DNA from: an uncultured Prevotella sp.
GTDB lineage: Bacteria > Bacteroidota > Bacteroidia > Bacteroidales > Bacteroidaceae
Assembly (NCBI GenBank): GCA_944320305.1
Contig: CALUGW010000010.1
Coordinates: 1 to 64,000, forward strand
Length of the DNA: 64,000 nt
Direction: 5' to 3'
The stretch's first letter is position 1; each line of letters begins with the position of its first letter. Positions 1 through 64,000 of this stretch are shown one piece after another. A program made the position numbers and the translations under genes. The notes below the pieces were generated by a model, which was not told the DNA's origin, did no database searches, and saw only the letters and a program-made list of their open reading frames with translations.

Positions 1-11
1 TGTATTCTCGT

Positions 12-452
12 TTATGAATATAACGGATTTTGGGCACAAACATTTTCATTCAAACTATTTTTGTGGATAAACTTATAATCAGAAATTAATCCTATTCTAT
101 CATCGTTCGTTCTAGGATCTTTTCTGATAGCTTTTATGCCGAAATGAGACTCGTTAATTTCTTTAGCTAACGTGACATAAGAATAGCCGTTTCTAATCAT
201 ACCTCTTTCATTAAAAAATTGGTATAGGAACTTTCCCTTGTCTGTTCTTCGATCAGGCCGATTGTATACTTTAGTGTCATCATCTGTCAATAGCCCCTTA
301 CATAACATTGCCATTACAAGAGAATAGATAGCGCAAGCACCATCTAGGTCTCCCTGTTGTTTGTGCAATTTTACCCATTTCCTGTTTTCATCAAGGATAC
401 ATAACCCTTTATGGTTAAGCCTAATTGAATCTATGATATGTATGTCTGACAT
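12..452 (-). CDS. Papain/C39-like cysteine protease-like protein, possibly incomplete
   Basis: This is a 146-residue protein of unknown function. Around residues 31-44 it reads KQQGDLDGACAIYS: a Gln seven residues before a Cys (Q33, C40) at the start of a helix, the pattern of the oxyanion-hole Gln and nucleophile Cys of papain-like and C39-like peptidases. No convincing catalytic His (a G-H-W/Y type segment) follows, and the frame closes at the very edge of the window, so the protein may be shortened, frameshifted, or a catalytically altered relative. It starts 5 bases after the hsdR stop codon and is evidently the last visible gene of the XRE/GIY-YIG/PIN/HsdR operon. It is A+T-rich like most of that operon. 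The protease assignment is inferred from the motif only. Confidence 0.55.
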   Translation of the reverse strand: MSDIHIIDSIRLNHKGLCILDENRKWVKLHKQQGDLDGACAIYSLVMAMLCKGLLTDDDTKVYNRPDRRTDKGKFLYQFFNERGMIRNGYSYVTLAKEINESHFGIKAIRKDPRTNDDRIGLISDYKFIHKNSLNENVCAQNPLYS

Positions 453-457
453 AAATG

Positions 458-3163
458 TTATGCTGTTTTACGATATAATAAGAACTTCGACAAAGAAGCA
501 AGTGCTTCATCAGCCTGCGACTTGCCGCCAAAGGCTTTGATGAGTTGTGCAGCCCGTGTCTTGTCATCGTCAATAATATCCTTAATGGTGCAAGCACCGT
601 TTGAGGCGATGTAGTCAACAATCTGACGGATAATGGTGATTTGCGATTCCGTCACTGTGCGCTGCACCTGTCCGTACCATAGGTTGAAACGCTGCTGTGC
701 CGAGGGATAGAGGCTTTCCAATGTCTCAATCTGATGGTTGGCGAAACGGACCAACTGAATGATATTCGTCAGCGCTTCCTTCTCTTCCTTGGTGCTGTGT
801 TTCTTGACAGACTGTGGATTGACTATCGTGTAGCAGTTCCACAGACGGGAAGTCTGGAACTTGTTGTTCGCCAGTTTCAGCTTGTTCTCCAAATCCTTCA
901 GCGTTGCGTAGGTCAGTGGCTCTCCGTCGTTGTTGTAAATCATGCGCAGAGCCTCTATCTCGTCCTGATGCTCATCGCAGTATTGCTCAAAAGCCGATGT
1001 CACCTCCTTGGCCTCCTCCTCAGAGAATCCCTTGGAGATGAGTTGGTCTTCTCCCGGCATCAAGGTTTCAATGAAGCCGGCGGCAAGGATAAGCAGATAT
1101 TGGCGTGCCTCGGGATGATGGGTCAGCGGAGCCACCAGCCCTTTGCGTTCAAGATTCGGTTCGTCGATACTTTCGTATGGAGGTAGAGAGTTTTTCTCAA
1201 AAGCATCAAAGATGGCTGCAGAGATTTCCTGCATCCCACTATAGGCCAGTCTCTGGAACTCTTCCCGTTGTTTATCCGATGATTTGTTGTAGATACGTGC
1301 GAGTTTGGCTGCAATCAGTCGCAGATAATCATCGTTGACATTGCCATGCGTCAGCAGTTCCAGCAATCGTTTGAGTGTGATGAGATGCACAGGTTCGCCA
1401 TCGCCAGGACTCGTTGTTATCTTCTGACTTTCGGTAACTCCTACAGCATCCACAAGGAAGAAGCAATCCTTACTAAAAGCATTAGGCGTGACGTTGCGCA
1501 ACTGGTCGTCGCCGATGGAGCGAACACCACGACCCTTCATCTGAATATACAGAGGCTCGGAAGCCACGTCGCGCATGAATATCAGCACTTCAAGCGGCTT
1601 TACGTCTGTTCCCGTAGCCACCAGCGTACAAGTGACTGCAATACGGAACTCCTTGTCGTTGCGGAACTGGCGAATCAGCTCGTTGCTGTCACCTGCGGAA
1701 TAGGTTATTTTCTGTACGAACTTATCATCTGTCCTGCCAAACACCTCTTTAGCTATGCGCACGATATTGTTGGCATGAATCTCATTCAAGGCAAAGATAA
1801 GGGTCTTAGGCAGATAGTCCATGATGGGCTCACGCTGTGGGTCGGTGAACATCTCCGTATAAACGGCATCGCGGTATATCTCCAGCACCAATTTGATTTG
1901 AGCCGGATTGATGACGCTGCGGTTCAGTTCCTCCTTGGTATAGTTCTTGGTTTCCTCATTGCGTACCGTCTCAACCTTGCCCGTATAGCGTGTTTCGCGT
2001 CTGAGTTTGTCACCCTTGAGGATGGCACCGCCGTTTTCGGTCGCCTCGGTCTTGATGCGATAGATGCGAGCATCCACGTTCACGCCATCCACGATGGACT
2101 GCTCCAGAGTGTAGTTTACGACGATATTGTTGTTGAAGAATGCTTTCGTCTCTGGTACTGGCGTTGCCGTCAGGCCGATGAGGTTAGCGGTATTGAAGTA
2201 TTCCAGCACTTTCTTCCAGTTGCCATAGATGGAACGGTGGCATTCGTCAATGATAATGAGATCGAAGAAATCAGGGGGTAGTGTCATGGCTCCCGTTAGC
2301 TGCACTTCGCTCGTGGCGGTATCTTCATCATCGTCATCGTTATCAACGATTTCCTGCCCAGTAAGAAGAGAGAACAGGCGTTGTATGGTAGAGATAACCA
2401 CGTTGCTATCGGATGGGACTTTTGCTGATTTCAGTCGGTTGACTGTATAGATGGTATTGAACGGGTCGCCATTCTCCGTTAGACGGAACATTCCGAACTC
2501 ACCTTCTGCCTGTTTGCCAAGATTGTTGCGGTCAACAAGGAAGAGGATGCGCTTCATGGGCATGAATGCCAAGAGACGGTAAGCTGCCAGACAAGCTGTG
2601 TAAGTCTTACCTGCTCCTGTTGCCAAGATAATCAATGCTTTTTTCTGTCCAGTGCGGAAACTGTTCTCCAGTTCTGTAATGGCTTCATATTGGCAATCGC
2701 GCAAACCTTTCTTTTTCAGAGTGGGCAAACCTGCGTATGGATCATCTATTCCCAGCATCTTTACAATCTCCTTTGGTGTATGGATGCGGTTCAACTCAAT
2801 GAGTTCTCCGTCTTCATCACGAAAGTCTCGGAAGAAGGTCTCTTCCCCGTTGGACTGGTAGATGATGGGCAATGGACGAGAATAGGCTTTGTAGCATTCT
2901 GGCACACCACGAGCATAGAGGTCTGCTTGTTCGCAAACCTTGTCAGAAGTAACGTCCACTTCCTTACGTTTCGCTTCAAGTACACCAACTGCCATACCGT
3001 TGATGAATAAGAAGTAGTCGGCTTCTCGATTCCCTTCAAGCAGGCCTTCTCGAATAGCCGCAGCTGTAAGAGTGGGAGTATAGAAATCTCTATCTACCAC
3101 TTTCCAACCAGCATCTTCAAACATCTGGTCTATCTTGACTCTTGCTTTTTCTTCTGGTTTCAT
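458..3163 (-). CDS. hsdR: Type I restriction enzyme, R (motor/nuclease) subunit
   Basis: About 901 residues. The N-terminal HSDR_N nuclease domain shows the PD-(D/E)xK pattern (D49, then E63-A-K65). A superfamily 2 helicase core follows: Walker A ATGAGKT at 181-187, a DEAH-box variant IIDECHR near residue 310, and motif III LTATP. The C-terminal third resembles the EcoEI R-subunit C-terminal domain. In type I systems HsdR translocates DNA and cleaves it at a distance when methylation by HsdM/HsdS is absent. I chose the ATG two bases after the PIN-gene stop; a TTG two codons upstream is also open. The gene is visibly less A+T-rich than its operon partners. No hsdM or hsdS lies in the window, so they are either beyond the left edge or missing. 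Confidence 0.93.
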   Translation of the reverse strand: MKPEEKARVKIDQMFEDAGWKVVDRDFYTPTLTAAAIREGLLEGNREADYFLFINGMAVGVLEAKRKEVDVTSDKVCEQADLYARGVPECYKAYSRPLPIIYQSNGEETFFRDFRDEDGELIELNRIHTPKEIVKMLGIDDPYAGLPTLKKKGLRDCQYEAITELENSFRTGQKKALIILATGAGKTYTACLAAYRLLAFMPMKRILFLVDRNNLGKQAEGEFGMFRLTENGDPFNTIYTVNRLKSAKVPSDSNVVISTIQRLFSLLTGQEIVDNDDDDEDTATSEVQLTGAMTLPPDFFDLIIIDECHRSIYGNWKKVLEYFNTANLIGLTATPVPETKAFFNNNIVVNYTLEQSIVDGVNVDARIYRIKTEATENGGAILKGDKLRRETRYTGKVETVRNEETKNYTKEELNRSVINPAQIKLVLEIYRDAVYTEMFTDPQREPIMDYLPKTLIFALNEIHANNIVRIAKEVFGRTDDKFVQKITYSAGDSNELIRQFRNDKEFRIAVTCTLVATGTDVKPLEVLIFMRDVASEPLYIQMKGRGVRSIGDDQLRNVTPNAFSKDCFFLVDAVGVTESQKITTSPGDGEPVHLITLKRLLELLTHGNVNDDYLRLIAAKLARIYNKSSDKQREEFQRLAYSGMQEISAAIFDAFEKNSLPPYESIDEPNLERKGLVAPLTHHPEARQYLLILAAGFIETLMPGEDQLISKGFSEEEAKEVTSAFEQYCDEHQDEIEALRMIYNNDGEPLTYATLKDLENKLKLANNKFQTSRLWNCYTIVNPQSVKKHSTKEEKEALTNIIQLVRFANHQIETLESLYPSAQQRFNLWYGQVQRTVTESQITIIRQIVDYIASNGACTIKDIIDDDKTRAAQLIKAFGGKSQADEALASLSKFLLYRKTA

Positions 3164-3165
3164 AC

Positions 3166-5355
3166 TCAATTAATTTGTTGAGCTTCGCGAATATATACCT
3201 CATATGATTTTGTTATCAACTTATCAGGAATTTTTATAGTTTCCTTGTAGTCTTCTACGTAAACAGGATCATAGAATTTTGCAGCCTTATTTATAACAAA
3301 ATACTCAATGATTAAAAGGACAATGGACAAAATCCATCCCCATCCTTTACTTCCACCTACAAAGGCAATAAAATGTGAATATAACGAATTGTCAAAAAAT
3401 TGCAAAAAGAAGGCGAAAAGAATGATAATGCCTAATATGATAACCCATATAATGCTGTTACGTTTCTTCTTTTTAACGATACGTTTTAAATAAGCCTCTC
3501 TTTCTGATTCCATATCTCGACAATATTTATCGTATAAATTCCTAAGGAGCGCATCTTTTTCTGAAATTTGAGCCGATAAAGAATCTTTTTCACGTTTCAT
3601 TTCAGATTCCTTATCTTTAAGTCTTGCTGACTCACTTTTCAAAGCGGATTCTTTAGCATCTAACGCTTCCATACGTTCTTCATGTTTCTTCTGAAGATTT
3701 TCTTTATTGCTTTGCAATTCTTTAATTAGATTACCAGCCGTTTTAAACAATTCTTCAAACTTTCTTGCACTAATAGTTCTTGCCAATTCTTCCTTTCTCG
3801 ACTCATCTTTTACACGTATGGCAAATGCTTGAGCATCATTTTTCGCTAACTGGTTTAGTGAATCAACATCTTTTATCTGACGATTTGCAATTCGAGTTGA
3901 AAGATTGACGACATCCTTATCAGTTAGATTATAATCTTTACGATATTTCTGGATATTATCGTCAAGTTCCTTGATTATTCTTGACTTAGGCAAAGATGAA
4001 TTTATCGTATATGAAATAAGAGATGTTATTCCCATATCAATTATTTCATCCTTCGATAAATCTATTTGAGGATTGCTCAACCATATAATGTTCAATAAAT
4101 CATCTACTTTAATAATCTCTGGCAGTCCACTTTTGTTTAGTTGTAATTCGCCAAGACGAGTGCCATTGGTGTCAGAATCATGACTAATAGCATTATTTAC
4201 GAACCAGCAATTACACTTCTCAAACTCTCTAATAGCCTTATTATTCCTTTTCTCTCGTACATAAATGATTGCCATCGCATCATGGAGGGCAGCCTTGTCT
4301 GTATTGCGAACTTTACGTAAAGTTTCATATTCTTTACTATATCTGGCTTTGTTCCTTAAAGATTCGGGGTGTGGTTTTATAGAAAACTTATAAGTTTGTG
4401 TAAGAGTCTCTGCTAAATTGTCTGACAATCGATCTAGGTCAACACTTGACAGATGCCGACGTTCACAGGCATTATAGATGTCCTCTTTATTAATAGCTTT
4501 AGCTATTATAGCGGTATTTAGATTTTCAGATTTATAAGCTAAAAGAGACTGTATTTCATCAATAGTATCTTGTAATACAGTGAATGTATATCCAAGATTC
4601 TTGCATACAGATATCAATGTGTTACAAGTTCTTGTTGATTCTTTTGTATTCAAATCGAGAAGACTGACAATAAAGTTGGTGTCTAATAAGAGTTCAACAT
4701 CCATCTTTACATTTTGTGGATGAAATTCTATGTAGCTTGTTAATATAGAACCTAAGTACATATCACGCAATTTGTTATACACTTCGGGCCGAGATTTGAA
4801 CATCTCTACAAATTTTGCAGCAGTAACGCTCTCTTGTTCATTACATCTATCATTATGGGAAAGATAATAAGAGATTTCCACTCGATTCCTCTCAATGAAG
4901 TGAAAAATAGCGTTTTCATTATTCTCTTCAGCTATACCAACAATTTTACAGAATTGCGAATAAAGTTTCTTTATTTGATTGACATCATCCCGGCTCTTTT
5001 GTATTTCATCAATATAATCGTCAAATATGTAGTTCTCTATCCAGAAACTTCCATCATTATTAACTGTCATTTCTGGTTTATCACCATGAGAATTTTTATT
5101 TGCTTCGTTGGCTATTAAGCGAAGAATTTGTAACATAACAGGACTTGGAATATCAAGACCATATTCCATCTGAAGAGTCTCACATATTTCGGAAACATGT
5201 GCGCCTTTAATATCCTTTTTCTTATGCAAGATGTTTTTCACTAATGGAACAAATATATCGAGCGGACCATTAGTTAGGCTGCCAGAGTCTTTTATATGTG
5301 CCAAAAGGCTATATGCCACAGCCCTTCGCATTGAGGAATTATCTGTTGTTCCCAT
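3166..5355 (-). CDS. Membrane-anchored PIN-like nuclease with coiled coil
   Basis: A 729-residue protein I do not recognise as a named family. Residues 1-215 are a mostly helical N-terminal region. Residues ~218-395 look like a PIN nuclease domain: D225 at the end of a hydrophobic strand (ELLLDTNF), E267 in a helix (DTIDEI), D359 (ALHDAMAI), and a final strand CWFVNNAISHD, where Asn takes the place of the usual late Asp. A long charged coiled coil spans ~515-625, then a Lys/Arg-rich stretch, two transmembrane helices (~634-653 and ~674-690) and a ~40-residue tail. This suggests a metal-dependent RNase or DNase held at the inner membrane. It sits 11 bases after the GIY-YIG gene and 2 bases before hsdR, so it is part of the same transcript. 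Strongly A+T-rich. The PIN call is motif-based inference. Confidence 0.72.
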   Translation of the reverse strand: MGTTDNSSMRRAVAYSLLAHIKDSGSLTNGPLDIFVPLVKNILHKKKDIKGAHVSEICETLQMEYGLDIPSPVMLQILRLIANEANKNSHGDKPEMTVNNDGSFWIENYIFDDYIDEIQKSRDDVNQIKKLYSQFCKIVGIAEENNENAIFHFIERNRVEISYYLSHNDRCNEQESVTAAKFVEMFKSRPEVYNKLRDMYLGSILTSYIEFHPQNVKMDVELLLDTNFIVSLLDLNTKESTRTCNTLISVCKNLGYTFTVLQDTIDEIQSLLAYKSENLNTAIIAKAINKEDIYNACERRHLSSVDLDRLSDNLAETLTQTYKFSIKPHPESLRNKARYSKEYETLRKVRNTDKAALHDAMAIIYVREKRNNKAIREFEKCNCWFVNNAISHDSDTNGTRLGELQLNKSGLPEIIKVDDLLNIIWLSNPQIDLSKDEIIDMGITSLISYTINSSLPKSRIIKELDDNIQKYRKDYNLTDKDVVNLSTRIANRQIKDVDSLNQLAKNDAQAFAIRVKDESRKEELARTISARKFEELFKTAGNLIKELQSNKENLQKKHEERMEALDAKESALKSESARLKDKESEMKREKDSLSAQISEKDALLRNLYDKYCRDMESEREAYLKRIVKKKKRNSIIWVIILGIIILFAFFLQFFDNSLYSHFIAFVGGSKGWGWILSIVLLIIEYFVINKAAKFYDPVYVEDYKETIKIPDKLITKSYEVYIREAQQIN

Positions 5356-5366
5356 AATTGATAAGT

Positions 5367-6218
5367 TTATCTTTTTACAGTCTCACTTAACTTCTTTCCT
5401 TCAGCATCTTTCCAATCATCCCATCCATTGCTTGGACGACCAAGAACAAAGCTAGACGCACCACTTGGGCTATCAAATGGAACATCGTGGAGAAGGACTA
5501 TCTGTCCCTTGTCTTTCTTACAATGCTCGTTAATAAACAGGTCACGCGAAGCTATAGATTTAAAACTTTTGACCACTTCTGCTGCCAGAAAGCTACCTTC
5601 CATGAGTATAAATTTCCCTTCTTGTTCATCATAGAAACCCATACCTTGTGCAGGGCGGTCGGAGGACTTCACAAAAAACATATGTTCAGAATGAGTTTCT
5701 TTCTTTGCTTTCTCAAAGATACCGCATCCGTAAAACTTACACAACAACTGAATGTCCCGGAAGAAGACCTCCATATCATTGACTCGGTAAGGAGCAATGT
5801 TTGGCTTTTTAGGGTTGGCCCCATTTAGAAGCTCATACGAACATGCGCTTTGGGCTGCATCAATGCCAAGATATTCCAGGTATTTAACATCATCACCGTA
5901 GATTTTGTGATTGTCAGAAATAAACACCAAAGCTGTACTCCAGAAGTCTTTCTTCTGAACATGATCGTTCTTTCGATTGGCAAAGTCTGTTGTTTGGCCT
6001 ATATAGGCTTGCGGCTTATTTGCATCAGGTGAGCTAAGGAGAATATAGAAGGCTGGTTGCCCAGAAATATCACTGATTGTATTTGCTAATGTAATATCTT
6101 CACGAGGTATTACATATAGGTGGCATGTGGAATTAGCCCCCATATAAATGTTCCTTGCTCCATCGAGTTTGCCATCAAGAAGCTCGGTGTGTATGGTGAA
6201 AGTATTCTTGGTCTTCAT
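5367..6218 (-). CDS. GIY-YIG nuclease-like protein with DUF4357 domain
   Basis: 283 residues. The GIY-YIG fold signature appears as FYI at 57-59 and YIG at 72-74, followed by R82 in NRKNDH and E115 in KYLEYLG, which are plausible equivalents of the catalytic Arg and metal-binding Glu. The C-terminal part (~205-275) ends with GASSFVLGRPSNGWDDW, the hallmark of DUF4357, a small domain often fused to GIY-YIG proteins near restriction-modification loci. Its start codon overlaps the stop of the XRE regulator gene by the ATGA arrangement, so the two are translationally coupled. It probably acts as a DNA endonuclease or an accessory factor of the restriction operon; which of these cannot be told from sequence. 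Confidence 0.85.
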   Translation of the reverse strand: MKTKNTFTIHTELLDGKLDGARNIYMGANSTCHLYVIPREDITLANTISDISGQPAFYILLSSPDANKPQAYIGQTTDFANRKNDHVQKKDFWSTALVFISDNHKIYGDDVKYLEYLGIDAAQSACSYELLNGANPKKPNIAPYRVNDMEVFFRDIQLLCKFYGCGIFEKAKKETHSEHMFFVKSSDRPAQGMGFYDEQEGKFILMEGSFLAAEVVKSFKSIASRDLFINEHCKKDKGQIVLLHDVPFDSPSGASSFVLGRPSNGWDDWKDAEGKKLSETVKR

Positions 6219-6430
6219 GACTTTCTATCTATTCTAATGAGTTCCGTATAATCTATATCAAGCAGATTCGATATTTTCTCTATTGTTTCCAGTGATGGCT
6301 GTGAAGAATTGGTGCACCATTTAGATACAGTGGTTGGAGCGCAACCTAATTGTTCCGCCAGCCATTTGTTTGTTTTCTTTTTTTCGGCTAAAATCACTTT
6401 CAAGCGATTTAAATCTTTTGCTTCTTCCAT
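6215..6430 (-). CDS. XRE-family transcriptional regulator
   Basis: A 71-residue single-domain Cro/CI-type helix-turn-helix protein. Helices 2 and 3 are represented by WLAEQLGCAPTTVSKWC, followed by a conserved SLETIEKISNLLDID segment. As the first gene of the left-edge operon it most likely autoregulates the cluster, in the manner of the controller proteins of restriction-modification systems. A TAnnTTTG element lies just upstream on the minus strand. The next gene, GIY-YIG/DUF4357, overlaps it by 4 bases. Confidence 0.9.
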   Translation of the reverse strand: MEEAKDLNRLKVILAEKKKTNKWLAEQLGCAPTTVSKWCTNSSQPSLETIEKISNLLDIDYTELIRIDRKS

Positions 6431-6874
6431 GCTTATTATAATTATTATGGTGCAAAGTTAGCAAATTACTCTCTGAAACAATCACATTTTAAGGAAAAAG
6501 ATGCAATTAAATATGGTTTTAGTGAATTATTTTCACTTAAAAAGGCGGATGGGCCAGAAACAAATCATCAGCTCTAATTGATGAATTATAACAGTACACA
6601 CTTTCTATTTAGAATTGGGAAGCATACAGTTAATTCGTTTGTCGAAACCAACAATATTTTAATTTGGCAGTCCTAACTGCCGAAATATATTTTTTTAATC
6701 GTATCGATTTGCGATTAAAGACTTTGATTGATTTCCTGCAATACACTCTTCCATTCAGGTAATGAAATCTACCATTCATCCCAAATTCGTGTTTTTCTGG
6801 TGGGGAAGACGGGGCTCACTTTGCACGAACTCTTGCAGATGTGGGGAAAATGTGGGGAAATTCGAGAAAAGAAA
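6431..6874. other. Gene-free A+T-rich junction between the operon and tRNA-Leu
   Basis: About 450 bases with no convincing gene. Beyond the operon promoter it holds A+T-rich sequence and a near-duplicated GTGGGGAAAATGTGGGGAAA segment at 6841-6860, just before the tRNA terminator. Position and composition fit the edge of an integrated element, but no integrase fragment or long direct repeat is visible. Confidence 0.45.
6453..6460 (-). promoter_or_regulatory. Putative -7 element of the defence operon
   Basis: On the minus strand this reads TAACTTTG, matching the Bacteroidota -7 consensus, 22 bases upstream of the XRE start codon. No clear TTTG -33 element is found 19-20 bases further up, which may mean that expression is weak or depends on an activator. 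Confidence 0.5.
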
Positions 6875-6912
6875 AATCGCTAAATCTCTTGCTATTAGAG
6901 GTTTAGCGATTA
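6875..6912 (-). terminator. Terminator of tRNA-Leu
   Basis: A near-perfect inverted repeat with arms AATCGCTAAA and TTTAGCGATT, extended by CTCT/AGAG, and followed on the minus strand by a TTTTTCTTTTC tract. This is a typical intrinsic terminator placed 18 bases after the tRNA 3' end. Confidence 0.8.
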
Positions 6913-6929
6913 CTTTCGAGTTAAACTCG

Positions 6930-7011
6930 TACCCAGACCCGGGATCGAACCGGGATGGATTGCTCCACTGGTGTTTGAGACCAGCGCGTCTACCGATTCC
7001 GCCATCTGGGC
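6930..7011 (-). tRNA. tRNA-Leu, anticodon CAA
   Basis: The minus strand folds as a class II tRNA: acceptor GCCCAGA pairing with TCTGGGT (one G-U pair), discriminator A, anticodon loop CTCAAAC giving CAA, a long variable arm TGGA/TCCA, and a T-loop GTTCGATCC. CCA is not encoded. The 3' end faces the A+T-rich restriction island, the usual geometry for integration into a tRNA gene. Confidence 0.95.
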
Positions 7012-7024
7012 ATTGTTGCGGATG

Positions 7025-7055
7025 CAAAGGTACACATAAAATCCGTATTAGCAAA
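7025..7055 (-). promoter_or_regulatory. Promoter of tRNA-Leu
   Basis: On the minus strand TTTG (7052-7055), a 19-base spacer, then TACCTTTG (7025-7032): a full match to the Bacteroidota vegetative promoter, 13 bases upstream of the tRNA 5' end. Confidence 0.75.
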
Positions 7056-7382
7056 TTTTTTATTCAAAAAACTTAAAATCTTTGCCAGTGTCAAGGTTTA
7101 TCAGTAACTTAGTACGCATAAAACAAAATGCAGGACGGCGGCACACCGGAAAAGCCCGCGCCGCAAGATGATGAAAACGTGGCGCAAAACGCATATCCGG
7201 AGGCCATAAAGAAAAATGTAAATGCCAGCAATCTGCCAAATGCCCAAATATTCGGGGGCGCGGAACGACAGACATAAATGCGGGGAATGCGCGTCTGGAC
7301 AGGTCTGACGTAAAAAAGATTTAGGATGACATGACGCGGCCTTTAAGAAACGACACAACAAAAAAACAAACTTATATCTGAT
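7056..7382. other. Intergenic region between tRNA-Leu and manC, no confident gene
   Basis: It contains no recognised gene. An ATG-initiated 49-codon frame (7128-7277, plus strand) is present but has no supporting feature. The last 60 bases before manC are A-rich and probably form its leader; no clear TAnnTTTG is seen. Confidence 0.4.
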
Positions 7383-8474
7383 ATGGAGAAGAACAAAAAT
7401 AACTATTGCGTGATTCTTGCCGGCGGCAAGGGGCGCCGCCTGTGGCCGTGCAGCAGAGACATGAGGCCGAAGCAGTTTCTCGACTTCTTCGGCTCAGGGC
7501 GCACGCAGCTGCAGTCCACCTTCGACCGCTTTGCCAAGCTGGTGCCCGTGGAGAACATCATCGTCTGCACAAACCGCGACTATGAGCGCTATGTCAGGGA
7601 GCAGCTGCCTGAGGTGGCGGGCGAGAACATCGTGGTGGAGCCGGTGAACAGGAACACCGCGCCCTGCGTGGCGTGGGCCAACATGAAAATTGGGGCGAGG
7701 TGCGCCGAGGCCAGCGTGATTGTCACCCCGTCGGACCAGTTTGTGCTCAACGAGGACGCCTTTGCCGAGAACGTGCTGCGCGGGCTCGACTTCGTGGCCA
7801 AGCACAACATCCTGCTGGCCATGGGCGTGAAGCCCACAAGGCCGGAGCCGGGCTACGGCTACATACAGGCCGGCAACGCCACCGACACCGAGGGTGTGTT
7901 CGAGGTGCAGTCGTTCACAGAGAAGCCCGAGCGCGAGTTTGCGCAGATGTTCATGGAGAGCGGCGAGTTCTACTGGAACACCGGCATGTTCCTGTCAAGC
8001 TCGCGGCGCTTCTCGGCCTGCTTCGACAGCCTGTTCCACGAGGTGCAGGGCTGGCGCGACCGCGCCTCGGCCGTGTTCACCGCCAGCGAGGCCATGAGCT
8101 TCATCAGCGACAACTACGCCTCCTATCCCAACGTGTCAATAGACAGCGGCGTGCTTGAGCGCAGCGACGGCGTGTGCGTGATGAAGTGCGGCTTCGGCTG
8201 GGCCGACCTCGGCACGTGGCACTCCATCTACGAGTGCATGCGCAAGACGCCCGACGACAACGTGGCGATAGACTCGCGCGTGGTTCTGGAGGACTGCCGC
8301 GACAACGTTATCAAGCTGCCGGCGGGCAAGCTGGCCGTCATCAACGGCCTCGACGGCTACATCGTGGCCGACGACGGCAACGTGCTCCTCATCTGCAAGA
8401 AGGGCGACTCTTCGTCGCTCGTGCGCAAGTATGCAAACAAGGTGCAGATGGAATACGGCGAAGAATACGTTTGA
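7383..8474 (+). CDS. manC: Mannose-1-phosphate guanylyltransferase
   Basis: 363 residues, the size of a stand-alone GDP-mannose pyrophosphorylase without the fused isomerase domain. The N-terminal signature LAGGKGRRLWPCSRD followed by RPKQF binds the nucleotide and pyrophosphate. VTPSDQF, FTEKPE and YWNTGMF are further family motifs. It makes GDP-mannose from mannose-1-phosphate and GTP for capsule, O-antigen or glycoprotein glycan synthesis. It stands alone on the plus strand and ends at a strong bidirectional terminator facing nadA. Function is confident; the gene symbol follows the usual name for this activity. Confidence 0.92.
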   Translation: MEKNKNNYCVILAGGKGRRLWPCSRDMRPKQFLDFFGSGRTQLQSTFDRFAKLVPVENIIVCTNRDYERYVREQLPEVAGENIVVEPVNRNTAPCVAWANMKIGARCAEASVIVTPSDQFVLNEDAFAENVLRGLDFVAKHNILLAMGVKPTRPEPGYGYIQAGNATDTEGVFEVQSFTEKPEREFAQMFMESGEFYWNTGMFLSSSRRFSACFDSLFHEVQGWRDRASAVFTASEAMSFISDNYASYPNVSIDSGVLERSDGVCVMKCGFGWADLGTWHSIYECMRKTPDDNVAIDSRVVLEDCRDNVIKLPAGKLAVINGLDGYIVADDGNVLLICKKGDSSSLVRKYANKVQMEYGEEYV

Positions 8475-8507
8475 AGAATTAGGAATTAGGAGTTAATAAT
8501 TAAGAAA

Positions 8508-8557
8508 ATATGACTTTGTGGCTGCGAAAAGTTGAAGCCACAAAGTCATATTTTTCA
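8508..8557. terminator. Bidirectional terminator between manC and nadA
   Basis: Arms TGACTTTGTG and CACAAAGTCA, extended by GCT/AGC on the loop side, close a short loop and are flanked by A-rich sequence on the left and ATATTTTTC on the right. It serves the convergent genes on both strands. A short A+T-rich repeat tail (GAATTAGGAATTAGGAG) precedes it. Confidence 0.8.
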
Positions 8558-8580
8558 TTTGTTCTTTCCCATTTTTTTCA

Positions 8581-9561
8581 TCAGCTCAGCTCCAGCATCC
8601 TCTTTATCGGCTTGAGCGCCTCGCGGGCGGTGTCGGGATTCACCGTCACCTCGGGCCATCCGTACTTCAGCGTGTTGTAGACCTTGAGCAGGGTGTTCAT
8701 CTTCATGTATTCACACTCGTTGCACCCGCCGTCAGCGCCGGTCTCCGGCGGCACCGGCAGAAAAAGCTTGTCGGGGCAGGCGAGGCGCATCTCGTGCAGT
8801 ATGCCTGCCTCGGTGGCCACGATGAACTCGCGGCAGGGGCTTTCCTTCACGTGCTTGAGCATCACCGCCGTGGAGCCGGCCACGTCGGCAGCCGCCAGCA
8901 CATCGGCCTTGCACTCCAGATGGGCCAGCACCTCGGCGCCGGGATGCTCTGCCTTAAGGCGGGCTATGGCTGCCGCCGAGAAGCGCTCGTGCACATGGCA
9001 TCCGCCGCGCCACAGCAGCATCCGGCGGCCCGTCACGCTGTTGATGTAGGAGCCGAGGTTGTAGTCAGGCCCGAAGATTATCTTCTCGCCGGCGGGCAGG
9101 GCTTCAACCACCTTGCGGGCGTTGCCGCTCGTAACAACCACGTCCGTCAGCGCCTTCACGGCGGCGGTGGTGTTGACATAGCTCACCACGGTGTGGCCGG
9201 GGTGCTCCTCCTTGAACTTCCTGAGGTCCTCGGCGCTGCACGAGTCGGCCAGCGAGCAGCCCGCGTTCAGGTCGGGGGCCAGCACCGTCTTCTCCGGACT
9301 GAGAATCTTGCACGTCTCGGCCATGAAGTGCACGCCGCACATCACCATCACCCGCGCGTCGGTCTCGGCGGCCTTGCGCGCCAGCGCCAGCGAGTCGCCC
9401 ACGAAGTCGGCCACGTCCTGCACTTCGCCGAGGGTGTAATAGTGCGCCAGGATTATGGCTTTCTTCTCCGCGCACATCCGTCTTATCTCCGCTTTCAGGT
9501 CAGTGCCGGCCGGCGCCGGCTCGCCGATGAATCCTTTCTGTGTCCAGTCTTGTCTCGTCAT
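8581..9561 (-). CDS. nadA: Quinolinate synthase
   Basis: 326 residues. It condenses iminoaspartate with dihydroxyacetone phosphate to quinolinate in de novo NAD synthesis and carries an oxygen-sensitive [4Fe-4S] cluster. Family motifs include ILAHYYT near the N terminus and the three cluster-binding regions: C75 in MCGVHFMAE, C217 in HLECKADV, and C280/C283 in GGCNECEYM. GDSLALA (55-61) is also conserved. nadB and nadC are not adjacent. It is transcribed away from the DnaA-box region, divergently from the MFS gene. Confidence 0.95.
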   Translation of the reverse strand: MTRQDWTQKGFIGEPAPAGTDLKAEIRRMCAEKKAIILAHYYTLGEVQDVADFVGDSLALARKAAETDARVMVMCGVHFMAETCKILSPEKTVLAPDLNAGCSLADSCSAEDLRKFKEEHPGHTVVSYVNTTAAVKALTDVVVTSGNARKVVEALPAGEKIIFGPDYNLGSYINSVTGRRMLLWRGGCHVHERFSAAAIARLKAEHPGAEVLAHLECKADVLAAADVAGSTAVMLKHVKESPCREFIVATEAGILHEMRLACPDKLFLPVPPETGADGGCNECEYMKMNTLLKVYNTLKYGWPEVTVNPDTAREALKPIKRMLELS

Positions 9562-9624
9562 TGTAATTATTATCTTTATCTTTTTTCTTTCAATTTTCTA
9601 AAACAGAAATGTAGTGTATGATAT

Positions 9625-9960
9625 GGCGTTGATATGTTGAGAACTTTCAAGGCTTTTTCTTGCCCGGTCCGTTGTCAACATAGAGGAGGCCGTTTCCAAC
9701 ACACTGTGTTGAGTGTTTCGTGCTGACTCTTAGAGCGCTTCGCACTTTATCAACACTTTCATGCAACGGTGCAAAATTAATAAGTTTATATCTTTTTCAG
9801 CCAGAAAAGTGTTGAAAACTTGATTAAACATGCTTTATAAACCTGTTGATATAACTATGCCGCCACGCCCCATGTGCTTTGCGTTGATAACCCGCAGGGC
9901 TGTCAACACTGTTTTCCACAGGGTTATCAACAGTGTTTTCAACACCTTTCAACATCTGCG
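9625..9960. other. DnaA-box cluster, candidate replication origin (oriC)
   Basis: The 495-base gap between the divergent nadA and MFS genes is packed with TTATCAACA/TTTTCCACA-like 9-mers on both strands. Plus strand: 9747-9755, 9912-9920 (TTTTCCACA), 9924-9932, 9936-9944, 9946-9954. Minus strand: 9810-9818, 9844-9852, 9882-9890. Looser TGTCAACA/TGTTGA copies lie at 9635-9640, 9673-9680 and 9901-9908. An A+T-rich stretch at ~9772-9800 could be an unwinding element. Clustered DnaA boxes in a divergent intergenic gap are the standard oriC signature, and in Bacteroidota dnaA need not be adjacent. An alternative is a DnaA-regulated or DnaA-titrating site. Confidence 0.6.
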
Positions 9961-10006
9961 TGGCGTCTTTTTCCCGCGTCTGTGGCCGTGATAGGCGTTT
10001 TATTTA

Positions 10007-10014
10007 TACTTTTG
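10007..10014 (+). promoter_or_regulatory. Putative -7 element of the MFS gene
   Basis: TACTTTTG, 42 bases before the MFS start, matches the TAnnTTTG element. The -33 region lacks a clear TTTG. Confidence 0.4.
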
Positions 10015-10056
10015 CATGATTTTTATTTTGGAATGGCTTTAAAGTAAAAGGGTTTT

Positions 10057-11478
10057 ATGGAAAAATGCACAACATCGCCCGACGCGGGGCAGGAAGACTT
10101 CCGCGTGGTGGGCGACACGGCCTGGGACGGGCTTCACCGCCCGCGCATCTATTACGCCGTGGCCGCCACTTTCTGCGGACTGTTCCTCTCGGTTCTTGAC
10201 GGTTCCATATGCAATGTGGCTCTGCCGAGCATGGCGGCGCAGCTCGGTGTGTCGTCAGAAGACTCCATCTGGATTGTCAACGCCTTCCAGCTGGCTGTCA
10301 TGATGCTGCTGCTGCCGTTCGCCTCGATGGGCGAGCTTATGGGCTACAAGCAGGTCTACGTGCGCGGCATAGTGGTCTTTACGCTCGGCTCGCTCTTCTG
10401 CGCGCTGGCTCCGTCGTTCCCCATTCTTGTCGTGGCCCGTGTGGTGCAGGGAGTGGGGGCAGCCATGCTCATGAGCGTCAACACCTCCATGGTGAGGCTC
10501 ATCTACCCCCGGCGCCATCTTGGCGAGGGTGTGGGGCTTAACGCCACTGTCGTGGCTGTGGCGTCGGTGACCGGGCCCGCGCTCTCCGCCGCCATTCTGG
10601 CTGTGGCACCGTGGCCGTGGCTCTTCGCCATCAACCTGCCGGTGGGCGTGGCCACTTTCGTTCTGGCCCGCCGCTATCTGCCCGACAATCCTGTGCGCGT
10701 GGCGGGCAGGCGGTTCAACTGGCGCGAGGCCGCGCTCAACGCAGCCACGTTCGGGCTGTTCATAGGCTGCGTTGAGGCTTATTCGCACGATGTTCCGCCC
10801 CTGCCGGTGCTTCTCGGCGTGGCCGCCCTGCTGGCTGCGGGCTTCTTTTACGTGCGGATGCAGCGCGGCGAGAAATACCCAATGCTGCCCCTCGACCTGC
10901 TCAGGATACCCATCTTCACCACGTCTGTGGCCACGAGCATAATATCGTTTACCGCCCAGATGCTTGTGATGGTGGGCGTGCCTTTCATGCTTGTAAACAC
11001 TTTCGGCTTCGACGCCGTTGGCGTGGGGCTTCTCATGACGTCATGGCCGCTGGCCATTGTCTTCGTGGCGCCGCTGGCGGGGTGGCTCATCAGCCGTGTG
11101 CATCCTGGAATATTGGGCGGAGTGGGGCTGTCGCTGCTCGGCGCGGGGTGCTTCATGCTTGCGTTCGCGCGGCCCTCAGTAGGGCACACCGGGCTTGTGG
11201 TCATGCTCATGGTCTGCGGCGCGGGCTTCGGTTTCTTCCAGTCGCCCAACAACCACCTGCTGCTAAGCTCCGCCCCGCCGCAGCGGGCGGGCAGCGCGAG
11301 CGGCATGCTGGCCACGGCCCGTCTTACCGGACAGACGCTCGGCGCAGCTCTCATGGCGCTGCTGTTCCACCTGTTCGGGCCGGGCGCTCCCCACGACGCC
11401 ATGCTTCTGGCGGGCTGTCTCACCGTCTGCGGCGCCGTCTGCTCGTGCCTGCGGCTGAAGGAGCGCATGGTGGGCTGA
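10057..11478 (+). CDS. MFS multidrug exporter, DHA2 (EmrB/QacA) family
   Basis: 473 residues with about fourteen hydrophobic segments. It opens with LDGSICNVALPSM, the TM1 motif characteristic of drug:H+ antiporter family 2. A motif A-like loop (ELMGYKQVYVRG) follows TM2 and a VVQGVGAAMLM segment lies in TM4. It is likely an inner-membrane proton-coupled exporter of drugs or other toxic compounds; substrate unknown. No membrane-fusion (EmrA) or TolC-like partner is adjacent. The preceding ~40 residues are cytoplasmic. It ends at a strong terminator shared with the pectate lyase gene. Confidence 0.88.
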   Translation: MEKCTTSPDAGQEDFRVVGDTAWDGLHRPRIYYAVAATFCGLFLSVLDGSICNVALPSMAAQLGVSSEDSIWIVNAFQLAVMMLLLPFASMGELMGYKQVYVRGIVVFTLGSLFCALAPSFPILVVARVVQGVGAAMLMSVNTSMVRLIYPRRHLGEGVGLNATVVAVASVTGPALSAAILAVAPWPWLFAINLPVGVATFVLARRYLPDNPVRVAGRRFNWREAALNAATFGLFIGCVEAYSHDVPPLPVLLGVAALLAAGFFYVRMQRGEKYPMLPLDLLRIPIFTTSVATSIISFTAQMLVMVGVPFMLVNTFGFDAVGVGLLMTSWPLAIVFVAPLAGWLISRVHPGILGGVGLSLLGAGCFMLAFARPSVGHTGLVVMLMVCGAGFGFFQSPNNHLLLSSAPPQRAGSASGMLATARLTGQTLGAALMALLFHLFGPGAPHDAMLLAGCLTVCGAVCSCLRLKERMVG

Positions 11479-11498
11479 TGGCTTTTAATATATAATAA

Positions 11499-11560
11499 GA
11501 AGCGGAGAAGACGCTCCGGCGGCCAAAAAGGCCGGAGCATCCTCTCCGCTTCTTTATTTA
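11499..11560. terminator. Bidirectional terminator between MFS and pectate lyase genes
   Basis: A long stem, GAAGCGGAGA pairing with TCTCCGCTTC and GCTCCGGC with GCCGGAGC, closed by a short A-rich loop and followed by TTTATTTATATTT. The two genes converge on it. Confidence 0.85.
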
Positions 11561-11580
11561 TATTTACTGTTGTGGTGGGC

Positions 11581-14580
11581 TTATCTTGCCGTCTTCACCG
11601 TGCTTGTGGTGCCGTCGGCATGGGTGGTCTTGATTATGCAGATGCCGCTTGAGGGGAGTCCGTTGAGCTTCATTCCCTGCAGGTTGTAGTACTCCACGCT
11701 CACAGGCTCCGAGCTGCCGCGTCCGTCGGCCACGTCGCTTATGCCCGTGGCCACGTCGAGCTGCTCTATCACCCAGCGCAGGCGCGTGCGGTCGGCCTGG
11801 TAGGCGAAGGCCACCGAGCCGCCCTTGCCGTCGGCGTCGGGGGTGCCTATCTGTATGAGGCGGGTGTTGTCTGCCGACTTCTGTATGTAGAAGGCGTGCT
11901 TGCCGTTGTCGTCCTTGGCGTAGTAGGCATAGACGGCCACAGGCTCTGCCGAGAGCAGGCCGCCGATCTGCAGATACGTTCCGGTCTTCTCGTTGCGTAT
12001 GTAGAGGTTGCCCTCGCCGGCCGGGGTGACGCTCCAGCGGGCCTCTGCCGTCTGGGCCACGGCGTCGGTCGAGCCGGCGCTGATGGACTCGTCGCTCAGT
12101 CCGACGCGGAACACGAGCGAGTCTGTCACGCCGTCGGTATATTTCACTGTTGACAGATAGCGGCGCTCGATGTCGGGCGTTGCCGTCGATGCCGATGAGT
12201 TGCTGATGGTGCCATAGCTGTAGATGTTGAACACCTTGGTGCTGTCGTAGCCCTCGAAGGTCATTATCCGCGTGGCCTCAAAGTCGGCCTTTGCCTCTGT
12301 CAGCGCGCTGGCGGCGGCGTTTATCTGCTCCTGCGTGGCCTCGCCGCTGTTGGCCTTGTCAAGCACGGCCTTGGCTGCGGCTATCGAGTCGGTCAGCGCT
12401 TTGTGAGCCTCTTCGGGATAGCCGAGTGTGAAGTTGCCAATCTCAGCCTCGCCGGCCAGCTGCTCGGCCTCGGCTATGGCATTGTCGAGCGGCGTGGTGT
12501 AAAGCCCTATGAGGTCCTCGTCCACCGAAGAGAAGGTGTACACCATGTCGGCGCGGTGTATGTCGCCGTTGCTCCATATCCACTCGTTCTCAAAGTTCAC
12601 CGGGCGCAGCTGGTAGTTGTGGTTGCCGGGGGTGTTTATCCTGAACATGGCTGTCTTCGTCTGCATGCCCGACTGTGCCACCGTCTCGTTTTGTGTGAAG
12701 ACGATGTTGAACGGCGCGGCCTCGTCAACTCCTGTTACATATTCCTTGTCGCCATCAGCCACATCATTGGGGTTGAGATACTTCTTTGTGGCGAAGTTGC
12801 GTATGTAGAGCTTCGACTTGTCAGCCGGGTCGGCCGTTATCTCCCAGAGCAGCTCGGGGTTGTTCCAGGCGAACTCGCCGGTGGAGCCGAGCCGGCCGTC
12901 GGCGTTGAACTTCAGGTACTTCGGGTTTCCGGCGAAGGTGGTCGAGCTGTTGTAGGCCACGGTGCCGTAGTTGATTATGCGGTAGAGCTTGCCCTCCTCG
13001 GGAACGAACTCGGTTACTCCGGACGCGATGCCGCCGGCGGGGCGCATGTGCTCGTCGTTCACGGAGACTGTGGCCGAATAGAGCGACTCCTCCTCGCCTT
13101 TCACGGTCTTCAGGCGGAAGTAGTACACCTTTTTCTCCGTCAGCCCCGTGATGGTGGCCTGTGTCTCCGTGCCGCTCACGCGCTTCACCTCAGTGTAGCT
13201 CACGCCGTCTTCCGACTGTTCGATGACGATGTTCTCGGCCTCTTTCTCAATGTTTGTCCATGTCAGCAGCACGGTGGTGGCGTCCTGCATCGTGGCCGTC
13301 ACCGCCTGCGGGTACATCAGGTAGTCGCTCTTGCGGGCCAGGCTGTTTATGTAGTCCTCTATGTTGGTGTAGCCGTTGCCGTCCACGTCGCCGTCCGCGT
13401 CGGCCACTTTGGGGTTAGTGCCGTTGGCCAGCTCCCACTCGTCGGGCATTCCGTCGCCGTCGGTGTCAACCGGGGCGGTGCCGCCGCTCACTGTGCCAAT
13501 GCCGTCCACGTCCTCATCCTGCTCGCTGTCAATGATCTTGCCCTTGGTGCCGAGCGACGCGAGCTGCTCTATGATGCGGCGGTCGTGCGAGTCTCTCATG
13601 CGCGACGCGCCGGCGTGCTCCAGCACGGAGTAGTAAGCCTCCTCGGCGGTCTCGAGGTTCATCGGCGCGTTGCATGTCAGGTTGGGGTTCTGCATCGGCG
13701 TCGCCCCGTTGTAGTCGGTGATGAGGCGTCCGTCCAGCTTTCCGTTGCGGTTGTCGTCGGTGTAGTTGCCCGTGCTGTAGAGATGGTCGGTTGGTTCCCA
13801 GTCGTCAAAATACTTGTTAGTGCCGGTGCTCGGGCCGGTTATGAAGTAGTTGTTCATAACGTCCTGGTAGTTGTCGGCGGCTGAGTGTCCGCCGATGATG
13901 CCCATAGAGTAGTTGTACACCACATTGTTATAATACTGCAGCCAGCACTTCATCTTCGGGTTGCGGCTCTTGTTGTTGGCCCAGAGGCAGTGCGAGATGG
14001 TCCAGTTGCGCGTGCCGTCGGTTATGGCGCCGAAGTTCTGCGGGTCGATGCCCTCGCTGATGATGCAGTTCTGCCAAGTGATGTTGTTGGCGTTGGTGAT
14101 GTGGACGTTGTCCCATCGGCCCCACGAGATGGTGCAGTGGTCCATGATGACATTCTGGCAGTCGTCCATGGTGAGCGTGCATTTGTCGTGCGGCATGCTC
14201 AGGCTGCCGCGCATGCGGATGTAGCGCATGATGATGTTCGACCTCTTAGACATGATGAAGCGTCCGCCGTAGATGGTTATTCCCTCGCCCGGGGCGGTCT
14301 GCCCGGCTATGGTGATGTTGTTGCCGGCCACGGTGAGGTTTACGTTGGTCACGTCGATAACGCCGCCCACGTCGAACACAACGATGCGGTTGGACTTGCT
14401 CACGGCGTCGGCCAGCGAGCCGGGGCCTGAAGCCTTAAGGTTGGTCACGTGTACCACTTCGCCGCCGCGTCCGCCCGTGGCGTAGGCGCCGAAGCCCTCG
14501 GCGCCCGGAAACGCCAGCTGTTGCGCGGCAGCTCCGGCACACATCGTCAGTGCCGCAAGCAGCAGTAAGTTTTTCTTCAT
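11581..14580 (-). CDS. Secreted multidomain pectate lyase (PL1-like)
   Basis: 999 residues with a signal peptide (to about A19-Q20). Residues ~22-355 form a PL1-type parallel beta-helix lyase: FPGAEGFGAYATGGRGG at the N terminus, the IAGQTAPGEGI turn, and MDHCTISWG and SHCLWANNKSRNP strands. A thrombospondin type 3-like calcium segment (DTDGDGMPDEWE) follows near 370, then an FN3-like domain (~430-515). Two related beta modules, each with an LYIRN...YL core, lie at ~527-690 and ~775-935, separated by a helical FIVAR-like segment (~700-765). The tail (YNLQGMKL...GICIIKT) resembles the C-terminal domain common on secreted Bacteroidales proteins. It cleaves pectate by beta-elimination. No SusC/SusD genes are nearby, so it is not in an obvious polysaccharide utilisation locus. 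Confidence 0.85.
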   Translation of the reverse strand: MKKNLLLLAALTMCAGAAAQQLAFPGAEGFGAYATGGRGGEVVHVTNLKASGPGSLADAVSKSNRIVVFDVGGVIDVTNVNLTVAGNNITIAGQTAPGEGITIYGGRFIMSKRSNIIMRYIRMRGSLSMPHDKCTLTMDDCQNVIMDHCTISWGRWDNVHITNANNITWQNCIISEGIDPQNFGAITDGTRNWTISHCLWANNKSRNPKMKCWLQYYNNVVYNYSMGIIGGHSAADNYQDVMNNYFITGPSTGTNKYFDDWEPTDHLYSTGNYTDDNRNGKLDGRLITDYNGATPMQNPNLTCNAPMNLETAEEAYYSVLEHAGASRMRDSHDRRIIEQLASLGTKGKIIDSEQDEDVDGIGTVSGGTAPVDTDGDGMPDEWELANGTNPKVADADGDVDGNGYTNIEDYINSLARKSDYLMYPQAVTATMQDATTVLLTWTNIEKEAENIVIEQSEDGVSYTEVKRVSGTETQATITGLTEKKVYYFRLKTVKGEEESLYSATVSVNDEHMRPAGGIASGVTEFVPEEGKLYRIINYGTVAYNSSTTFAGNPKYLKFNADGRLGSTGEFAWNNPELLWEITADPADKSKLYIRNFATKKYLNPNDVADGDKEYVTGVDEAAPFNIVFTQNETVAQSGMQTKTAMFRINTPGNHNYQLRPVNFENEWIWSNGDIHRADMVYTFSSVDEDLIGLYTTPLDNAIAEAEQLAGEAEIGNFTLGYPEEAHKALTDSIAAAKAVLDKANSGEATQEQINAAASALTEAKADFEATRIMTFEGYDSTKVFNIYSYGTISNSSASTATPDIERRYLSTVKYTDGVTDSLVFRVGLSDESISAGSTDAVAQTAEARWSVTPAGEGNLYIRNEKTGTYLQIGGLLSAEPVAVYAYYAKDDNGKHAFYIQKSADNTRLIQIGTPDADGKGGSVAFAYQADRTRLRWVIEQLDVATGISDVADGRGSSEPVSVEYYNLQGMKLNGLPSSGICIIKTTHADGTTSTVKTAR

Positions 14581-15227
14581 AAATGTTGTTTGGTTTAGTT
14601 ATTGATTTTATTGTTGTGAGTTGTTCTAATGTGCTGTTGTTCCGTGAAGTGTAGTCGCTACACTTTTGTTGTGTGCTGCAAATTACGTAATAATATTCTA
14701 AACGGCCAAACATTTTTGCAATTAAATTTAAGTTTTATATTAGAAAACAGTAAAAAATTGAGCATACGGCAATTTTATTGAACTCATTTAAACTTTTTGC
14801 GACTTCAGTCCGAGGAATGTTTTCTCGCTATGTGTTTCTTTTTATTTTAATTTAAGCACAAACCTTTGCGGTGGTGTTTAGCGGGGTTAATATTGCACGG
14901 TTTGAGGTTAATTATTATTAAACAAAAGTGGAAAAAGTTACAACATTGATTAAAAGTTCCTATCTTTGGCACGCCGTTCAGCGCGACGGGCGGCATAAGT
15001 AGATTAAAAACAGCGGAGCTGGAAAAGTTTTAACTGTAGAAAACAAAGCAAGACAAGCAATCACCCTGATCCACAACATCGCGGCGGCGCGGCAAGACAG
15101 GCCGGAAGAGCCGCAGGGAGAAGGGGCAGAGCAACAGGCATGAACAAGTGTGCCGCAGGCGGGCAAAAGGCGCCCGCACCCGCCCAAGGCATGATGAAAT
15201 AACCAACGTGGGCGCACAAATGAGATT
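14581..15227. other. Divergent intergenic region and long leader of the barrel gene
   Basis: The A+T-rich left part (to ~14960) holds the pectate lyase leader. At 14961-14968 TATCTTTG matches a -7 element on the plus strand, with only a degenerate -33, implying a ~250-base untranslated leader before the barrel gene at 15228. Within that leader a 20-codon frame (15140-15202) and a GC-rich potential hairpin (~15150-15180) occur. No other gene is seen. Confidence 0.45.
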
Positions 15228-15803
15228 ATGAAGAAGATATTGCTCATGGCAGCCATTGTGCTGTCAAGTATCGCCGCAAAGGCGCAGACAGAGCCGGGAA
15301 CATTCACCCTTATGCCGAAAGTCGGTCTGAACATGGCCAACACCACGGGTGGTGACAGCAAGATGAAGGCAGGCGCCGTGGCAGGTGTTGAGGCTGAGTA
15401 TCGTGTCAACAACTTGCTGGGCGTTTCCGCAGGCGTTCTCTACTCCATGCAGGGATGCAAGGATGATGAGGGCGATGGCAAGACCAAGGCCGACTACATC
15501 AACATCCCCATCCTCGCCAACTTCTACGTTTGGAAGGGTCTGGCCCTGAAGGTTGGTATCCAGCCCGGCTTCATGACAAGTTGCAAGTATGACGACGGTG
15601 AAGAGGATTGGGACATGAAAGATGCGTGCGAGACTTTCGACTTCTCGATTCCCGTAGGCGCTTCTTACGAGTACAAGGACTTCGTGCTTGACCTGCGCTA
15701 CAACATCGGCGTGACCAAGATTAACAAGGAGTCTGGTCCCGGTCAGGATGACAGCCGCAACGGCGTTCTGGCCATCACTCTGGGCTACAAGTTCGCTCTC
15801 TAA
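15228..15803 (+). CDS. PorT-like outer-membrane beta-barrel protein
   Basis: 191 residues with a signal peptide (cleavage after ...AAKAQ). The mature part shows alternating aromatic/hydrophobic strands typical of an eight-stranded barrel: MPKVGLNMANTTG, GVEAEYRVN, LGVSAGVLYS, ILANFYVW, LKVGIQPGF, VGASYEYKDFVLDLRYNIGV, ITLGYKF, and ends in Leu after KFA. This fits the outer-membrane beta-barrel (PorT-like) family of Bacteroidota, most members of which have no known function. It is monocistronic with its own terminator and a long leader. Codon use is plainer than that of neighbours, consistent with good expression. Confidence 0.8.
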   Translation: MKKILLMAAIVLSSIAAKAQTEPGTFTLMPKVGLNMANTTGGDSKMKAGAVAGVEAEYRVNNLLGVSAGVLYSMQGCKDDEGDGKTKADYINIPILANFYVWKGLALKVGIQPGFMTSCKYDDGEEDWDMKDACETFDFSIPVGASYEYKDFVLDLRYNIGVTKINKESGPGQDDSRNGVLAITLGYKFAL

Positions 15804-15837
15804 TTGAAGATTTTTTAGCGGATCAAGCGATAAATAC

Positions 15838-15885
15838 AAAAGGGCCGCGCCACGGAGACATTCTCCCGGCGCGGCTCTTTTGTTG
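15838..15885 (+). terminator. Terminator after the barrel gene
   Basis: Arms AAAAGGGCCGCGCC and GGCGCGGCTCTTTT with a 16-base loop, followed by GTTGT: an intrinsic terminator. Confidence 0.8.
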
Positions 15886-16024
15886 TGCTGTCCATCCGGC
15901 TTTTCAACGGGTCAGTCCGGAAACACGGTTGTATTTCTTTTTATGCGGGTGACGTCGGCTTTCTTTCAGTCTTCCACGTATTGTTGACAGCAGTTATGTG
16001 GCTTTCAGACTCAGCCCCAAGCCA

Positions 16025-16119
16025 TCCCCGTCATCCCGCGCCCCGACGCGGGATCCAGCCCCCACCGTACCACATGGCAATCCTCCATATTCCCCGGCGC
16101 GTTCCGTAGTCGCGGCGTT
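16025..16119 (+). repeat. GC-rich intergenic repeat, copy A
   Basis: Begins with a palindromic core, CGTCATCCCGCGCCCCG then ACGCGGGATCCAG (16029-16058), and continues through CCCCACCGTACCACATGG to GTCGCGGCGTT. About 90% identical to copy B at 16297-16391. Confidence 0.8.
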
Positions 16120-16150
16120 GTGTATGGCCAATGAGTTTCCCGCCTGTCTG

Positions 16151-16180
16151 CTGGATCCCGCGTCGTGGCGCGGGATGACG
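16151..16180 (-). repeat. GC-rich intergenic repeat, inverted core copy C
   Basis: CTGGATCCCGCG...CGCGGGATGACG is the reverse complement of the 30-base core of copies A and B, with one or two substitutions. Only the core is present. Confidence 0.75.
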
Positions 16181-16296
16181 TGGGTGTGCCTTGTGCTTCA
16201 TGAGTGGGGCAGTGGCGGCCTCCCTGTTTCTCCCTGTTTTTTCGTGTTTCCTCCACAGCTTTTCCCCGCGTTCTCACTCCCGTCATTCGCGTTCCC

Positions 16297-16391
16297 TCCC
16301 CGTCATCCAGCGCCCCGACGCGGGATCCAGCCCCCACCGTGCCACATGGCAATCCTCCATATTCTCCGGCGTGTTCCGTAATCGCGGCGTT
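16297..16391 (+). repeat. GC-rich intergenic repeat, copy B
   Basis: Same orientation as copy A. The core here has lost one arm of its palindrome (CGTCATCCAGCGCCCCG), while the downstream ~60 bases match copy A with few changes, ending TAATCGCGGCGTT. Confidence 0.8.
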
Positions 16392-16458
16392 AACATTCAT
16401 GTGTTAATGAAATGCGGTAATGCTTGTCCGGGTTAAGCGTCTGGTGTTAAGCGGATTA

Positions 16459-16496
16459 CAAAACGTGCCGTTCCGGGTTGCGAAACGGCACGTTTT
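16459..16496. terminator. AAAACGTGCC hairpin, likely terminator
   Basis: Perfect arms AAAACGTGCCGTT / AAACGGCACGTTTT around a 10-base loop. It is a GC-rich variant of the AAACGGCC hairpin family found elsewhere in this window and lies downstream of the small secreted-protein gene on the minus strand. Confidence 0.55.
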
Positions 16497-16629
16497 GGCT
16501 TTCGAAAAGGGTCATATCGCGTCGCGATACAGGCCGTTACTGCGGCGCGTCATGGCGCATACTGTCAGCGGGGCCGCCGCAGGGCGGCTTTTAGTTGCAT
16601 GTTTGCAAGTGGGCGCTTCAGGCGCCGGG

Positions 16630-17058
16630 TCAGCGGCGGCGCGGCTTCTTGAACTTGTCGTCCATCTTCAGGGCCTGCAGCGCGAGGGCGTTGGGGGCTA
16701 TGCCTATTAGCTTGAGCGTGGCCTTCGGGCCGCGTGGCAGGCGCAGCGGGCGGTAGAAGTCGACGTGCTCGCGGGCCAGCCTCAGGCTGTGCCAGCGGTC
16801 GCCGGGCCTGCCGGTGCATACCTGCACCTTCACCTCGGGCTTGTTTTTCTCCACCGGCAGGAATATGAACCGCTTGGGGTTGACAATCTCCACGATGGTG
16901 GTGTCGCCGCTTGTGCGCACGAATATGGTCTTCTCGGTTATCTCGGCAATCACGGTGTCGCCGCTGTGGTGCACGTTGTAGTCCTGTGCCTGCGCCGCGG
17001 CGGCCCCGAGGGTCAGTGCTGTGGCGAGCAGCGTTTTGGCCATTACACTTTTGTTCAT
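16630..17058 (-). CDS. Hypothetical secreted protein
   Basis: 142 residues, not recognised. A signal peptide is clear (MAKTLLATALTLGAAAAQAQ). The mature part has two repeated short strands, SGDTVIAEITEKTIFVRT and SGDTTIVEIVNPKRFIF, suggesting a small beta-rich domain, then a basic, Pro/Arg-rich C-terminal half ending FKKPRRR. A second Met five codons in (MAKTLL) could also be the start. It is monocistronic, between a repeat-rich gap and a MITE-like element. Role unknown. Confidence 0.6.
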   Translation of the reverse strand: MNKSVMAKTLLATALTLGAAAAQAQDYNVHHSGDTVIAEITEKTIFVRTSGDTTIVEIVNPKRFIFLPVEKNKPEVKVQVCTGRPGDRWHSLRLAREHVDFYRPLRLPRGPKATLKLIGIAPNALALQALKMDDKFKKPRRR

Positions 17059-17121
17059 AGCAGTTATGTTTTGTTGTTTTTAGTCATTCCATAGGTTTAT
17101 GACTGTTTTCGCGCCGAAAGG

Positions 17122-17392
17122 TTTAACCCAAATCGGTCATTAGACCGCCAAGCCTACATTTTCACTTGACTGTTGGCTCTTCAGCCGTCTTCCGCACCGC
17201 TGTCGGCATCTTTGCTTTCCGCTTTTTCTCGATGTAGCCCGCTACATCTTGCAGACATTTCTCACGTTCGGCAAAGCCGGAGCAAGCTCCGCTTTGCACT
17301 CTCTTAATCGAAACGTTCGACAAAACCGAAAATCAATCTGCCAGACAGCTGTACGAAATCCGGCTAAAGTCTAATAACCGATTTGGGTTTAA
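17122..17392. mobile_element. MITE-like element, copy 1 (261 bp plus TTTAA duplications)
   Basis: Terminal inverted repeats: CCCAAATCGGTCATTAGAC at the left (from 17127) and its near-perfect complement GTCTAATAACCGATTTGGG at the right (to 17387), flanked by TTTAA in the same orientation on both sides (17122-17126 and 17388-17392). The interior has no coding capacity for a transposase. An inverted, shorter copy lies at 43722-43924. Confidence 0.8.
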
Positions 17393-17411
17393 CCCACGGC
17401 AGCTTTTGTGC

Positions 17412-19241
17412 TCAGAGGCTCTGCATGTCGTTGAGCTTCTTGTAGTATCCGCCGGCGGCCAGCAGCTCCTCGTGTGTGCCGCGCTCCACAATCTCGCCCT
17501 CGTGGATGACGTATATCTCGTCGGCGCTCTTGATGGTGGACAGGCGGTGGGCTATGGCCACGGTGGTGCGCGTCTTCATCAGCCGCTCGAGCGCGTCCTG
17601 CACCAGCCGCTCGCTCTCGGTGTCGAGCGCCGAGGTGGCCTCGTCGAGGATCAGTATCGGCGGGTTCTTCAGTATGGCGCGGGCTATGCTCACGCGCTGC
17701 CGCTGCCCGCCGGAGAGGCGGCTGCCGCGGTCGCCTATGTTGGTGTCGAAGCCGTGCTCGGAGGCCATGATGAAGTCGTAGGCGTTGGCTATGCGTGCGG
17801 CCTCCTCTATCTGGCTCTGCGTGGCCGACGGCACTCCGAAGGCGATGTTGTTGCGGAAGGAGTCGTTGAAGAGTATGGCCTCCTGGTTGACGTTGCCTAT
17901 GAGCTGGCGCAGGTCGTGTATGCCCAGGTCCTTCACGTTCACGCCGTCGATGAGCACCTCGCCCTCCTGCACGTCGTAGTAGCGCGGGATGAGGTCCACC
18001 AGCGTGGACTTTCCGCCGCCGCTCTGGCCCACGAGGGCAATGGTCTTGCCCTTCTCGATGGTGAGGTTGATGTGGCGCAGCACCCACTTGGTGTCATACT
18101 TGAACGACACGTCGCGGAACTCTATCTTGTGGCGGAAGTCATTGACGCGCACCGGCCGCGGCGCCTCGTGTATGGTGTCCTCGGCCTTCAGTATCTTGTT
18201 TATGCGCTCCATCGAGGCCAGGCCCTTGGGGATGTTGTAGCCGGCCTTTGAGAACTCCTTCAGCGGGTTGATGATGCTGTAGAGAATCACGAGGTAATAG
18301 ATGAAGGTGGGGCCGGAGAGCGTGGAGTTGTTGAGCACCAGAATGCCGCCGAACCACAGCACGATGACTATCAGCACCGTGCCGAGGAACTCGCTCATGG
18401 GGTGGGCGAGCTGCTGGCGGCGGTTGACCCTCATCACGCTGGCGCGCTGGCGGTCGTTCACGTCCTCAAACCTTGCGTTCATTTTCTCCTCGGCGCAGAA
18501 GGCCTTGATGATGCGCAGCCCGCCCAGCGTCTCCTCCACCTGGCTCATGGTGTCGCTCCACAGGGCCTGCGCCTCGCGCGAGTTCTGCTTGAGCTTGCGG
18601 CCCACGTTGCCCATCACCCAGCCCATCAGCGGCACGATGGCCAGCGTGAAGAGCGTGAGCTGCCAGCTGATGAAGAGCAGCGTGGCGAAGTAGGCAATGA
18701 TGAGAATGGGATTCTTGAAGAGCATGTCGAGCGACGACATGATGGAGCTTTCCACCTCGTTCACGTCGCCGGTCATGCGGGCTATGATGTCGCCCTTGCG
18801 CTCGTCGGTGAAGAATCCGAGCGGCAGCGACGTGATCTTGCGGTAGAGCAGGTTGCGGATGTCGCGCACCACGCCGGTGCGCATCGGTATGATGGCCGCC
18901 GAGGAGAGGAAGTAGCAGCTCGTCTTCAGAAAGGTGGTGAAGGCCAGGAACAGCCCTATGCAGAGCAGCGTGGTGCTCGGCCCGATGCTGTCGATGAGCC
19001 GGTTGACGTAGAAGTTCATGTTGTTCATCATCACCTCCTTTATGTCGCCGTCGCCCAGGGCCATCAGCGCCGTGGCGTTCTCGGCGTCGCCGGTCTTGAA
19101 GAGAATCTGGAGGATGGGTATCAGGGCGGCGAACGAGAAGATGTTCAGGGCCGCCGAAAGGATGTTGAACACTATCGACTGTGCCAGATACCGCCTGTAT
19201 GGCGGCAGGAAGTGGCGCATTATCTGCAGGAATTCTTTCAT
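17412..19241 (-). CDS. ABC exporter, MsbA-like (fused membrane and ATPase domains)
   Basis: 609 residues: an N-terminal six-helix export domain (~1-340) and a nucleotide-binding domain with Walker A GQSGGGKST at 405-413, ABC signature LSGGQRQR at 509-516, Walker B ILILDEATSALD at 529-540 and the switch His in AHRLST (565). The arrangement and length are those of MsbA/LmrA half-transporters, which act as homodimers; MsbA flips lipid A-core across the inner membrane. Lipid flipping is likely but substrate cannot be read from sequence. A ~125-base repeat-filled gap separates it from miaB upstream on the same strand. Confidence 0.88.
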   Translation of the reverse strand: MKEFLQIMRHFLPPYRRYLAQSIVFNILSAALNIFSFAALIPILQILFKTGDAENATALMALGDGDIKEVMMNNMNFYVNRLIDSIGPSTTLLCIGLFLAFTTFLKTSCYFLSSAAIIPMRTGVVRDIRNLLYRKITSLPLGFFTDERKGDIIARMTGDVNEVESSIMSSLDMLFKNPILIIAYFATLLFISWQLTLFTLAIVPLMGWVMGNVGRKLKQNSREAQALWSDTMSQVEETLGGLRIIKAFCAEEKMNARFEDVNDRQRASVMRVNRRQQLAHPMSEFLGTVLIVIVLWFGGILVLNNSTLSGPTFIYYLVILYSIINPLKEFSKAGYNIPKGLASMERINKILKAEDTIHEAPRPVRVNDFRHKIEFRDVSFKYDTKWVLRHINLTIEKGKTIALVGQSGGGKSTLVDLIPRYYDVQEGEVLIDGVNVKDLGIHDLRQLIGNVNQEAILFNDSFRNNIAFGVPSATQSQIEEAARIANAYDFIMASEHGFDTNIGDRGSRLSGGQRQRVSIARAILKNPPILILDEATSALDTESERLVQDALERLMKTRTTVAIAHRLSTIKSADEIYVIHEGEIVERGTHEELLAAGGYYKKLNDMQSL

Positions 19242-19246
19242 TTTTT

Positions 19247-19308
19247 CAGGAGTCAGGAGTACAGGAGTTCAGACGAGTGCCTCAGGAGTATTGTCAGGGA
19301 GTTCAGAC
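19247..19308 (+). repeat. GGAGTACAGGAGTTCAGAC repeat, copy 1
   Basis: Consists of CAGGAGT-type tandem units followed by GTTCAGACGAGTGCCTCAGG and AGTATTGTCAGG. Related copies occur at 61603-61669 and, inverted, 62817-62866. The following bases to 19378 are an ATTCAAAATTCTTAATTC tract. Confidence 0.7.
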
Positions 19309-19367
19309 AAATGCGGCTTCGCGATGTCGTTCTTCACTCTTGATTCAAAATTCTTAATTCAAAATTC

Positions 19368-20711
19368 TTAATTCTTCATCGCCTCGCCGAAGAGCGTGGC
19401 GCTGGTGCTGCCGGTGATGCGCACTCGCACGGTCTGGCCGATGCGGTGGTCGCCGCGGTCGAACACCACCACCTTGTTCTGCCCGGTGCGGCCGAAGAGC
19501 TGGTCGCGCGAGCGCTTGCTCGTGCCCTCCACGAGCACGTCGAACTCGCGGCCCTCGTCGCGGCGGTTGGCCGCTGCCGACATTTCGGTCTGCAGCCTGA
19601 TGATCTCGTTGAGCCGGCGCACCTTCACCTCCTCGGGCACGTCGTCCTTGAGGTGGGTGGCGGCGTAGGTGCCGGGGCGCTCGCTGTACTTGAACATGAA
19701 CGCGGAGTCGTAGCCCACCTCGCGCATCAGCGAGAGCGACTGCCGGTGGTCGTCCTCCGTCTCGCCGCAGTAGCCGGTGAAGATGTCCGTCGTCAGGGCG
19801 CAGTCGGGTATCATGCGGCGTATGGCCGCCACGCGGTCCAGATACCACTCGCGCGTGTACTTGCGGTTCATCAGCTTCAGTATGCGGTTGCTGCCGCTCT
19901 GCACGGGCAGGTGTATGTGGCGGCACACGTTGGGCGTCTCGGCTATCACGCGCAGCGTCTCGTCGCTCATGTCCTTGGGGTGCGACGTGGTGAAGCGCAC
20001 CCTCATCTCCGGCGCGGCCTCGGCCACAAGCCTGAGCAGGGCCGGAAAGGTTATCTCGCCCCGGCTCTCGCCCTCTTCGCCCCGGGCCGGGGCGTAGCGG
20101 TAGGAGTTGACGTTCTGCCCCAGCAGCGTCACCTCCTTGAAGCCCCTGTCGCGCAGGTCGCGCACCTCGCGCAGAACGCTCTGCACGTCGCGGCTGCGCT
20201 CGCGGCCCCTGGTGTAGGGCACTATGCAGTAGTGGCAGAAGTTGTTGCAGCCGCGCATGATGCTCACGAAGCCGCCGGTGCGCGCTCCGAAGATGCGCGC
20301 GGGCACCACGTCGCGGTAGGTCTCGGTGGTGGACAGCTCGATGTTGATGGCCTTGCGCCCCGTCTCGGCCTGCGCCATGAGTTCTGGCAGCGACAGATAG
20401 GCGTCGGGCCCGGCCACGAGGTCGGCGTGGTGGCGCTCCAGCAGCTCCTCCCTCACGCGCTCGGCCATGCAGCCCAGCACGCCTATCACCATGCGGTGGC
20501 CCTTGCGCCGCTCGGCGTCGAGCGCCTCGAGGCGCGCGAGGATCTTCTGCTCGGCGTTGTCGCGCACGGAGCAGGTGTTGAGAAACACGGCGTCGGCGCC
20601 GTCAAGGCTGTCGCAAGGCTCGTAGCCCGCCATCCTCATGACCGACGCCACCACCTCCGAGTCGGCCACGTTCATCTGGCATCCGTAGGTCTCGATGTAG
20701 AGTTTTTTCAT
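19368..20711 (-). CDS. miaB: tRNA-2-methylthio-N6-dimethylallyladenosine synthase
   Basis: 447 residues, the normal size for MiaB. It adds the methylthio group to i6A37 of tRNAs reading UNN codons. The N-terminal UPF0004 domain carries three cysteines of the auxiliary [4Fe-4S] cluster (C11 in YGCQMN, C47 in NTCSVR, C81 in GCMAE). The radical SAM cluster motif is C155-x3-C159-x2-C162 (GCNNFCHYC), followed by YTRGRE. A TRAM domain closes the protein (~375-440). YGCQMN at the N terminus distinguishes it from MtaB and RimO. A complete promoter lies at 20735-20766. Confidence 0.96.
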   Translation of the reverse strand: MKKLYIETYGCQMNVADSEVVASVMRMAGYEPCDSLDGADAVFLNTCSVRDNAEQKILARLEALDAERRKGHRMVIGVLGCMAERVREELLERHHADLVAGPDAYLSLPELMAQAETGRKAINIELSTTETYRDVVPARIFGARTGGFVSIMRGCNNFCHYCIVPYTRGRERSRDVQSVLREVRDLRDRGFKEVTLLGQNVNSYRYAPARGEEGESRGEITFPALLRLVAEAAPEMRVRFTTSHPKDMSDETLRVIAETPNVCRHIHLPVQSGSNRILKLMNRKYTREWYLDRVAAIRRMIPDCALTTDIFTGYCGETEDDHRQSLSLMREVGYDSAFMFKYSERPGTYAATHLKDDVPEEVKVRRLNEIIRLQTEMSAAANRRDEGREFDVLVEGTSKRSRDQLFGRTGQNKVVVFDRGDHRIGQTVRVRITGSTSATLFGEAMKN

Positions 20712-20734
20712 CTTGTGCTTGCTTGTTTGTGCGG

Positions 20735-20766
20735 CAAAGGTACTGTAAAATCGGTAGCTGGCAAAA
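20735..20766 (-). promoter_or_regulatory. Promoter of miaB
   Basis: On the minus strand TTTTG (20762-20766), 19-base spacer, TACCTTTG (20735-20742): a full Bacteroidota promoter 23 bases before the start codon. Confidence 0.75.
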
Positions 20767-20858
20767 TATGTCGGCGGTCAAAATGCCCCGCGGCCCGCCT
20801 TTTCGTGGCAGGAGCGTCCTGCGGCGCGGCACATAAAGGTTTTTTTAACGCTTGCGGA

Positions 20859-20890
20859 TTTGGCCTGTTCGGAATTTATTCCTACCTTTG
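20859..20890 (+). promoter_or_regulatory. Promoter of greA
   Basis: TTTG (20859-20862), 20-base spacer, TACCTTTG (20883-20890). The start codon lies 127 bases downstream, so the transcript has a moderately long leader. Confidence 0.75.
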
Positions 20891-21017
20891 CAACCGTGAC
20901 AACATGATATTTGGAATGAGGATTCCGGCACGGGTTTGATGTCGGAATTCTTTATTTTTTAATGTCATCACGCGGAGAAACTATAAAGCATACAATAAAC
21001 TTAAACAACAGAAAGTT

Positions 21018-21485
21018 ATGGCTTACATGTCGCAAGAGGGCTACGATAAGATGGTAGCCGAGTTGAAACGCCTTGAAAGCGTGGAGCGTCCCAAGGCATC
21101 AGCCGCAATAGCTGAGGCCCGTGACAAGGGGGACCTGAGTGAAAATTCGGAATACGAGGCCGCGAAGGAGGCTCAGGCCCACCTCGAGGACAAGATAAAC
21201 CAGATGAAGCAGGCGCTCTCTGAGGCAAAGATTGTGGACACCTCGCGCCTCAGCTCCGACACGGTGCAGATTCTCACAAAGGTGGAGATGACCAATCTGG
21301 CCAACAAGGCCAAGATGAGCTACACCATTGTGAGCGAGAGCGAGGCCAACCTGCGCGAGGGCAAGATCTCGATCATGACGCCCATCGCTCAGGGGCTGCT
21401 CGGCAAGAAGGCCGGCGACGAGGTGGAGATAAAGATTCCGCGCGGCACCATCCGCCTGCGCATCGACAACATTTCAATAGCTTGA
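21018..21485 (+). CDS. greA: Transcription elongation factor GreA
   Basis: 155 residues. GreA inserts its coiled coil into the RNA polymerase secondary channel and stimulates cleavage of backtracked transcripts. The N-terminal coiled coil carries the catalytic acidic tip in ARDKGDLSENSEYEAAKE (D and E of GDLSENSEY). The C-terminal FKBP-like domain contains SIMTPIAQGLLGKKAGDEVEI, a conserved GreA segment. The HIT gene follows only 5 bases later, so the two are probably co-transcribed. Confidence 0.96.
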   Translation: MAYMSQEGYDKMVAELKRLESVERPKASAAIAEARDKGDLSENSEYEAAKEAQAHLEDKINQMKQALSEAKIVDTSRLSSDTVQILTKVEMTNLANKAKMSYTIVSESEANLREGKISIMTPIAQGLLGKKAGDEVEIKIPRGTIRLRIDNISIA

Positions 21486-21490
21486 GCGCC

Positions 21491-21895
21491 ATGGCAGGAC
21501 TGTTTGCAAAGATTGCGGCCGGAGAGATTCCGAGCCACAAGGTGGCGGCCGACGACCGCTTCTACGCCTTTCTGGACATCAACCCCCTCGCCAAGGGCCA
21601 CACGCTGGTGATTCCGCGCCGGGAGGTTGACTACATCTTCGACCTCGACGACGACGAGCTGGCCGCCATGACCGTGTTCGCCAAGCGCGTGGCGCGCGCC
21701 ATCAAGGAGGCCTTCCCCTGCCGCAAGGTGGGCATGGCGGTGCTGGGGCTGGAGGTGCCCCACGCCCACATTCACCTCGTGCCGATGCAGACGGAGAAAG
21801 ACATGATATTCTCCAACCCCAAGCTCAAGCTCGACGACAGCGAGCTGGCCGACATAGCCGCCCGCATACGCGCCTGCTTCGAGGCCCGGGGTTGA
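21491..21895 (+). CDS. HIT family protein (histidine triad hydrolase)
   Basis: 134 residues. The active-site triad is in PHAHIHLVPM (H-x-H-x-H), preceded by the family's FLDINPLAKGHTLVIPRR strand. HIT proteins hydrolyse nucleoside phosphoramidates or dinucleoside polyphosphates such as Ap4A. The ATG at 21491 gives the normal MAGLFAKIAAGEIP N terminus; an in-frame TTG three codons earlier overlaps the greA stop and is less likely. It is in an operon with greA, a pairing I believe is common in this phylum. Confidence 0.92.
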   Translation: MAGLFAKIAAGEIPSHKVAADDRFYAFLDINPLAKGHTLVIPRREVDYIFDLDDDELAAMTVFAKRVARAIKEAFPCRKVGMAVLGLEVPHAHIHLVPMQTEKDMIFSNPKLKLDDSELADIAARIRACFEARG

Positions 21896-21952
21896 CCCCT
21901 GGCAGCTCTGCGGTTAAGCTTAAGGAAAACATCTGAAATACTTCATAATTTT

Positions 21953-21994
21953 GCGAAACGGCCCATATTGCAATGCGATATGGGCCGTTTTGCG
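21953..21994. terminator. AAACGGCCCATAT hairpin between HIT and barrel genes
   Basis: Arms AAACGGCCCATAT / ATATGGGCCGTTT with a 9-base loop. This is a member of the dispersed hairpin family (compare 27731-27771 and 49619-49659) and is placed where convergent transcripts would end. Confidence 0.65.
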
Positions 21995-22068
21995 TTGTGC
22001 GGGAGGCTGTCAGGCCCGGTGCGCCGTTTTGGCGCGGCCCTGCGGAATGGGCTTTGCGGGCCGGAGGG

Positions 22069-23328
22069 TCACAGGCCGCCGGCGCGGCGGCCCACGTCAA
22101 GGCGCAGTCCGAGGCTGAGGCTGAAGGCCAGCGGGCGGTCGGCGTAGACCGTGGGCACGCTGCTGCCGTTGTCGAACGAGTAGCTCAGCCCCGGCTCTAT
22201 ATACGCCCCCAGGCGGTCGGCAAAGCGCCACTCGGCCCCTACCGCAGCCGCCACCGACAGCTGCAGCGGGCCGATGCTCACGCGCTCGTCGGTCTCCGAC
22301 TCCACCTCTCCGTCGATTATGTTGCGCGTGTCGGCCCGTCCGGCCACCATCTTCTCAACCATTCCGCCCGCCTTGGCGTAGACGGCGATGCGCCGGCTCT
22401 GCCACACCGTGTAGGAGACGGCCAGCGGCACGCCCACGTAGTGGAGCCGCTGTGTGGTCTCGGTGGCGTAGCCCTCGCCGCCGCTGGTTATCTCGGAGTA
22501 GAGGAAGCTGTACACCAGTCCGCTCTCCACGGCCCAGCGGCGGCCCAGGGGCAGGCTCACCGACAGTCCGGCGCGCAGCGGCGGGCGGTGGCTCACGTCT
22601 GTGCGGGCCGGCTCGGCCTGCGCCAGCGTGGGGTCGCTGTTGCCCGCGCTGAACTGCGGCGAGTATTCGCCTATCGGGTCGGCCAGCGGCAGTATGGCGG
22701 GAGCTGCCGTTGCCGAGCCCGCCTGCTGCAGGCCGTTGGCCACGAAGGCCGATGCCAGGAGCGGTCTCTTGTGGCGCCGTCCGGCCGTCGGCAGTGTGGC
22801 CGCCGCGTGGCGTCTCATGGCTCCGGCGGCCGTCTCGGGCCGGCTGCCGCCCTGTGGCTGAGGCTCTGCCGCTGTGGCTGCGGCTGTCTGCGCGGGAGCG
22901 CCGTCGGCCTCGGCAGGCGCGCCGTCGGGTTGCGCCGTGCCGCCGCACGAGGCCGCCTGTGGCCGTGCCGCCGCGTTCAGCGCCTGCGCCAGGGGGAGCC
23001 GCCGCTCTGCAGCGGGCGCTGCGAGGGGCCGGGGCAGAGACTCTGCCTCAGCCGCCGCGCCATGGCCGGCGGTACTGACAGCCGCCGTCGTCGGCCTGCC
23101 GTCGTCTGTGGGAATGCCGGTGCGCGTCAGGCGGGCCAGCGGAACGGCCAGGGCCGCCACCGCCGCCGCCGCCACCAGGCGGCGCGTCCACACCGCCACC
23201 ATGCGGCGGCGGCCTCGCGCGGCGGCCTCGGCCATGAGCCGCTCCAGCCTCGCGCGGTCTGCCTCAGGCGGCGGGCAGGTGTACATAAGTGCCTTGCGCT
23301 GTATTTCTTTAAGCCAGTCTTCTCTCAT
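22069..23328 (-). CDS. Anti-sigma-like N terminus fused to an outer-membrane barrel domain
   Basis: 419 residues. A short cytoplasmic part (~1-45) has MREDWLKEIQRKAL, similar to the start of small anti-sigma proteins, then one transmembrane helix (~49-66, LVAAAAVAALAVPLARL). A long Ala/Pro-rich linker of low complexity follows (~70-230). The C-terminal ~180 residues are a PorT-like barrel: AGLSVSLPLGRRWAVESGLVYSF-type strands, YVGVPLAVSYT, YIEPGLSYSFDNG, and a closing SLSLGLRLDVG. It starts 9 bases after the ECF sigma gene, a pairing typical of Bacteroidota. It presumably senses or transduces an envelope signal to the sigma factor; that role is inferred. Confidence 0.7.
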   Translation of the reverse strand: MREDWLKEIQRKALMYTCPPPEADRARLERLMAEAAARGRRRMVAVWTRRLVAAAAVAALAVPLARLTRTGIPTDDGRPTTAAVSTAGHGAAAEAESLPRPLAAPAAERRLPLAQALNAAARPQAASCGGTAQPDGAPAEADGAPAQTAAATAAEPQPQGGSRPETAAGAMRRHAAATLPTAGRRHKRPLLASAFVANGLQQAGSATAAPAILPLADPIGEYSPQFSAGNSDPTLAQAEPARTDVSHRPPLRAGLSVSLPLGRRWAVESGLVYSFLYSEITSGGEGYATETTQRLHYVGVPLAVSYTVWQSRRIAVYAKAGGMVEKMVAGRADTRNIIDGEVESETDERVSIGPLQLSVAAAVGAEWRFADRLGAYIEPGLSYSFDNGSSVPTVYADRPLAFSLSLGLRLDVGRRAGGL

Positions 23329-23337
23329 TGTTGTCTT

Positions 23338-23907
23338 TTATTTTAGTTTTTCCCGGTACTCTCTTATCTCCCGCGCCAGCCGGTTCTTGGCCCGGTGGAA
23401 CTGCGATGCCGACGACGACTCGCCGATGCCCAGCATCCGCCCTATCTCCTTGTGGCTCCTCCCCTCCACGGCGTAGAGGTTGAACACGGTGCGGTAGCCG
23501 TCGGGCAGGCGGCTTATCATGTCGTGGATGGTCTCCGGCGGTATGTCGGCCACGTCGGGCTCCGGCTCGTCGGCCATGTCGGCCACGCCGGAGTCGATGT
23601 CGGCGAAGTCGGTGCGGCGTCTGTCGCGGAGCATGTTGAGGGCCTCGTTGACGGTGATGCGCGTGGCCCAGGAGCGCAGCGAGCCTTCGCCCCGGTAGTC
23701 GAAGCGGCTGATGTTGTACATTATCTTGACCAGGCTCTCCTGCAGCACGTCCTGCGCGTCGGCCTTGTCGGCCACGTAGCGCGAGCACACCCCTGCCAGA
23801 TACCCGGCGTAGAGGTCATAGAAACGGCGCATCGCCAGGGTGTCGCCCCGGCGAAGCAGTCGTGTCAGTTCCTTCTCGTTGGTGTTCTCGCAGTGCTGTG
23901 CAGTCAC
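23338..23907 (-). CDS. ECF-type RNA polymerase sigma factor
   Basis: 189 residues from a GTG start located two bases after the NigD-like stop codon; longer upstream frames would overlap that gene deeply and are rejected. Sigma region 2 is seen in FYDLYAGYLAGVCSRYV...DVLQESLVKIMYNI and region 4 in LPDGYRTVFNLYAVEGRSHKEIGRMLGIGES, with the helix-turn-helix at GRSHKEIGRMLGI. It directs polymerase to an unknown regulon, probably controlled by the adjacent membrane protein 22069-23328. The three-gene order NigD-like, sigma, barrel suggests one envelope-stress or surface-regulation unit. Confidence 0.92.
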   Translation of the reverse strand: MTAQHCENTNEKELTRLLRRGDTLAMRRFYDLYAGYLAGVCSRYVADKADAQDVLQESLVKIMYNISRFDYRGEGSLRSWATRITVNEALNMLRDRRRTDFADIDSGVADMADEPEPDVADIPPETIHDMISRLPDGYRTVFNLYAVEGRSHKEIGRMLGIGESSSASQFHRAKNRLAREIREYREKLK

Positions 23908-23909
23908 TT

Positions 23910-24632
23910 TCAGTGGGTTGTTGCGGTTGGTTTCCGCGGTCTGTATTTGAATGTGTGCGACTTCATGCCGCTGTATGACTTCCACTGCAGCTCGATCTCG
24001 ATGGTGCTGTCGGGCCGGTTGAAGTCGTCGCCGAGGCGGAAGGCCACGATGCCGTCGGCCACCTCGCCCGCCGCCGCTCCGCCGCCGGCGTCGTGGTGCA
24101 GGCGCAGCAGCCATGGCCGCTCCGCGCTGTCGGTGCGGTGCACCAGGTTCACGCGGTGGGCGCGTCCGGGTGTCCAGCGTGTGCGGAAGCGCAGCGTGAG
24201 GTAGCCGTCCTCGGCCACTGTCTCCCAGCTGTTGACGATCTCGACGGGCTCGTCGCCGTAGGCGGAGTCGTTGTCCGCGCCCAGGTCGGGCGCCGTGGGC
24301 TTGGTCAGGATGCTGTCAATCCAGTAGATGCGGACGCCGGGCAGCTGCCCGTGCAGGGGCCGGTTCACGTACTCGAAGCTGGCCAGCGCCCTCACCTCCT
24401 TGTCGCCGAACGGCGACTGCGGCATGTTGACGGGCTGCAGCGCGGTGCTGTCGTCGAGCTGCAGCAGGCACGGTCCGCCGGCGGTGTCGGGCTTCACGGT
24501 GACGAGCGCTGTGGGCACCACGTAGCTGAAGTCGTAGCGGTAGGAGTCGTCGTGGTCGCAGGCGGCCAGCGTCATGGCCGCCACGGCGGCCCATATTGCC
24601 AGCAGGCAGGCTTTGGTTCTCTTCATTTTCAT
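23910..24632 (-). CDS. NigD-like lipoprotein
   Basis: 240 residues with a lipoprotein signal (MTLAAC, Cys as the predicted lipidation site, near residue 24). The body is beta-rich, with two domains resembling the NigD-like OB and beta-sandwich domains: ALVTVKPD...LLQLDDSTALQPVN and the C-terminal LTLRFRTRW...RVNLVH. Such proteins are common surface or periplasmic lipoproteins in Bacteroidales with no established biochemical role. It is the first gene of the sigma-factor operon; the sigma GTG starts two bases after its stop. Confidence 0.82.
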   Translation of the reverse strand: MKMKRTKACLLAIWAAVAAMTLAACDHDDSYRYDFSYVVPTALVTVKPDTAGGPCLLQLDDSTALQPVNMPQSPFGDKEVRALASFEYVNRPLHGQLPGVRIYWIDSILTKPTAPDLGADNDSAYGDEPVEIVNSWETVAEDGYLTLRFRTRWTPGRAHRVNLVHRTDSAERPWLLRLHHDAGGGAAAGEVADGIVAFRLGDDFNRPDSTIEIELQWKSYSGMKSHTFKYRPRKPTATTH

Positions 24633-24740
24633 TCCGTTTTTTGGTCTTCTCTAAAAAGAAAACCGCCGCGGGCCGTAATCCTTGCACGGCGTGGCGGCGA
24701 AAAGAGTTAAATGAAGTTAAGCCCTGCCCGCGCCCTCGTC

Positions 24741-25508
24741 TCAGAGCCGCCCCTCCTCGCGGTAGGAGTAGTAGCGGCCGTCGGTGACGATGATGTGGTC
24801 GGCAAAGAATATGCGCATCACCTCGCACGCGCTCCTTATGCGCTCCGTCAGCCGGTCGTCGTCCTTGCTCGGCCGCGCGTTCTGGCTGGGGTGGTTGTGC
24901 GCCAGCGCCACCACGGTGGCGTTGTTGAGCAGCGCCTCGCGCATGATGACGCGCACGTCAACCGCCGTCTCGCTTATTCCGCCGTGCGATATGCGCTCGC
25001 GCTTGATGAGCTTGAAGTTCTGGTTCATCAGCAGGATCCACGCCTCCTCGGTGTCGAGGTCCTGCATGAGCGGGTGCAGGTGGTTGTAGATGGCCGCGGC
25101 CGAGCCGAGGTCTGGGCGCTCCTCGGCCTTTTCGAGCTGCCGCCGCTTGCCCAGCTCGCAGGCCGCCAGCAGGGTTATGGCCTTTGCCGGGCCCATGCCG
25201 TTGTAGCGCGTCAGGTCGTGCACGGTCCGCTTTCCGAGCGTGTTCAGGTTGTTGTTGCAGTCGCTGAGCACGCGCTTCATCAGCTCCACGGCGCTCTCTC
25301 TGGCGGAGCCTGAGCCTATGAGGATGGCCAGCAGCTCGGCGTTCGACAGCGCCTGCGCCCCGAGCCGCTCTAATTTTTCGCGCGGGCGGTCCTCCTCGGC
25401 CCAGCGGGCTATGGAGAGCCTTGGGGCGCCGCTGTCTTGCGCGGCGGCTTGTGCCTGCGGGGCGGCGTCTTTGCCTGCCGCTGTCTGTTTGTCAGGAGTT
25501 TTAGACAT
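24741..25508 (-). CDS. radC: RadC family protein (JAB/MPN metalloprotease fold)
   Basis: 255 residues. An N-terminal helix-hairpin-helix part (REKLERLGAQALSNAELLAILIGSG) precedes a JAB domain with the metal-binding motif HNHPSQNARPSKDD preceded by HGGISETAVDVRVI. The original DNA-repair attribution of RadC in E. coli has been disputed; family function is unsettled. The first ~30 residues are a low-complexity Ala/Gln extension, so the true start may be internal. It lies just downstream of the glycosyltransferase gene (15-base gap) on the same strand. Confidence 0.92.
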   Translation of the reverse strand: MSKTPDKQTAAGKDAAPQAQAAAQDSGAPRLSIARWAEEDRPREKLERLGAQALSNAELLAILIGSGSARESAVELMKRVLSDCNNNLNTLGKRTVHDLTRYNGMGPAKAITLLAACELGKRRQLEKAEERPDLGSAAAIYNHLHPLMQDLDTEEAWILLMNQNFKLIKRERISHGGISETAVDVRVIMREALLNNATVVALAHNHPSQNARPSKDDDRLTERIRSACEVMRIFFADHIIVTDGRYYSYREEGRL

Positions 25509-25523
25509 ATCTGCCGTGCCGGG

Positions 25524-26567
25524 TCATTTGTAGAACGTGTCGCCGAAGGCGCTGAACTCGTCTTTGCCCATGACGCAGCGCTTCCACCACGCCGCGATGA
25601 AGCCGAGGCCGTAGCCCATGAGCTGCACGAAGGCGGCGCCGACGGACAGCAGCCCTATCTTCAGGCTGCGGTTGCGGGCGGCGGAGTCGGCGGCGATGAG
25701 GGCGCAGTAGGCCAGGATGGGCAGCCACGGGCCGGCGCAGAGCCAGTACCAGCGGTGCAGGTCGTCGTAGTGCATGAGCAGCCGGCCGGCGGCGCTGGTG
25801 AGCACGAGCGCGATGACGCCCAGGGTGAACACTGCCGGCAGCAGGTGCACGGCCTTGAGCGACTCGGGGTACTTCTTGTAGAGGTTCACGCGGGCTATGC
25901 CGCTGTTGTAGACCTGGCGGAAGAACTTGCGGAAGTCGGTGCGCCGCTTGTGCCACACCCACGCGCCGGGGAACAGGCGGCAGCTCAGCCCGGCCTTGAA
26001 GATGCGTATGCTGAAGTCGATGTCCTCGCCGAAGCGCATCGGCGAGAAGCCCCCCAGCCGCAGGTAGGCGTCGCGGCGCACGCCCATGTTGAACGAGCGC
26101 GGGTAGAACTTGTCGAGCTTCTTCTTGCCGCCGCGTATGCCTCCGGTGGTGAAGAAGCTGGTCATGGAGTAGCTGATGGCCTTCTGGGTGTCGGTGAACG
26201 AGTCGTGCGCCCTGTCGGGCCCGCCGAAGGCGTCGGCCGGGGCGCGCCGTAGCTCGTCGCTCACGGCTTCGAGATAGCCGCAGGGCAGCACCACGTCGGA
26301 GTCGAGCACTATGAGCCACTCGCCCCGGGCGCGCTCCGCCCCGTAGTTGCGGCTCAGGCCCGGGCCGGAGTTCTTCTTGGCGAAGTACTTCAGGTCGAGC
26401 CGTCCGGCGAAGCTCTCGGCCACCGCGCGGCAGTCGGTCGTGGAGCCGTCCTCCACGATGACCACCTCGAAGTCCTTCCGCGTCTGCGCCGTGAGGCTCT
26501 CGAGCAGCTCGCGCACCTCGTCGGGGCGGTTGTAGACGGGCACTATTATCGAGTATGTGCAATCCAT
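25524..26567 (-). CDS. Family 2 glycosyltransferase with C-terminal membrane segments
   Basis: 347 residues from the ATG at 26567 (MDCTYSIIVPVYN), the natural GT2 start; an ATG six codons earlier (MKKQLL) is also possible, and the longer frame runs into a terminator hairpin. Residues ~5-230 form the GT-A domain: SIIVPVYNRPDEV, VIVEDGSTTD, and the metal-binding LDSDVVLP, then GEDIDFSIRI as the likely catalytic-base segment. The C-terminal part has hydrophobic helices (for example LLPAVFTLGVIALVLTSAA). It probably transfers sugar to a membrane-associated acceptor; substrate unknown. Confidence 0.85.
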   Translation of the reverse strand: MDCTYSIIVPVYNRPDEVRELLESLTAQTRKDFEVVIVEDGSTTDCRAVAESFAGRLDLKYFAKKNSGPGLSRNYGAERARGEWLIVLDSDVVLPCGYLEAVSDELRRAPADAFGGPDRAHDSFTDTQKAISYSMTSFFTTGGIRGGKKKLDKFYPRSFNMGVRRDAYLRLGGFSPMRFGEDIDFSIRIFKAGLSCRLFPGAWVWHKRRTDFRKFFRQVYNSGIARVNLYKKYPESLKAVHLLPAVFTLGVIALVLTSAAGRLLMHYDDLHRWYWLCAGPWLPILAYCALIAADSAARNRSLKIGLLSVGAAFVQLMGYGLGFIAAWWKRCVMGKDEFSAFGDTFYK

Positions 26568-26593
26568 AAGTAACTGTTTTTTCATAAAACCAA

Positions 26594-26638
26594 AATGCAC
26601 AACCCGTGTCTGCCGAGGCAGGGCGTGGGTTGTGCATT
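26594..26638 (-). terminator. Terminator after efp
   Basis: Perfect arms AATGCACAACCC and GGGTTGTGCATT around a ~21-base loop that has its own small stem, with TTTTGGTTTT following on the minus strand. It separates efp from the glycosyltransferase gene. Confidence 0.65.
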
Positions 26639-26682
26639 GAGCTGACACTGTGCGCGGGCGTCGTCGTCCGCCCGGCAGGTGT

Positions 26683-27249
26683 TTATTCCTTCACGCGGCT
26701 GAGGTAGCTGCCGTCGCGGGTGTCAACCTGTATGAGGTCGCCCTCGTTGATGAACAGCGGCACGCGGATCTCCACTCCTGTCTCAAGCGTGGCGGGCTTG
26801 GTGGCGTTGGTGGCGGTGTCGCCCTTGATGCCCGGCTCGCTGTGGCTCACGCGCAGGTTGGTCTTCACGGGCATCTCGGCGTAGAGGATTGTGCCGTCGG
26901 TGGTGTCGGTGACAACCTCAACCACGTCGCCCTCCTTCATGTACTCCACGCCGATGACGAGGTCGTTGGAGATTGGAATCTGCTCGAAGGTCTCCTGGTT
27001 CATGAAGATGCGGCCCGTGGGGTCCTCGTAGAGATACTGGTAGGGGCGGCGCTCTATGCGCACGTCCTCGAGCTTGAAGCCTATCTGGAAGGTGCGGTCG
27101 AGCACTCGGCCGTCGGTGACGTTCTTCAGCTTGGTGCGCATCACGGTGTTGCCCTTGCCGGGCTTTACGTGCTGGAAGTCGATGCAAACCCACACCTGGT
27201 TGTCCAGGCGGATGCAGGTGCCTTTCTTTATTTCCTGTGAATTGATCAT
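26683..27249 (-). CDS. efp: Elongation factor P
   Basis: 188 residues from ATG 27249 (MINSQEIKKGTCIRLDN). EF-P relieves ribosome stalling at polyproline stretches. The domain I loop is HVKPGKGNTVMRTKLKN, with a Lys at the tip as in the lysine-type EF-Ps, so a lysine-modifying route would be needed if it is modified. The three beta-barrel domains and the C-terminal signature ...NEGDLIQVDTRDGSYLSRVKE are intact. A 16-codon upstream extension is open but lacks family support and overlaps the leader. Full promoter at 27295-27325. Confidence 0.95.
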   Translation of the reverse strand: MINSQEIKKGTCIRLDNQVWVCIDFQHVKPGKGNTVMRTKLKNVTDGRVLDRTFQIGFKLEDVRIERRPYQYLYEDPTGRIFMNQETFEQIPISNDLVIGVEYMKEGDVVEVVTDTTDGTILYAEMPVKTNLRVSHSEPGIKGDTATNATKPATLETGVEIRVPLFINEGDLIQVDTRDGSYLSRVKE

Positions 27250-27294
27250 GATTTTATGTTTGTTGTTTTTTTGAACGCTTGCTCTTGGCGGCTG

Positions 27295-27325
27295 CAAAGT
27301 TACTGAAAATCAAGCAAAAGACAAA
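27295..27325 (-). promoter_or_regulatory. Promoter of efp
   Basis: Minus strand TTTG (27322-27325), 19-base spacer, TAACTTTG (27295-27302), about 45 bases before the start codon. Confidence 0.75.
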
Positions 27326-27559
27326 GAAAAACGTTTTGTTTTTGCTGCCGGCGGAGGCTCCGTGCGGCCTTTGGGCGCGTCTTTCCGCTCTCTGGCGGCC
27401 CGCGCCGGGCGTTTTCAGCCCCGGCGGCGCGGGCAAGAGCCGCCCGTTGCCTGCGCCTGAGCGTGGTTTTTGCTTTTGTTTGCATAAGTTAATTCCAGCC
27501 TCTTCCATCCCCCCGAAATTTCGCGAATTTGAAAATAAAAATCCTTTGGCCGCAAATAC

Positions 27560-27870
27560 GCGCGGCATGAGTGTGCAATCATAACCCATTGGTCTTATAT
27601 GACTTATAAGTCTTATAAGCCTATTGTGCAATAAAATCAGCCCCCGAAACCACTCTTTTCAGCCCCAAAACGGCCTTTTTTGCCCTGCGATAAGGGCCGT
27701 TTCGCCCTCCAATATGGCCCTTTTGGCAAAGCAAAACGGCCCATATCGCATCGCAATATGGGCCGTTTTGCAAAATCAGACGGACTTTACGGCTGTCCTG
27801 GGCGGCGGAAACCGCTTTTTGTTTTCTATTTCACCAATTTCCGAAGTGTTAAAAACAGGGCGCCGCGAGG
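27560..27870 (+). repeat. Long intergenic repeat block, copy 1
   Basis: Parallels 49455-49760 in the same order: a GAGTGTGCAA start, short TTATAAG/TAATTGG-type units, CCTATTGTGCAA, CAGCCCCCGAAACC, a series of AACGGCC/GGCCGTTT modules, the identical 41-base hairpin (27731-27771), then TTTTCTATTTC and GTGTTAAA. Sequence between the landmarks has diverged. Confidence 0.75.
27731..27771. repeat. 41-base AAAACGGCCCATAT hairpin, copy 1
   Basis: Arms GCAAAACGGCCCATAT / ATATGGGCCGTTTTGC with loop CGCATCGCA... The 41 bases are identical to 49619-49659. Confidence 0.85.
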
Positions 27871-27876
27871 CTTGCG

Positions 27877-27898
27877 GCGAGGCTCCGCGGAGCCTCGC
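27877..27898 (-). terminator. GC-rich palindrome after korB
   Basis: Perfect 22-base palindrome (GCGAGGCTCCG and its complement) 11 bases after the korB stop codon, with a TTTTTAAC tract some 20 bases further along the minus strand. A weak terminator or processing hairpin. Confidence 0.4.
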
Positions 27899-27909
27899 TG
27901 CGGCCGCCG

Positions 27910-28911
27910 TCACTTCACCTCCCAGATGTCGTTGGTCTCGAGCAGCTCGCTGAAGTTGTGGTACTTCTTCTTGGCGCTCACCTCCTCTATCTGCCGGTTC
28001 ACGGCCTCGTCGTAGGTCGGTGCCTCCACGTCGCGTATCACGCCGAGAGCCACGGGGAAGCCGTGCTCGTTGTCCATCATGGCCAGCTTGAGCTGCAGCG
28101 TGTTGTCGGGGCAGTGGGCGTCGTGCACGAGGATGTCGCCGAGGGTGACGCCGTTCTCGCCTATCCTGACCACCTTGAGGCCGAAGCCCTCCTGCACGAG
28201 GCCGTACTCGTTGTTCTCGCCGAAGGTGAGCGGCTGGCCGTGGCGCACGTAGATGGCGTTCTTGGCGCGGCCCTCCTTCTTGTAGACGGGGTCGTAGCAG
28301 CCGTTGTTGAATATCACGCAGTTCTGCAGAATCTCGCACACGGCGGCTCCCTTGTGGCGGTAGGCTGCCTTGAGCACCTCCACGGTGCCCTCGGCGTCGG
28401 TGGCCACGGCGCGGGCGAAGAAGTGGCCGCGCGCCCCGAAGCACAGCTCTGCCGGGCGGAAGGGGTCCTCCACGGTGCCGTAGGGACTCGACTTGCTCAC
28501 GAAGCCGCGCGGCGAGGTGGGCGAGTACTGGCCCTTGGTGAGTCCGTAGATGCGGTTGTTGAGCAGAATGATGTTGATGTCAACGTTGCGGCGCATGGCG
28601 TGTATGAAGTGGTTTCCGCCGATGGCCAGGCCGTCGCCGTCGCCGCTCACCTGCCACACGGCCAGCCCGGGGTTCACCACCTTGGCGCCCGTGGCGATGG
28701 CCGCGGCGCGCCCGTGGATGGTCTGCATGGCGTAGGTGCTCACGTAGTAGGGCAGGCGGCTGGAGCAGCCGATGCCCGAGATTACCGCCGTCTGGTGTGG
28801 CGGCACTCCCAGCTCCGCCATCGCCTTGTGCAGCGAGGCCAGGAAGAAGTGGTCGCCGCATCCGGGGCACCACCGCGGCTGCCCCTTCTTATAATCGCTT
28901 GGTGTAAACAT
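27910..28911 (-). CDS. korB: 2-oxoacid:ferredoxin oxidoreductase, beta subunit
   Basis: 333 residues. It contains the thiamine pyrophosphate-binding beta subunit motifs: RWCPGCGDHF near the N terminus, GIGCSSR, SGDGDGLAIGGNHFIHA (GDG...N motif for Mg-TPP) and NNRIYGLTKGQYSPTS, the last being typical of 2-oxoglutarate-type enzymes. With KorA it oxidatively decarboxylates a 2-oxoacid, most likely 2-oxoglutarate, to the acyl-CoA with reduction of ferredoxin. It is separated from korA upstream by the S23-like gene, which is unusual, since the two subunit genes normally touch. Confidence 0.92.
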   Translation of the reverse strand: MFTPSDYKKGQPRWCPGCGDHFFLASLHKAMAELGVPPHQTAVISGIGCSSRLPYYVSTYAMQTIHGRAAAIATGAKVVNPGLAVWQVSGDGDGLAIGGNHFIHAMRRNVDINIILLNNRIYGLTKGQYSPTSPRGFVSKSSPYGTVEDPFRPAELCFGARGHFFARAVATDAEGTVEVLKAAYRHKGAAVCEILQNCVIFNNGCYDPVYKKEGRAKNAIYVRHGQPLTFGENNEYGLVQEGFGLKVVRIGENGVTLGDILVHDAHCPDNTLQLKLAMMDNEHGFPVALGVIRDVEAPTYDEAVNRQIEEVSAKKKYHNFSELLETNDIWEVK

Positions 28912-28972
28912 ACAAGTTGAAAATTAAAGATTAAAAATTAAAAGAATTACCTCTAAAGCTAAGAATTGTTGT

Positions 28973-29338
28973 TCAATATTTCAAAGAATTTGCCTTGGTT
29001 GACTTGACGATTGACACGAGAATTGCCGTGACCTGCCGCGCGTCGTCGAAAATGGAGCTGAATGCTGCGTCGCCGATGTATCCGCTGTCGTGCAGCAGCC
29101 GGAGCCAGTACTGGGTCTCGTTGGCCTCTTTCAGTGCGATTGACGCCTTGCTGACAAAGTCGGCGCGGCTCTGCGCGAATTTTGCCTCGTGCATCATGGC
29201 TCCCACGGACGTGCCGCTGCGGAGCAGCTGTTTCGACAGGATGCGCTCGCCTTTGTCCTCGGTGAGATATTTGTATGCGCTCACCACACGCAGCGCGAAG
29301 GCGTAGCTGCGCTCCTCTATCAGGCTGTCACCAGACAT
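28973..29338 (-). CDS. Four-helix-bundle protein (S23/IVP family)
   Basis: 121 residues, all helical, with the family signature KQLLRSGTSVGAMMHEAKFAQSRADFVSKASIALKEANETQYWLRLL. Proteins of this family were first seen encoded by intervening sequences in 23S rRNA genes and also occur as stand-alone genes; their function is not established, though structures show four-helix bundles in pentamers. Here the gene sits between korA and korB, flanked on both sides by A+T-rich AAAATTAAAGATTAAAA / TTTAACTCTTAACTC tracts, as if it had been inserted into the operon. Confidence 0.88.
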   Translation of the reverse strand: MSGDSLIEERSYAFALRVVSAYKYLTEDKGERILSKQLLRSGTSVGAMMHEAKFAQSRADFVSKASIALKEANETQYWLRLLHDSGYIGDAAFSSIFDDARQVTAILVSIVKSTKANSLKY

Positions 29339-29358
29339 ATTCTTTTAATTTTTAACTC

Positions 29359-31212
29359 TTAACTCTTAATTATCTTCTCGAACGCTTTGACAAGCTCGGC
29401 CACGACGAAGGGCTGGCCCTTCACCTGGTTGAACTGGTAGGGCAGGAAGTTGTCAACGTTCATGCGCAGGTAGGCGGCAAACTGGCCGAGGTTCTGCTCT
29501 GCCACCACCACCTTCTTATAGCTGCGCAGCACGGAGTAGGTGTTGCGCGGCAGCGGGTTGATGTAGCCGAAGTGCGCCAGCGCGGCCTTGTGGCCCATGG
29601 CGCGAAGCTCCTCCATGGCAGAATAAAGGTGGCCGAAGGTGCCGCCGAAGCCCACGATAAGCAGGTCTGCCTCCGCCGGGCCGTCGCCGATGACCTCCAC
29701 GTCGGGCACCGGTATCTGGAACACCTTCATGGCCCTGAGGCGGCACATCTTGTCGTGGTTCTCGGGGTCGGTGGATATGGCGCCGGTGTTGCCGTCCTTC
29801 TCCAGGCCGCCCAGTATGTGCTCGAAGCCCTCCTGGCCGGGTATCGCCCAGTAGCGCGCGCCGGTCTCGGGGTCGCGGTGGTAGGGCGAGTAGCTGCCTT
29901 TCTGGTCGGCGGGGGCGTAGTGCGGGTGTATGTCGGGCAGCTGGCTGATGTCTGGCAGCTTCCACGCGCCGGAGCCGTTGGCCACGAAGGCGTCGGTGAG
30001 CAGCACCACGGGCGTGAGGTGCTCCAGGGCGATCTTGGCGGCCATGTATGCCTTGTCGAAGCAGTCGGTGGGGCTGGTGGCGGCAATCACGGGCATGGGG
30101 CTCTCGCCGTTGCGGCCGAAGAGCGCCTGCAGCAGGTCTGTCTGCTCGCTCTTGGTGGGCAGGCCCGTGGAGGGTCCGCCGCGCTGCACGTCGATGACCA
30201 CCAGCGGCAGCTCGTCGATGACGGCCAGGTTCATGGCCTCAGACTTCAGGCACACGCCCGGGCCGGAGGTCGATGTGGCGGCCAGGGCGCCCGCGAACGA
30301 CGCGCCGATGGCGCTGGCGCAGCCCGAAATCTCGTCCTCGCACTGCACGGTGATCACGCCCAGCGACTTGTGCTTGGCCAGCTCGTGCAGAATGTCGGTG
30401 GCCGGGGTGATGGGGTAGGAGCCGAGGTAGAGCCTCAGTCCGGCCTTCTCGGCGGCGGCTATCAGGCCGTAGGCGGTGGCCTTGTTGCCGGTGATGTCCA
30501 TGTAGCGGCCGGGCCGCTTGTCGGTGGTCTCTATGCGGTATGTGGCCGGAACGCTCAGGTGGGTGTTGGCGGCGTAGTCGAAGCCCGCGTTGACCACCCT
30601 GACGTTGCTCTCGGCCACGAGCGGCTTCTTGTCGAACTTCTCGCGCAGGAACGCCTCCACGAAGCTGATGTCGCGGTTGAACAGCCAGCAGACGATGCCC
30701 AGGGCGAACATGTTGCGGCACTTCAGCACGCTCTTGTTGTCCATGCCGCTGCCCGCCAGGCAGTCCTTCACCATCTGGGTCATGGGGCAGGCCACCACCC
30801 TGTCGGGGTCGATGCCCATCTCGCCGAGATAGTCGGACGTCTTGAACTCGGCCCTCTCCAGGTCCTTGGGGCCGAAGCTGTCGGTGTCGATGATGATGGT
30901 GGCCGCAGGCTTGGCATAGCGGTACTGCGTCTTCAGGGCGGCCGCGTTCATGGCCACCAGCACGTCGCACTTGTCGCCGGGCGTGTAGACGCGGCCCGCG
31001 CCGATGTGCACCTGGTAGCCCGACACGCCCGTGAGCGAGCCTTGCGGGGCGCGGATGTCGGCCGGATAGTCCGGGAATGTGGAGATGCCGTTGCCTGCGG
31101 TGGCCGAGACCGTAGAGAATATGTTGCCGGCCAACTGCATTCCGTCGCCAGAATCACCCGAGAACCTGACCACAACCTGGTCGAGTTCCTTTACTTCCAA
31201 TTTTTCTGCCAT
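29359..31212 (-). CDS. korA: 2-oxoacid:ferredoxin oxidoreductase, fused gamma-alpha subunit
   Basis: 617 residues. The N-terminal ~190 residues are the gamma domain (VVVRFSGDSGDGMQLAGNI, TFPDYPADIRAPQGSLTGVSGYQVHIG). The alpha pyrimidine-binding domain follows from ~235 (GLRLYLGSYPITPATDILHELAKH, QCEDEISGCASAIGASFAGA, TSTSGPGVCLKSEAMNLA, DVQRGGPSTGLPTKSEQTDL), then the domain II fold (VGFGGTFG...). The gamma-alpha fusion is typical of Bacteroidota KorA. Together with KorB it supplies succinyl-CoA and reduced ferredoxin, or can run reductively. Upstream is a nearly full promoter (31319-31350). Confidence 0.93.
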   Translation of the reverse strand: MAEKLEVKELDQVVVRFSGDSGDGMQLAGNIFSTVSATAGNGISTFPDYPADIRAPQGSLTGVSGYQVHIGAGRVYTPGDKCDVLVAMNAAALKTQYRYAKPAATIIIDTDSFGPKDLERAEFKTSDYLGEMGIDPDRVVACPMTQMVKDCLAGSGMDNKSVLKCRNMFALGIVCWLFNRDISFVEAFLREKFDKKPLVAESNVRVVNAGFDYAANTHLSVPATYRIETTDKRPGRYMDITGNKATAYGLIAAAEKAGLRLYLGSYPITPATDILHELAKHKSLGVITVQCEDEISGCASAIGASFAGALAATSTSGPGVCLKSEAMNLAVIDELPLVVIDVQRGGPSTGLPTKSEQTDLLQALFGRNGESPMPVIAATSPTDCFDKAYMAAKIALEHLTPVVLLTDAFVANGSGAWKLPDISQLPDIHPHYAPADQKGSYSPYHRDPETGARYWAIPGQEGFEHILGGLEKDGNTGAISTDPENHDKMCRLRAMKVFQIPVPDVEVIGDGPAEADLLIVGFGGTFGHLYSAMEELRAMGHKAALAHFGYINPLPRNTYSVLRSYKKVVVAEQNLGQFAAYLRMNVDNFLPYQFNQVKGQPFVVAELVKAFEKIIKS

Positions 31213-31318
31213 AAATCTTCTTATGTGTTATAATATAAACAATGTGTGGCCGCGCGCCGCACACACCGCCATGCCGGGGCACGAAAGCGGGCGCGGCGCG
31301 CAGGATAATAACTGGATG

Positions 31319-31350
31319 CAAAGTAAGCAAACTTTGGCGAAACGGCAAAA
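31319..31350 (-). promoter_or_regulatory. Promoter of korA
   Basis: Minus strand TTTTG (31346-31350), 19-base spacer, TTACTTTG (31319-31326), one mismatch to TAnnTTTG. It implies a ~100-base leader. Confidence 0.6.
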
Positions 31351-31591
31351 TGTTTTGTGAGAAAAAAGCTCTGTGGCAGGCCAATATGCCCCTTTTGGTA
31401 GCAAAATGACACCAAAACGGCATTTTGAATTGCATTTTGAAACGTTGTTGTGGCGTGCGGATTGAAAAACATCAGCGACCCGTCCGCACCGCCTCCGCTT
31501 TGCGACGGCAAAGCCGCGGCATGGCGCGCGCCCTGAGGCACAGACCCGCTGAAAGCGCTGCGGCGCCCGCTCCCCATGGCGTCGGCGGGCG
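31351..31591. other. Intergenic region between korA and tRNA-Arg
   Basis: No gene. It includes a degenerate cluster of the AAACGGCC family (31376-31436), with GCCCCTTTTGGT/ACCAAAACGGC as imperfect arms. Confidence 0.5.
31376..31436. repeat. Degenerate AAACGGC hairpin module
   Basis: ATATGCCCCTTTTGGT and ACCAAAACGGCATTTTG are imperfect inverted copies. They resemble the modules at 34799-34895 and 61371-61500. Confidence 0.5.
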
Positions 31592-31663
31592 TACCCCGAC
31601 CGAGAATCGAACTCGGATCTACTCTTTAGGAGAGAGTTGTTCTATCCATTGAACTATCAGGGC
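31592..31663 (-). tRNA. tRNA-Arg, anticodon CCU
   Basis: Minus strand folds as a standard tRNA: acceptor GCCCTGA with TCGGGGT (two G-U pairs), anticodon stem ACTCT/AGAGT with loop CTCCTAA giving CCU, T-arm CCGAG/CTCGG with TTCGATT loop. CCA is not encoded; the following bases are ACG. Confidence 0.95.
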
Positions 31664-31681
31664 CCTGCGTCATTCAGTCTG

Positions 31682-31712
31682 CAAAGATACTGCAAATCGG
31701 CCGAAGAGCAAA
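31682..31712 (-). promoter_or_regulatory. Promoter of tRNA-Arg
   Basis: Minus strand TTTG (31709-31712), 19-base spacer, TATCTTTG (31682-31689), ending 19 bases before the tRNA. Confidence 0.75.
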
Positions 31713-31729
31713 AAAAAAGGATGTTTATT

Positions 31730-31760
31730 TTTGAGTTTCGACCTATTTGCACTAACTTTG
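31730..31760 (+). promoter_or_regulatory. Promoter of the rbfA operon
   Basis: TTTG (31730-31733), 19-base spacer, TAACTTTG (31753-31760), 34 bases before the rbfA start. Confidence 0.8.
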
Positions 31761-31794
31761 TGGTCTGAACAATCCTTTAAACACACATTCAGCC

Positions 31795-32130
31795 ATGCAA
31801 GAGACAAGACAGAACAAAATAGCGCGGCTGCTCCAGAAGGAGCTGAGCCTTATCTTCCAGCAGCAGACACGGGCCACGCACGGCGTGATGGTGTCGGTCA
31901 CCAGGGTGCGCATATCGCCCGACCTGAGCGTCTGCACGGCCTACCTGAGCATCTTCCCACCGGCCCGCGCCGAGGAGATAATGGCCAACATAAAGGCCAG
32001 CGAGAAGACCATACGCTACGAGCTGGGCACCCGCGTGCGCTACCAGCTGCGCATAGTGCCTGAGCTGCGCTTCTTCATTGACGACTCGCTCGACTACATC
32101 GAGCACATCGACGAGCTGCTGAAGAAATGA
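31795..32130 (+). CDS. rbfA: 30S ribosome-binding factor A
   Basis: 111 residues. It has the KH-like fold of RbfA: QNKIARLLQKELSLIFQQ as the first helix, VMVSVTRVRISPDLSVCTAYLSI as the central strands, and LRFFIDDSLDYIEHIDELL at the C terminus, all well conserved. It assists late 16S rRNA 5'-end processing and 30S maturation. Its stop codon overlaps the start of the permease gene by 4 bases, giving translational coupling. Confidence 0.94.
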   Translation: MQETRQNKIARLLQKELSLIFQQQTRATHGVMVSVTRVRISPDLSVCTAYLSIFPPARAEEIMANIKASEKTIRYELGTRVRYQLRIVPELRFFIDDSLDYIEHIDELLKK

Positions 32131-33353
32131 ACTTCCCGTTCTTCATAGCCCGCCGCTACCTCTTCTCGAAGAAGAGCACCCACGCCATCAACGTGATAAG
32201 CGCCATCAGCGTGGTGGGCGTGGCCGTGGCCACGACGGCCCTGGTGGTCACGCTGAGCGTCTTCAACGGCTTCCACGACCTGGTGGCGTCGCTCTTCACG
32301 TCGTTCGACCCGCAGCTCAAGGTGGCGCCCGCCGTGGGCAAGACCGTGCCCGCCGACGACCCCGCGCTCGCCCGGATAAAGCGTCTGGACGGGGTGGAGG
32401 TGGCCACGGAGACCCTTGAGGACCAGGCGCTGGTGGTCTACGGCGACCGCCAGGCGGTGGTGATGATAAAGGGGGTGGAGGACAACTTCGACAGTCTGAC
32501 CCACATACGCGAGATACTTGTGGGCGACGGCGAGTTCGAGCTGCACGCCGCCGGCATGAGCTACGGCATGCCTGGCATACGCCTCGCCGAGACGCTGGGC
32601 ACCGGCTACCGCTACGACGGGCCGCTGAAGGTCTACGCGCCCAAGCGCGAGGGCCAGCTGAACATGGCCAATCCGGCCGACGGCTTCGTGGAGGACGAGC
32701 TGTATTCGCCGGGAGTGCTCTTCAGCGTTCAGCAGGCCAAGTATGACAAGAACTACATCATCACCTCCATAGGCTTCGCACGCAGCCTCTTCGGGCAGCA
32801 GGGAATGGTGTCGGCACTGGAGCTGAGGCTCAGGCCGGGCAGCGACTTCGACGCCGTGAAGGCCGGGATAAAGAGCATCGCCGGCAGCCGCTTCACGGTG
32901 AAGGACCGCTTCGAGCAGCAGGACGACACGTTCAAGATAATGAAGATCGAGAAGCTCATCGCCTATCTTTTCCTCACGTTCATACTCACCGTGGCCTGCT
33001 TCAACATCATCGGCAGCCTCTCGATGCTCATCATCGACAAGCGCGATGACGTTGTGACGCTGCGCAACCTCGGCGCGAGCGACAGCCAGATAGTGCGCGT
33101 ATTCCTGTTCGAGGGCCGCATGATCTCGGCCGCCGGCGCCGTGCTGGGCATCGCGCTGGGGCTGCTGCTGTGCTGGCTCCAGCAGACGTTCGGACTGGTC
33201 AGGCTGGGCAGCACGAGCGGCTCGTTCATCATCGACGCCTATCCCGTGAGCGTTCACCCCGAAGACGTGGCCCTGATATTCGTCACGGTGCTCGCCGTGG
33301 GCTTCGCCGCCGTGTGGTATCCCGTGCGCTATTTCGCCCGGAGGCTGCTCTGA
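32127..33353 (+). CDS. LolC/LolE-like lipoprotein-releasing ABC permease
   Basis: 408 residues. One N-terminal transmembrane helix follows FFIARRYLFSKKSTHAINVISAISVVGV, the FIALRY-type start of LolC/E proteins. A large periplasmic domain spans ~50-265, and three helices close the protein (~275-300, ~325-350, ~375-395, FtsX-type permease domain). In LolCDE this permease extracts lipoproteins from the inner membrane for delivery to the outer membrane. The ATPase (LolD) gene is not adjacent. The rbfA-permease overlap suggests one transcript. Confidence 0.88.
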   Translation: MNFPFFIARRYLFSKKSTHAINVISAISVVGVAVATTALVVTLSVFNGFHDLVASLFTSFDPQLKVAPAVGKTVPADDPALARIKRLDGVEVATETLEDQALVVYGDRQAVVMIKGVEDNFDSLTHIREILVGDGEFELHAAGMSYGMPGIRLAETLGTGYRYDGPLKVYAPKREGQLNMANPADGFVEDELYSPGVLFSVQQAKYDKNYIITSIGFARSLFGQQGMVSALELRLRPGSDFDAVKAGIKSIAGSRFTVKDRFEQQDDTFKIMKIEKLIAYLFLTFILTVACFNIIGSLSMLIIDKRDDVVTLRNLGASDSQIVRVFLFEGRMISAAGAVLGIALGLLLCWLQQTFGLVRLGSTSGSFIIDAYPVSVHPEDVALIFVTVLAVGFAAVWYPVRYFARRLL

Positions 33354-33416
33354 CAGCCCGCCCGCCGGCGCCGCGGCATGAGTTTTCGCAAGCATACATA
33401 AAAAACCGAAAAGCCA

Positions 33417-34331
33417 ATGAGACCGAATTTCAGAACAGCTCTTCTCGCGCTGGCGGCCGCCGCAATGTCGGTGGCGGCCTGCGGGACAAAGGGCGGCAGC
33501 AAGGCCGGACAGACGGCCGAAGAGGAGGGGCAGGCCGTGCTGTTCCCCTTTTTGAGGATTAACGTGGACACCACCATGGCCATTGTGTCCATACGCGACA
33601 ACGCCACGGAGAAGAGAATGCCCAACAAGCTCTTCTACGGCGAGGCCGACTCGGCCGAGGTGGAGCAGCTGTCGCCGCAGGGCAGCTCGCCGGCGTCGGT
33701 GAGCTGCTTCATCGTGGAGACCCGCGGCAGGCGCGCCCTCTTCGACACCGGCAACGGCAAGGAGAACGGCGGGGCGCTCCTGGAGCGCATGGCCGCGATG
33801 GGAATCAGCCCCGACAGCATCGACTACATCTTCATAACCCACCTCCACGCCGACCACACCGGCGGGCTGACCGACGGCGGCAAGCCCGTGTTCGGCCGCG
33901 CCCAACTCTACGTTCCGGCCGCCGAATACGCCTACTGGGCGGCGCGGAAGGACCGCGGGGGCAAGACCGTGGCCGCCGTCGACGCCTACGGCGACAGGGT
34001 GTGCCGCTTCGCTTACTCCGACCCGCTGCCCCTCGGCGTCAAGGCCATGCCCGCGCCGGGCCACACTCCGGGCCACACCGTCTACCAGGCGGGCCGAGTG
34101 CTCATCATGGGCGACCTGTTCCACGCCCTGCGGCTGCAGATACAGGACATGAAGCTGTGCGCCGCCTACGACATGGACCGGGCGAAAGCCATCGGGTCGA
34201 GAGAGAAGTTCGTCGCTTACGCCCGCGCCAACGGGCTGATGACAGCCGGGATGCACTTCTTCGACACCGGCATCGTGGACTACAAGGTGGACGACAACCC
34301 CAAGGCGTATATGCCCCAGGAGCAGCCGTGA
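33417..34331 (+). CDS. MBL-fold metallo-hydrolase, predicted lipoprotein
   Basis: 304 residues with a lipoprotein signal (AAAMSVAACG). The metallo-beta-lactamase fold is clear: FITHLHADHTGGL carries the HxHxDH zinc motif, followed by PAPGHTPGHT (third His), IMGDLFHA (bridging Asp) and a late His in AGMHFFDTG. The domain begins at SCFIVETRGRRALFDTGNG. The closest broad group is the AHL-lactonase/ quorum-quenching-like MBL subfamily, but substrate cannot be predicted. It is monocistronic with a strong terminator; a ~60-base gap separates it from the permease gene, so some read-through is possible. Confidence 0.87.
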   Translation: MRPNFRTALLALAAAAMSVAACGTKGGSKAGQTAEEEGQAVLFPFLRINVDTTMAIVSIRDNATEKRMPNKLFYGEADSAEVEQLSPQGSSPASVSCFIVETRGRRALFDTGNGKENGGALLERMAAMGISPDSIDYIFITHLHADHTGGLTDGGKPVFGRAQLYVPAAEYAYWAARKDRGGKTVAAVDAYGDRVCRFAYSDPLPLGVKAMPAPGHTPGHTVYQAGRVLIMGDLFHALRLQIQDMKLCAAYDMDRAKAIGSREKFVAYARANGLMTAGMHFFDTGIVDYKVDDNPKAYMPQEQP

Positions 34332-34354
34332 CCCGGCGGGGAACTGTGGCGAGA

Positions 34355-34399
34355 GGGCGTCTGAAAACCGTTGCGAGGTGGTTTTCAGACGCCCTTTTT
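34355..34399 (+). terminator. Terminator after the MBL gene
   Basis: Perfect arms GGGCGTCTGAAAACC / GGTTTTCAGACGCCC with a 10-base loop and a TTTTT tail. Confidence 0.9.
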
Positions 34400-34483
34400 A
34401 TGTGTTTATACGCGATTCGGGATAAGGATTTTCGTTTGTCCGACAAGAGAGGCAAGCCTCCGGCCCGCTGTCTGCCACGTGTG

Positions 34484-34505
34484 GAGACGCAAAATTTTGT
34501 GTCTC
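34484..34505. repeat. GAGACGCAAAATTTTG palindrome, copy 1
   Basis: GAGACGCAAAA/TTTTGTGTCTC, an almost perfect 22-base palindrome. Confidence 0.7.
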
Positions 34506-34548
34506 GGAGGGGCAATGCCTTAAAAAAATGGATGCAAATGGCAATGTC

Positions 34549-34570
34549 AGACGCAAAATTTTGCGTCTCT
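34549..34570. repeat. GAGACGCAAAATTTTG palindrome, copy 2
   Basis: AGACGCAAAA/TTTTGCGTCT, a perfect palindrome 44 bases after copy 1. The region between has the plain ATGGATGCAAATGGCAATG sequence. Confidence 0.7.
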
Positions 34571-34798
34571 ACATGAGAGCTACCACTGCTTAACCTCAGT
34601 GCTTGCTTATCCAGAACTCGCGTAAATATGGGCGGAATGCGGGGCTGTTTGAAAAGCCGGTTGCGCCGTGGCGGCTTGTTTTCCAAAACAGATGAGGCGT
34701 CGTGCATTGGCTAATGGGCAAACGGTGTGGGAGAAACTTATGCCTTTGGCAGAGTGCGTCCACTTCATAAAAAGGACAATCAAAGACACAGAACGGCA

Positions 34799-34895
34799 TG
34801 AAACGCGGTGCAAAACAAGGCGTTTTGCATTCTGAAACGGCCTGTTTTGCACTGCAAAACGGCCTGTATTGGAGGCCGAAAGGGGTCATTTTAGT
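34799..34895. repeat. AAACGGCC module cluster
   Basis: Contains GCAAAACAAGGCGTTTTGC, GAAACGGCCTGTTTTGC and GCAAAACGGCCTGTATTGG units, followed by AGGCCGAAAGGGGTCATTTT. Related to 61371-61500. Confidence 0.65.
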
Positions 34896-35027
34896 TTGAA
34901 ACAATATGCCGCCAAACGGCTGCGAATCGGCGGAGAAGCAGCGTTTGGCAGCCAAGGTTGTAATCAAAAAGTGCCCGTTTGCTTACTGTTTTTCGGCTGT
35001 CGCCGCAATGGGCTGAATCAAGACGGC

Positions 35028-36767
35028 TCACCGCCTTGTTCCGATTTCGGACAATCCGCCGCAGCAAGGTTTTCCGACTGGCCTTTTTTCGCGGCCGCCG
35101 GTCAGCGGCTTCCACAGCTCATAGCGTCCGTCTGTCCATGTCAGGCGGTAGGGGGCGTACTGCCTCAGGTGGCGGCAGGCGTCGGCAAAGCCGTCGGTCA
35201 GCGTGCTGCGGTCGAGCAGCAGCCAGGGCAGGCGGCCTCCGCCTCCGGCCCGGCGGTAGGCCGTGTCGATGTAGGCGCGGTTCATCCGCTCTGATGTGAA
35301 CACGTCGGAGAACACCGCGTAGGGGCGGCACTCGAGCACGGATATGAGCGGCAGCGAGAAGTTGCACATCATGTAGCTGCCCCGGGGCACCCTCGCGCCC
35401 GCCTCGCGCTGCAGGTAGGCATACATCCTGGCGTTGGCCCCGGTGGTCATTATGTGGCGCGTGGCCGGGCTGCACACTGTGTGGCGGCACTCGGCCCGCG
35501 TGCCGTCCTCCATGAGCGGTCGCCGGGCGTTGGCCAGCAGCAGTCCGGCGCAGACGGCGGCAAAGGCGCAGCCGAGGGCGGCGCGCCACTGCGGGCCGTG
35601 CCATCCGGCGGTGGCGGGCAGCCCCCGCGCCACCGCCCACAGCGCCACCGGCAGCGGCAGGAAGCCCACGTACTGTCCGAAGAACTGCGGGCCGCCGTTG
35701 CTGCCCAGCGGAAACACCAGAGGCACCATCAGCGACAGCACAAGCAGGCACTCCGCCCGGCCCCACCTGCGGCCCGCGCCCACCGCAAGTGCCAGCGCGG
35801 CGATGGCCGTTCCGGCGGTGATGTTGGCCGACGGCTCCCAGAAGTACACGTTGAGCGCGGCCAGACCTGAGAGCAGAGCCATGAGCGGCAGCCGCCGCCA
35901 CGGGCCGTGAGCGCGCGCGGCCAGCGCCATCAGCAGTGCGATGAGAGCCACGGGGGCGAAGCCGGCCACGTAGCCTTTCCACACGGTGTAGGCGCTGATG
36001 GCCACGTTCTTCAGGCTGTGCGGGTCGTCGGCGGAGCCGCCAATGGCCGTCAGGTCGAGCGCGGTCTGGAGCAGCACAGGGGCGCTTCCGTCGGCCACGG
36101 CAGCGCCGATGACAGCCGCGCAGCCCGCAGCCGCGCCCAGGGCGAAGGCCGCGAGCTGCCGCCCGGCTCCCGCGGCGGAGCCGCAGCGGCGCGACACGGC
36201 CGCGGCCACGATCGGCATGACGAGAAAGGTGAGGTTGACAACGCGGAAGAACACGGCCACGCCGGCAAGCACGCCGGCGGCGGCGATGAGCCACAGGCCC
36301 CGGCGGCGGAACAGTCCGGCGTGGTAGCAGAGCAGCGCGGCGGTGAGCAGCGCCACCGACCAGTCGTTATAGTTGATGTCGGTGTAGCCGCCGAAGCAGG
36401 CCAGCGTGGCCATCGCCAGTCCGGCAATGGCGTAGCGGCGCGGCACAAGCCGGGATGTGTAGAGATAAATGGCGGTCTGCGTCACGATGTTGAGCGCCAG
36501 CGCCATGACGCGCAGCGCCATGAACGAGGAGTCGCCGCAGGCGTGGAGCAGCGCTCCCGTGAGCTTGTAGGACAGGAACCACTGGCCCAGATAATAGCAC
36601 GACCAGGGGTCTTCGTTGAACCACCGGCAGCCGGCAAGATACATTCCGATGTCGAGAAACGACAGCCCCTGGAACATCTGCAGGGCCAGAAACACGGTGG
36701 CGGCGGTGATGTAGAGCGGGAAGGCGGCGCGGGCGGCGCAGCGGCGCAAGGAGGTCTTGTCAGTCAT
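35028..36767 (-). CDS. Polytopic membrane protein, glycosyltransferase-C-like
   Basis: 579 residues from the ATG at 36767, which overlaps the stop codon of the ThiF-like gene by 4 bases; two codons further upstream are also open. About eleven or twelve hydrophobic helices lie between residues 15 and 430 (for example AFPLYITAATVFLALQMF and YAIAGLAMATLACFGG), followed by a ~150-residue soluble C-terminal domain. The topology and DIGMYLAG near the first loop resemble GT-C membrane transferases that use lipid-linked sugars, but no decisive motif is present, so function is unknown. It is G+C-rich with strong Ala bias. Confidence 0.6.
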   Translation of the reverse strand: MTDKTSLRRCAARAAFPLYITAATVFLALQMFQGLSFLDIGMYLAGCRWFNEDPWSCYYLGQWFLSYKLTGALLHACGDSSFMALRVMALALNIVTQTAIYLYTSRLVPRRYAIAGLAMATLACFGGYTDINYNDWSVALLTAALLCYHAGLFRRRGLWLIAAAGVLAGVAVFFRVVNLTFLVMPIVAAAVSRRCGSAAGAGRQLAAFALGAAAGCAAVIGAAVADGSAPVLLQTALDLTAIGGSADDPHSLKNVAISAYTVWKGYVAGFAPVALIALLMALAARAHGPWRRLPLMALLSGLAALNVYFWEPSANITAGTAIAALALAVGAGRRWGRAECLLVLSLMVPLVFPLGSNGGPQFFGQYVGFLPLPVALWAVARGLPATAGWHGPQWRAALGCAFAAVCAGLLLANARRPLMEDGTRAECRHTVCSPATRHIMTTGANARMYAYLQREAGARVPRGSYMMCNFSLPLISVLECRPYAVFSDVFTSERMNRAYIDTAYRRAGGGGRLPWLLLDRSTLTDGFADACRHLRQYAPYRLTWTDGRYELWKPLTGGREKRPVGKPCCGGLSEIGTRR

Positions 36768-37546
36768 TGGCGGCAAGTTTGGTCGGTCGGTCGGCTTTCG
36801 GCATGCCTGTGGCCGCAGGCCGCGCAGTAGGGGTTGCGGCTCACGGAGAGCGTGCGGAAGTCCATTGTCAGTGTGTCGAGCACCAGCAGGCGGTCGGTGA
36901 GCAGGCTGCCGGCGCCGGCGAGAAACTTCAGCGTCTCGGTGGCCTGGACAGTGCCCAGCAGGCCCACCACGCTGCCCAGCACTCCGGCGTCCTCGTTGCG
37001 CGGCACCGTTCCCGGCGGGGGCGGCGCGCCGTAGAGGCAGCGCAGGCAGGCCGTGCCCGGCAGATGGGTGAGCGCCTGGCCGCTGAAGCGCAGCACCCCG
37101 GCGTAGGAGAACGCCTTGCCGAGAGCCGCGCAGGTGTCGCTGATGAGGAACTTGGCGCTGAAATTGTCGGTGGCGTCCACCACAAAGTCGTAGTCGGCGA
37201 TGATGTCGGCGGCATTGGCCTCGGTGAGCATTGTGCGGTAGGTGCGGACGTCGGCCTCCGGGTTGACGGCCAGCATCTTCTCCCTGGCGCTGTCAACCTT
37301 TGGCCGGCCCACGTCGGCGGTGGTGTGGATCACCTGCCGCTGCAGGTTGCTCAGGCTCACGCGGTCGGCGTCGGCCAGTCCGATGCGGCCCACGCCGGCC
37401 GCCGCCAGATAGAGTGCCGCGGGCGACCCCAGTCCTCCCGCGCCAACGATGAGCGCGCTGCCGGCCATGACGCGCTCCTGCCCGGCGGCCCCGATGCCGT
37501 CGAGCACAATGTGGCGGGCGTAGCGCTGAAGCTGTTCTTCGGTCAT
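36764..37546 (-). CDS. ThiF/MoeB/HesA family E1-like adenylyltransferase
   Basis: 260 residues. E1-like motifs: RYARHIVLDGIGAAGQERV, the nucleotide-binding VGAGGLGSPAALYLAAAGVGRIGLADAD, SLSNLQRQVIH (Arg finger and adenylation site), and CLRCLYG paired with CAACG as the zinc-binding cysteines. It lacks the C-terminal rhodanese domain of MoeZ. It adenylates the C terminus of a ubiquitin-like sulfur carrier (MoaD or ThiS). No thiamine or molybdopterin genes are nearby, so which pathway it serves is open. It starts 12 bases after murF and overlaps the next membrane-protein gene. Confidence 0.88.
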   Translation of the reverse strand: MTEEQLQRYARHIVLDGIGAAGQERVMAGSALIVGAGGLGSPAALYLAAAGVGRIGLADADRVSLSNLQRQVIHTTADVGRPKVDSAREKMLAVNPEADVRTYRTMLTEANAADIIADYDFVVDATDNFSAKFLISDTCAALGKAFSYAGVLRFSGQALTHLPGTACLRCLYGAPPPPGTVPRNEDAGVLGSVVGLLGTVQATETLKFLAGAGSLLTDRLLVLDTLTMDFRTLSVSRNPYCAACGHRHAESRPTDQTCRQ

Positions 37547-37558
37547 GGCGGGCGGCGG

Positions 37559-38854
37559 TCAGAGCAGTTCGGGCAGTTCGTACAGCCGCGTGGAGTGGCT
37601 GCCTTTTATCAGTATGCAGAAGCCTTCGGGGCGGCTGCGCCTTATCTCGGCCTTCACCTCGTCCGCGCTGGCGAACTTGCGGAAGGGGCAGTCGGTCTTG
37701 GCGAACTCGCCGCCCACGAGCCACACGCTGTCGAAGCCGCACCCGGCAAGCCGGTCGGCCACGCGCTGGTGCTCCTCGGCCGAGGCCGCGCCCAGCTCGC
37801 GCATATCGCCCAGAATGGCCATCTTGTTGTCTCCCTCCATGCCGAGAAAGTTGTCGAGGGCGGCGGCCATGCTTGTGGGGTTGGCGTTGTAGGCGTCCAC
37901 AATCAGCGTGTTGTGGGGCGTGCGCTCCAGCTGCGAGCGGCTGTTCGACGGCACGTAGGCCTCGAGCGCGCGGCAGACGGCGGCCTCGTCAACCCCGAAG
38001 CTCACACCGATGCAGGCCGCGGCCAGCACGTTGGGCAGGTTGTAGGAGCCGATGAGGTTGGTCTGCACGCGGTGCCACGGGCCCCCGGCGGCCCGCCATT
38101 CCACACAGAGCAGGGGCGAGCGTCCGGCCACGCGGCCCTCAACGCCGTCGGGCGCCGCGCCCTCGGGGCCGTATTTCACCTGCGGCAGTCCGCCGGCGAT
38201 GCCGCGGAGCGTGGCGTCGGCGGCGTTTATGAACACGCGGCCGCCCTCTCTCGCGCGCAGGAAGTCGTAAAGCTCGCCCTTGGTGCGCACCACTCCCTCG
38301 AACGAGCCGAAGCCCTGCAGGTGGGCCTTGCCCACGTTTGTTATTATGCCGCAGGTGGGCTCGGCCGTCTCGGCCAGCCGCCTGATGTCGCCGGGATGGC
38401 TCGCGCCCATCTCGACGACGGCTATCTGGTGCTCCGGGCGCAGCCTGAAGAGAGTCTTCGGCACGCCCACATCGTTGTTGAAGTTGCCCTGCGTGGCCAT
38501 CACGCTGAACTTCTCGGCCAGCACGGCCGTGGTCAGCTCCTTGGTCGTTGTCTTGCCGTTGGTGCCCGTAATTCCTATCACCGGTATGCCGAAGCGGCGG
38601 CGGTGCTCGCGGGCCAGCGCCTGGAACGTGCGCAGGCAGTCGTCAACCAGAATGCAGCGGCTGTCGGCGGCGGCTGCCGGGTCGTCCACCACGGCCAGTG
38701 CGCAGCCGTTTCTGAGTGCGGCGGCGGCAAAGCGGTTGCCGTCGAAATTGTCGCCTTTGAGGGCGAAGAATATCGAGCCTTCAGGACAGTCGCGGCTGTC
38801 GGTGGTGATGACGGGGTGGCCGCAGTATATGCGGTAAAGTTCTTCTGTGTTCAT
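37559..38854 (-). CDS. murF: UDP-N-acetylmuramoyl-tripeptide--D-alanyl-D-alanine ligase
   Basis: 431 residues from the ATG at 38854 (MNTEELYRIYCGH); an upstream in-frame TTG is less likely. It adds D-Ala-D-Ala to UDP-MurNAc-tripeptide in the cytoplasm, the last soluble step of the peptidoglycan precursor pathway. Motifs: TDSRDCPEGSIFFALKGDNFDGN (MurF N-terminal uridine-binding domain), GITGTNGKTTTKELTTAVL (P-loop), and the C-terminal VDAYNANPTSMAAALDNF, which is diagnostic for MurF. It stands outside the usual mur-fts cluster. A -7 element (TACTTTTG, minus strand) lies at 38875-38882. Confidence 0.95.
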   Translation of the reverse strand: MNTEELYRIYCGHPVITTDSRDCPEGSIFFALKGDNFDGNRFAAAALRNGCALAVVDDPAAAADSRCILVDDCLRTFQALAREHRRRFGIPVIGITGTNGKTTTKELTTAVLAEKFSVMATQGNFNNDVGVPKTLFRLRPEHQIAVVEMGASHPGDIRRLAETAEPTCGIITNVGKAHLQGFGSFEGVVRTKGELYDFLRAREGGRVFINAADATLRGIAGGLPQVKYGPEGAAPDGVEGRVAGRSPLLCVEWRAAGGPWHRVQTNLIGSYNLPNVLAAACIGVSFGVDEAAVCRALEAYVPSNSRSQLERTPHNTLIVDAYNANPTSMAAALDNFLGMEGDNKMAILGDMRELGAASAEEHQRVADRLAGCGFDSVWLVGGEFAKTDCPFRKFASADEVKAEIRRSRPEGFCILIKGSHSTRLYELPELL

Positions 38855-38947
38855 GTCTGTTGCCAATTGTTTTGCAAAAGTATATCAAAAAATCCGTTCC
38901 GAGGCATTTTTGACGCCAAATGTTGGCGGCATTTGGCAATGATTTCT

Positions 38948-38955
38948 TACCTTTG
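38948..38955 (+). promoter_or_regulatory. Putative -7 element of the tlpA-like gene
   Basis: TACCTTTG with TTG 22 bases upstream, slightly longer than the preferred spacer. Divergent to the murF promoter region. Confidence 0.5.
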
Positions 38956-39027
38956 CAGAAAAGGGCGGGAGACAGCCGGCGGCGCCGGACTCCGCCTGCC
39001 GAATGCTCAATGACAAAAATCCGCAAC

Positions 39028-39615
39028 ATGAAGAAAATCATCCTGATGGCTTTCGCGCTGCTCTGTCTCAACTCGTGCGTGGTCGGCGCGGAGGAGGAGC
39101 AGGGCACAGAGAAGTACGACAGCCAGCTGCTGCAGCCCGGAGAGGCCGCGCCCGACTTCACGATAACCGACGCCGACCACCCCGGCGGGCTGCGCCTCAG
39201 CTCGCTGAGGGGCGCCTATGTGGTGCTGGAGTTCTGGGCCTCGTGGTGCCCCGACTGCCGCAGGGAGACGCCGGCCGTGGTGGAGATGTACAGGAAGTAC
39301 GCCCCGCTGGGCGTCAGGTTCGTGGGAGTGTCGTTCGACACGGACAGCACGGCGTGGCGGAAATACATCCGCGAGAACGGAATGGACTGGATACAGTACA
39401 GCGAGCTGAAGAAGTGGAAGAACGGAACGACGCTCGACGGCCCCTACAAGGTGAACTGGATTCCCACCTTCTACCTGATAGACCCGCAGGGAAACATAGC
39501 CGCCAGCTCCGTCGGAACAGACAAGATAAAAGCCGCCCTGGAGGCCGCTGTCGCTGAGAGCGCGGGCGGCGGCGCTGCCGCAGGACAGCAAACGGAAAGC
39601 GGGGAGGGGCTATGA
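39028..39615 (+). CDS. TlpA-like thioredoxin-fold lipoprotein
   Basis: 195 residues from ATG 39028 (MKKIILMAFALLCLNSC), giving a lipoprotein signal with Cys at about 17. An AhpC/TSA-redoxin fold follows: PGEAAPDFTITDADHPGGLRLSSLRGAYVVLEFWASWCPDCRRE. The active-site pair is C-P-D-C, a variant of the usual CxxC. The cis-proline is in NWIPTFYLIDPQG. It likely reduces periplasmic disulfides or haem-handling thiols. The C terminus is a low-complexity Gly/Ala tail. The folP ATG overlaps its stop by 4 bases. Confidence 0.9.
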   Translation: MKKIILMAFALLCLNSCVVGAEEEQGTEKYDSQLLQPGEAAPDFTITDADHPGGLRLSSLRGAYVVLEFWASWCPDCRRETPAVVEMYRKYAPLGVRFVGVSFDTDSTAWRKYIRENGMDWIQYSELKKWKNGTTLDGPYKVNWIPTFYLIDPQGNIAASSVGTDKIKAALEAAVAESAGGGAAAGQQTESGEGL

Positions 39616-40487
39616 CAGGCACTGCGGCACCGACAATCAATGCCGGCGGACGGCTGCTGAGCCTCGCCGAGCCGGTGGTGATGGGCATACTGAACCTCAC
39701 GCCCGACTCGTTTTACGCCGCAAGCCGCTCGCAGACGGAGCGCGCCGTGGCCGAAAGGGCGCAGGCCATCGTGGCCGAGGGCGGCGCGATAATAGATGCC
39801 GGCGCATATTCCACCCGGCCCGGAGCGGCCCCCGTGAGCGCGGAAGAGGAGTCGGAACGGCTCAGGCGGGGGCTGGCCGTGGTGAGGCGCGAGCTGCCCG
39901 ACGCCGTGCTGAGCGTTGACACGTTCCGCCCCGATGTGGCCCGCATGGCGGTCGAGGAGTTCGGCGTGGCGATAATCAACGATGTCTCGGGCGGCAACCC
40001 CGGCGGCTCCTTCGGCGGAACTGAGCTTCACGGCAACGCGTCCTGCGCCACAGACGCGTCCGAAGCGCCGCCGATGTTCCGCATGGCGGCACGGCTCAGA
40101 GTGCCTTACGTGCTCATGTCGTCGTGCCCCGACCTCAGGAGCGTCATGCTCGACATAGAGTCCAAGGCGCAGCTGCTGCACTCGCTGGGCGTGGGCGACG
40201 TGATAGCCGACCCCGGCTTCGGCTTCGGCAAGACGCTGGAGGCCAACTACGCCATCATGTCGGGGCTTGGCGCGATGCGCGCCCTCGGCCTGCCGCTGCT
40301 GGTGGGCGTGTCGCGCAAGTCGATGATAACGCGCCTTTTGGGCTGCGAGACGCCAGCGGCCCTGAACGGAACCACCGCCCTCAACATGGCCGCGCTGATG
40401 GGGGGAGCCGCCATCCTGCGCGTCCACGACGTGAGGCAGGCCGCCGAGTGCGTGAAGATTGCGTCCGCGCTAAAGGGCAATAAATAA
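39612..40487 (+). CDS. folP: Dihydropteroate synthase
   Basis: 291 residues. It joins p-aminobenzoate to dihydropterin pyrophosphate in folate synthesis and is the sulfonamide target. Signature GILNLTPDSFY (pterin/phosphate-binding loop), then EGGAIIDAGAYSTRPGA, LSVDTFRPDVARMA, INDVSGG, DPGFGFGKTLEANYAI and LVGVSRKSMI, all in family order of the TIM barrel. Translationally coupled to the tlpA-like gene upstream and followed 21 bases later by cdaA, so probably one transcript. Confidence 0.95.
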   Translation: MTGTAAPTINAGGRLLSLAEPVVMGILNLTPDSFYAASRSQTERAVAERAQAIVAEGGAIIDAGAYSTRPGAAPVSAEEESERLRRGLAVVRRELPDAVLSVDTFRPDVARMAVEEFGVAIINDVSGGNPGGSFGGTELHGNASCATDASEAPPMFRMAARLRVPYVLMSSCPDLRSVMLDIESKAQLLHSLGVGDVIADPGFGFGKTLEANYAIMSGLGAMRALGLPLLVGVSRKSMITRLLGCETPAALNGTTALNMAALMGGAAILRVHDVRQAAECVKIASALKGNK

Positions 40488-40508
40488 GAACCAAACAACA
40501 GAGAGACC

Positions 40509-41300
40509 ATGTTTTTCAGTTTCGGAATAAAGGACGCCGTTGACATTCTGCTCGTCGCGCTGATGCTCTACTACCTCTACAGGCTTATGAAGGAGTCGCG
40601 CTCGCTCAACGTGTTCATAGGCATCATGGTGTTTGTCGTGATGTGGATCTTCGTGTCGCAGATTCTTGAGATGCGCCTTCTCGGCTCAATCATGGACAAG
40701 CTGGTGAGCGTCGGAGTGATCGGACTGATCATCCTGTTCCAGGAAGACATACGCAAGTTCCTCTACAATCTGGGCGCCCACCAGCGCATAAGGCTGCTTG
40801 TGGACTTCTTCTCCTCAAGCCCGTCAGGCTCCGAGGAGGCCGACAAGGAGGTCATCGTGCCCATTGTGCTGGCCTGCATGAGCATGGGCAAGCGCAAGGT
40901 GGGCGCGCTGATTGTCATCGAGCGCACCGCGCCGCTCGACGATGTGGTGGCCACGGGCGACGTCATAGACGCCAACATCAACCAGAGGCTCATCGAGAAC
41001 ATCTTCTTCAAGAACTCGCCGCTGCACGACGGGGCCATGGTCATATCGAAGCGGCGCATAAAGGCCGCCGGATGCATACTGCCCGTGTCGCACAATCTCG
41101 ACATCCCCAAGGAGCTTGGGCTGCGCCACCGCGCCGCGCTGGGCATCTCGCAGGAGTGCGACTGCATAGCCATCGTGGTGTCTGAGGAGACCGGCGGCAT
41201 CTCGGTGGCCATGAACGGAACGTTCCAGCTGCGCCTCTCCGCCGAGAAGCTTGAGAGCATCCTGACCGCGGAGATGGCCAAGGCCAGGGCGCGGAAATAG
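40509..41300 (+). CDS. cdaA: Diadenylate cyclase, CdaA type
   Basis: 263 residues. Three N-terminal transmembrane helices (~8-25, ~35-50, ~60-78) precede a DisA_N cyclase domain with the DGA motif (SPLHDGAMVI) and the RHR motif (LGLRHRAALG), both essential for joining two ATP to c-di-AMP. This is the membrane-bound CdaA class. c-di-AMP controls potassium, osmolyte and envelope homeostasis. The folP-cdaA order recurs in Bacteroidota. No CdaR-like regulator is adjacent. Confidence 0.94.
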   Translation: MFFSFGIKDAVDILLVALMLYYLYRLMKESRSLNVFIGIMVFVVMWIFVSQILEMRLLGSIMDKLVSVGVIGLIILFQEDIRKFLYNLGAHQRIRLLVDFFSSSPSGSEEADKEVIVPIVLACMSMGKRKVGALIVIERTAPLDDVVATGDVIDANINQRLIENIFFKNSPLHDGAMVISKRRIKAAGCILPVSHNLDIPKELGLRHRAALGISQECDCIAIVVSEETGGISVAMNGTFQLRLSAEKLESILTAEMAKARARK

Positions 41301-41338
41301 GCCGCAGTCGGCCGGACGCCCGCATTTTGCTTATACAT

Positions 41339-41369
41339 CCGGCCCGGAGTGCAGCTCGCTCCGGGCCGG
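41339..41369 (+). terminator. GC-rich hairpin after cdaA
   Basis: Arms CCGGCCCGGAG / CTCCGGGCCGG with a 9-base loop, no T-tract; may be a terminator or stabilising hairpin. Confidence 0.4.
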
Positions 41370-41497
41370 ACGCTTTCCGGCGGAAGCCTTCCGCCCGCCA
41401 GTAAAGATATGCGCAAGGACGGAAACACACCTTTATAAATTAAGTTAAGGGCGGCGATTCTCTGTGCCTTTAATGCCTGAATGTGATATTTATTTAC

Positions 41498-41505
41498 TAA
41501 ATTTG
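41498..41505 (+). promoter_or_regulatory. Putative -7 element of the ptb-buk operon
   Basis: TAAATTTG, 84 bases before the ptb start; the -33 region lacks a clear TTTG. Confidence 0.45.
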
Positions 41506-41589
41506 CAACATGACACCAGTGCCGCCGCAGGGCGCGCCGGCGGTCTGCCGGAGCGGCACGGAGAGTTACTGACCTTTAAAACAGACACA

Positions 41590-42528
41590 ATGCAACAGAT
41601 ACGCGACTTTGGCCAACTTACGGAGCAGCTGCGGGCTGCGGGCAGGCGCAAGCGGGTGGCCGTGGTGTGTCCGGGCGACACACACACCGAATATGTCATA
41701 TGCCGTGCCCTGGAGGAGCATACTGCCGACTTCCTGCTCGTGGACGGCGGCGCGGACCGGTGGGATATAGACAGTCTTGCGCGCAGCTATCCCGGCCGTG
41801 TGGAGCTGGTCAGGGCCGCCGATCCCGACGCTGCGGCGCGCCAGGCTGTCGCCATGGTGAGGGAGTGCAGGGCCGACGTGCTGATGAAGGGTTGCCTGAA
41901 CACCGACAACCTGCTCCGCGCCGTGCTCGACAAGCAGTGCGGACTGCTGCAGCCGGGCCGCGTGATGAGCCACGTCACGGCCGTGCAGGCGCCCGGCTAC
42001 GGCAAACTGCTGCTGGCCACCGACGTGGCCGTGATACCGCGCCCTGACCTGGAGCAGTTCGACGCCATGCTCGGCTATGCCGTGGCCACGGCCCGCTCGC
42101 TGGGCACCGAGGCCCCCCGCGTGGCTCTGATACACTGCACCGAGAAGGTGAGCGACCGCTTCCCGCACACCCTCAGCTACGAAGAGCTGAAGCGCCGGGC
42201 CATTGCCGGGCGCTATGGGGCTGCATCCGTGGACGGCCCGATGGACGTCAGGACGGCCTGCGACGCCGAGAGCGCCGCTGTCAAGGGCATCAGCTCCGGT
42301 GTGGCAGGCTGCGCCGATGTGCTGGTGTTCCCCAACATCGAGGCCGGCAACACCTTCTATAAGACCGTTTCGTTCTTCGGGCGCGCCAGCATGGCCGGAA
42401 TGCTCTGCGGCACAACGGTGCCCGTGGTGCTCGCCTCGAGGGCCGACACGGGCGAATCTAAGTATAACAGCCTGGCCATGGCCTGCCTCGCAGGCCCCGG
42501 CTGCGGCACAATCACGGCTCAGTCATGA
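41590..42528 (+). CDS. ptb: Phosphate butyryltransferase-like enzyme
   Basis: 312 residues from ATG 41590 (MQQIRDFGQL); a longer frame to 41464 has no family support and covers the -7 element. PTA_PTB domain: RKRVAVVCPGDTHT, ADVLMKGCLNTDNLLRAVLD, MSHVTAV, LLLATDVAV, FPNIEAGNTFYKTV and PVVLASRADTGESKYNS. It interconverts acyl-CoA and acyl-phosphate for butyrate or branched-chain acids. The following butyrate kinase gene overlaps it by 4 bases, which is strong support for Ptb rather than Pta. Confidence 0.9.
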   Translation: MQQIRDFGQLTEQLRAAGRRKRVAVVCPGDTHTEYVICRALEEHTADFLLVDGGADRWDIDSLARSYPGRVELVRAADPDAAARQAVAMVRECRADVLMKGCLNTDNLLRAVLDKQCGLLQPGRVMSHVTAVQAPGYGKLLLATDVAVIPRPDLEQFDAMLGYAVATARSLGTEAPRVALIHCTEKVSDRFPHTLSYEELKRRAIAGRYGAASVDGPMDVRTACDAESAAVKGISSGVAGCADVLVFPNIEAGNTFYKTVSFFGRASMAGMLCGTTVPVVLASRADTGESKYNSLAMACLAGPGCGTITAQS

Positions 42529-43628
42529 GAATATTGGTGATAAACCCCGGCTCCACGTCGACGAAGATAGCCGTCTTCGAGGACGACAGGCAGGTGTGGG
42601 CGGCAGGCGCCCACCACCCGGTGGCCGAGCTGGCCCGCTTTGAGCGCATAACCGACCAGTATGCCTACCGCCGCGACTTCGTGCTCGACCGCCTGCGCGA
42701 GGGCGGCATCGGCGGCGCGTTTGACGCCGTGATAGGGCGCGGCGGACTGCTCAAGCCGCTGCAGGGCGGAGTCTACGCCGTGAACGGGCGCATGAAGGAC
42801 GACCTGCGCAACGCCCGGATGGAGCACGCCTGCAACCTGGGGGCGCTGATAGCCGCCGAGCTGGCGGAGCGCTGGGGCTGCCCGGCCATGACGGCCGACC
42901 CCGTGGTGGTGGACGAGATGCTGCCTGTGGCGCGTATCGGCGGACTGCCCGGCATGGAGCGGCGCTCGGTGTTCCACGCCCTCAACCACAAGGCCGTGGC
43001 GCGGCGCTACGCCGCCTCCGCAGGCCGCCGCTATGAAGACCTCAACCTCATTGTGGCCCATCTGGGCGGCGGAATCTCCGTGGGGGCGCACCGCCGGGGC
43101 CGCGTGATCGATGTCAACAACGCTCTCGGCGGCGAGGGGCCGTTCACGCCCGAGCGCGCAGGCACCATGCCTGCCATGCAGCTGGCCGAGATGTGCTTCA
43201 GCGGGCAGTACAGCCTGCGGCAGGTCAAGCGCATGCTCTGCGGCAAGGGCGGGCTGACGGCCTGGCTGGGCAGCAACGACATGATAACCATTGCGGCCGA
43301 GGCCGAGGCCGGCGAGCAGCCGCACGCCACTGTGCTCGACGCCATGATGTACAATGTGGCAAAACATATAGGCTCTATGTATGTGGCTCTCGGCGGACAG
43401 GCCGACGCCATAATCATCACCGGCGGCATCGCCCACAGCTCCTACTGCGTGGACCTGCTGCGCCCCAGGATAGAATATCTCGCGCCCGTGGTGGTGATAC
43501 CGGGCGAGAACGAGATGCTATCGCTGGCCTACAACGCGCTCGGAGCGCTGCGCGGCGAGCTGCCGCTGAAGGAATATACAGGCCGCGACAGCCGTGAGGG
43601 GCTTGTCAGCGCCTGCAGCCCGCACTGA
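42525..43628 (+). CDS. buk: Butyrate kinase-like enzyme
   Basis: 367 residues, ASKHA fold. MRILVINPGSTSTKIAVFED is the N-terminal phosphate-1 loop of the acetate/butyrate kinase family; LNLIVAHLGGGISVGAH is the second loop, and HALNHKAVARRYA is typical of Buk. It transfers phosphate from acyl-phosphate to ADP, giving ATP and butyrate (or isobutyrate/isovalerate). With ptb it forms a substrate-level phosphorylation module. In Bacteroidota such pairs may handle branched-chain acids; the direction and substrate are not readable here. Confidence 0.92.
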   Translation: MRILVINPGSTSTKIAVFEDDRQVWAAGAHHPVAELARFERITDQYAYRRDFVLDRLREGGIGGAFDAVIGRGGLLKPLQGGVYAVNGRMKDDLRNARMEHACNLGALIAAELAERWGCPAMTADPVVVDEMLPVARIGGLPGMERRSVFHALNHKAVARRYAASAGRRYEDLNLIVAHLGGGISVGAHRRGRVIDVNNALGGEGPFTPERAGTMPAMQLAEMCFSGQYSLRQVKRMLCGKGGLTAWLGSNDMITIAAEAEAGEQPHATVLDAMMYNVAKHIGSMYVALGGQADAIIITGGIAHSSYCVDLLRPRIEYLAPVVVIPGENEMLSLAYNALGALRGELPLKEYTGRDSREGLVSACSPH

Positions 43629-43968
43629 GGCCGGAGCGCGGGCCGCCCCGGTCTACAGTTGTTTTTCATACCTCTGCAGCCCTGCCCGCATCCAGGCGCG
43701 GATGCCGGGCGGGGTATTTTCTTTAACCCGAATCGGTCATTAGACTTCAGCCGGATTTCGTGCTGCTGTATGGCAGATTGATTTTCGGTTTTGTCGAAGA
43801 TGTAGCGGGCTACATTGAGAAAAAGCGGAAAGCAAGATGCCGACAGCGGTGCGGAAGACGGCTGAAGAGCCAACAATCAAGTGAAAATGTAGTCTTGGCG
43901 GTCTAATGACCGATTTGGGTTTAACCCGAATCGGCCGTTGGAACGCTTGTTCAGCTTTTGCGGTCAAA
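43629..43968. other. Intergenic region dominated by a MITE-like element
   Basis: No gene. Apart from ~90 bases of G+C-rich sequence after buk it consists of MITE copy 2 and a partial terminal repeat (43925-43938, CCCGAATCGGCCGT), possibly the stub of another copy. Confidence 0.6.
43722..43924. mobile_element. MITE-like element, copy 2 (193 bp plus TTTAA duplications)
   Basis: Termini CCCGAATCGGTCATTAGAC (from 43727) and GTCTAATGACCGATTTGGG (to 43919), flanked by TTTAA at 43722-43726 and 43920-43924. Relative to copy 1 at 17122-17392 it is inverted and lacks ~65 internal bases; the shared parts, including GGCAGATTGATTTTCGG, are highly similar. Confidence 0.8.
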
Positions 43969-44015
43969 CGAAATCCCGCCCCGCGACTTGTGCCGAGTCG
44001 CGGGGCGGGATTTCG
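43969..44015. terminator. Bidirectional terminator between buk and tyrS
   Basis: Long perfect arms CGAAATCCCGCCCCGCGAC / GTCGCGGGGCGGGATTTCG with a 9-base loop, followed by TTTTC on the plus strand and TTTG on the minus side. Confidence 0.85.
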
Positions 44016-44039
44016 TTTTCACGGTGTGGCCGGGCGCGG

Positions 44040-45338
44040 TCAGCGCACCGTAATGAGCGTGTAGTTCTTCTTGCCGCGCTGCACGAGCAGATACTTGCCG
44101 TCGATAAGGTCATCGGCGGTGATGGGGCGGTCGAACTCAGTGAGCTTCTCCTTGTTTATGGAGACGCCTCCGCCCTGCACCATCTTGCGCATCTCGCCCT
44201 TGCTGGCGAACACGGGTGCCGCCTGCGTGAGCAGCTCCACGGCGGGCTGGCCCAGCTGCGAGCGGTCGATGTCGTGCTGCGGCACGCCCTCGAAGATGTC
44301 GAGCAGCGTCTGCTCGTCGAGCTTCAGCAGGCTGTCTTTTGTCGATTTGCCGAAGAGAATGCTGCTGGCCTCTATGGCCGCGTCGAGAGCCTCGCGCGAG
44401 TGGACCATCACCGTCACCTCCTCGGCCAGGCGGCGCTGCAGCGCGCGGCGGCCCGGGTCCTGGCGGTGCTCCTCCACGAGAGCCTCTATGGTCTGGCGGT
44501 CGAGGCTGGTGAATATCTTGATGTAGCGCTCGGCGTCGTCGTCGCTCACGTTGAGCCAGAACTGGTAGAACTTGTATGGCGACGTGCGCTTGGGGTCGAG
44601 CCAGATGTTGCCGGTCTCGGTCTTGCCGAACTTCTTGCCGTCGGCCTTGGTGATGAGGGGGCAGGTGAGGGCGAATGTCTCCACCTCGTTGCCCAGCGTG
44701 CGGCGTATAAGCTCGGTGCCGGTGGTCATGTTGCCCCACTGGTCGTTGCCTCCGAGCTGCAGCTTGCAGCCCTTGTGCCGGTAGAGGTAGAGGAAGTCGT
44801 AGCCCTGCAGCAGCTGGTAGGTGAACTCGGTGAACGACAGACCGTCGCGGGCGGTGCCGTTGAGGCGCTGCTGCACGCTCTCCTTGGCCATCATGTAGTT
44901 CACGGTGATGTGCTTGCCCACCTCGCGCGCGAAGTCGAGGAAAGTGAAGTCCTTCATCCAGTCGTAGTTGTTCACCAGCTCGGCGCGGTTGGGCGCGTCG
45001 GTGTCGAAGTCGAGGAAGCGGGCCACCTGCGCCTTGATGCACTCCTGGTTGTGGTATAGCGTCTGGTCGTCGAGCAGGTTGCGCTCCTGGCTCTTGCCCG
45101 AGGGGTCGCCTATCATGCCCGTGGCTCCGCCCACGAGTATGATGGGCTTGTGGCCGCAGTGCTGCAGGTGGCGCAGCATCATGATGCCGCAGAGGTGGCC
45201 GATGTGCAGCGAGTCGGCCGTGGGGTCGGTGCCGAGATAGGCCGTGGTCATCTCCTTCTGGAGCTGCTCCTCGGTTCCCGGCATTATCTGCGCGAGCATT
45301 CCGCGCCACCGTAGTTCTTCTACAAAGTTCTTTTCCAT
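44040..45338 (-). CDS. tyrS: Tyrosyl-tRNA synthetase
   Basis: 432 residues, class I. HIGH motif at SLHIGHLCG (~45), [17 protein letters not shown], the tyrosine-recognising [11 protein letters not shown] and the KMSKS-equivalent KFGKT (~233). A C-terminal S4 RNA-binding domain (~370-430) ends the protein. The KFGKT variant is common in the bacterial TyrRS group. It is the last gene of the minus-strand run from metK to here, but a repeat-filled 100-base gap separates it from yidD. Confidence 0.96.
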
Positions 45339-45374
45339 CGTATGGTTGGGTTTTTGGTATTGTTTTCTTTTGGC

Positions 45375-45440
45375 GGGCCTATAGGGCTTATAAGACCTAT
45401 AGGACTTATAGGATCTGATCTATAGGGCCTATAGGTCTTC
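45375..45440. repeat. CTATAGG/CTTATAAG short-unit repeat
   Basis: A run of partly palindromic hexamer-like units (GGCCTATAGGGCTTATAAG, CCTATAGGACTTATAGG, GGCCTATAGG) in the yidD-tyrS gap. Similar TTATAAG units occur inside the 27560 block. Confidence 0.6.
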
Positions 45441-45694
45441 TATGGCACCGGGTCGTAGCCGCTGCCGCCCCAGGGGTGGCAGCGGAGGATGCGGCGCAGT
45501 GCGAACCACAGGCCCTTGAGCGGCCCGTGCTTGGCGATGGCCTGCCGGGCGTACTCCGAGCAGGTGGGTGTGAAGCGGCAGGTGGGCGGTGTGAACGGCG
45601 ACACGAAGCGCTGGTAGAACACGATGGGCAGGCACAGCAGCCTGCCCGCGAGCCGCGCCAGCCGCCGCGCGAGCCTGTTCAGCGCTGCGCCCAT
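45440..45694 (-). CDS. yidD: Membrane protein insertion efficiency factor YidD
   Basis: 84 residues from ATG 45694, overlapping the end of rnpA by 16 bases as is common for this pair. Motif [46 protein letters not shown] is diagnostic (Cys-rich core). It is a small peripheral membrane protein that assists YidC-mediated insertion. The longer upstream frame is antisense-like extension and not supported. Confidence 0.93.
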
Positions 45695-46092
45695 AGCTTT
45701 TCCGCTATGCGCCGCAGCAGCGACTCCACGCTCTGAGCCACCTCGCGGCTGTCGCGGGGCTCGTCGGCCAGCCACAGAAAGGCCACGGCCACGGCCGTGC
45801 CCGGTCTCTGCTCCACGGCGCCGGCCAGTATCTGCTTGTTCATGCGGTATGCCTCGCGTATCTGCCGCTTGGCGCGGTTGCGCCTGACGGCGCGCTTGAA
45901 GTGTCGCTTCGACACGCTCACGAGCACCTGCACCGGGGCGTCGCCCACGGCCCTTTCCATGGTCATGTAGACCGCGCGCAGCGGGAACGCCGACATGGAG
46001 CGGCCGCCTCCGGCGAAGAGCCGCTGCATCAGCCTGCGCCCGGTCATGCGCTCGCGCTTGCTGAATGTTGCCGATGGTTGGCTGTCTGTCAT
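45679..46092 (-). CDS. rnpA: Ribonuclease P protein component
   Basis: 137 residues. [21 protein letters not shown] at the N terminus and the RNA-binding RNR motif, [21 protein letters not shown], identify RnpA. It partners with RNase P RNA (not in this window) to process tRNA 5' ends. In Bacteroidota it is commonly separated from rpmH and follows hemD as here. Coupled to yidD by overlap. Confidence 0.94.
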
Positions 46093-46135
46093 TGTCTTGC
46101 TTTCTTGCGGCGCCGGGGCCGCGGCGTGTCCGCCG

Positions 46136-46885
46136 TCAGTCCTCCAGCTCTATGAGGTAGTGCAGCAGGGCGCCGGTCATCGAGGGGTACTTCTCCGTGG
46201 GGGCCTCGAGGTCGAGGCGCAGCCCGGCGTCCTTCACGGCCTTGGCCGTGGCGGGGCCGAAGGTGGCTATGGCGATGTCGCCCTGCCTGAAGTCAGGGAA
46301 GTTCTTTATGAGCGAGTCAACGCCCGACGGGCTGAAGAACACGAGCATGTCGTAGTCGAACGTCGCCACCTCCTCGGGCGTGAAGTCGTTGCTCACCGTG
46401 CGGTACATCACGCACTCCCTGTGCGCCAGCTTCTTTGAGTCGAGCAGGCGGGCCACGCTGTCGTTGTGGACGTCGCTCATGGGCACGAGGTATTTCTCCG
46501 TCTTGTGCTTCACCATGGTGGGCAGCAGGTCGTCCATCTTGCCGGTGTTGCCGAAGAACACCTTGCGCTTGCGGTACTGCACGTATTTCTGGATGTAGAG
46601 CGCGATGGTCTCTGTCACGCAGAAGTACTTCATGTCTTCGGGTATCGTGACCCTCATCTCCTTTGCCAGCGTGAAGAAGTTGTCTATCGCGTGGCGCGAG
46701 GTGAACACTATCGCGGTGTAGTCGAGGATGTTTATCTTCTGCTGGCGGAATTCTCTCGGCGACAGCCCCTCCACCTTTATGAACGGGCGGAACACCAATT
46801 CCACGCCGAAACGCGACGCGATGTCGAAGTAGGGTGACTTGTCGCTTGACGGTTTTGGCTGCGAAACCAGAATCTTCTTTATCAT
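46136..46885 (-). CDS. hemD: Uroporphyrinogen-III synthase family protein
   Basis: 249 residues. Weakly conserved family, recognised by KKILVSQPKP at the start, INILDYTAIVFTSRHAIDNF (TSRNAV-like), VPMSDVHNDSV and the C-terminal FFSPSGVDSL and ATFGPATAKAVKDAG segments. Members cyclise hydroxymethylbilane. No other tetrapyrrole genes are nearby, and many Bacteroidales lack a full haem pathway, so the in vivo role may be cobamide-related or different. It starts 7 bases after the DUF4271 gene. Confidence 0.85.
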   Translation of the reverse strand: MIKKILVSQPKPSSDKSPYFDIASRFGVELVFRPFIKVEGLSPREFRQQKINILDYTAIVFTSRHAIDNFFTLAKEMRVTIPEDMKYFCVTETIALYIQKYVQYRKRKVFFGNTGKMDDLLPTMVKHKTEKYLVPMSDVHNDSVARLLDSKKLAHRECVMYRTVSNDFTPEEVATFDYDMLVFFSPSGVDSLIKNFPDFRQGDIAIATFGPATAKAVKDAGLRLDLEAPTEKYPSMTGALLHYLIELED

Positions 46886-46892
46886 CGGTGAC

Positions 46893-47909
46893 TCAAATGT
46901 TAAGTTTCAAAAGATTGCCTGTTGTTACCAACGTGCCCCACAGCATTGCGAGTGGTGCCATTTCGAGGGTGCAAAAGTACAAAATTATTTGCAGAAAACC
47001 GCCCGGTCGTCTGAAAAAGATGATGAGGCACTTGTAAAATGTCAGCAGCTTGACCGCCGCCAGCACAAAGGCCAGATACCAGCCCACGCTCTGCAGCGGC
47101 AGGCCGAAGTAGACGTGGAGCACGGCTGCGGGGAACACCGCCACGCCCTCGGCCGATGTTATGAAGAGCAGCGACTTGAGCCACAGGCGGTTGCCGCGGC
47201 GGCTGAAGAACACGGCGTTGACGGCGGCGTAGAGCAGGCCCTTGAGGGCGAAGTAGGCCGCGAAGACGCCCATGAAGACGGCCATGAGCTGGTATGGCGA
47301 GTCGAGCCTGAAGACGGTGGCTATGTGCTCCCGCGTGTAGGAGTACTGCAGCAGGGCCAGCAGCAGGCAGGCCTGCAGGACGAGGAACAGCTGGAAGTGG
47401 ATCTCGCCGGTGGTCTCGGTGACGCCGGCCGCCTCGTCGCGCGGAGCGCGGAAGAAGCTCTTGGCCTGCCGGGCTATGAAGCGGCGCGAGCGCGAGACGG
47501 CCGTCAGCCCGAATATGAGGCAGAGCAGCAGCACGGTGGTCACCACGCTGTCGGCGCGCATGGTCTGCGGCACGGGGTCGCCCGCCACGCCGAATGCCCC
47601 GGCGGGGCGCCCTGCGGGCAGCAACGTGTCCGTCTTGAAGAAGCCCTCGCGCCAGTATTGGCGCAGGCTCACGGCCGTGACGTCGCGGCCCGGCCCGTGG
47701 CCGGGCAGGTGGAGCGTGTCGGGGCGCGTGCTGGCGTGGCCGCCCTTGGGGGTGAACACGGCCTGTATGGCCGAGTCCTGCTGCGCGGGCGTGGCCCCCT
47801 CGGGCAGCCCGCGCAGCACGTCGGCGGGCGTCAGCGGCCCGGCGGAGCGGCCGGCGGCCGTGTCGCGCGGTGTGGCGGCGGCCGTCTGTGTGGTGTCTGT
47901 CCGCGGCAT
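46893..47909 (-). CDS. DUF4271 membrane protein
   Basis: 338 residues. A Pro/Thr/Ala-rich N-terminal ~110 residues, one helix near 120-135 (VVTTVLLLCLIFGLTAVS), then a DUF4271-like region with about six helices from ~180 to the C terminus: FQLFLVLQACLLLALLQYS, LMAVFMGVFAAYFALKGLLY, LLFITSAEGVAVFPAAVL, VGWYLAFVLAAVKLLTFYKC. Function is unknown. The family is typically encoded next to hemD in Bacteroidota, exactly as here. The metK stop codon is 2 bases upstream, so translation may be coupled. Confidence 0.8.
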   Translation of the reverse strand: MPRTDTTQTAAATPRDTAAGRSAGPLTPADVLRGLPEGATPAQQDSAIQAVFTPKGGHASTRPDTLHLPGHGPGRDVTAVSLRQYWREGFFKTDTLLPAGRPAGAFGVAGDPVPQTMRADSVVTTVLLLCLIFGLTAVSRSRRFIARQAKSFFRAPRDEAAGVTETTGEIHFQLFLVLQACLLLALLQYSYTREHIATVFRLDSPYQLMAVFMGVFAAYFALKGLLYAAVNAVFFSRRGNRLWLKSLLFITSAEGVAVFPAAVLHVYFGLPLQSVGWYLAFVLAAVKLLTFYKCLIIFFRRPGGFLQIILYFCTLEMAPLAMLWGTLVTTGNLLKLNI

Positions 47910-47911
47910 TG

Positions 47912-49204
47912 TCAGAGCCTGAAGGCCCGCTTGATGTCGTCCACGCGGTCAAGCTTCTCCCATGTGAACAGCTCGACCTCCATTTCCTTGTCCTCGTGGT
48001 AGTGGCTGGTGAACTTCTTCACCTTGACCTCCGGCTTGCGCCCCATGTGGCCGTAGGCCGCCGTCTCGCTGTAGATGGGCAGGCGGAGCTTCAGCGCGCT
48101 CTCGATGGAGCGCGGGCGCAGGTCGAAGAGGCGGCCCACCATGGCCGCTATCTCGCTGTCTGTCATGGCCACGCGGCTGCGGCCGTAGGTGTTGACGTAG
48201 ATGTTCATCGGCTCGGCCCGCCCGATGGCGTAGCTCACCTGCACGAGCATCTCGTCGGCCACGCCCGCCGCCACCATGTTCTTGGCTATGTGGCGGGCGG
48301 CGTAGGCCGCCGAGCGGTCCACCTTGCTGGAGTCCTTGCCGCTGAAGGCGCCGCCGCCGTGGGCGCCCTTGCCGCCGTAGGTGTCAACGATTATCTTGCG
48401 CCCGGTCAGGCCGGTGTCGCCGTGGGGCCCGCCGATCACGAACTTGCCGGTGGGGTTGACGTAGTATTTTATGTCGTCGCCGAAGAGGGCCAGCACCTTC
48501 TCCGAGTGTATCTGCTCCAGCACGCGGGGCATGAGCACCTCCCTGACGTCGCGGCGTATCGCGTCGAGCATCCGGCGGTCGGCCTCCAGCCGCGCCTCGG
48601 GCGTGGCGTCGGCGGGGCTTATGAAGTCGTCGTGCTGGGTCGAGACGACGATGGTGTCGATGCGCTCGGGCACTCCCTGGTCGCTGTACTGCACCGTCAC
48701 CTGGCTCTTGGCGTCGGGCCTGAGGTAGGTCATCTGGCGGCCCTCCTTGCGTATGTCGGCCAGCGTGCGCACGATGAGGTGGGCCAGGTCGAGCGACACG
48801 GGCATGTAGTTCTCCGTCTCGTTGGTGGCGTAGCCGAACATCATGCCCTGGTCGCCGGCCCCCTGCTCCTCGCCGTCGGCGCGGCTCACGCCCCGGTTGA
48901 TGTCGCTGCTCTGCTCGTGTATGGCGGTCATTATGCCGCAGGAGTTGCCGTCAAACTGGTATTCGGCCTTGGTGTAGCCTATGCGGTTGATGGTGTTGCG
49001 GGCCACGGTCTGCAGGTCGATGTACTCCGAGCTGTGCACCTCGCCCATGATCACCACCTGCCCCGTGGTCACGAAGGTCTCGCAGGCCACGTGCGCCTGC
49101 GGGTCGTAGGCCAGGAACTGGTCGAGTATGGCGTCTGAAATCTGGTCGGCCACCTTGTCGGGATGGCCCTCTGAAACCGATTCTGAAGAGAATAAGTAAG
49201 ACAT
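47912..49204 (-). CDS. metK: S-adenosylmethionine synthetase
   Basis: 430 residues, longer than E. coli MetK (384), as in Bacteroidota. Motifs: SESVSEGHPDKVADQISDAILD, GEVHS, the signature GAGDQGMMFGYA and the phosphate loop GGGAFSGKDSSKVDRSAAY. It makes AdoMet from methionine and ATP. It is first in a minus-strand run metK-DUF4271-hemD-rnpA-yidD. No SAM-sensing riboswitch is apparent in the short leader. Confidence 0.96.
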   Translation of the reverse strand: MSYLFSSESVSEGHPDKVADQISDAILDQFLAYDPQAHVACETFVTTGQVVIMGEVHSSEYIDLQTVARNTINRIGYTKAEYQFDGNSCGIMTAIHEQSSDINRGVSRADGEEQGAGDQGMMFGYATNETENYMPVSLDLAHLIVRTLADIRKEGRQMTYLRPDAKSQVTVQYSDQGVPERIDTIVVSTQHDDFISPADATPEARLEADRRMLDAIRRDVREVLMPRVLEQIHSEKVLALFGDDIKYYVNPTGKFVIGGPHGDTGLTGRKIIVDTYGGKGAHGGGAFSGKDSSKVDRSAAYAARHIAKNMVAAGVADEMLVQVSYAIGRAEPMNIYVNTYGRSRVAMTDSEIAAMVGRLFDLRPRSIESALKLRLPIYSETAAYGHMGRKPEVKVKKFTSHYHEDKEMEVELFTWEKLDRVDDIKRAFRL

Positions 49205-49237
49205 CTGTGTAATCCTTTTATATTAATGTTCGGCCTG

Positions 49238-49269
49238 CAAAGTTACGGCAAGTTGGCCGAACGGCAAAA
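49238..49269 (-). promoter_or_regulatory. Promoter of metK
   Basis: Minus strand TTTTG (49265-49269), 19-base spacer, TAACTTTG (49238-49245), 33 bases before the start codon. Confidence 0.8.
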
Positions 49270-49454
49270 TAAATGCGGAAGAATTGAGGACGCGGGGCGA
49301 AGAATTAAGCTTTCGGCCGCTTCTCACCGCCGCCCGCGGGGCTTGCCGCAGCGTGGCAGCGGGCGCTCCAAGTGTTAAAAAGCAAGCCCTGAGGCCGCCC
49401 GGATTCCGCGCTTTTTGAAAACGGGCCGCCCCCGGCCGCAAATTCGCGGAAAAT

Positions 49455-49760
49455 GAGTGTGCAACTGTAACTAATTGGACTAATTAGACTTATTGGTCAA
49501 ATTGGCCCTATTGTGCAACAGAAACAGCCCCCGAAACCGCCACTTTCCGGCCCCGGAACGGCCTTTTCAGCCCTGCAAAAAGGGTCGTTTTGGCCTGCAA
49601 TACAGGCCATATAGCAACGCAAAACGGCCCATATCGCATCGCAATATGGGCCGTTTTGCAAAATCAGCCGGTGTTTTTGGCCTTCCGAGGGGGCGCTGAC
49701 CGCCCCGGATTTTCTATTTCGCCGCCTCAGGTCGTGTTAAATCCGGGGCGGCTGAAGGTT
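49455..49760 (+). repeat. Long intergenic repeat block, copy 2
   Basis: Same landmark order as 27560-27870: GAGTGTGCAA, TAATTGGACTAATTAGACTT units, CCTATTGTGCAA, CAGCCCCCGAAACC, AACGGCC modules, the identical hairpin at 49619-49659, AAAATCAGCCGG, TTTTCTATTTCGCC and GTGTTAAA. Confidence 0.75.
49619..49659. repeat. 41-base AAAACGGCCCATAT hairpin, copy 2
   Basis: Identical over 41 bases to 27731-27771 and closely related to 21953-21994. Confidence 0.85.
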
Positions 49761-49846
49761 AAAAAACAATAACGGCGGTGCGCTCCGTGCCTTGCCGCCC
49801 GCATCCGGCAGGCTGTGCGCCGGGGCGATAAAAAATCGCGTTTTTC

Positions 49847-49877
49847 TTTGCGCTTCACGCAATTTGCACTAACTTTG
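49847..49877 (+). promoter_or_regulatory. Promoter of rpoN
   Basis: TTTG (49847-49850), 19-base spacer, TAACTTTG (49870-49877). Confidence 0.75.
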
Positions 49878-49960
49878 CAGAAGACAAGCTGCGCTCGGGA
49901 AACTGAAAGCAAGACTTTCTTTCCTCTCGCTGGCATTGTCTTTGCAGAAGACAAGCTGCG
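49873..49960 (+). repeat. 21-base direct repeat in the rpoN leader
   Basis: CTTTGCAGAAGACAAGCTGCG occurs at 49873-49893 and again at 49940-49960. Each copy starts inside a -7-like sequence (TAACTTTG and TGTCTTTG). Confidence 0.85.
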
Positions 49961-49986
49961 GCAGGCAGCCCAAACGGACCAACAAT

Positions 49987-51501
49987 ATGGCTCAAGGTCA
50001 GATACAAGTACAGAAGCAGGAGCAGACCCTCAGGCAGACGCAGACCATCACCCAGCAGCAGATGCTGCAGGCGCACCTGGTGGAGCTGCCCATAAACCAG
50101 CTGATAGAGCGCATCAACACGGAGATGGACGACAACCCCGCGCTTGAGGCGGAGCCCGCGCCCGACGACGGCGCGGCCACGGACGGCGCCTACGGCGAGC
50201 CTGACGGCGACGCCGGGGGCGACGAGGACTTCGACGCCCGGACCGAGCGCGAGGAGCGCCAGTCGGCCCTCGACGCGGCCCTGGAGTCGATAGGGCGCGA
50301 CGACGAGGAGCTGCCCGTCTACCACGGGGGCGCCGCCGCGGGCGGCGCGGAGCGCGAGGAGATTGTCTACGGCGACACCGTGTCGTTCTACGACCAGCTG
50401 CGCGGGCAGATGGGCGAGACCGACCTGACGCCGCGCGAGCGCGACATCATGGAGTATCTCATCGGCTCGCTCGACGACGACGGGCTGCTGCGCAAGCCGA
50501 TAGACAGCATCGTTGACGAGCTGGCCATATACCACAACACCGACACCACGGCCGCCGAGGTGGAGCGGGTGCTGCGCAAGCTCCAGGGCTTCGACCCGCC
50601 GGGCATCGGCGCGCGCGACCTCAGGGAGTGCCTGCTGCTGCAGATAGACCGGCGCGGGCCGTCGCGGCTGACGGAGCTGATGCGCCTGGTGGTGGACCGC
50701 CACTTCGGCGAGTTCACCAAGAAGCACTGGGACCGCATCCAGAGCGCGCTGCGGCTGAGCGACGCCCAGGCCGGGGCGCTCATGAGCGAGCTGCGCAAGC
50801 TGAACCCCAAGCCGGGTGCCTCGATGGGCGAGACCGTGGGCCGGAGCATACAGCAGATAACGCCCGACTTCATCGTGGACACACAGGACGACGGCACCGT
50901 CAGCATGACGCTCAACGCGGGCGACGTGCCCGAGCTGAGGGTCTCGCAGTCGTTTGCCGACACCATGCGCGACTACCGCGACAACCGGGCCAACATGAGC
51001 CGCCAGGACAAGGAGGCCCTGCTCTACATAAAGAAAAAGGTGGACGCCGCCCAGGGCTTCATCGAGGCCGTGAAGACGCGCCGCCGCACGCTCACGCTCA
51101 CCATGCAGGCCATCATCACCTGGCAGCGCCGCTTCTTCGAGGACGGCGACGAGGCGTCGCTCCGCCCCATGATCCTCAAGGACATAGCCGAGAAGACGGG
51201 GCTCGACATATCGACGGTGTCGCGCGTGTGCAGCAGCAAGTACGCCCAGACGCGCTGGGGCACGTTCCCCCTGCGCCACTTCTTCAGCGACAACTTCGTG
51301 ACCTCCACGGGCGAGGAGCTGTCAACCCGCCGCATCAAGGCCGCCCTGCGCGACATCATCGAGGCCGAGGACAAGAGCAGCCCCCTGAGCGACGACGCGC
51401 TGAAGGACGCCCTGAGGGCCAAGGGCTTCCCAATAGCCCGCCGCACGGTGGCCAAATACCGCGAGCAGCTGGGCATACCGATAGCAAGACTAAGGAAATG
51501 A
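49987..51501 (+). CDS. rpoN: RNA polymerase sigma-54 factor
   Basis: 504 residues from ATG 49987 (MAQGQIQVQKQEQTLRQTQ). The Gln-rich region I (to ~50) interacts with activator ATPases; an acidic region II follows (EAEPAPDDGA...EDFDARTE); then the core-binding domain (~125-320), and the C-terminal DNA-binding part with the RpoN box ARRTVAKYREQL. Sigma-54 needs AAA+ enhancer-binding proteins, none of which is nearby. Overlaps the PAP2 gene by 4 bases. An upstream in-frame start (49936) lies inside the repeated leader and is less likely. Confidence 0.95.
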   Translation: MAQGQIQVQKQEQTLRQTQTITQQQMLQAHLVELPINQLIERINTEMDDNPALEAEPAPDDGAATDGAYGEPDGDAGGDEDFDARTEREERQSALDAALESIGRDDEELPVYHGGAAAGGAEREEIVYGDTVSFYDQLRGQMGETDLTPRERDIMEYLIGSLDDDGLLRKPIDSIVDELAIYHNTDTTAAEVERVLRKLQGFDPPGIGARDLRECLLLQIDRRGPSRLTELMRLVVDRHFGEFTKKHWDRIQSALRLSDAQAGALMSELRKLNPKPGASMGETVGRSIQQITPDFIVDTQDDGTVSMTLNAGDVPELRVSQSFADTMRDYRDNRANMSRQDKEALLYIKKKVDAAQGFIEAVKTRRRTLTLTMQAIITWQRRFFEDGDEASLRPMILKDIAEKTGLDISTVSRVCSSKYAQTRWGTFPLRHFFSDNFVTSTGEELSTRRIKAALRDIIEAEDKSSPLSDDALKDALRAKGFPIARRTVAKYREQLGIPIARLRK

Positions 51502-52115
51502 AACAGCGCAAGATATTCATCACGGCAAGGGTGCTGAGCATGGTGTTCACGCCCTTCTACCTGCCGGTGCTGGGCCTGCTGGCACTCTTCGTGTTCAGCT
51601 ACCTGAGCCTGCTGCCGCTGGCCTACAAGGCCACGGTGCTCGCCCTGGTGTATCTCTTCACGGTGCTCGCCCCCACACTGCTCATCCACGCCTACCGCCG
51701 CTACAACGGCTGGACGCTCGTGGAGCTGGGCAGCAAGGAGCGGCGCATGGTGCCTTATGTCATCTCCATCGCCTGCTACTTTGCCTGCGTCTACCTCATG
51801 GAGCGGCTCCACATCCCCCGCTTCATGGGCGGCATACTCATTGCCGCGCTGATAATACAGATAACGTGCGCCCTGATAAACGCCTGGTGGAAGATAAGCA
51901 CCCACACGGCGGCCACGGGCGGCGTGGCCGGGGCGCTGCTGTCGTTCGCCGAGATATTCGGCTTCAACCCCGTGTGGTGGCTCTGCGCCGTGTTCATCCT
52001 GGCCGGGGCGCTGGGCACGAGCCGCATGATCCTGCGCCAGCACACGCTCGCGCAGGTGGTGGCGGGCTTCTGGGTGGGCTTCGTCTGCGCCGTGGTGGGC
52101 ATACTTTTTGTGTGA
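51498..52115 (+). CDS. PAP2-superfamily membrane phosphatase-like protein
   Basis: 205 residues, about six transmembrane helices. PAP2 motifs are partly present: THTAATGG replaces the usual PSGH segment, and SRMILRQHTLAQ matches SRxxxxxHxxx with Gln where Asp is usual; the first KxxxxxxRP motif is not evident. It may be a lipid-phosphate phosphatase acting on undecaprenyl or phosphatidylglycerol phosphate, or a divergent non-catalytic member. It is translationally coupled to rpoN (ATGA overlap). Confidence 0.75.
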   Translation: MKQRKIFITARVLSMVFTPFYLPVLGLLALFVFSYLSLLPLAYKATVLALVYLFTVLAPTLLIHAYRRYNGWTLVELGSKERRMVPYVISIACYFACVYLMERLHIPRFMGGILIAALIIQITCALINAWWKISTHTAATGGVAGALLSFAEIFGFNPVWWLCAVFILAGALGTSRMILRQHTLAQVVAGFWVGFVCAVVGILFV

Positions 52116-52483
52116 ATTTGGAATTACGAATTAGGAATTACGAATTGTCGCGCACAGCGCGATGAAGAGTTAATGACTTTAGAGTTGGGGGGATGGTCAA
52201 ACGCTCCGGCGCCGCCGAAGGCCAAGACAGTTTCCCTCAATTGAAAATTCAAAAAGTCAAAATCGCCAAGGGCGAAAATTCAAAACTCACAATTGGCGCA
52301 GCCAACAACTCAAAACTCAAAATTCAAAACTCAAAACTCACAATTGGCTCAGCCGACAACTCAAAACTCAAAATTCAAAACTAGCGCAAGCGACAACTCA
52401 AAATTCAAAACTCAAAATTCAAAACTCAGAATTGGCGCAGCCAACAACTCAAAACTCAAAACTCAAAACTAAAAACTAAATAT
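52116..52483 (+). repeat. A+T-rich AAAACTCAAAATTC array
   Basis: 370 bases between the PAP2 gene and purE. From ~52240 units of ACTCAAAACTCAAAATTC alternate with short G+C blocks (GGCGCAGCCAAC, GGCTCAGCCGAC, GCGCAAGCGAC, GGCGCAGCCAAC) at a spacing near 40-50 bases. The left part is GAATTACGAATTAGG-type sequence. No gene is supported. Confidence 0.8.
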
Positions 52484-52990
52484 ATGGAACCACTGGTAAG
52501 CATAATCATGGGCAGCACAAGCGACCTGCCCGTAATGGAGAAAGCCTGCAAGCTGCTCGACGAGCTGCAGGTGCCGTTTGAAGTGAACGCCCTCTCGGCC
52601 CACCGCACGCCCGACGCCGTGGAGGCGTTCGCCCGCGGAGCGAAGGGCCGCGGCGTGAAGGTGATAATCGCCGGGGCGGGCATGGCCGCCGCGCTGCCGG
52701 GCGTGATAGCCGCCTCGACGACGCTGCCCGTCATCGGAGTGCCCATCAAGGGAATGCTCGACGGGCTTGACGCCCTGCTCAGCATAGTGCAGATGCCGCC
52801 GGGAATACCCGTGGCCACCGTAGGCGTGAACGGAGCGCAGAACGCCGCCATACTGGCCGTGGAGATGCTCGCGCTGGCCGACAGCGCTCTGGCCGCCCGC
52901 CTCGAAGCCTACAAGGACGGCCTGAAGGAGAAGATAGAGAAGGCCAACCGCGACCTCGCCGAGGTGAAGTATAATTATAAGGTGAACTGA
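52484..52990 (+). CDS. purE: N5-carboxyaminoimidazole ribonucleotide mutase
   Basis: 168 residues, class I PurE. SIIMGSTSDLPVMEKA at the N terminus, SAHRTPDAV, IAGAGMAAALPGVIAA and GVPIKGMLDGLDALLSIVQMPPGIPVATVGVNGAQNAAILA are all family signatures. It rearranges N5-CAIR to CAIR in purine synthesis; purK is not adjacent. The ispG start follows directly after its stop codon. Confidence 0.96.
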   Translation: MEPLVSIIMGSTSDLPVMEKACKLLDELQVPFEVNALSAHRTPDAVEAFARGAKGRGVKVIIAGAGMAAALPGVIAASTTLPVIGVPIKGMLDGLDALLSIVQMPPGIPVATVGVNGAQNAAILAVEMLALADSALAARLEAYKDGLKEKIEKANRDLAEVKYNYKVN

Positions 52991-54883
52991 ATGACCGACC
53001 TGTTCAACTACCGCCGCCGCGAGACATCGGTGGTGCGCGTGGGCGGCACGCCGCTGGGCGGCGGCAACCCCATACGCCTGCAGTCGATGACGACGACACC
53101 GACCGGCGACACCGAGGCTTCGGTGGCGCAGGCCAAGCGCATTGCCGACGCCGGCGGGGAGTACGTGCGCCTGACCACGCAGGGCGTGAAGGAGGCCGAG
53201 AACCTCAAGAACATCAACGCCCGGTTGCGCTCCGACGGCTACACGGTGCCGCTCGTGGCCGACGTGCACTTCAACCCCCGCGTGGCCGAGGTGGCCGCGC
53301 TATATGCCGAGAAGGTGCGCATCAACCCCGGGAACTACGTTGACCCGGCGCGCACGTTCAAGAAAATAGACTACACCGACGAGGAGTACGCCGCCGAGCT
53401 GAGGAAGATCGAGGAGCGCTTTGTACCGTTTCTGGACATCTGCCGCGAGCATCACACGGCCATCCGCATCGGTGTGAACCACGGCTCGCTGTCGGACCGC
53501 ATCATGTCGCGCTACGGCGACACGCCCGAGGGCATCGTGGAGAGCTGTATGGAGTTCCTCAGAATATGCAAGCGCGAGCGGTTCGCCGACGTGGTCATAT
53601 CCATCAAGGCCAGCAACACGGTGGTGATGGTGCGCTCGGTGCGCCTGCTTGTCAGCGCGATGGAGCGCGAGGGCATGGACTATCCGTTGCATCTGGGCGT
53701 CACCGAGGCCGGCGAGGGCGAGGACGGGCGCATAAAGAGCGCCGTGGGCATAGGCGCGCTGCTGGCCGACGGGCTGGGCGACACCGTGCGCGTGTCGCTC
53801 ACCGAGGAGCCTGAGGCCGAGATACCGGTGGCCCGCCACCTGGTGGACTACGTGACGCGCCGCGCCGGCCACGCTCCGATACCGGCCGCGCCGGCCCCGC
53901 AGTTTGACTGGCTGCACCCTGAGCGGCGCAAGACGCGCCGCGTGGCCAATATCGGCGGCGGCGCCGTGCCGGTGGTGGTGAGCAGCCTCATTGGCGGCCC
54001 CGCGCCGTCAAGGGCCGACTATGTGTATATCGGCGACGGCTCCAAGTGGGCCGACAGGGCCGACTGGACAGGGTGGTCCGGCGCCGGCGACGGCGCGGGG
54101 CAGCCCGTGCTCATGGCCGACTTCAACGTATGCGACGTGCTGCGGGCGGCCCACCCCGAGGCGGAGATATGCCCTGTGTTCCCCCACACGGCCCTTCCGT
54201 TTGTGGGCATGGTGCGGGCCGGGGTCAAGTTTGTGGTGCTCCAGTACGGAGTGCCGGTGGAAGAATATGTGGCCTGCCTCAAGGCTCACCCCGAGGCGGT
54301 GGCGGTCTGCATGTCGAACCACGCCAACCGCCTGGGCGAACAGCGCGCCCTGGCGCACGAGATGATGCTGAACGGAGTGGAGAACCCCGTGGTGTTCTGC
54401 CAGATGTACCGCCACAGCGCCGCCGCGAAGGGCGACTTCCAGATAGAGGCCGCCGCCGACATGGGTGCGCTGATGATGGACGGGCTGTGCGACGGCCTCT
54501 GGCTGATGAACGACGGCACGCTGCCACAGGCCGACGTGGAGGCCACGGCGTTCGGCATACTGCAGGCCGCGCGGCTCAGGATGACCAAGACCGAATACAT
54601 CAGCTGCCCAGGCTGCGGGCGCACCCTCTACGACCTGCGCTCCACGATAGCCCGCATCAAGGAGGCCACGGCGCAGATGACGGGGCTGAAGATAGGCATC
54701 ATGGGCTGCATAGTGAACGGCCCGGGCGAGATGGCCGACGCCGACTACGGCTACGTGGGGGCCGGGCGCGGCAGGATTTCGCTCTACCGCCGCAAGGAGT
54801 GCGTGGCCAAAAACATTCCCGAAGAGGAGGCCGTGGAGCGGCTGCTCGCCCTGATAAGGGCTGACGCCGGGCAGCGGCAGTAG
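52991..54883 (+). CDS. ispG: 4-hydroxy-3-methylbut-2-enyl-diphosphate synthase, large type
   Basis: 630 residues. The N-terminal TIM barrel has IRLQSMTTTPTGDTEASVAQ and IRIGVNHGSLSDRI; the C-terminal [4Fe-4S] domain has YISCPGCGRTLYDL and GCIVNGPGEMADADYGYVG, with three Cys and one Glu as expected ligands. A ~240-residue middle insert (~300-540) makes it the large form also found in plants and Chlamydiae. It reduces MEcPP to HMBPP in the MEP isoprenoid pathway. Zero-base gap to purE implies one operon. Confidence 0.96.
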   Translation: MTDLFNYRRRETSVVRVGGTPLGGGNPIRLQSMTTTPTGDTEASVAQAKRIADAGGEYVRLTTQGVKEAENLKNINARLRSDGYTVPLVADVHFNPRVAEVAALYAEKVRINPGNYVDPARTFKKIDYTDEEYAAELRKIEERFVPFLDICREHHTAIRIGVNHGSLSDRIMSRYGDTPEGIVESCMEFLRICKRERFADVVISIKASNTVVMVRSVRLLVSAMEREGMDYPLHLGVTEAGEGEDGRIKSAVGIGALLADGLGDTVRVSLTEEPEAEIPVARHLVDYVTRRAGHAPIPAAPAPQFDWLHPERRKTRRVANIGGGAVPVVVSSLIGGPAPSRADYVYIGDGSKWADRADWTGWSGAGDGAGQPVLMADFNVCDVLRAAHPEAEICPVFPHTALPFVGMVRAGVKFVVLQYGVPVEEYVACLKAHPEAVAVCMSNHANRLGEQRALAHEMMLNGVENPVVFCQMYRHSAAAKGDFQIEAAADMGALMMDGLCDGLWLMNDGTLPQADVEATAFGILQAARLRMTKTEYISCPGCGRTLYDLRSTIARIKEATAQMTGLKIGIMGCIVNGPGEMADADYGYVGAGRGRISLYRRKECVAKNIPEEEAVERLLALIRADAGQRQ

Positions 54884-54912
54884 GGCCGGCGGCCTGGAAC
54901 ATGCGCAGGAGA

Positions 54913-54948
54913 GGATGCCCGACGGCTGCCAACAGCCGCCGGGCATCC
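54913..54948 (+). terminator. Hairpin after ispG
   Basis: Arms GGATGCCCGACGGCTG / CAGCCGCCGGGCATCC with a 4-base loop and one mismatch; no T-tract follows. Confidence 0.55.
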
Positions 54949-55075
54949 CGTGTGAAGGCCCTGACTGTCTTGATGTTTTGCAAGGTGTGACTTACAAAAT
55001 GGCAGCCGCGAAACCCGTTTTTTAATACTTTAACCTAAAAAGACTTATCTTCCGGCCTTTTTTGTGCGGCCTGAC

Positions 55076-55106
55076 TTTGCGCTAATTCCTTTTTTTACTA
55101 ACTTTG
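55076..55106 (+). promoter_or_regulatory. Promoter of pckA
   Basis: TTTG (55076-55079), 19-base spacer, TAACTTTG (55099-55106), about 60 bases before the start, in an A+T-rich context. Confidence 0.85.
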
Positions 55107-55166
55107 CGGGCGATTCAGGGACAAAGCGACAAATAAGTAAACTCACAACTTAAATACATTTATAAA

Positions 55167-56780
55167 ATGGCAAAGTTTGACAAGTCAGTTTTGACAAAGT
55201 ATGGAATCACGGACACAACCGAGGTTCTTTACAATCCTTCCTACGAAGTGTTGTTTGAAGAAGAGACAAAGAGCGACCTCACAGGCTTCGACAAGGGCCA
55301 GGTGACGGAGCTTGGAGCTGTCAACGTGATGACCGGTATCTACACCGGCCGTTCGCCTAAGGACAAGTTCATCGTTATGGACGAGAACTCTAAGGACACC
55401 GTTTGGTGGACTTCAGACGAATATAAGAACGACAACAAGCCCGCCTCACAGGAGGCTTGGGCAGCCGTGAAGGAAATCGCCCAGAAGGAGCTTTCCGGCA
55501 AGAAACTGTACGTCATCGACGGTTTCTGCGGCGCCAACAAGGACACACGCATGGCCGTGCGCTTCATCATGGAGGTGGCATGGCAGGCTCACTTCGTCAA
55601 GAATATGTTCATCCGCCCCACGGAGGAGGAGCTGGAGGACTTCGAGCCTGACTTCGTTGTCTACAACGCCTCAAAGGCAAAGGTTGAGAACTGGAAGGAG
55701 CTGGGGCTCAACTCTGAGACCGCCGTTGTCTTCAACGTTACATCAAAGGAGCAGGTTATCATCAACACATGGTACGGCGGCGAGATGAAGAAGGGCATGT
55801 TCTCGATGATGAACTACTTCCTGCCGCTCAAGGGCATCGCCTCAATGCACTGCTCTGCCAACTGCGACATGAACGGAGAGAACACAGCCATCTTCTTCGG
55901 ACTGTCCGGAACGGGCAAGACCACGCTCTCCACCGACCCGAAGCGACTGCTCATCGGCGACGACGAGCACGGCTGGGACGACAACGGCGTGTTCAACTTC
56001 GAGGGCGGATGCTACGCCAAGGTCATCAACCTCGACAAGGAGTCGGAGCCCGACATCTACAACGCCATCAAGCGCGACGCCCTGCTTGAGAACGTCACTG
56101 TGGACGCCAACGGCAAGATTGACTTCACCGACAAGAGCACAACGGAGAACACCCGCGTGTCTTACCCCATCTACCACATCAACAACATCGTGAAGCCCAT
56201 CAGCCACGCTCCCGCCGCCAAGCAGGTGATTTTCCTCTCTGCCGACGCTTTCGGAGTGCTGCCTCCTGTGTCTATCCTCTCACCCGAGCAGACAAAGTAC
56301 TACTTCCTGTCGGGCTTCACAGCCAAGCTCGCCGGTACAGAGCGCGGCATCACCGAGCCTACACCGACCTTCTCGGCCTGCTTCGGCCAGGCTTTCCTGG
56401 AGCTGCACCCGACGAAATACGCTGAGGAACTCGTTAAGCGCATGGAGAAGAGCGGCGCAAAGGCATATCTGGTGAACACCGGCTGGAACGGAACAGGCAA
56501 GCGCATATCCATCCGCGACACCCGCGGCATCATCGACGCCATCCTGAACCACTCCATCGACGAGGCTCCCACGAAGACCATTCCTTACTTCAACTTCGTT
56601 GTTCCGACGCAGCTTGAGGGCGTTGACCCCAACATCCTCGACCCGCGCGACACCTACGCTGACGCCGCTCAGTGGGAGGAGAAGGCCAAGGATCTGGCCG
56701 GACGCTTCATAAAGAACTTCGCCAAGTACGAGAACAACGCCGCCGGCAAGGCTCTCGTAGCCGCCGGCCCGAAGCTCTGA
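55167..56780 (+). CDS. pckA: Phosphoenolpyruvate carboxykinase (ATP)
   Basis: 537 residues, full length. Kinase-1 loop [11 protein letters not shown] (~249), kinase-2 [24 protein letters not shown], the substrate-binding [10 protein letters not shown] and the adenine region TRGIIDAI. It interconverts oxaloacetate and PEP; in fermentative Bacteroidales it runs mostly towards oxaloacetate as part of succinate formation. Its codon use is more moderate in G+C than that of neighbours, consistent with high expression. Single-gene unit with a strong promoter and terminator. Confidence 0.97.
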
Positions 56781-56825
56781 TCGGACATTAGAATTTTTCA
56801 TAATTGAAATTTTAAGTTTAGTTGA

Positions 56826-56860
56826 GTCCGTCTGATGTGAGTCAGGCGGGCTTTTTTTTT
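56826..56860 (+). terminator. Terminator of pckA
   Basis: Stem GTCCGTCTGA / GTCAGGCGGGC with a short loop followed by nine T. Confidence 0.9.
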
Positions 56861-56955
56861 GTGCGCGGCAGGCAAACGCCGACAAGCTGTGGCGCCCGCT
56901 GTTGCGTTGTCGCCTGCTGTTTCTGCTGCAGCGTGTGCCCGGCGGCAGCGCACGA

Positions 56956-56992
56956 AAAAAGGGGATGCGCCATGGCGGGCGCATCCCCTTTT
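56956..56992 (-). terminator. Terminator of the rubredoxin gene
   Basis: Arms AAAAGGGGATGCGCC / GGGCGCATCCCCTTTT with a 5-base loop; a T-run follows on the minus strand (TTTTTTCG). Confidence 0.85.
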
Positions 56993-57007
56993 CAGTGCCG
57001 GCGGACG

Positions 57008-57169
57008 TCAGTCGGCCGGCTTGAAGTCGTCTTTGCCTACGCCGCAGAGCGGGCACACCCAGTCGTCGGGCAGGTCCTCAAAAGCTGTTCCGGGAGCGAT
57101 GCCGTTGTCGGGGTCGCCCTCCGCCGGGTCATAAACATAACCGCAGGTCTCGCAAATGTACTTTTTCAT
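57008..57169 (-). CDS. Rubredoxin
   Basis: 53 residues, too short for ordinary gene-length cut-offs but unmistakable. The two iron-binding knuckles are [10 protein letters not shown] (C6-x2-C9) and [11 protein letters not shown] (x2 spacing), with the conserved DDWVCP and the ATG start [10 protein letters not shown]. It is a small one-electron carrier using a single Fe bound by four Cys, in anaerobes typically serving rubrerythrin-type peroxidases or other oxygen-defence enzymes. It sits between the pckA terminator and the GT9 gene with its own strong terminator; an upstream gap of only 21 bases to the GT9 stop means it is probably co-transcribed from the GT9 side. Confidence 0.96.
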
Positions 57170-57190
57170 AATCGTATATGTTTAAGTTGG

Positions 57191-58291
57191 TTAAAGGCTT
57201 TCTTGCCGCCGGGTGTCCGCCTGCGCCCCGGCAGTGGCGCCGGTCCTGGCCAGTTCGAGCTCCACTCGCTCCACAATCTGCTCCGGGGCGATGCTTCTCA
57301 TGCAGGCGAAGTCGCCGCGCAGGCACGGCTTGTTGCCGTAGACGCTGCACGGGCGGCACGGCAGGTCCACCTGCACCGCCCGCTCCGATGTCTGGTTCCA
57401 GCCCATGAATCCCGCCGCCGGATGCGTCGCGCCCCACACGCTCACCACCGGTGTGCCCACAATCGAGGCCAGGTGCATGTTCGCGCTGTCCATCGACACC
57501 ATCAGGTCAAGGTGGCTCATCAGTATCAGCTCCTGCTGCATGGCCTCCAGGTGGCGCGACACGTAGACGCACTGCGGCACTCTGGCGCACCATCCGGCAA
57601 ACACCCGCTCCTCGTCGGCGCCCCGGCCGAAGAGGAATATGCGCGCCTTGGGGTGGCGTCCGGTTATCATTTCCACCACGCGGAGCATCATCTCGGGCGG
57701 ATACACCTTGCCCGGGTGCGCGGCGAACGGCGCCACGCCGATCCAGTGCTCATAGACCTTCTTCGCCCCGAATATGGCGGGCAGCAGGTTGAGGTTGCCC
57801 CCCTCGGGCGGGAATATGGAGCGGAAGCCCAGCTTGACGGGGTATCCCAGCTGCGCCAGGGTGTCGGCGTAGTTCTGGAATGGCGTTGGCAGCTGCTCCA
57901 TGCGCTTGTGCTGCTGGGCCGTGAGCAGCCGGCGGAGCTTGCGGTGCTTGTCCACGTGGGCCACGCGGTAGCGGTCGATGGTGAACCTCATGCGCAGGTA
58001 TTCCGAGCGGAGCACGTCGTGGAAGTCGGCTATGGCGGTAAAGTTCTTCGCCGTCAGGCGCCGGTAGAGGGCGTTCAGCCCCCTCAGCCCGTGGTACTCG
58101 CGCTTCACGTCGGCCTCCATGAAGCTCACGTTGGGCGCCAGGTCCTCGAAAAACGCGCGGGCGTACTCCCTGCTCAGCACGGTGACGCGCACGTCGGGGT
58201 AGGCTACGGCCAGCGAGTAGACCACCGGCACGGTCATGGCCACGTCGCCCAGCGACGAGAACCTTATGATGAGTATGTGCTCTTTCTTCAT
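57191..58291 (-). CDS. Family 9 glycosyltransferase (heptosyltransferase-like)
   Basis: 366 residues, GT-B fold. ILIIRFSSLGDVAMTVPVVYSLA is the GT9 N terminus; IGVAPFAAHPGKVYPPEMM and SMDSANMHLASIVGTPVVSVWGATHP in the C-terminal half are the donor-binding signatures. It likely transfers heptose or another sugar to the lipopolysaccharide core. A Cys-rich stretch (LPCRPCSVYGNKPCLRGDFACM) near the end resembles that of other GT9 enzymes. A 69-base gap separates it from the DUF4254 gene upstream on the same strand. Confidence 0.93.
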   Translation of the reverse strand: MKKEHILIIRFSSLGDVAMTVPVVYSLAVAYPDVRVTVLSREYARAFFEDLAPNVSFMEADVKREYHGLRGLNALYRRLTAKNFTAIADFHDVLRSEYLRMRFTIDRYRVAHVDKHRKLRRLLTAQQHKRMEQLPTPFQNYADTLAQLGYPVKLGFRSIFPPEGGNLNLLPAIFGAKKVYEHWIGVAPFAAHPGKVYPPEMMLRVVEMITGRHPKARIFLFGRGADEERVFAGWCARVPQCVYVSRHLEAMQQELILMSHLDLMVSMDSANMHLASIVGTPVVSVWGATHPAAGFMGWNQTSERAVQVDLPCRPCSVYGNKPCLRGDFACMRSIAPEQIVERVELELARTGATAGAQADTRRQESL

Positions 58292-58360
58292 TGCTTGTGC
58301 GTTTTCGGTCAGCCCGGCGCCCCCTGCCGCGGCGTGGCGGCTGCGGCTGTGCGGCGTCGG

Positions 58361-58975
58361 TCAGCCCTTTTTGCCATAGAGTACGGGGTTGGTGGCCGGG
58401 TCGTTGTACATTTTCATCTGTCTGTACACCTTCATATACTTCCGCCCGGCGGCGATGTCGTCAAGCAGCTGGTCGATGGCCAGCGAGAGGTCCGCGCGCT
58501 GCTCGAGCAGCACGTCAAGCTTGGCGCCGCAGCGCCGGCGGTGCTCCTCGGTGGCGTCGGCCCGCTCTGTCTCCTCCCTCATGTGGTATATCTTCAGCGC
58601 GAGTATCGACAGCCGGTCTATGGCCCAGGCCGGGCTCTCGGTGTTCAGGCGGGCGTCGGCCAGCGGCCTCACCTCGCTGTAGGTCTGGCGGAAGTAGCTG
58701 TCGATCTGCTCCACAAGGTCGGTGCGGTCCTGGTTGCTGCGGTCTATGCGGCGTTTCAGCGACAGGGCGTCCTCAGGACTGATGTGCGGGTCGCGTATCA
58801 GGTCCTCCAGATGCCACTGCACGGTGTCTATCCAGCACTTGGTGTAGAGGCTGTGGTCTATCGAGTCGCGGCCGTAGGGGTTCTGTATCGGCGTGTCCAC
58901 GTTGTCGCGCAGGTGGTAGTCGCCTATCACCTTGTCAAAGATTGAGTTGCAGTGTTCTGTGAATGACATTTCCAT
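58361..58975 (-). CDS. DUF4254 protein
   Basis: 204 residues from ATG 58975 (MEMSFTEHCNSIFDKVIGDYH). The longer frame upstream crosses the promoter and is rejected. All-helical with the family segments NPYGRDSIDHSLYTKCWIDTVQWHLEDLIRDP, LVEQIDSYFR and LSILALKIYHMREE. Function is unknown; the recurrent position next to GT9 genes suggests a role in glycan assembly. A promoter-like TAGATTTG (59029-59036, minus strand) is 19 bases from TTGG. Confidence 0.88.
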   Translation of the reverse strand: MEMSFTEHCNSIFDKVIGDYHLRDNVDTPIQNPYGRDSIDHSLYTKCWIDTVQWHLEDLIRDPHISPEDALSLKRRIDRSNQDRTDLVEQIDSYFRQTYSEVRPLADARLNTESPAWAIDRLSILALKIYHMREETERADATEEHRRRCGAKLDVLLEQRADLSLAIDQLLDDIAAGRKYMKVYRQMKMYNDPATNPVLYGKKG

Positions 58976-59028
58976 TACGTATGTTTGTTCGGGCGCCGGT
59001 GGCGCCTGCTGTTCGCTGTTAGTTAATG

Positions 59029-59059
59029 CAAATCTAAGCAAACTTTTCCAATTGTCCAA
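59029..59059 (-). promoter_or_regulatory. Promoter of the DUF4254-GT9 operon
   Basis: Minus strand TTGG (59056-59059), 19-base spacer, TAGATTTG (59029-59036); one mismatch in the -33. Confidence 0.6.
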
Positions 59060-59175
59060 CGTTTCGGCCCTGTTTTTCGCCTCTTTCCAATCATTTTGCA
59101 CCATTTTTCAAGCAGCGGGCCGTCCCGGAGCTACTTGTCGGGCCTGCCCGCGGGTGCTGTAACGAATATTTTTTG

Positions 59176-59183
59176 TACCTTTG
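59176..59183 (+). promoter_or_regulatory. Putative -7 element of the sulfatase gene
   Basis: TACCTTTG, 100 bases before the start codon; preceded by ATATTTTTTG but without a clear -33 at 19-20 bases. Confidence 0.55.
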
Positions 59184-59283
59184 CAGCGCTGTGCGCCGCT
59201 GCCCACGCCGCTCCGCGCCGTATTTGCCGGGCGGGCGGCGGCGCCACAGCAGGAAACGACTCTTACAGAAACCGTATAACAAG

Positions 59284-61248
59284 ATGACTATGCTTAAAAG
59301 ACTGCTGCCCAAGGAATTCAGGGCCACGCTGGCCTGGCTGCTGTGCGTCCACGCGCTCGGCCTGCTGCTGCTCTCGCTGCTGCGCCTGGCGGGGTGGCTC
59401 GCCCTGCGCGGCCTCTCCGGCGGCGGGGCGTCCGTGCTGCGGGCGTTTGCCAACGGCCTGTGGTTCGACAACGTTGTCGCCTGCTACATCATGGCGCCGC
59501 CGCTGGTGCTGGCGCTGGGGGCCTCGTGCCTGAGCTGCCACCCGCGCTGGCTCCGCCGCGCGGCCACGGTGTGGTTTGTGGCCGCCTATTCGGTGGTGTT
59601 CCTCGTCTCGACGGCCAACATCCCCTACTTCCAGTACTTCATGCGCAACATCAACGCGAGCGTCTTTGGCTGGTTCGGCTACGCCGGAACAACGGCCGGC
59701 ATGGTGCTGGGCGAAAGCTCCTACCTGCTGTGGCTGCTGCTGTTCGCCGCCGTGGCCGCGCTCTTCGGCTGGCTGGCCGCGCGGCTGTCGCGGCGGCTGG
59801 GCCGCGCCGTGGGGCGGTCGGGGCGCGGCGTGTGGGCCTCTCCGGCGCAGCTGGCCCGCGGCGTGGCGGTGTCGCTGGCGCTCTTCGCCCTGTGCTTTCT
59901 GGGCATCCGCGGGCGCACGGGCCGCAGCCCCATCAGGGTGAGCGCGGCCTACTATTGCTCCGACCCCGTGCTCAACCAGCTCGGCGTGGCCCCGATGTTC
60001 AACCTGATGAACAGCCTCAAGGACGATATGCGCGAGGAGAACGCCGAGCTGCGCCTCATGGACTACGCCGCCGCCACGGCCCACATGCGCTCCTACCTGG
60101 GCTGCGCCGGACGCGCCGACTCCGCCGCCATACTGCGCCGGAGCGTGCCCGCCGCCACGGCGCTGTGCCCCCGGCGCCCCAACGTGGTGTTCATCTTCAT
60201 GGAGTCGATGTCGGCAGACCTCATGCAGCGCTTCGGCCAGCGCGAGCGGCTCACGCCCGTGCTCGACAGCCTGTGGCGCCGGTCGATGGCCTTCAGCAAC
60301 TTCTGGTCGGCAGGCATACACACCAACCAGGGCATAACGGCCACGCTCTACGCCTTTCCGGCGCTCGGCGACCGCAACATAATGAAGGGAACGGTGACGC
60401 CGCGCTACACCGGCCTGCCCACAATCCTGCACCGCCTGGGCTACCGCAACCTGTTCTTCATGACCCACGAGGCGCTCTATGACAACATGCAGGCGTTTCT
60501 GCTCACCAACGGCTTCGACGAGATTGTGTCGCAGCCCGACTATCCCGAGGACGAGGTTGTCAACTCGTTCGGCGTCTCCGACCGCAGCCTCTTCCGCCAC
60601 GCCGTGCCCAGGCTGAGCCGCGCCGCCGCCGCGGGGCGCCCCTTCATGGCCGCGCTGCTCACCGTGAGCAACCATCCGCCCTACGTCATCTCCGACGGGT
60701 TCAGGCCCCGCACGGCCGCCGTCGAGACGCAGATTGTGGAGTATGCCGACTGGGCCATAGGCCAGTTTCTGGCCGACGCGCGGCGTGAGCCGTGGTACAG
60801 CAACACGGTGTTCGTCCTCGTGGGCGACCACGGCAAGATCGTGGGCCGGCCAGACGCCGCCCTGTCGCAGTCGATGAACCACGTGCCGCTGATGGTCTTC
60901 GGCCCCGGGGTGCCCGCGGGCGAGCTGGGACTGCCCGCCACGCAGACCGACGTGATGCCCACGCTGCTGGCCATGCTGGGCGTGGCCTACGACGACTGCG
61001 GCTTCGGCCGCAACCTGCTGGAGGGCGGACGGCGCACGGTGGCCTACTCGGCCTCGAGCCAGATTGCCGCGCGCGACAGCTCGGCCTACTATGTCTACGA
61101 CACCGCCACGGGCCGCGACGCCTGCTACAGCGTGCTGCCCGGCGGACGGCTGGAGCCTGCGCCCGCCGGGGCGCGCTTCGACTCGCTGCGCCGCCACGCC
61201 TTCGCCGTGATGCAGACGGCAGAGTTCATCTACCGCCGCCAGCCCTGA
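59284..61248 (+). CDS. LTA synthase-like sulfatase/phosphoglycerol transferase
   Basis: 654 residues from ATG 59284. Five N-terminal transmembrane helices (to ~215) and a large C-terminal alkaline-phosphatase-fold domain facing the periplasm. NVVFIFMESMSADLM starts the catalytic domain, with Glu as the metal ligand; the nucleophile region is SAGIHTNQGITATLYAFP (T in NQGI); FVLVGDHGKIVG carries the late Asp-His metal pair. It belongs to the family of lipoteichoic-acid synthase-like proteins (also OpgB-, EptA-like groups). In Gram-negatives such enzymes decorate membrane glycans with phosphoglycerol; substrate here unknown. Confidence 0.87.
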   Translation: MTMLKRLLPKEFRATLAWLLCVHALGLLLLSLLRLAGWLALRGLSGGGASVLRAFANGLWFDNVVACYIMAPPLVLALGASCLSCHPRWLRRAATVWFVAAYSVVFLVSTANIPYFQYFMRNINASVFGWFGYAGTTAGMVLGESSYLLWLLLFAAVAALFGWLAARLSRRLGRAVGRSGRGVWASPAQLARGVAVSLALFALCFLGIRGRTGRSPIRVSAAYYCSDPVLNQLGVAPMFNLMNSLKDDMREENAELRLMDYAAATAHMRSYLGCAGRADSAAILRRSVPAATALCPRRPNVVFIFMESMSADLMQRFGQRERLTPVLDSLWRRSMAFSNFWSAGIHTNQGITATLYAFPALGDRNIMKGTVTPRYTGLPTILHRLGYRNLFFMTHEALYDNMQAFLLTNGFDEIVSQPDYPEDEVVNSFGVSDRSLFRHAVPRLSRAAAAGRPFMAALLTVSNHPPYVISDGFRPRTAAVETQIVEYADWAIGQFLADARREPWYSNTVFVLVGDHGKIVGRPDAALSQSMNHVPLMVFGPGVPAGELGLPATQTDVMPTLLAMLGVAYDDCGFGRNLLEGGRRTVAYSASSQIAARDSSAYYVYDTATGRDACYSVLPGGRLEPAPAGARFDSLRRHAFAVMQTAEFIYRRQP

Positions 61249-61316
61249 CGGGCCGCCCGGCGGGGCGCCGCCTTGTGTGCATAAACATACGGACGGAAAC
61301 GCATAAACATACACTC

Positions 61317-61362
61317 GCGGCGCACGGCCCGCCACTCCGGCAGGCCGTGCGCCGCGTCTTTT
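61317..61362 (+). terminator. Terminator after the sulfatase gene
   Basis: Arms GCGGCGCACGGCC / GGCCGTGCGCCGC with a 13-base loop and TCTTTT tail. It is preceded by two GCATAAACATAC copies (61279-61290, 61301-61312). Confidence 0.85.
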
Positions 61363-61370
61363 CAGACCGT

Positions 61371-61500
61371 AAAAACGGCCTTTTGCAACTGCTTGATTCC
61401 CAGTGTGTTGCAATATAGGTCATTTTGGCCTCCAAAATGGCCTGTATTGGAGGCCGAAATGGCCTATATTGGAGCGCAAAAAGGGCCTTTTTGCAAAACA
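61371..61500. repeat. AAACGGCC/GGCCAAAATGG module cluster
   Basis: Modules GTTGCAATATAGGTCATTTTGGCC, TCCAAAATGGCCTGTATTGG, AGGCCGAAATGGCCTATATTGG and AAAAAGGGCCTTTTTGC in series, the longest uninterrupted run of the family in this window. No gene. Confidence 0.7.
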
Positions 61501-61717
61501 AGAAAATCCGCCTTGTTTTCTGCGGCGGCTCTGGCGGCCTGAAAAACGCGCTGCGAAGCGTCCTGCCGCAGCGTATATTTATTCAGGCGACAGAAGCAAT
61601 TTAAGGAGTACAGGAGTTCAGGAGTACAGGAGTTCAGACGTATGCTTCGGGGGTGTTGTTCAGGAGTTGTGCCCGGTATATTGCACATTCATTTCACATT
61701 TTCTTAACTCTTAATCC
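61501..61717. other. Remainder of the sulfatase-pdxB gap
   Basis: No gene. It holds copy 2 of the GGAGTTCAGAC repeat (61603-61669) and a TTCTTAACTCTTAATCC tract before the pdxB stop. Confidence 0.6.
61603..61669 (+). repeat. GGAGTACAGGAGTTCAGAC repeat, copy 2
   Basis: AGGAGTACAGGAGTTC occurs twice in tandem, then AGACGTATGCTTCGGGGG and TGTTGTTCAGGAGTT, matching copies 1 and 3. Confidence 0.75.
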
Positions 61718-62731
61718 TTAACTCCCCGCGCAGTCGAACACCTCGCGGCGCAGCGGGTAGTTCCCTCTCAGCTCCTCGAAGTCGGCGGGCCGTGCCTTCA
61801 GCCGTGCGCTGTCGTCGAGCGGATTGTAGAGCTGCAGCGGGTCGCCGTCGTAGCGGAACCCGGCTGGCAGCGGCGGCGGGACGATGCGCCCCGGATTCTC
61901 CAGTCCGAAGAAGCGGCAGAGCGCCTCGATGACCATGTTGTCGGCATTGGCCTTGCCGTCGGCGGAATAGCCGGCGATGTGGGGCGTGCCGATGTAGACC
62001 ATGCGGAGCAGCGAGGTGTCTATCAGCGGCTCGTTCTCCCAAGTGTCAATGACGGCCTGGCGCACGCGGCCTGTGGCCAGCGCCTCTTTCAGCGCCCGGT
62101 TGTCCACCACGGGGCCGCGGCTTGTGTTTATCACGAACGGCCGGCGGGTCAGCCGTCCGAAGAAAGCGGCGTCGGCCAAGTGGCGCGTGGGGCAGCCGCC
62201 GCCGTCGGTCAGCGGCACGTGGAATGTTATCACGTCGGCCCGGCGCTCAATCTCGTCCATGCCGACGAAGCCCGGCAGCCCCAGCGGCGGGTCGCACACC
62301 AGCACGCTCATGCCCAGCCCGCGCCCCACGGCGCACACCTCGCGCCCCACGTGGCCGCAGCCCACCACGCCGAGCGTGGCGCCCGGCAGCCGCAGGCCGC
62401 AGTCGCGGGCCAGCAGCAGCAGCGCCGAGCGCACGTACTGGCCCACCGACGAGGCGTTGCAGCCCGGACAGTTGGTCCACTCTATGCCCGCGCGGGCCAT
62501 GAAGCCGGTGTCGATGTGGTCGAAACCTATTGTGGCCGTGGCCACAAACCTCACGCTGCTGCCGCCGAGCAGCCGCTCGTCGCACCGCGTGCGGGTGCGC
62601 ACGATGAGCGCGTCGGCGTCTCTCACGTCGGCCGCCGCTATCGCGGAGCCGCGCTTGTACACCACGTCGGGCGTTATCCGGGCCAGCGCCTCGCGTATGT
62701 ACGGAATCTTGTCGTCTGCTACTATCTTCAT
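61718..62731 (-). CDS. pdxB: Erythronate-4-phosphate dehydrogenase
   Basis: 337 residues from ATG 62731 (MKIVADDKIPYIREAL); the longer frame upstream lies in repeat sequence. D-2-hydroxyacid dehydrogenase fold: FVATATIGFDHIDTGFM, LGVVGCGHVGREVC (Rossmann Gly motif), NTSRGPVVDNRAL, DTWENEP and the catalytic His in GTPHIAGYSADGK, plus the PdxB-specific C-terminal domain. It acts in the DXP-dependent route to pyridoxal phosphate. Single gene. Confidence 0.93.
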   Translation of the reverse strand: MKIVADDKIPYIREALARITPDVVYKRGSAIAAADVRDADALIVRTRTRCDERLLGGSSVRFVATATIGFDHIDTGFMARAGIEWTNCPGCNASSVGQYVRSALLLLARDCGLRLPGATLGVVGCGHVGREVCAVGRGLGMSVLVCDPPLGLPGFVGMDEIERRADVITFHVPLTDGGGCPTRHLADAAFFGRLTRRPFVINTSRGPVVDNRALKEALATGRVRQAVIDTWENEPLIDTSLLRMVYIGTPHIAGYSADGKANADNMVIEALCRFFGLENPGRIVPPPLPAGFRYDGDPLQLYNPLDDSARLKARPADFEELRGNYPLRREVFDCAGS

Positions 62732-62816
62732 TGTTGCGGGCGCAAAGATACGCAAAAAATAATGAAGAATGAATAGTGAATAATGAAGAAAATGCGGATG
62801 CCCGCAGTCTGACGGA

Positions 62817-62866
62817 CAATACCCCCGAAGCATTCGTCTGGACTCCTGTCTCCTGAATCAGAACTC
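62817..62866 (-). repeat. GGAGTACAGGAGTTCAGAC repeat, copy 3 (inverted)
   Basis: On the minus strand CAGGAGACAGGAGTCCAGAC is followed by GAATGCTTCGGGGGTATTGTC, the best-preserved form of the unit. Confidence 0.7.
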
Positions 62867-64000
62867 CGGTTCGAGTCTGAACGTCATGCGGCGGCCGGTG
62901 TCGGGGTGTACAAACTCGATGCTCGCGGCGTGCAGAAGGAGCCGCGGGCCGCGCCGCCCGTAGAGCGGGTCGCCCACGATGGGGGCGCCGAGTCCGAGCG
63001 GATGGGCGCAGTGTACGCGCAGCTGGTGGGTGCGCCCGGTGACGGGATGCAGCTCCACGCGCACGCGGCCGCCCTCGGCGGACAGCAGGCGGTAGCTGGT
63101 GACGGCCTGGCGGCCCAGCCTGAAGTCAACCACCTGGCGCGGACGGTCCAGCGGGTCGGGGCGCAGCGGCAGCGCTATGCGCCCCTCGGGCGGGTCGAGG
63201 CGGGTCGTGTCGAGCAGCGCCACGTAGCCCTTGCGCACGCTGCGGGCCTCGAACTGCGCGCGGAGCTGCCTCGCCGCCCCCTCGGTCTTGGCCACGAGGA
63301 GCAGCCCCGAGGTGTCCATGTCGAGGCGGTGCACCATCAGCGGGGCGCACCCGTCGCCCCACCGCCCGCCGAGAATGCTGAAGACGCTGCGCCGCCCGGT
63401 GTTGCCCGGCACGGAGAGCATGCCGGCCGGCTTGGCCACGACGGCCAGCGAGGCGTCCTCCCACACGGTGTCGAGCCGCCCGCCGTCGTCGTCGGCCAGC
63501 GGGTCGGGGTCCACGTCGAGCCCCTGCAGCATGTGCCTCAGTATGGGCAGGCACTTGCCGCGGCAGGCGGGGTAGTAGTGCAGGTGGCGCCGCAGCTCCG
63601 TGCGTGGCGGCCCGCCCCACCAGAACTCGGCCATGCACAGGGGCCTGAGTCCGTTGCGATAGGCATATTGCAGCAGCTTTGGGGCGCAGCACTCGCCCGC
63701 GCCCGCCGGCGGCGCGCCGCCCGTCTCGGCCTCGAAGATGTCGTTGAGGTCGCGCTCCTGCCCGCGGGCGTTGAGCATTCGGAACTGCGAGAAGAGCCAC
63801 CGCTGCAGCCCGTCCGACAGGCGCCGCCGCTCCGCCTTCAGCCTGCCGATGGCCTGGAGGCGCTCCTCCACGGCTCTTTGGGCCTCGCCCTCGGCCTCGG
63901 CCCAGCGCCTCTTCAGCCGCCTCAGCTCCGCCTTCTGGTGCTGGCTCTCGCGCGTCAGCTCCGCGCTGTCGCCACGCTCGGCGCGCAGGGCGTCGCGCCT
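62858..64000 (-). CDS. RluA-family pseudouridine synthase with N-terminal extension (5' partial)
   Basis: At least 381 codons; the frame stays open to the right edge, so the start is outside the window. The visible N-terminal part is a charged helical/coiled-coil region (RRLKRRWAEAEGEAQRAVEE...), followed by a Cys-containing region with FWWGGPPRTELRRHLHYYPACRGKC, and then the RluA catalytic domain from ~residue 150 of the visible part: VAKPAGMLSVPG, HRLDMDTSGLLLVAKT (catalytic Asp), ELHPVTGRTHQLRVH and GDPLYGRRGPRLLLHA. It modifies uridines in rRNA or tRNA; which site is unknown. The long N-terminal extension is a form I associate with Bacteroidota RluA-like proteins. Confidence 0.9.
   Translation of the reverse strand, partial: RRDALRAERGDSAELTRESQHQKAELRRLKRRWAEAEGEAQRAVEERLQAIGRLKAERRRLSDGLQRWLFSQFRMLNARGQERDLNDIFEAETGGAPPAGAGECCAPKLLQYAYRNGLRPLCMAEFWWGGPPRTELRRHLHYYPACRGKCLPILRHMLQGLDVDPDPLADDDGGRLDTVWEDASLAVVAKPAGMLSVPGNTGRRSVFSILGGRWGDGCAPLMVHRLDMDTSGLLLVAKTEGAARQLRAQFEARSVRKGYVALLDTTRLDPPEGRIALPLRPDPLDRPRQVVDFRLGRQAVTSYRLLSAEGGRVRVELHPVTGRTHQLRVHCAHPLGLGAPIVGDPLYGRRGPRLLLHAASIEFVHPDTGRRMTFRLEPEF

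Follow-up and report, generated by a model that had tools for sequence, protein, structure and literature searches.

A putative membrane-anchored PIN-like protein linked to type I restriction-modification operons

The stretch of DNA analyzed here (the window: 64,000 nucleotides from an uncultured Prevotella sp.) begins with a type I restriction-modification (R-M) locus that carries interchangeable accessory genes and is broken in this genome; it is not a new five-gene system. We consider it somewhat probable that what is seen here is the 5' half of an R-M operon of type I with an EcoEI-type R subunit and swappable accessories, and that one of these, a 729-residue protein called PIN-TM here, is an R-M-linked accessory that functions as a latent membrane PIN RNase. 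Half of the PIN-TM family loci with a readable context (6 of 12) are part of type I R-M operons, where the gene takes up one of five arrangements.

Results

Five tightly spaced genes at a contig end

Because the first base of the window is also base 1 of contig C10, one of 41 contigs of a 2.72-Mb genome, the apparent set of "five genes" reflects where the assembly stops rather than where the locus ends. The open reading frames (ORFs) are otherwise as the initial annotation described them: all five lie on the minus strand and span positions 6430 to 12, with the same order and with intergenic distances of -4, 11, 2 and 5 bases. They can thus still be viewed as one tightly spaced unit, the third distance being 2 or -4 depending on the hsdR start. 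A TTG start gives a 903-residue protein and a distance of -4 to the previous gene, and an ATG two codons further on gives the gap of 2.

The first gene of the operon (6215..6430, minus strand) encodes a 71-residue XRE/Cro-type regulator, and a Pfam match to a Cro/C1 helix-turn-helix (HTH_26, 2e-11) bears out its earlier assignment to the XRE family. On the same strand, 5' of this gene, we read a candidate promoter of the Bacteroidota type at 6453..6481 (TTG, 18 bases, TAACTTTG). The upstream edge of the island is marked by a tRNA-Leu(CAA) gene (6929..7011, minus strand).

The second gene (5367..6218, minus strand) encodes a 283-residue protein that had been called GIY-YIG/DUF4357. The DUF4357 part of this call is well founded (60 bits, 1.9e-16 in Pfam), whereas the GIY-YIG match, at 22.1 bits, falls just below the cut-off of 22.6. 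Over nearly its full length (residues 5-280), the protein also matches the PADLOC defense candidate PDC-S14 with an E-value of 2e-60; it is a member of that group, with no difference seen. Hydropathy analysis detected no transmembrane (TM)-like segment in it. The third gene (3166..5355, minus strand) encodes PIN-TM, assigned from motifs, hydropathy, low-confidence structure models and fold comparison. The fourth (458..3169, minus strand) encodes HsdR, the type I restriction subunit, with a SWI2/SNF2-type motor and an EcoEI_R_C domain; this identification was upheld by Pfam matches above the cut-off to ResIII (2e-37), EcoEI_R_C (1.6e-29) and HSDR_N (7e-8, partial). Two additional nuclease-like proteins, the GIY-YIG/DUF4357 protein and the PIN-like 729-residue protein, are therefore indeed encoded next to a type I motor subunit. 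The fifth ORF, as called, spans 12..452 on the minus strand and encodes 146 residues.

The fifth gene is interrupted by a repeat, and an intact relative continues with hsdM and hsdS

A scan of genome contigs with the 729-residue protein identified a contig labelled uncultured Prevotella (locus L018) that encodes a 100% identical protein. The gene order in L018 is XRE, GIY-YIG, the 729-residue protein, HsdR, a 220-residue protein, HsdM, a Schlafen AlbA_2 protein, HsdS and an inverted second HsdS. The window aligns with L018 at 97% from position 7079 down to 74, where identity ends inside the fifth ORF, and this ORF matches residues 1-128 of the 220-residue L018 protein at 98% identity. Positions 1..77 of the window are the end of a repeated element, with identical copies of 75-77 bases at the end of contig C40, at the beginning of C6 and within C34; it interrupts the gene and coincides with the contig break. 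Since identity to L018 stops at position 74 and the first 77 bases are repeat, the 146-residue ORF is a truncated gene, with about 126 native codons (78..452, minus strand) followed by repeat-derived codons. Taking it for a complete protease was rejected because identity to the 220-residue relative runs out into the repeat. The ORF has no family match above a cut-off. The repeat copy on C6 directly adjoins a gene whose product has phage-integrase SAM-like and arm-binding domains.

With hsdM, the AlbA_2 gene and hsdS following in L018, the window locus can be understood as an hsdR-hsdM-hsdS locus with accessory genes. The initial annotation had described a layout departing from the canonical one, but in L018 both hsdM and hsdS lie downstream of the peptidase gene. 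No DNA match to the hsdM-hsdS part of L018 was detected in the 41-contig assembly of the window's genome, in which the contig ends at the repeat. The sole HsdM_N match of this genome belongs to another type I system on C6, and five weak PF02384 matches above the cut-off (21.6-46 bits) map to C2, C14, C12 and C5. The system on C6 (6018-13825) encodes HsdM, a DUF1016/YhcG nuclease, an HsdS-like protein, a 223-residue protein and HsdR. Because the repeat cuts the operon and its hsdM and hsdS were not found, the window copy may lack restriction activity.

The interrupted gene encodes a C39-like cysteine peptidase in intact relatives

The 220-residue L018 protein and its relatives have in common a QG(D/E)xDGAC cysteine motif, with the Cys present in all nine rows of the family alignment, and a His and the Asp of an LDP motif are found in all eight full-length rows. 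The domain PF13529 (Peptidase_C39_2) scored above the cut-off in one of seven relatives scanned and below it in two, and was absent from four; a plasmid relative carries the annotation C39 family peptidase. The earlier guess of a cysteine protease is thus supported for the intact relatives, with their conserved Cys, His and Asp, but not for the window copy, which diverges from the family after about residue 126 and ends before the His and Asp.

Among 393 genomes of the order, the peptidase was detected in four: the window's own, two more with the gene between hsdR and hsdM, and one (L153) with no hsd genes nearby. In the last of these (3342-7567), the peptidase gene overlaps that of a 1,191-residue Schlafen AlbA_2 protein; an AlbA_2 gene also follows hsdM in L018. 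On the Prevotella plasmid pE2-28 (L155, 1-9383), a C39 peptidase gene lies with genes for a DEAD/DEAH helicase, a Sir2 protein and a protein with a PLD-like match just below the cut-off, and this could be another defense cluster with the same peptidase family. A gene annotated hcuA on a Pseudomonas aeruginosa plasmid (L156, 7920-8543) encodes a protein 28-30% identical to the C39-like family that keeps QGDxDGAC.

Part of the island appears to have been exchanged between species

The island adjoins tRNA-Leu(CAA) both in the window and in L018, and the gene beyond the tRNA in both genomes is one we take to be mannose-1-phosphate guanylyltransferase-like. Identity between the two is a mosaic over window positions 2157-7079: about 86-94% over the tRNA, the XRE gene and the first part of the GIY-YIG gene, 99-100% from 5656 down to 2907, a stretch that takes in the PIN-TM gene, and 90-95% in part of hsdR. 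The flanking guanylyltransferase-like gene aligns only in pieces, at 71 and 78% identity. The difference between 99-100% within the island and 71-78% in the flanking gene suggests that part of the island was recently exchanged between species. Because of this common stretch, the window and L018 were counted as a single locus in what follows. The tRNA-Leu gene was not found in the stretches examined for the other 12 loci of the same R-M family.

Accessory genes vary independently around one R-M family

Loci whose HsdR scored above 1000 bits were assigned to the same R-M family, which comprised 13 loci; twenty HsdR regions were retrieved, for 36 genomes with a match. Two loci with HsdR at 47% and 57% identity (L065 and L124; contig-limited or partial, and under 1000 bits) were left out, and neither shows the PIN-TM, C39 or GIY-YIG gene. 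Also left out were all loci with HsdR at 36-42% identity; the nine of these that were inspected (L125-L133, 37-39%) all lack the three genes.

Within the family, PIN-TM is encoded in one of 13 loci, namely the starting locus itself. The GIY-YIG gene lies upstream on the same strand in two and is divergent in one, the peptidase gene is present in four, and the complete five-gene set is found in one. The position between hsdM and hsdS is likewise variable, with a DUF1016/YhcG-type gene in eight loci (called by Pfam in L158 and by similarity in the others), an AlbA_2 gene in one and nothing in four. Since the accessory genes vary independently of hsdR, the five genes in this order do not make up a conserved system, and an obligatory five-gene system was rejected on these counts. 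Such independent variation is the outcome that the initial annotation had itself set as refuting its proposal. The initial annotation had suggested a composite in which the five genes form one dedicated unit, with sensing by HsdR tied to a membrane effector. The tight spacing and the presence of the same five genes in L018 are in keeping with such a unit, but given the single occurrence of the set among 13 loci, the hsdM and hsdS genes that follow in the intact relative and the truncation of the fifth gene in the window, we regard it as highly improbable. Inverted extra copies of hsdS follow hsdS in four loci (L018, L119, L120 and L159), and two of these loci, L120 and L159, also have a gene of the phage-integrase family among the copies; the arrangement in these two looks like an invertible, phase-variable specificity module.

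An XRE gene precedes hsdR in five of the 13 loci, as scored with ORFs of at least 60 residues. Four of these (L117, L118, L120 and L159) have no PIN-TM gene, and the possibility that the XRE protein is an antitoxin of the PIN protein was rejected for that reason. Because it also stands before hsdR where PIN-TM is lacking, the XRE gene probably encodes a control regulator of the R-M system.

The variability of the neighborhood bears on a second explanation, according to which independent defense genes have collected at a permissive site beside type I genes, with the promoter alone in common and no coupling to HsdR. In its favor, the GIY-YIG, PIN-TM, C39, AlbA_2 and DUF1016 genes have been gained and lost independently around one hsdR/hsdM/hsdS family. 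The GIY-YIG family is, moreover, mostly found without R-M linkage: a type I gene was present within about 5 kb in six of the 22 loci inspected, which came from 21 of 36 genomes with a match (hsd identity was confirmed by Pfam in L134, L137 and L140). The peptidase gene, on the other hand, is not merely beside the type I genes but lies between hsdR and hsdM in all four family loci that have it. Its overall frequency of 4 of 13 is biased upward, since one of the four (L154) is an IMG/VR contig found by the peptidase search; the frequency is 3 of 12 without it.

PIN-TM combines a predicted nuclease domain with a hydrophobic hairpin

Low-confidence models and fold comparison indicated a winged-helix-like N-terminus (residues ~26-116) followed by a PIN-like domain (~218-400) with the motif residues D225, T264, E267 and D359. 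D225 and D359 are kept in all 13 rows of the PIN-TM alignment and E267 in 11 of them. A long helix or coiled coil (~510-650) follows, and hydropathy places two segments of a hydrophobic hairpin at the C-terminus, making PIN-TM the sole one of the five proteins with clear TM-like segments. The best fold neighbors of the PIN-like domain were VapC-type PIN proteins, again with low-confidence models, and motif I alone aligned when the PIN-TM profile was compared with three VapC proteins. In the description of a PIN-coiled-coil-TM protein inherited from the initial annotation, the TM part is thus backed by the TM-like segments and the PIN part by motif conservation and, at low model confidence, by fold comparison, but the PIN assignment has no Pfam support.

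No informative match was obtained for the 729-residue protein in Pfam, NCBIfam or PADLOC, in scans that also included eight family members, and a profile search of solved-structure sequences with PIN-TM returned matches in the C-terminal half only, with E-values of 0.19 or worse. Pfam hits such as DUF2207_C and EMC3 were below the cut-off, fell in the coiled-coil/TM part and were discarded. A weak match of one family member to PD-Lambda-5_A of PADLOC (E 0.0028) and NCBIfam matches of single members to SMC and an unrelated synthase (E ~0.002) were read as chance or coiled coil. PIN-TM may therefore be a nuclease of the PIN type that is anchored in the membrane, in which case RNA would be its most likely target.

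A nuclease held at the membrane could instead act on DNA. PIN-TM would then cut incoming phage DNA, with the winged helix holding the DNA and the R-M enzyme providing a second, independent cut. The combination of a winged-helix-like N-terminus, a nuclease-like domain and a hydrophobic hairpin fits such a role. However, the nuclease domain is PIN-like, and VapC-like PIN domains mostly target RNA. SNIPE, according to the available part of its description (PMC13190303), is a precedent for a nuclease at the membrane that cleaves phage DNA upon injection, but it is a single protein with the architecture TM-DUF4041-GIY-YIG. The 729-residue protein has neither a DUF4041 nor a GIY-YIG match in Pfam, and the GIY-YIG protein of the window locus is separate and without a DUF4041 match. 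The likeness is that of a membrane-anchored nuclease in phage defense, and we judge cutting of phage DNA by PIN-TM to be a quite unlikely alternative.

PIN-TM genes occur at several positions in different type I operons

PIN-TM relatives are rare. A single-protein search found matches in eight of 393 genomes of the order, three of them weak and partial, and a profile search found them in seven of 395 genomes of the phylum; the window's own genome is counted in both. Genome contigs contributed four loci, L018 among them. Relatives were not found in plasmid and phage collections by tblastn, nor in viral contigs, which were searched with different PIN-TM queries.

Context could be read for 12 loci, with the window and L018 counted once, as were L020 and L021, the latter a contig that shows HsdR only. 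A contig of 3,687 bases without context (L034) was left out, as were three partial matches (L015, L016 and L017; E ~4e-4 to 9e-4), two of which cover the coiled coil or TM part only. In the six loci inside type I R-M operons, whose HsdM, HsdS and HsdR were confirmed by Pfam, the PIN-TM gene is upstream of hsdR (window/L018), downstream of hsdR (L020/L021), between hsdM and hsdS (L031 and L045), downstream of hsdS (L047) or between hsdS and hsdR (L050). The match that defines L050 is weak (E 3e-5), and without it the count becomes 5 of 11. These positions support the earlier suggestion that the membrane protein is a defense accessory. Against a background of 26 HsdM_N genes in 20 genomes (the window's own, 11 of the genus and eight of the order), which places about 0.9% of positions within 10 kb of such a gene, the chance of finding six of 12 PIN-TM loci near HsdM is about 4e-10; this figure is an order of magnitude only, since the background consists of close relatives and some of the loci come from other classes. 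Counting against R-M linkage, none of 18 HsdM-anchored loci from other genomes of the window's genus encodes PIN-TM.

Other defense-type genes were also observed near PIN-TM. RloA/RloB-type genes precede it in L019 ("RloA" being an AAA_21 protein beside a Pfam RloB), an AAA_15 ATPase gene is beside it in L033, a gene for an OLD-type ATPase is located ahead of it in L050, an AAA_15 gene is two genes on in L047, and L020 contains a GmrSD gene. Neither an R-M gene nor a defense ATPase neighbor was present in the remaining four loci (L032, L046, L048 and L049). The gene is split by a stop in L046, and L048 and L049, the latter another weak match (E 2e-7), have one and no TM-like segments, respectively. 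These four loci add weight to the view that PIN-TM is an independent defense gene at a permissive site, but in L031 and L045 it is placed between hsdM and hsdS; all told, we find absence of any coupling to HsdR conceivable but rather doubtful.

In the six pairs formed by L018, L020, L031 and L045, local alignments gave 37-44% identity for PIN-TM versus 23-29% for HsdR/HsdM. PIN-TM proteins are thus more alike than the R-M subunits around them, indicating that PIN-TM occurs with different R-M types. The argument does not extend to L047 and L050, because PIN-TM there is too diverged (~20%, or no real alignment).

Discussion

The reading that we lean toward is modeled on PrrC of EcoprrI, an anticodon nuclease encoded in a type Ic R-M locus. 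In the available parts of two papers, PrrC is described as being kept silent by the R-M enzyme until T4 Stp or changes in dTTP release it, and HEPN toxins are described as recurrent in R-M operons (PMC3710099, PMC12707154). The similarity lies in a nuclease-type accessory located inside an hsd operon, as in the six PIN-TM loci; release upon disturbance of R-M is, for PIN-TM, our proposal. The two proteins differ in build. As far as PMC3710099 describes it in the part available, PrrC joins an ABC-ATPase to a HEPN tRNase, whereas PIN-TM has winged-helix-like, PIN-like, coiled-coil and hydrophobic-hairpin parts; neither PrrC domain was found in the 729-residue protein with Pfam, NCBIfam or PADLOC.

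According to the mechanism proposed, the XRE gene would head an hsdR-hsdM-hsdS operon with swappable accessory genes beside tRNA-Leu. PIN-TM would be a PIN nuclease anchored in the membrane, in all likelihood an RNase, that is kept inactive in the resting cell. Its release would follow from a disturbance of the R-M complex or the envelope, whether by infection or by anti-restriction. It would then halt growth or translation and so back up restriction, following the logic of PrrC/EcoprrI. The GIY-YIG/DUF4357 protein and the C39-like peptidase would be separate, interchangeable accessories. On this reading, PIN-TM would respond to a release signal and act on an RNA substrate, and it may contact HsdR or HsdM. 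A stronger version, which we think unlikely, would make PIN-TM a new restriction-guarding effector family that moves among type I operons, with inhibition of R-M or DNA cutting triggering translation shut-off from the membrane. The C39-like peptidase encoded between hsdR and hsdM could then be the releasing protease of a three-step guard.

Variable genes within hsd operons have been described before. The R-linked ORFs, or Rlo genes, such as RloF (DUF262/GmrS), are located between hsd genes in the available part of PMC4619093, and the RloA/RloB-type genes of L019 and the GmrSD gene of L020 resemble them; no PIN-TM protein appears among the Rlo genes described in that part. PIN-TM also resembles VapC-type PIN RNases in its conserved acidic motifs and best fold neighbors. 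It is, however, about five times longer, with a coiled coil and a hydrophobic hairpin, and the small upstream gene encodes an XRE regulator; no VapB-like antitoxin gene was recognized at the locus. Antitoxin-less PIN RNases that protect against phage, DS-3 and DS-5, are reported in the available part of PMC13092281. Among the open-access papers searched, no description of a PIN-TM protein encoded in a type I operon was encountered; in this sense, PIN-TM is an R-M-linked accessory family lacking a description there, with a known logic.

Only a few systems that couple restriction to a suicidal or dormancy effector are well characterized, PrrC among them. A PIN-TM family present in several types of type I operon would give a further, portable example, with another enzyme and with membrane anchoring, and the changing accessory genes around a single hsdR/hsdM/hsdS family lend themselves to a natural swap experiment on the roles of such genes.
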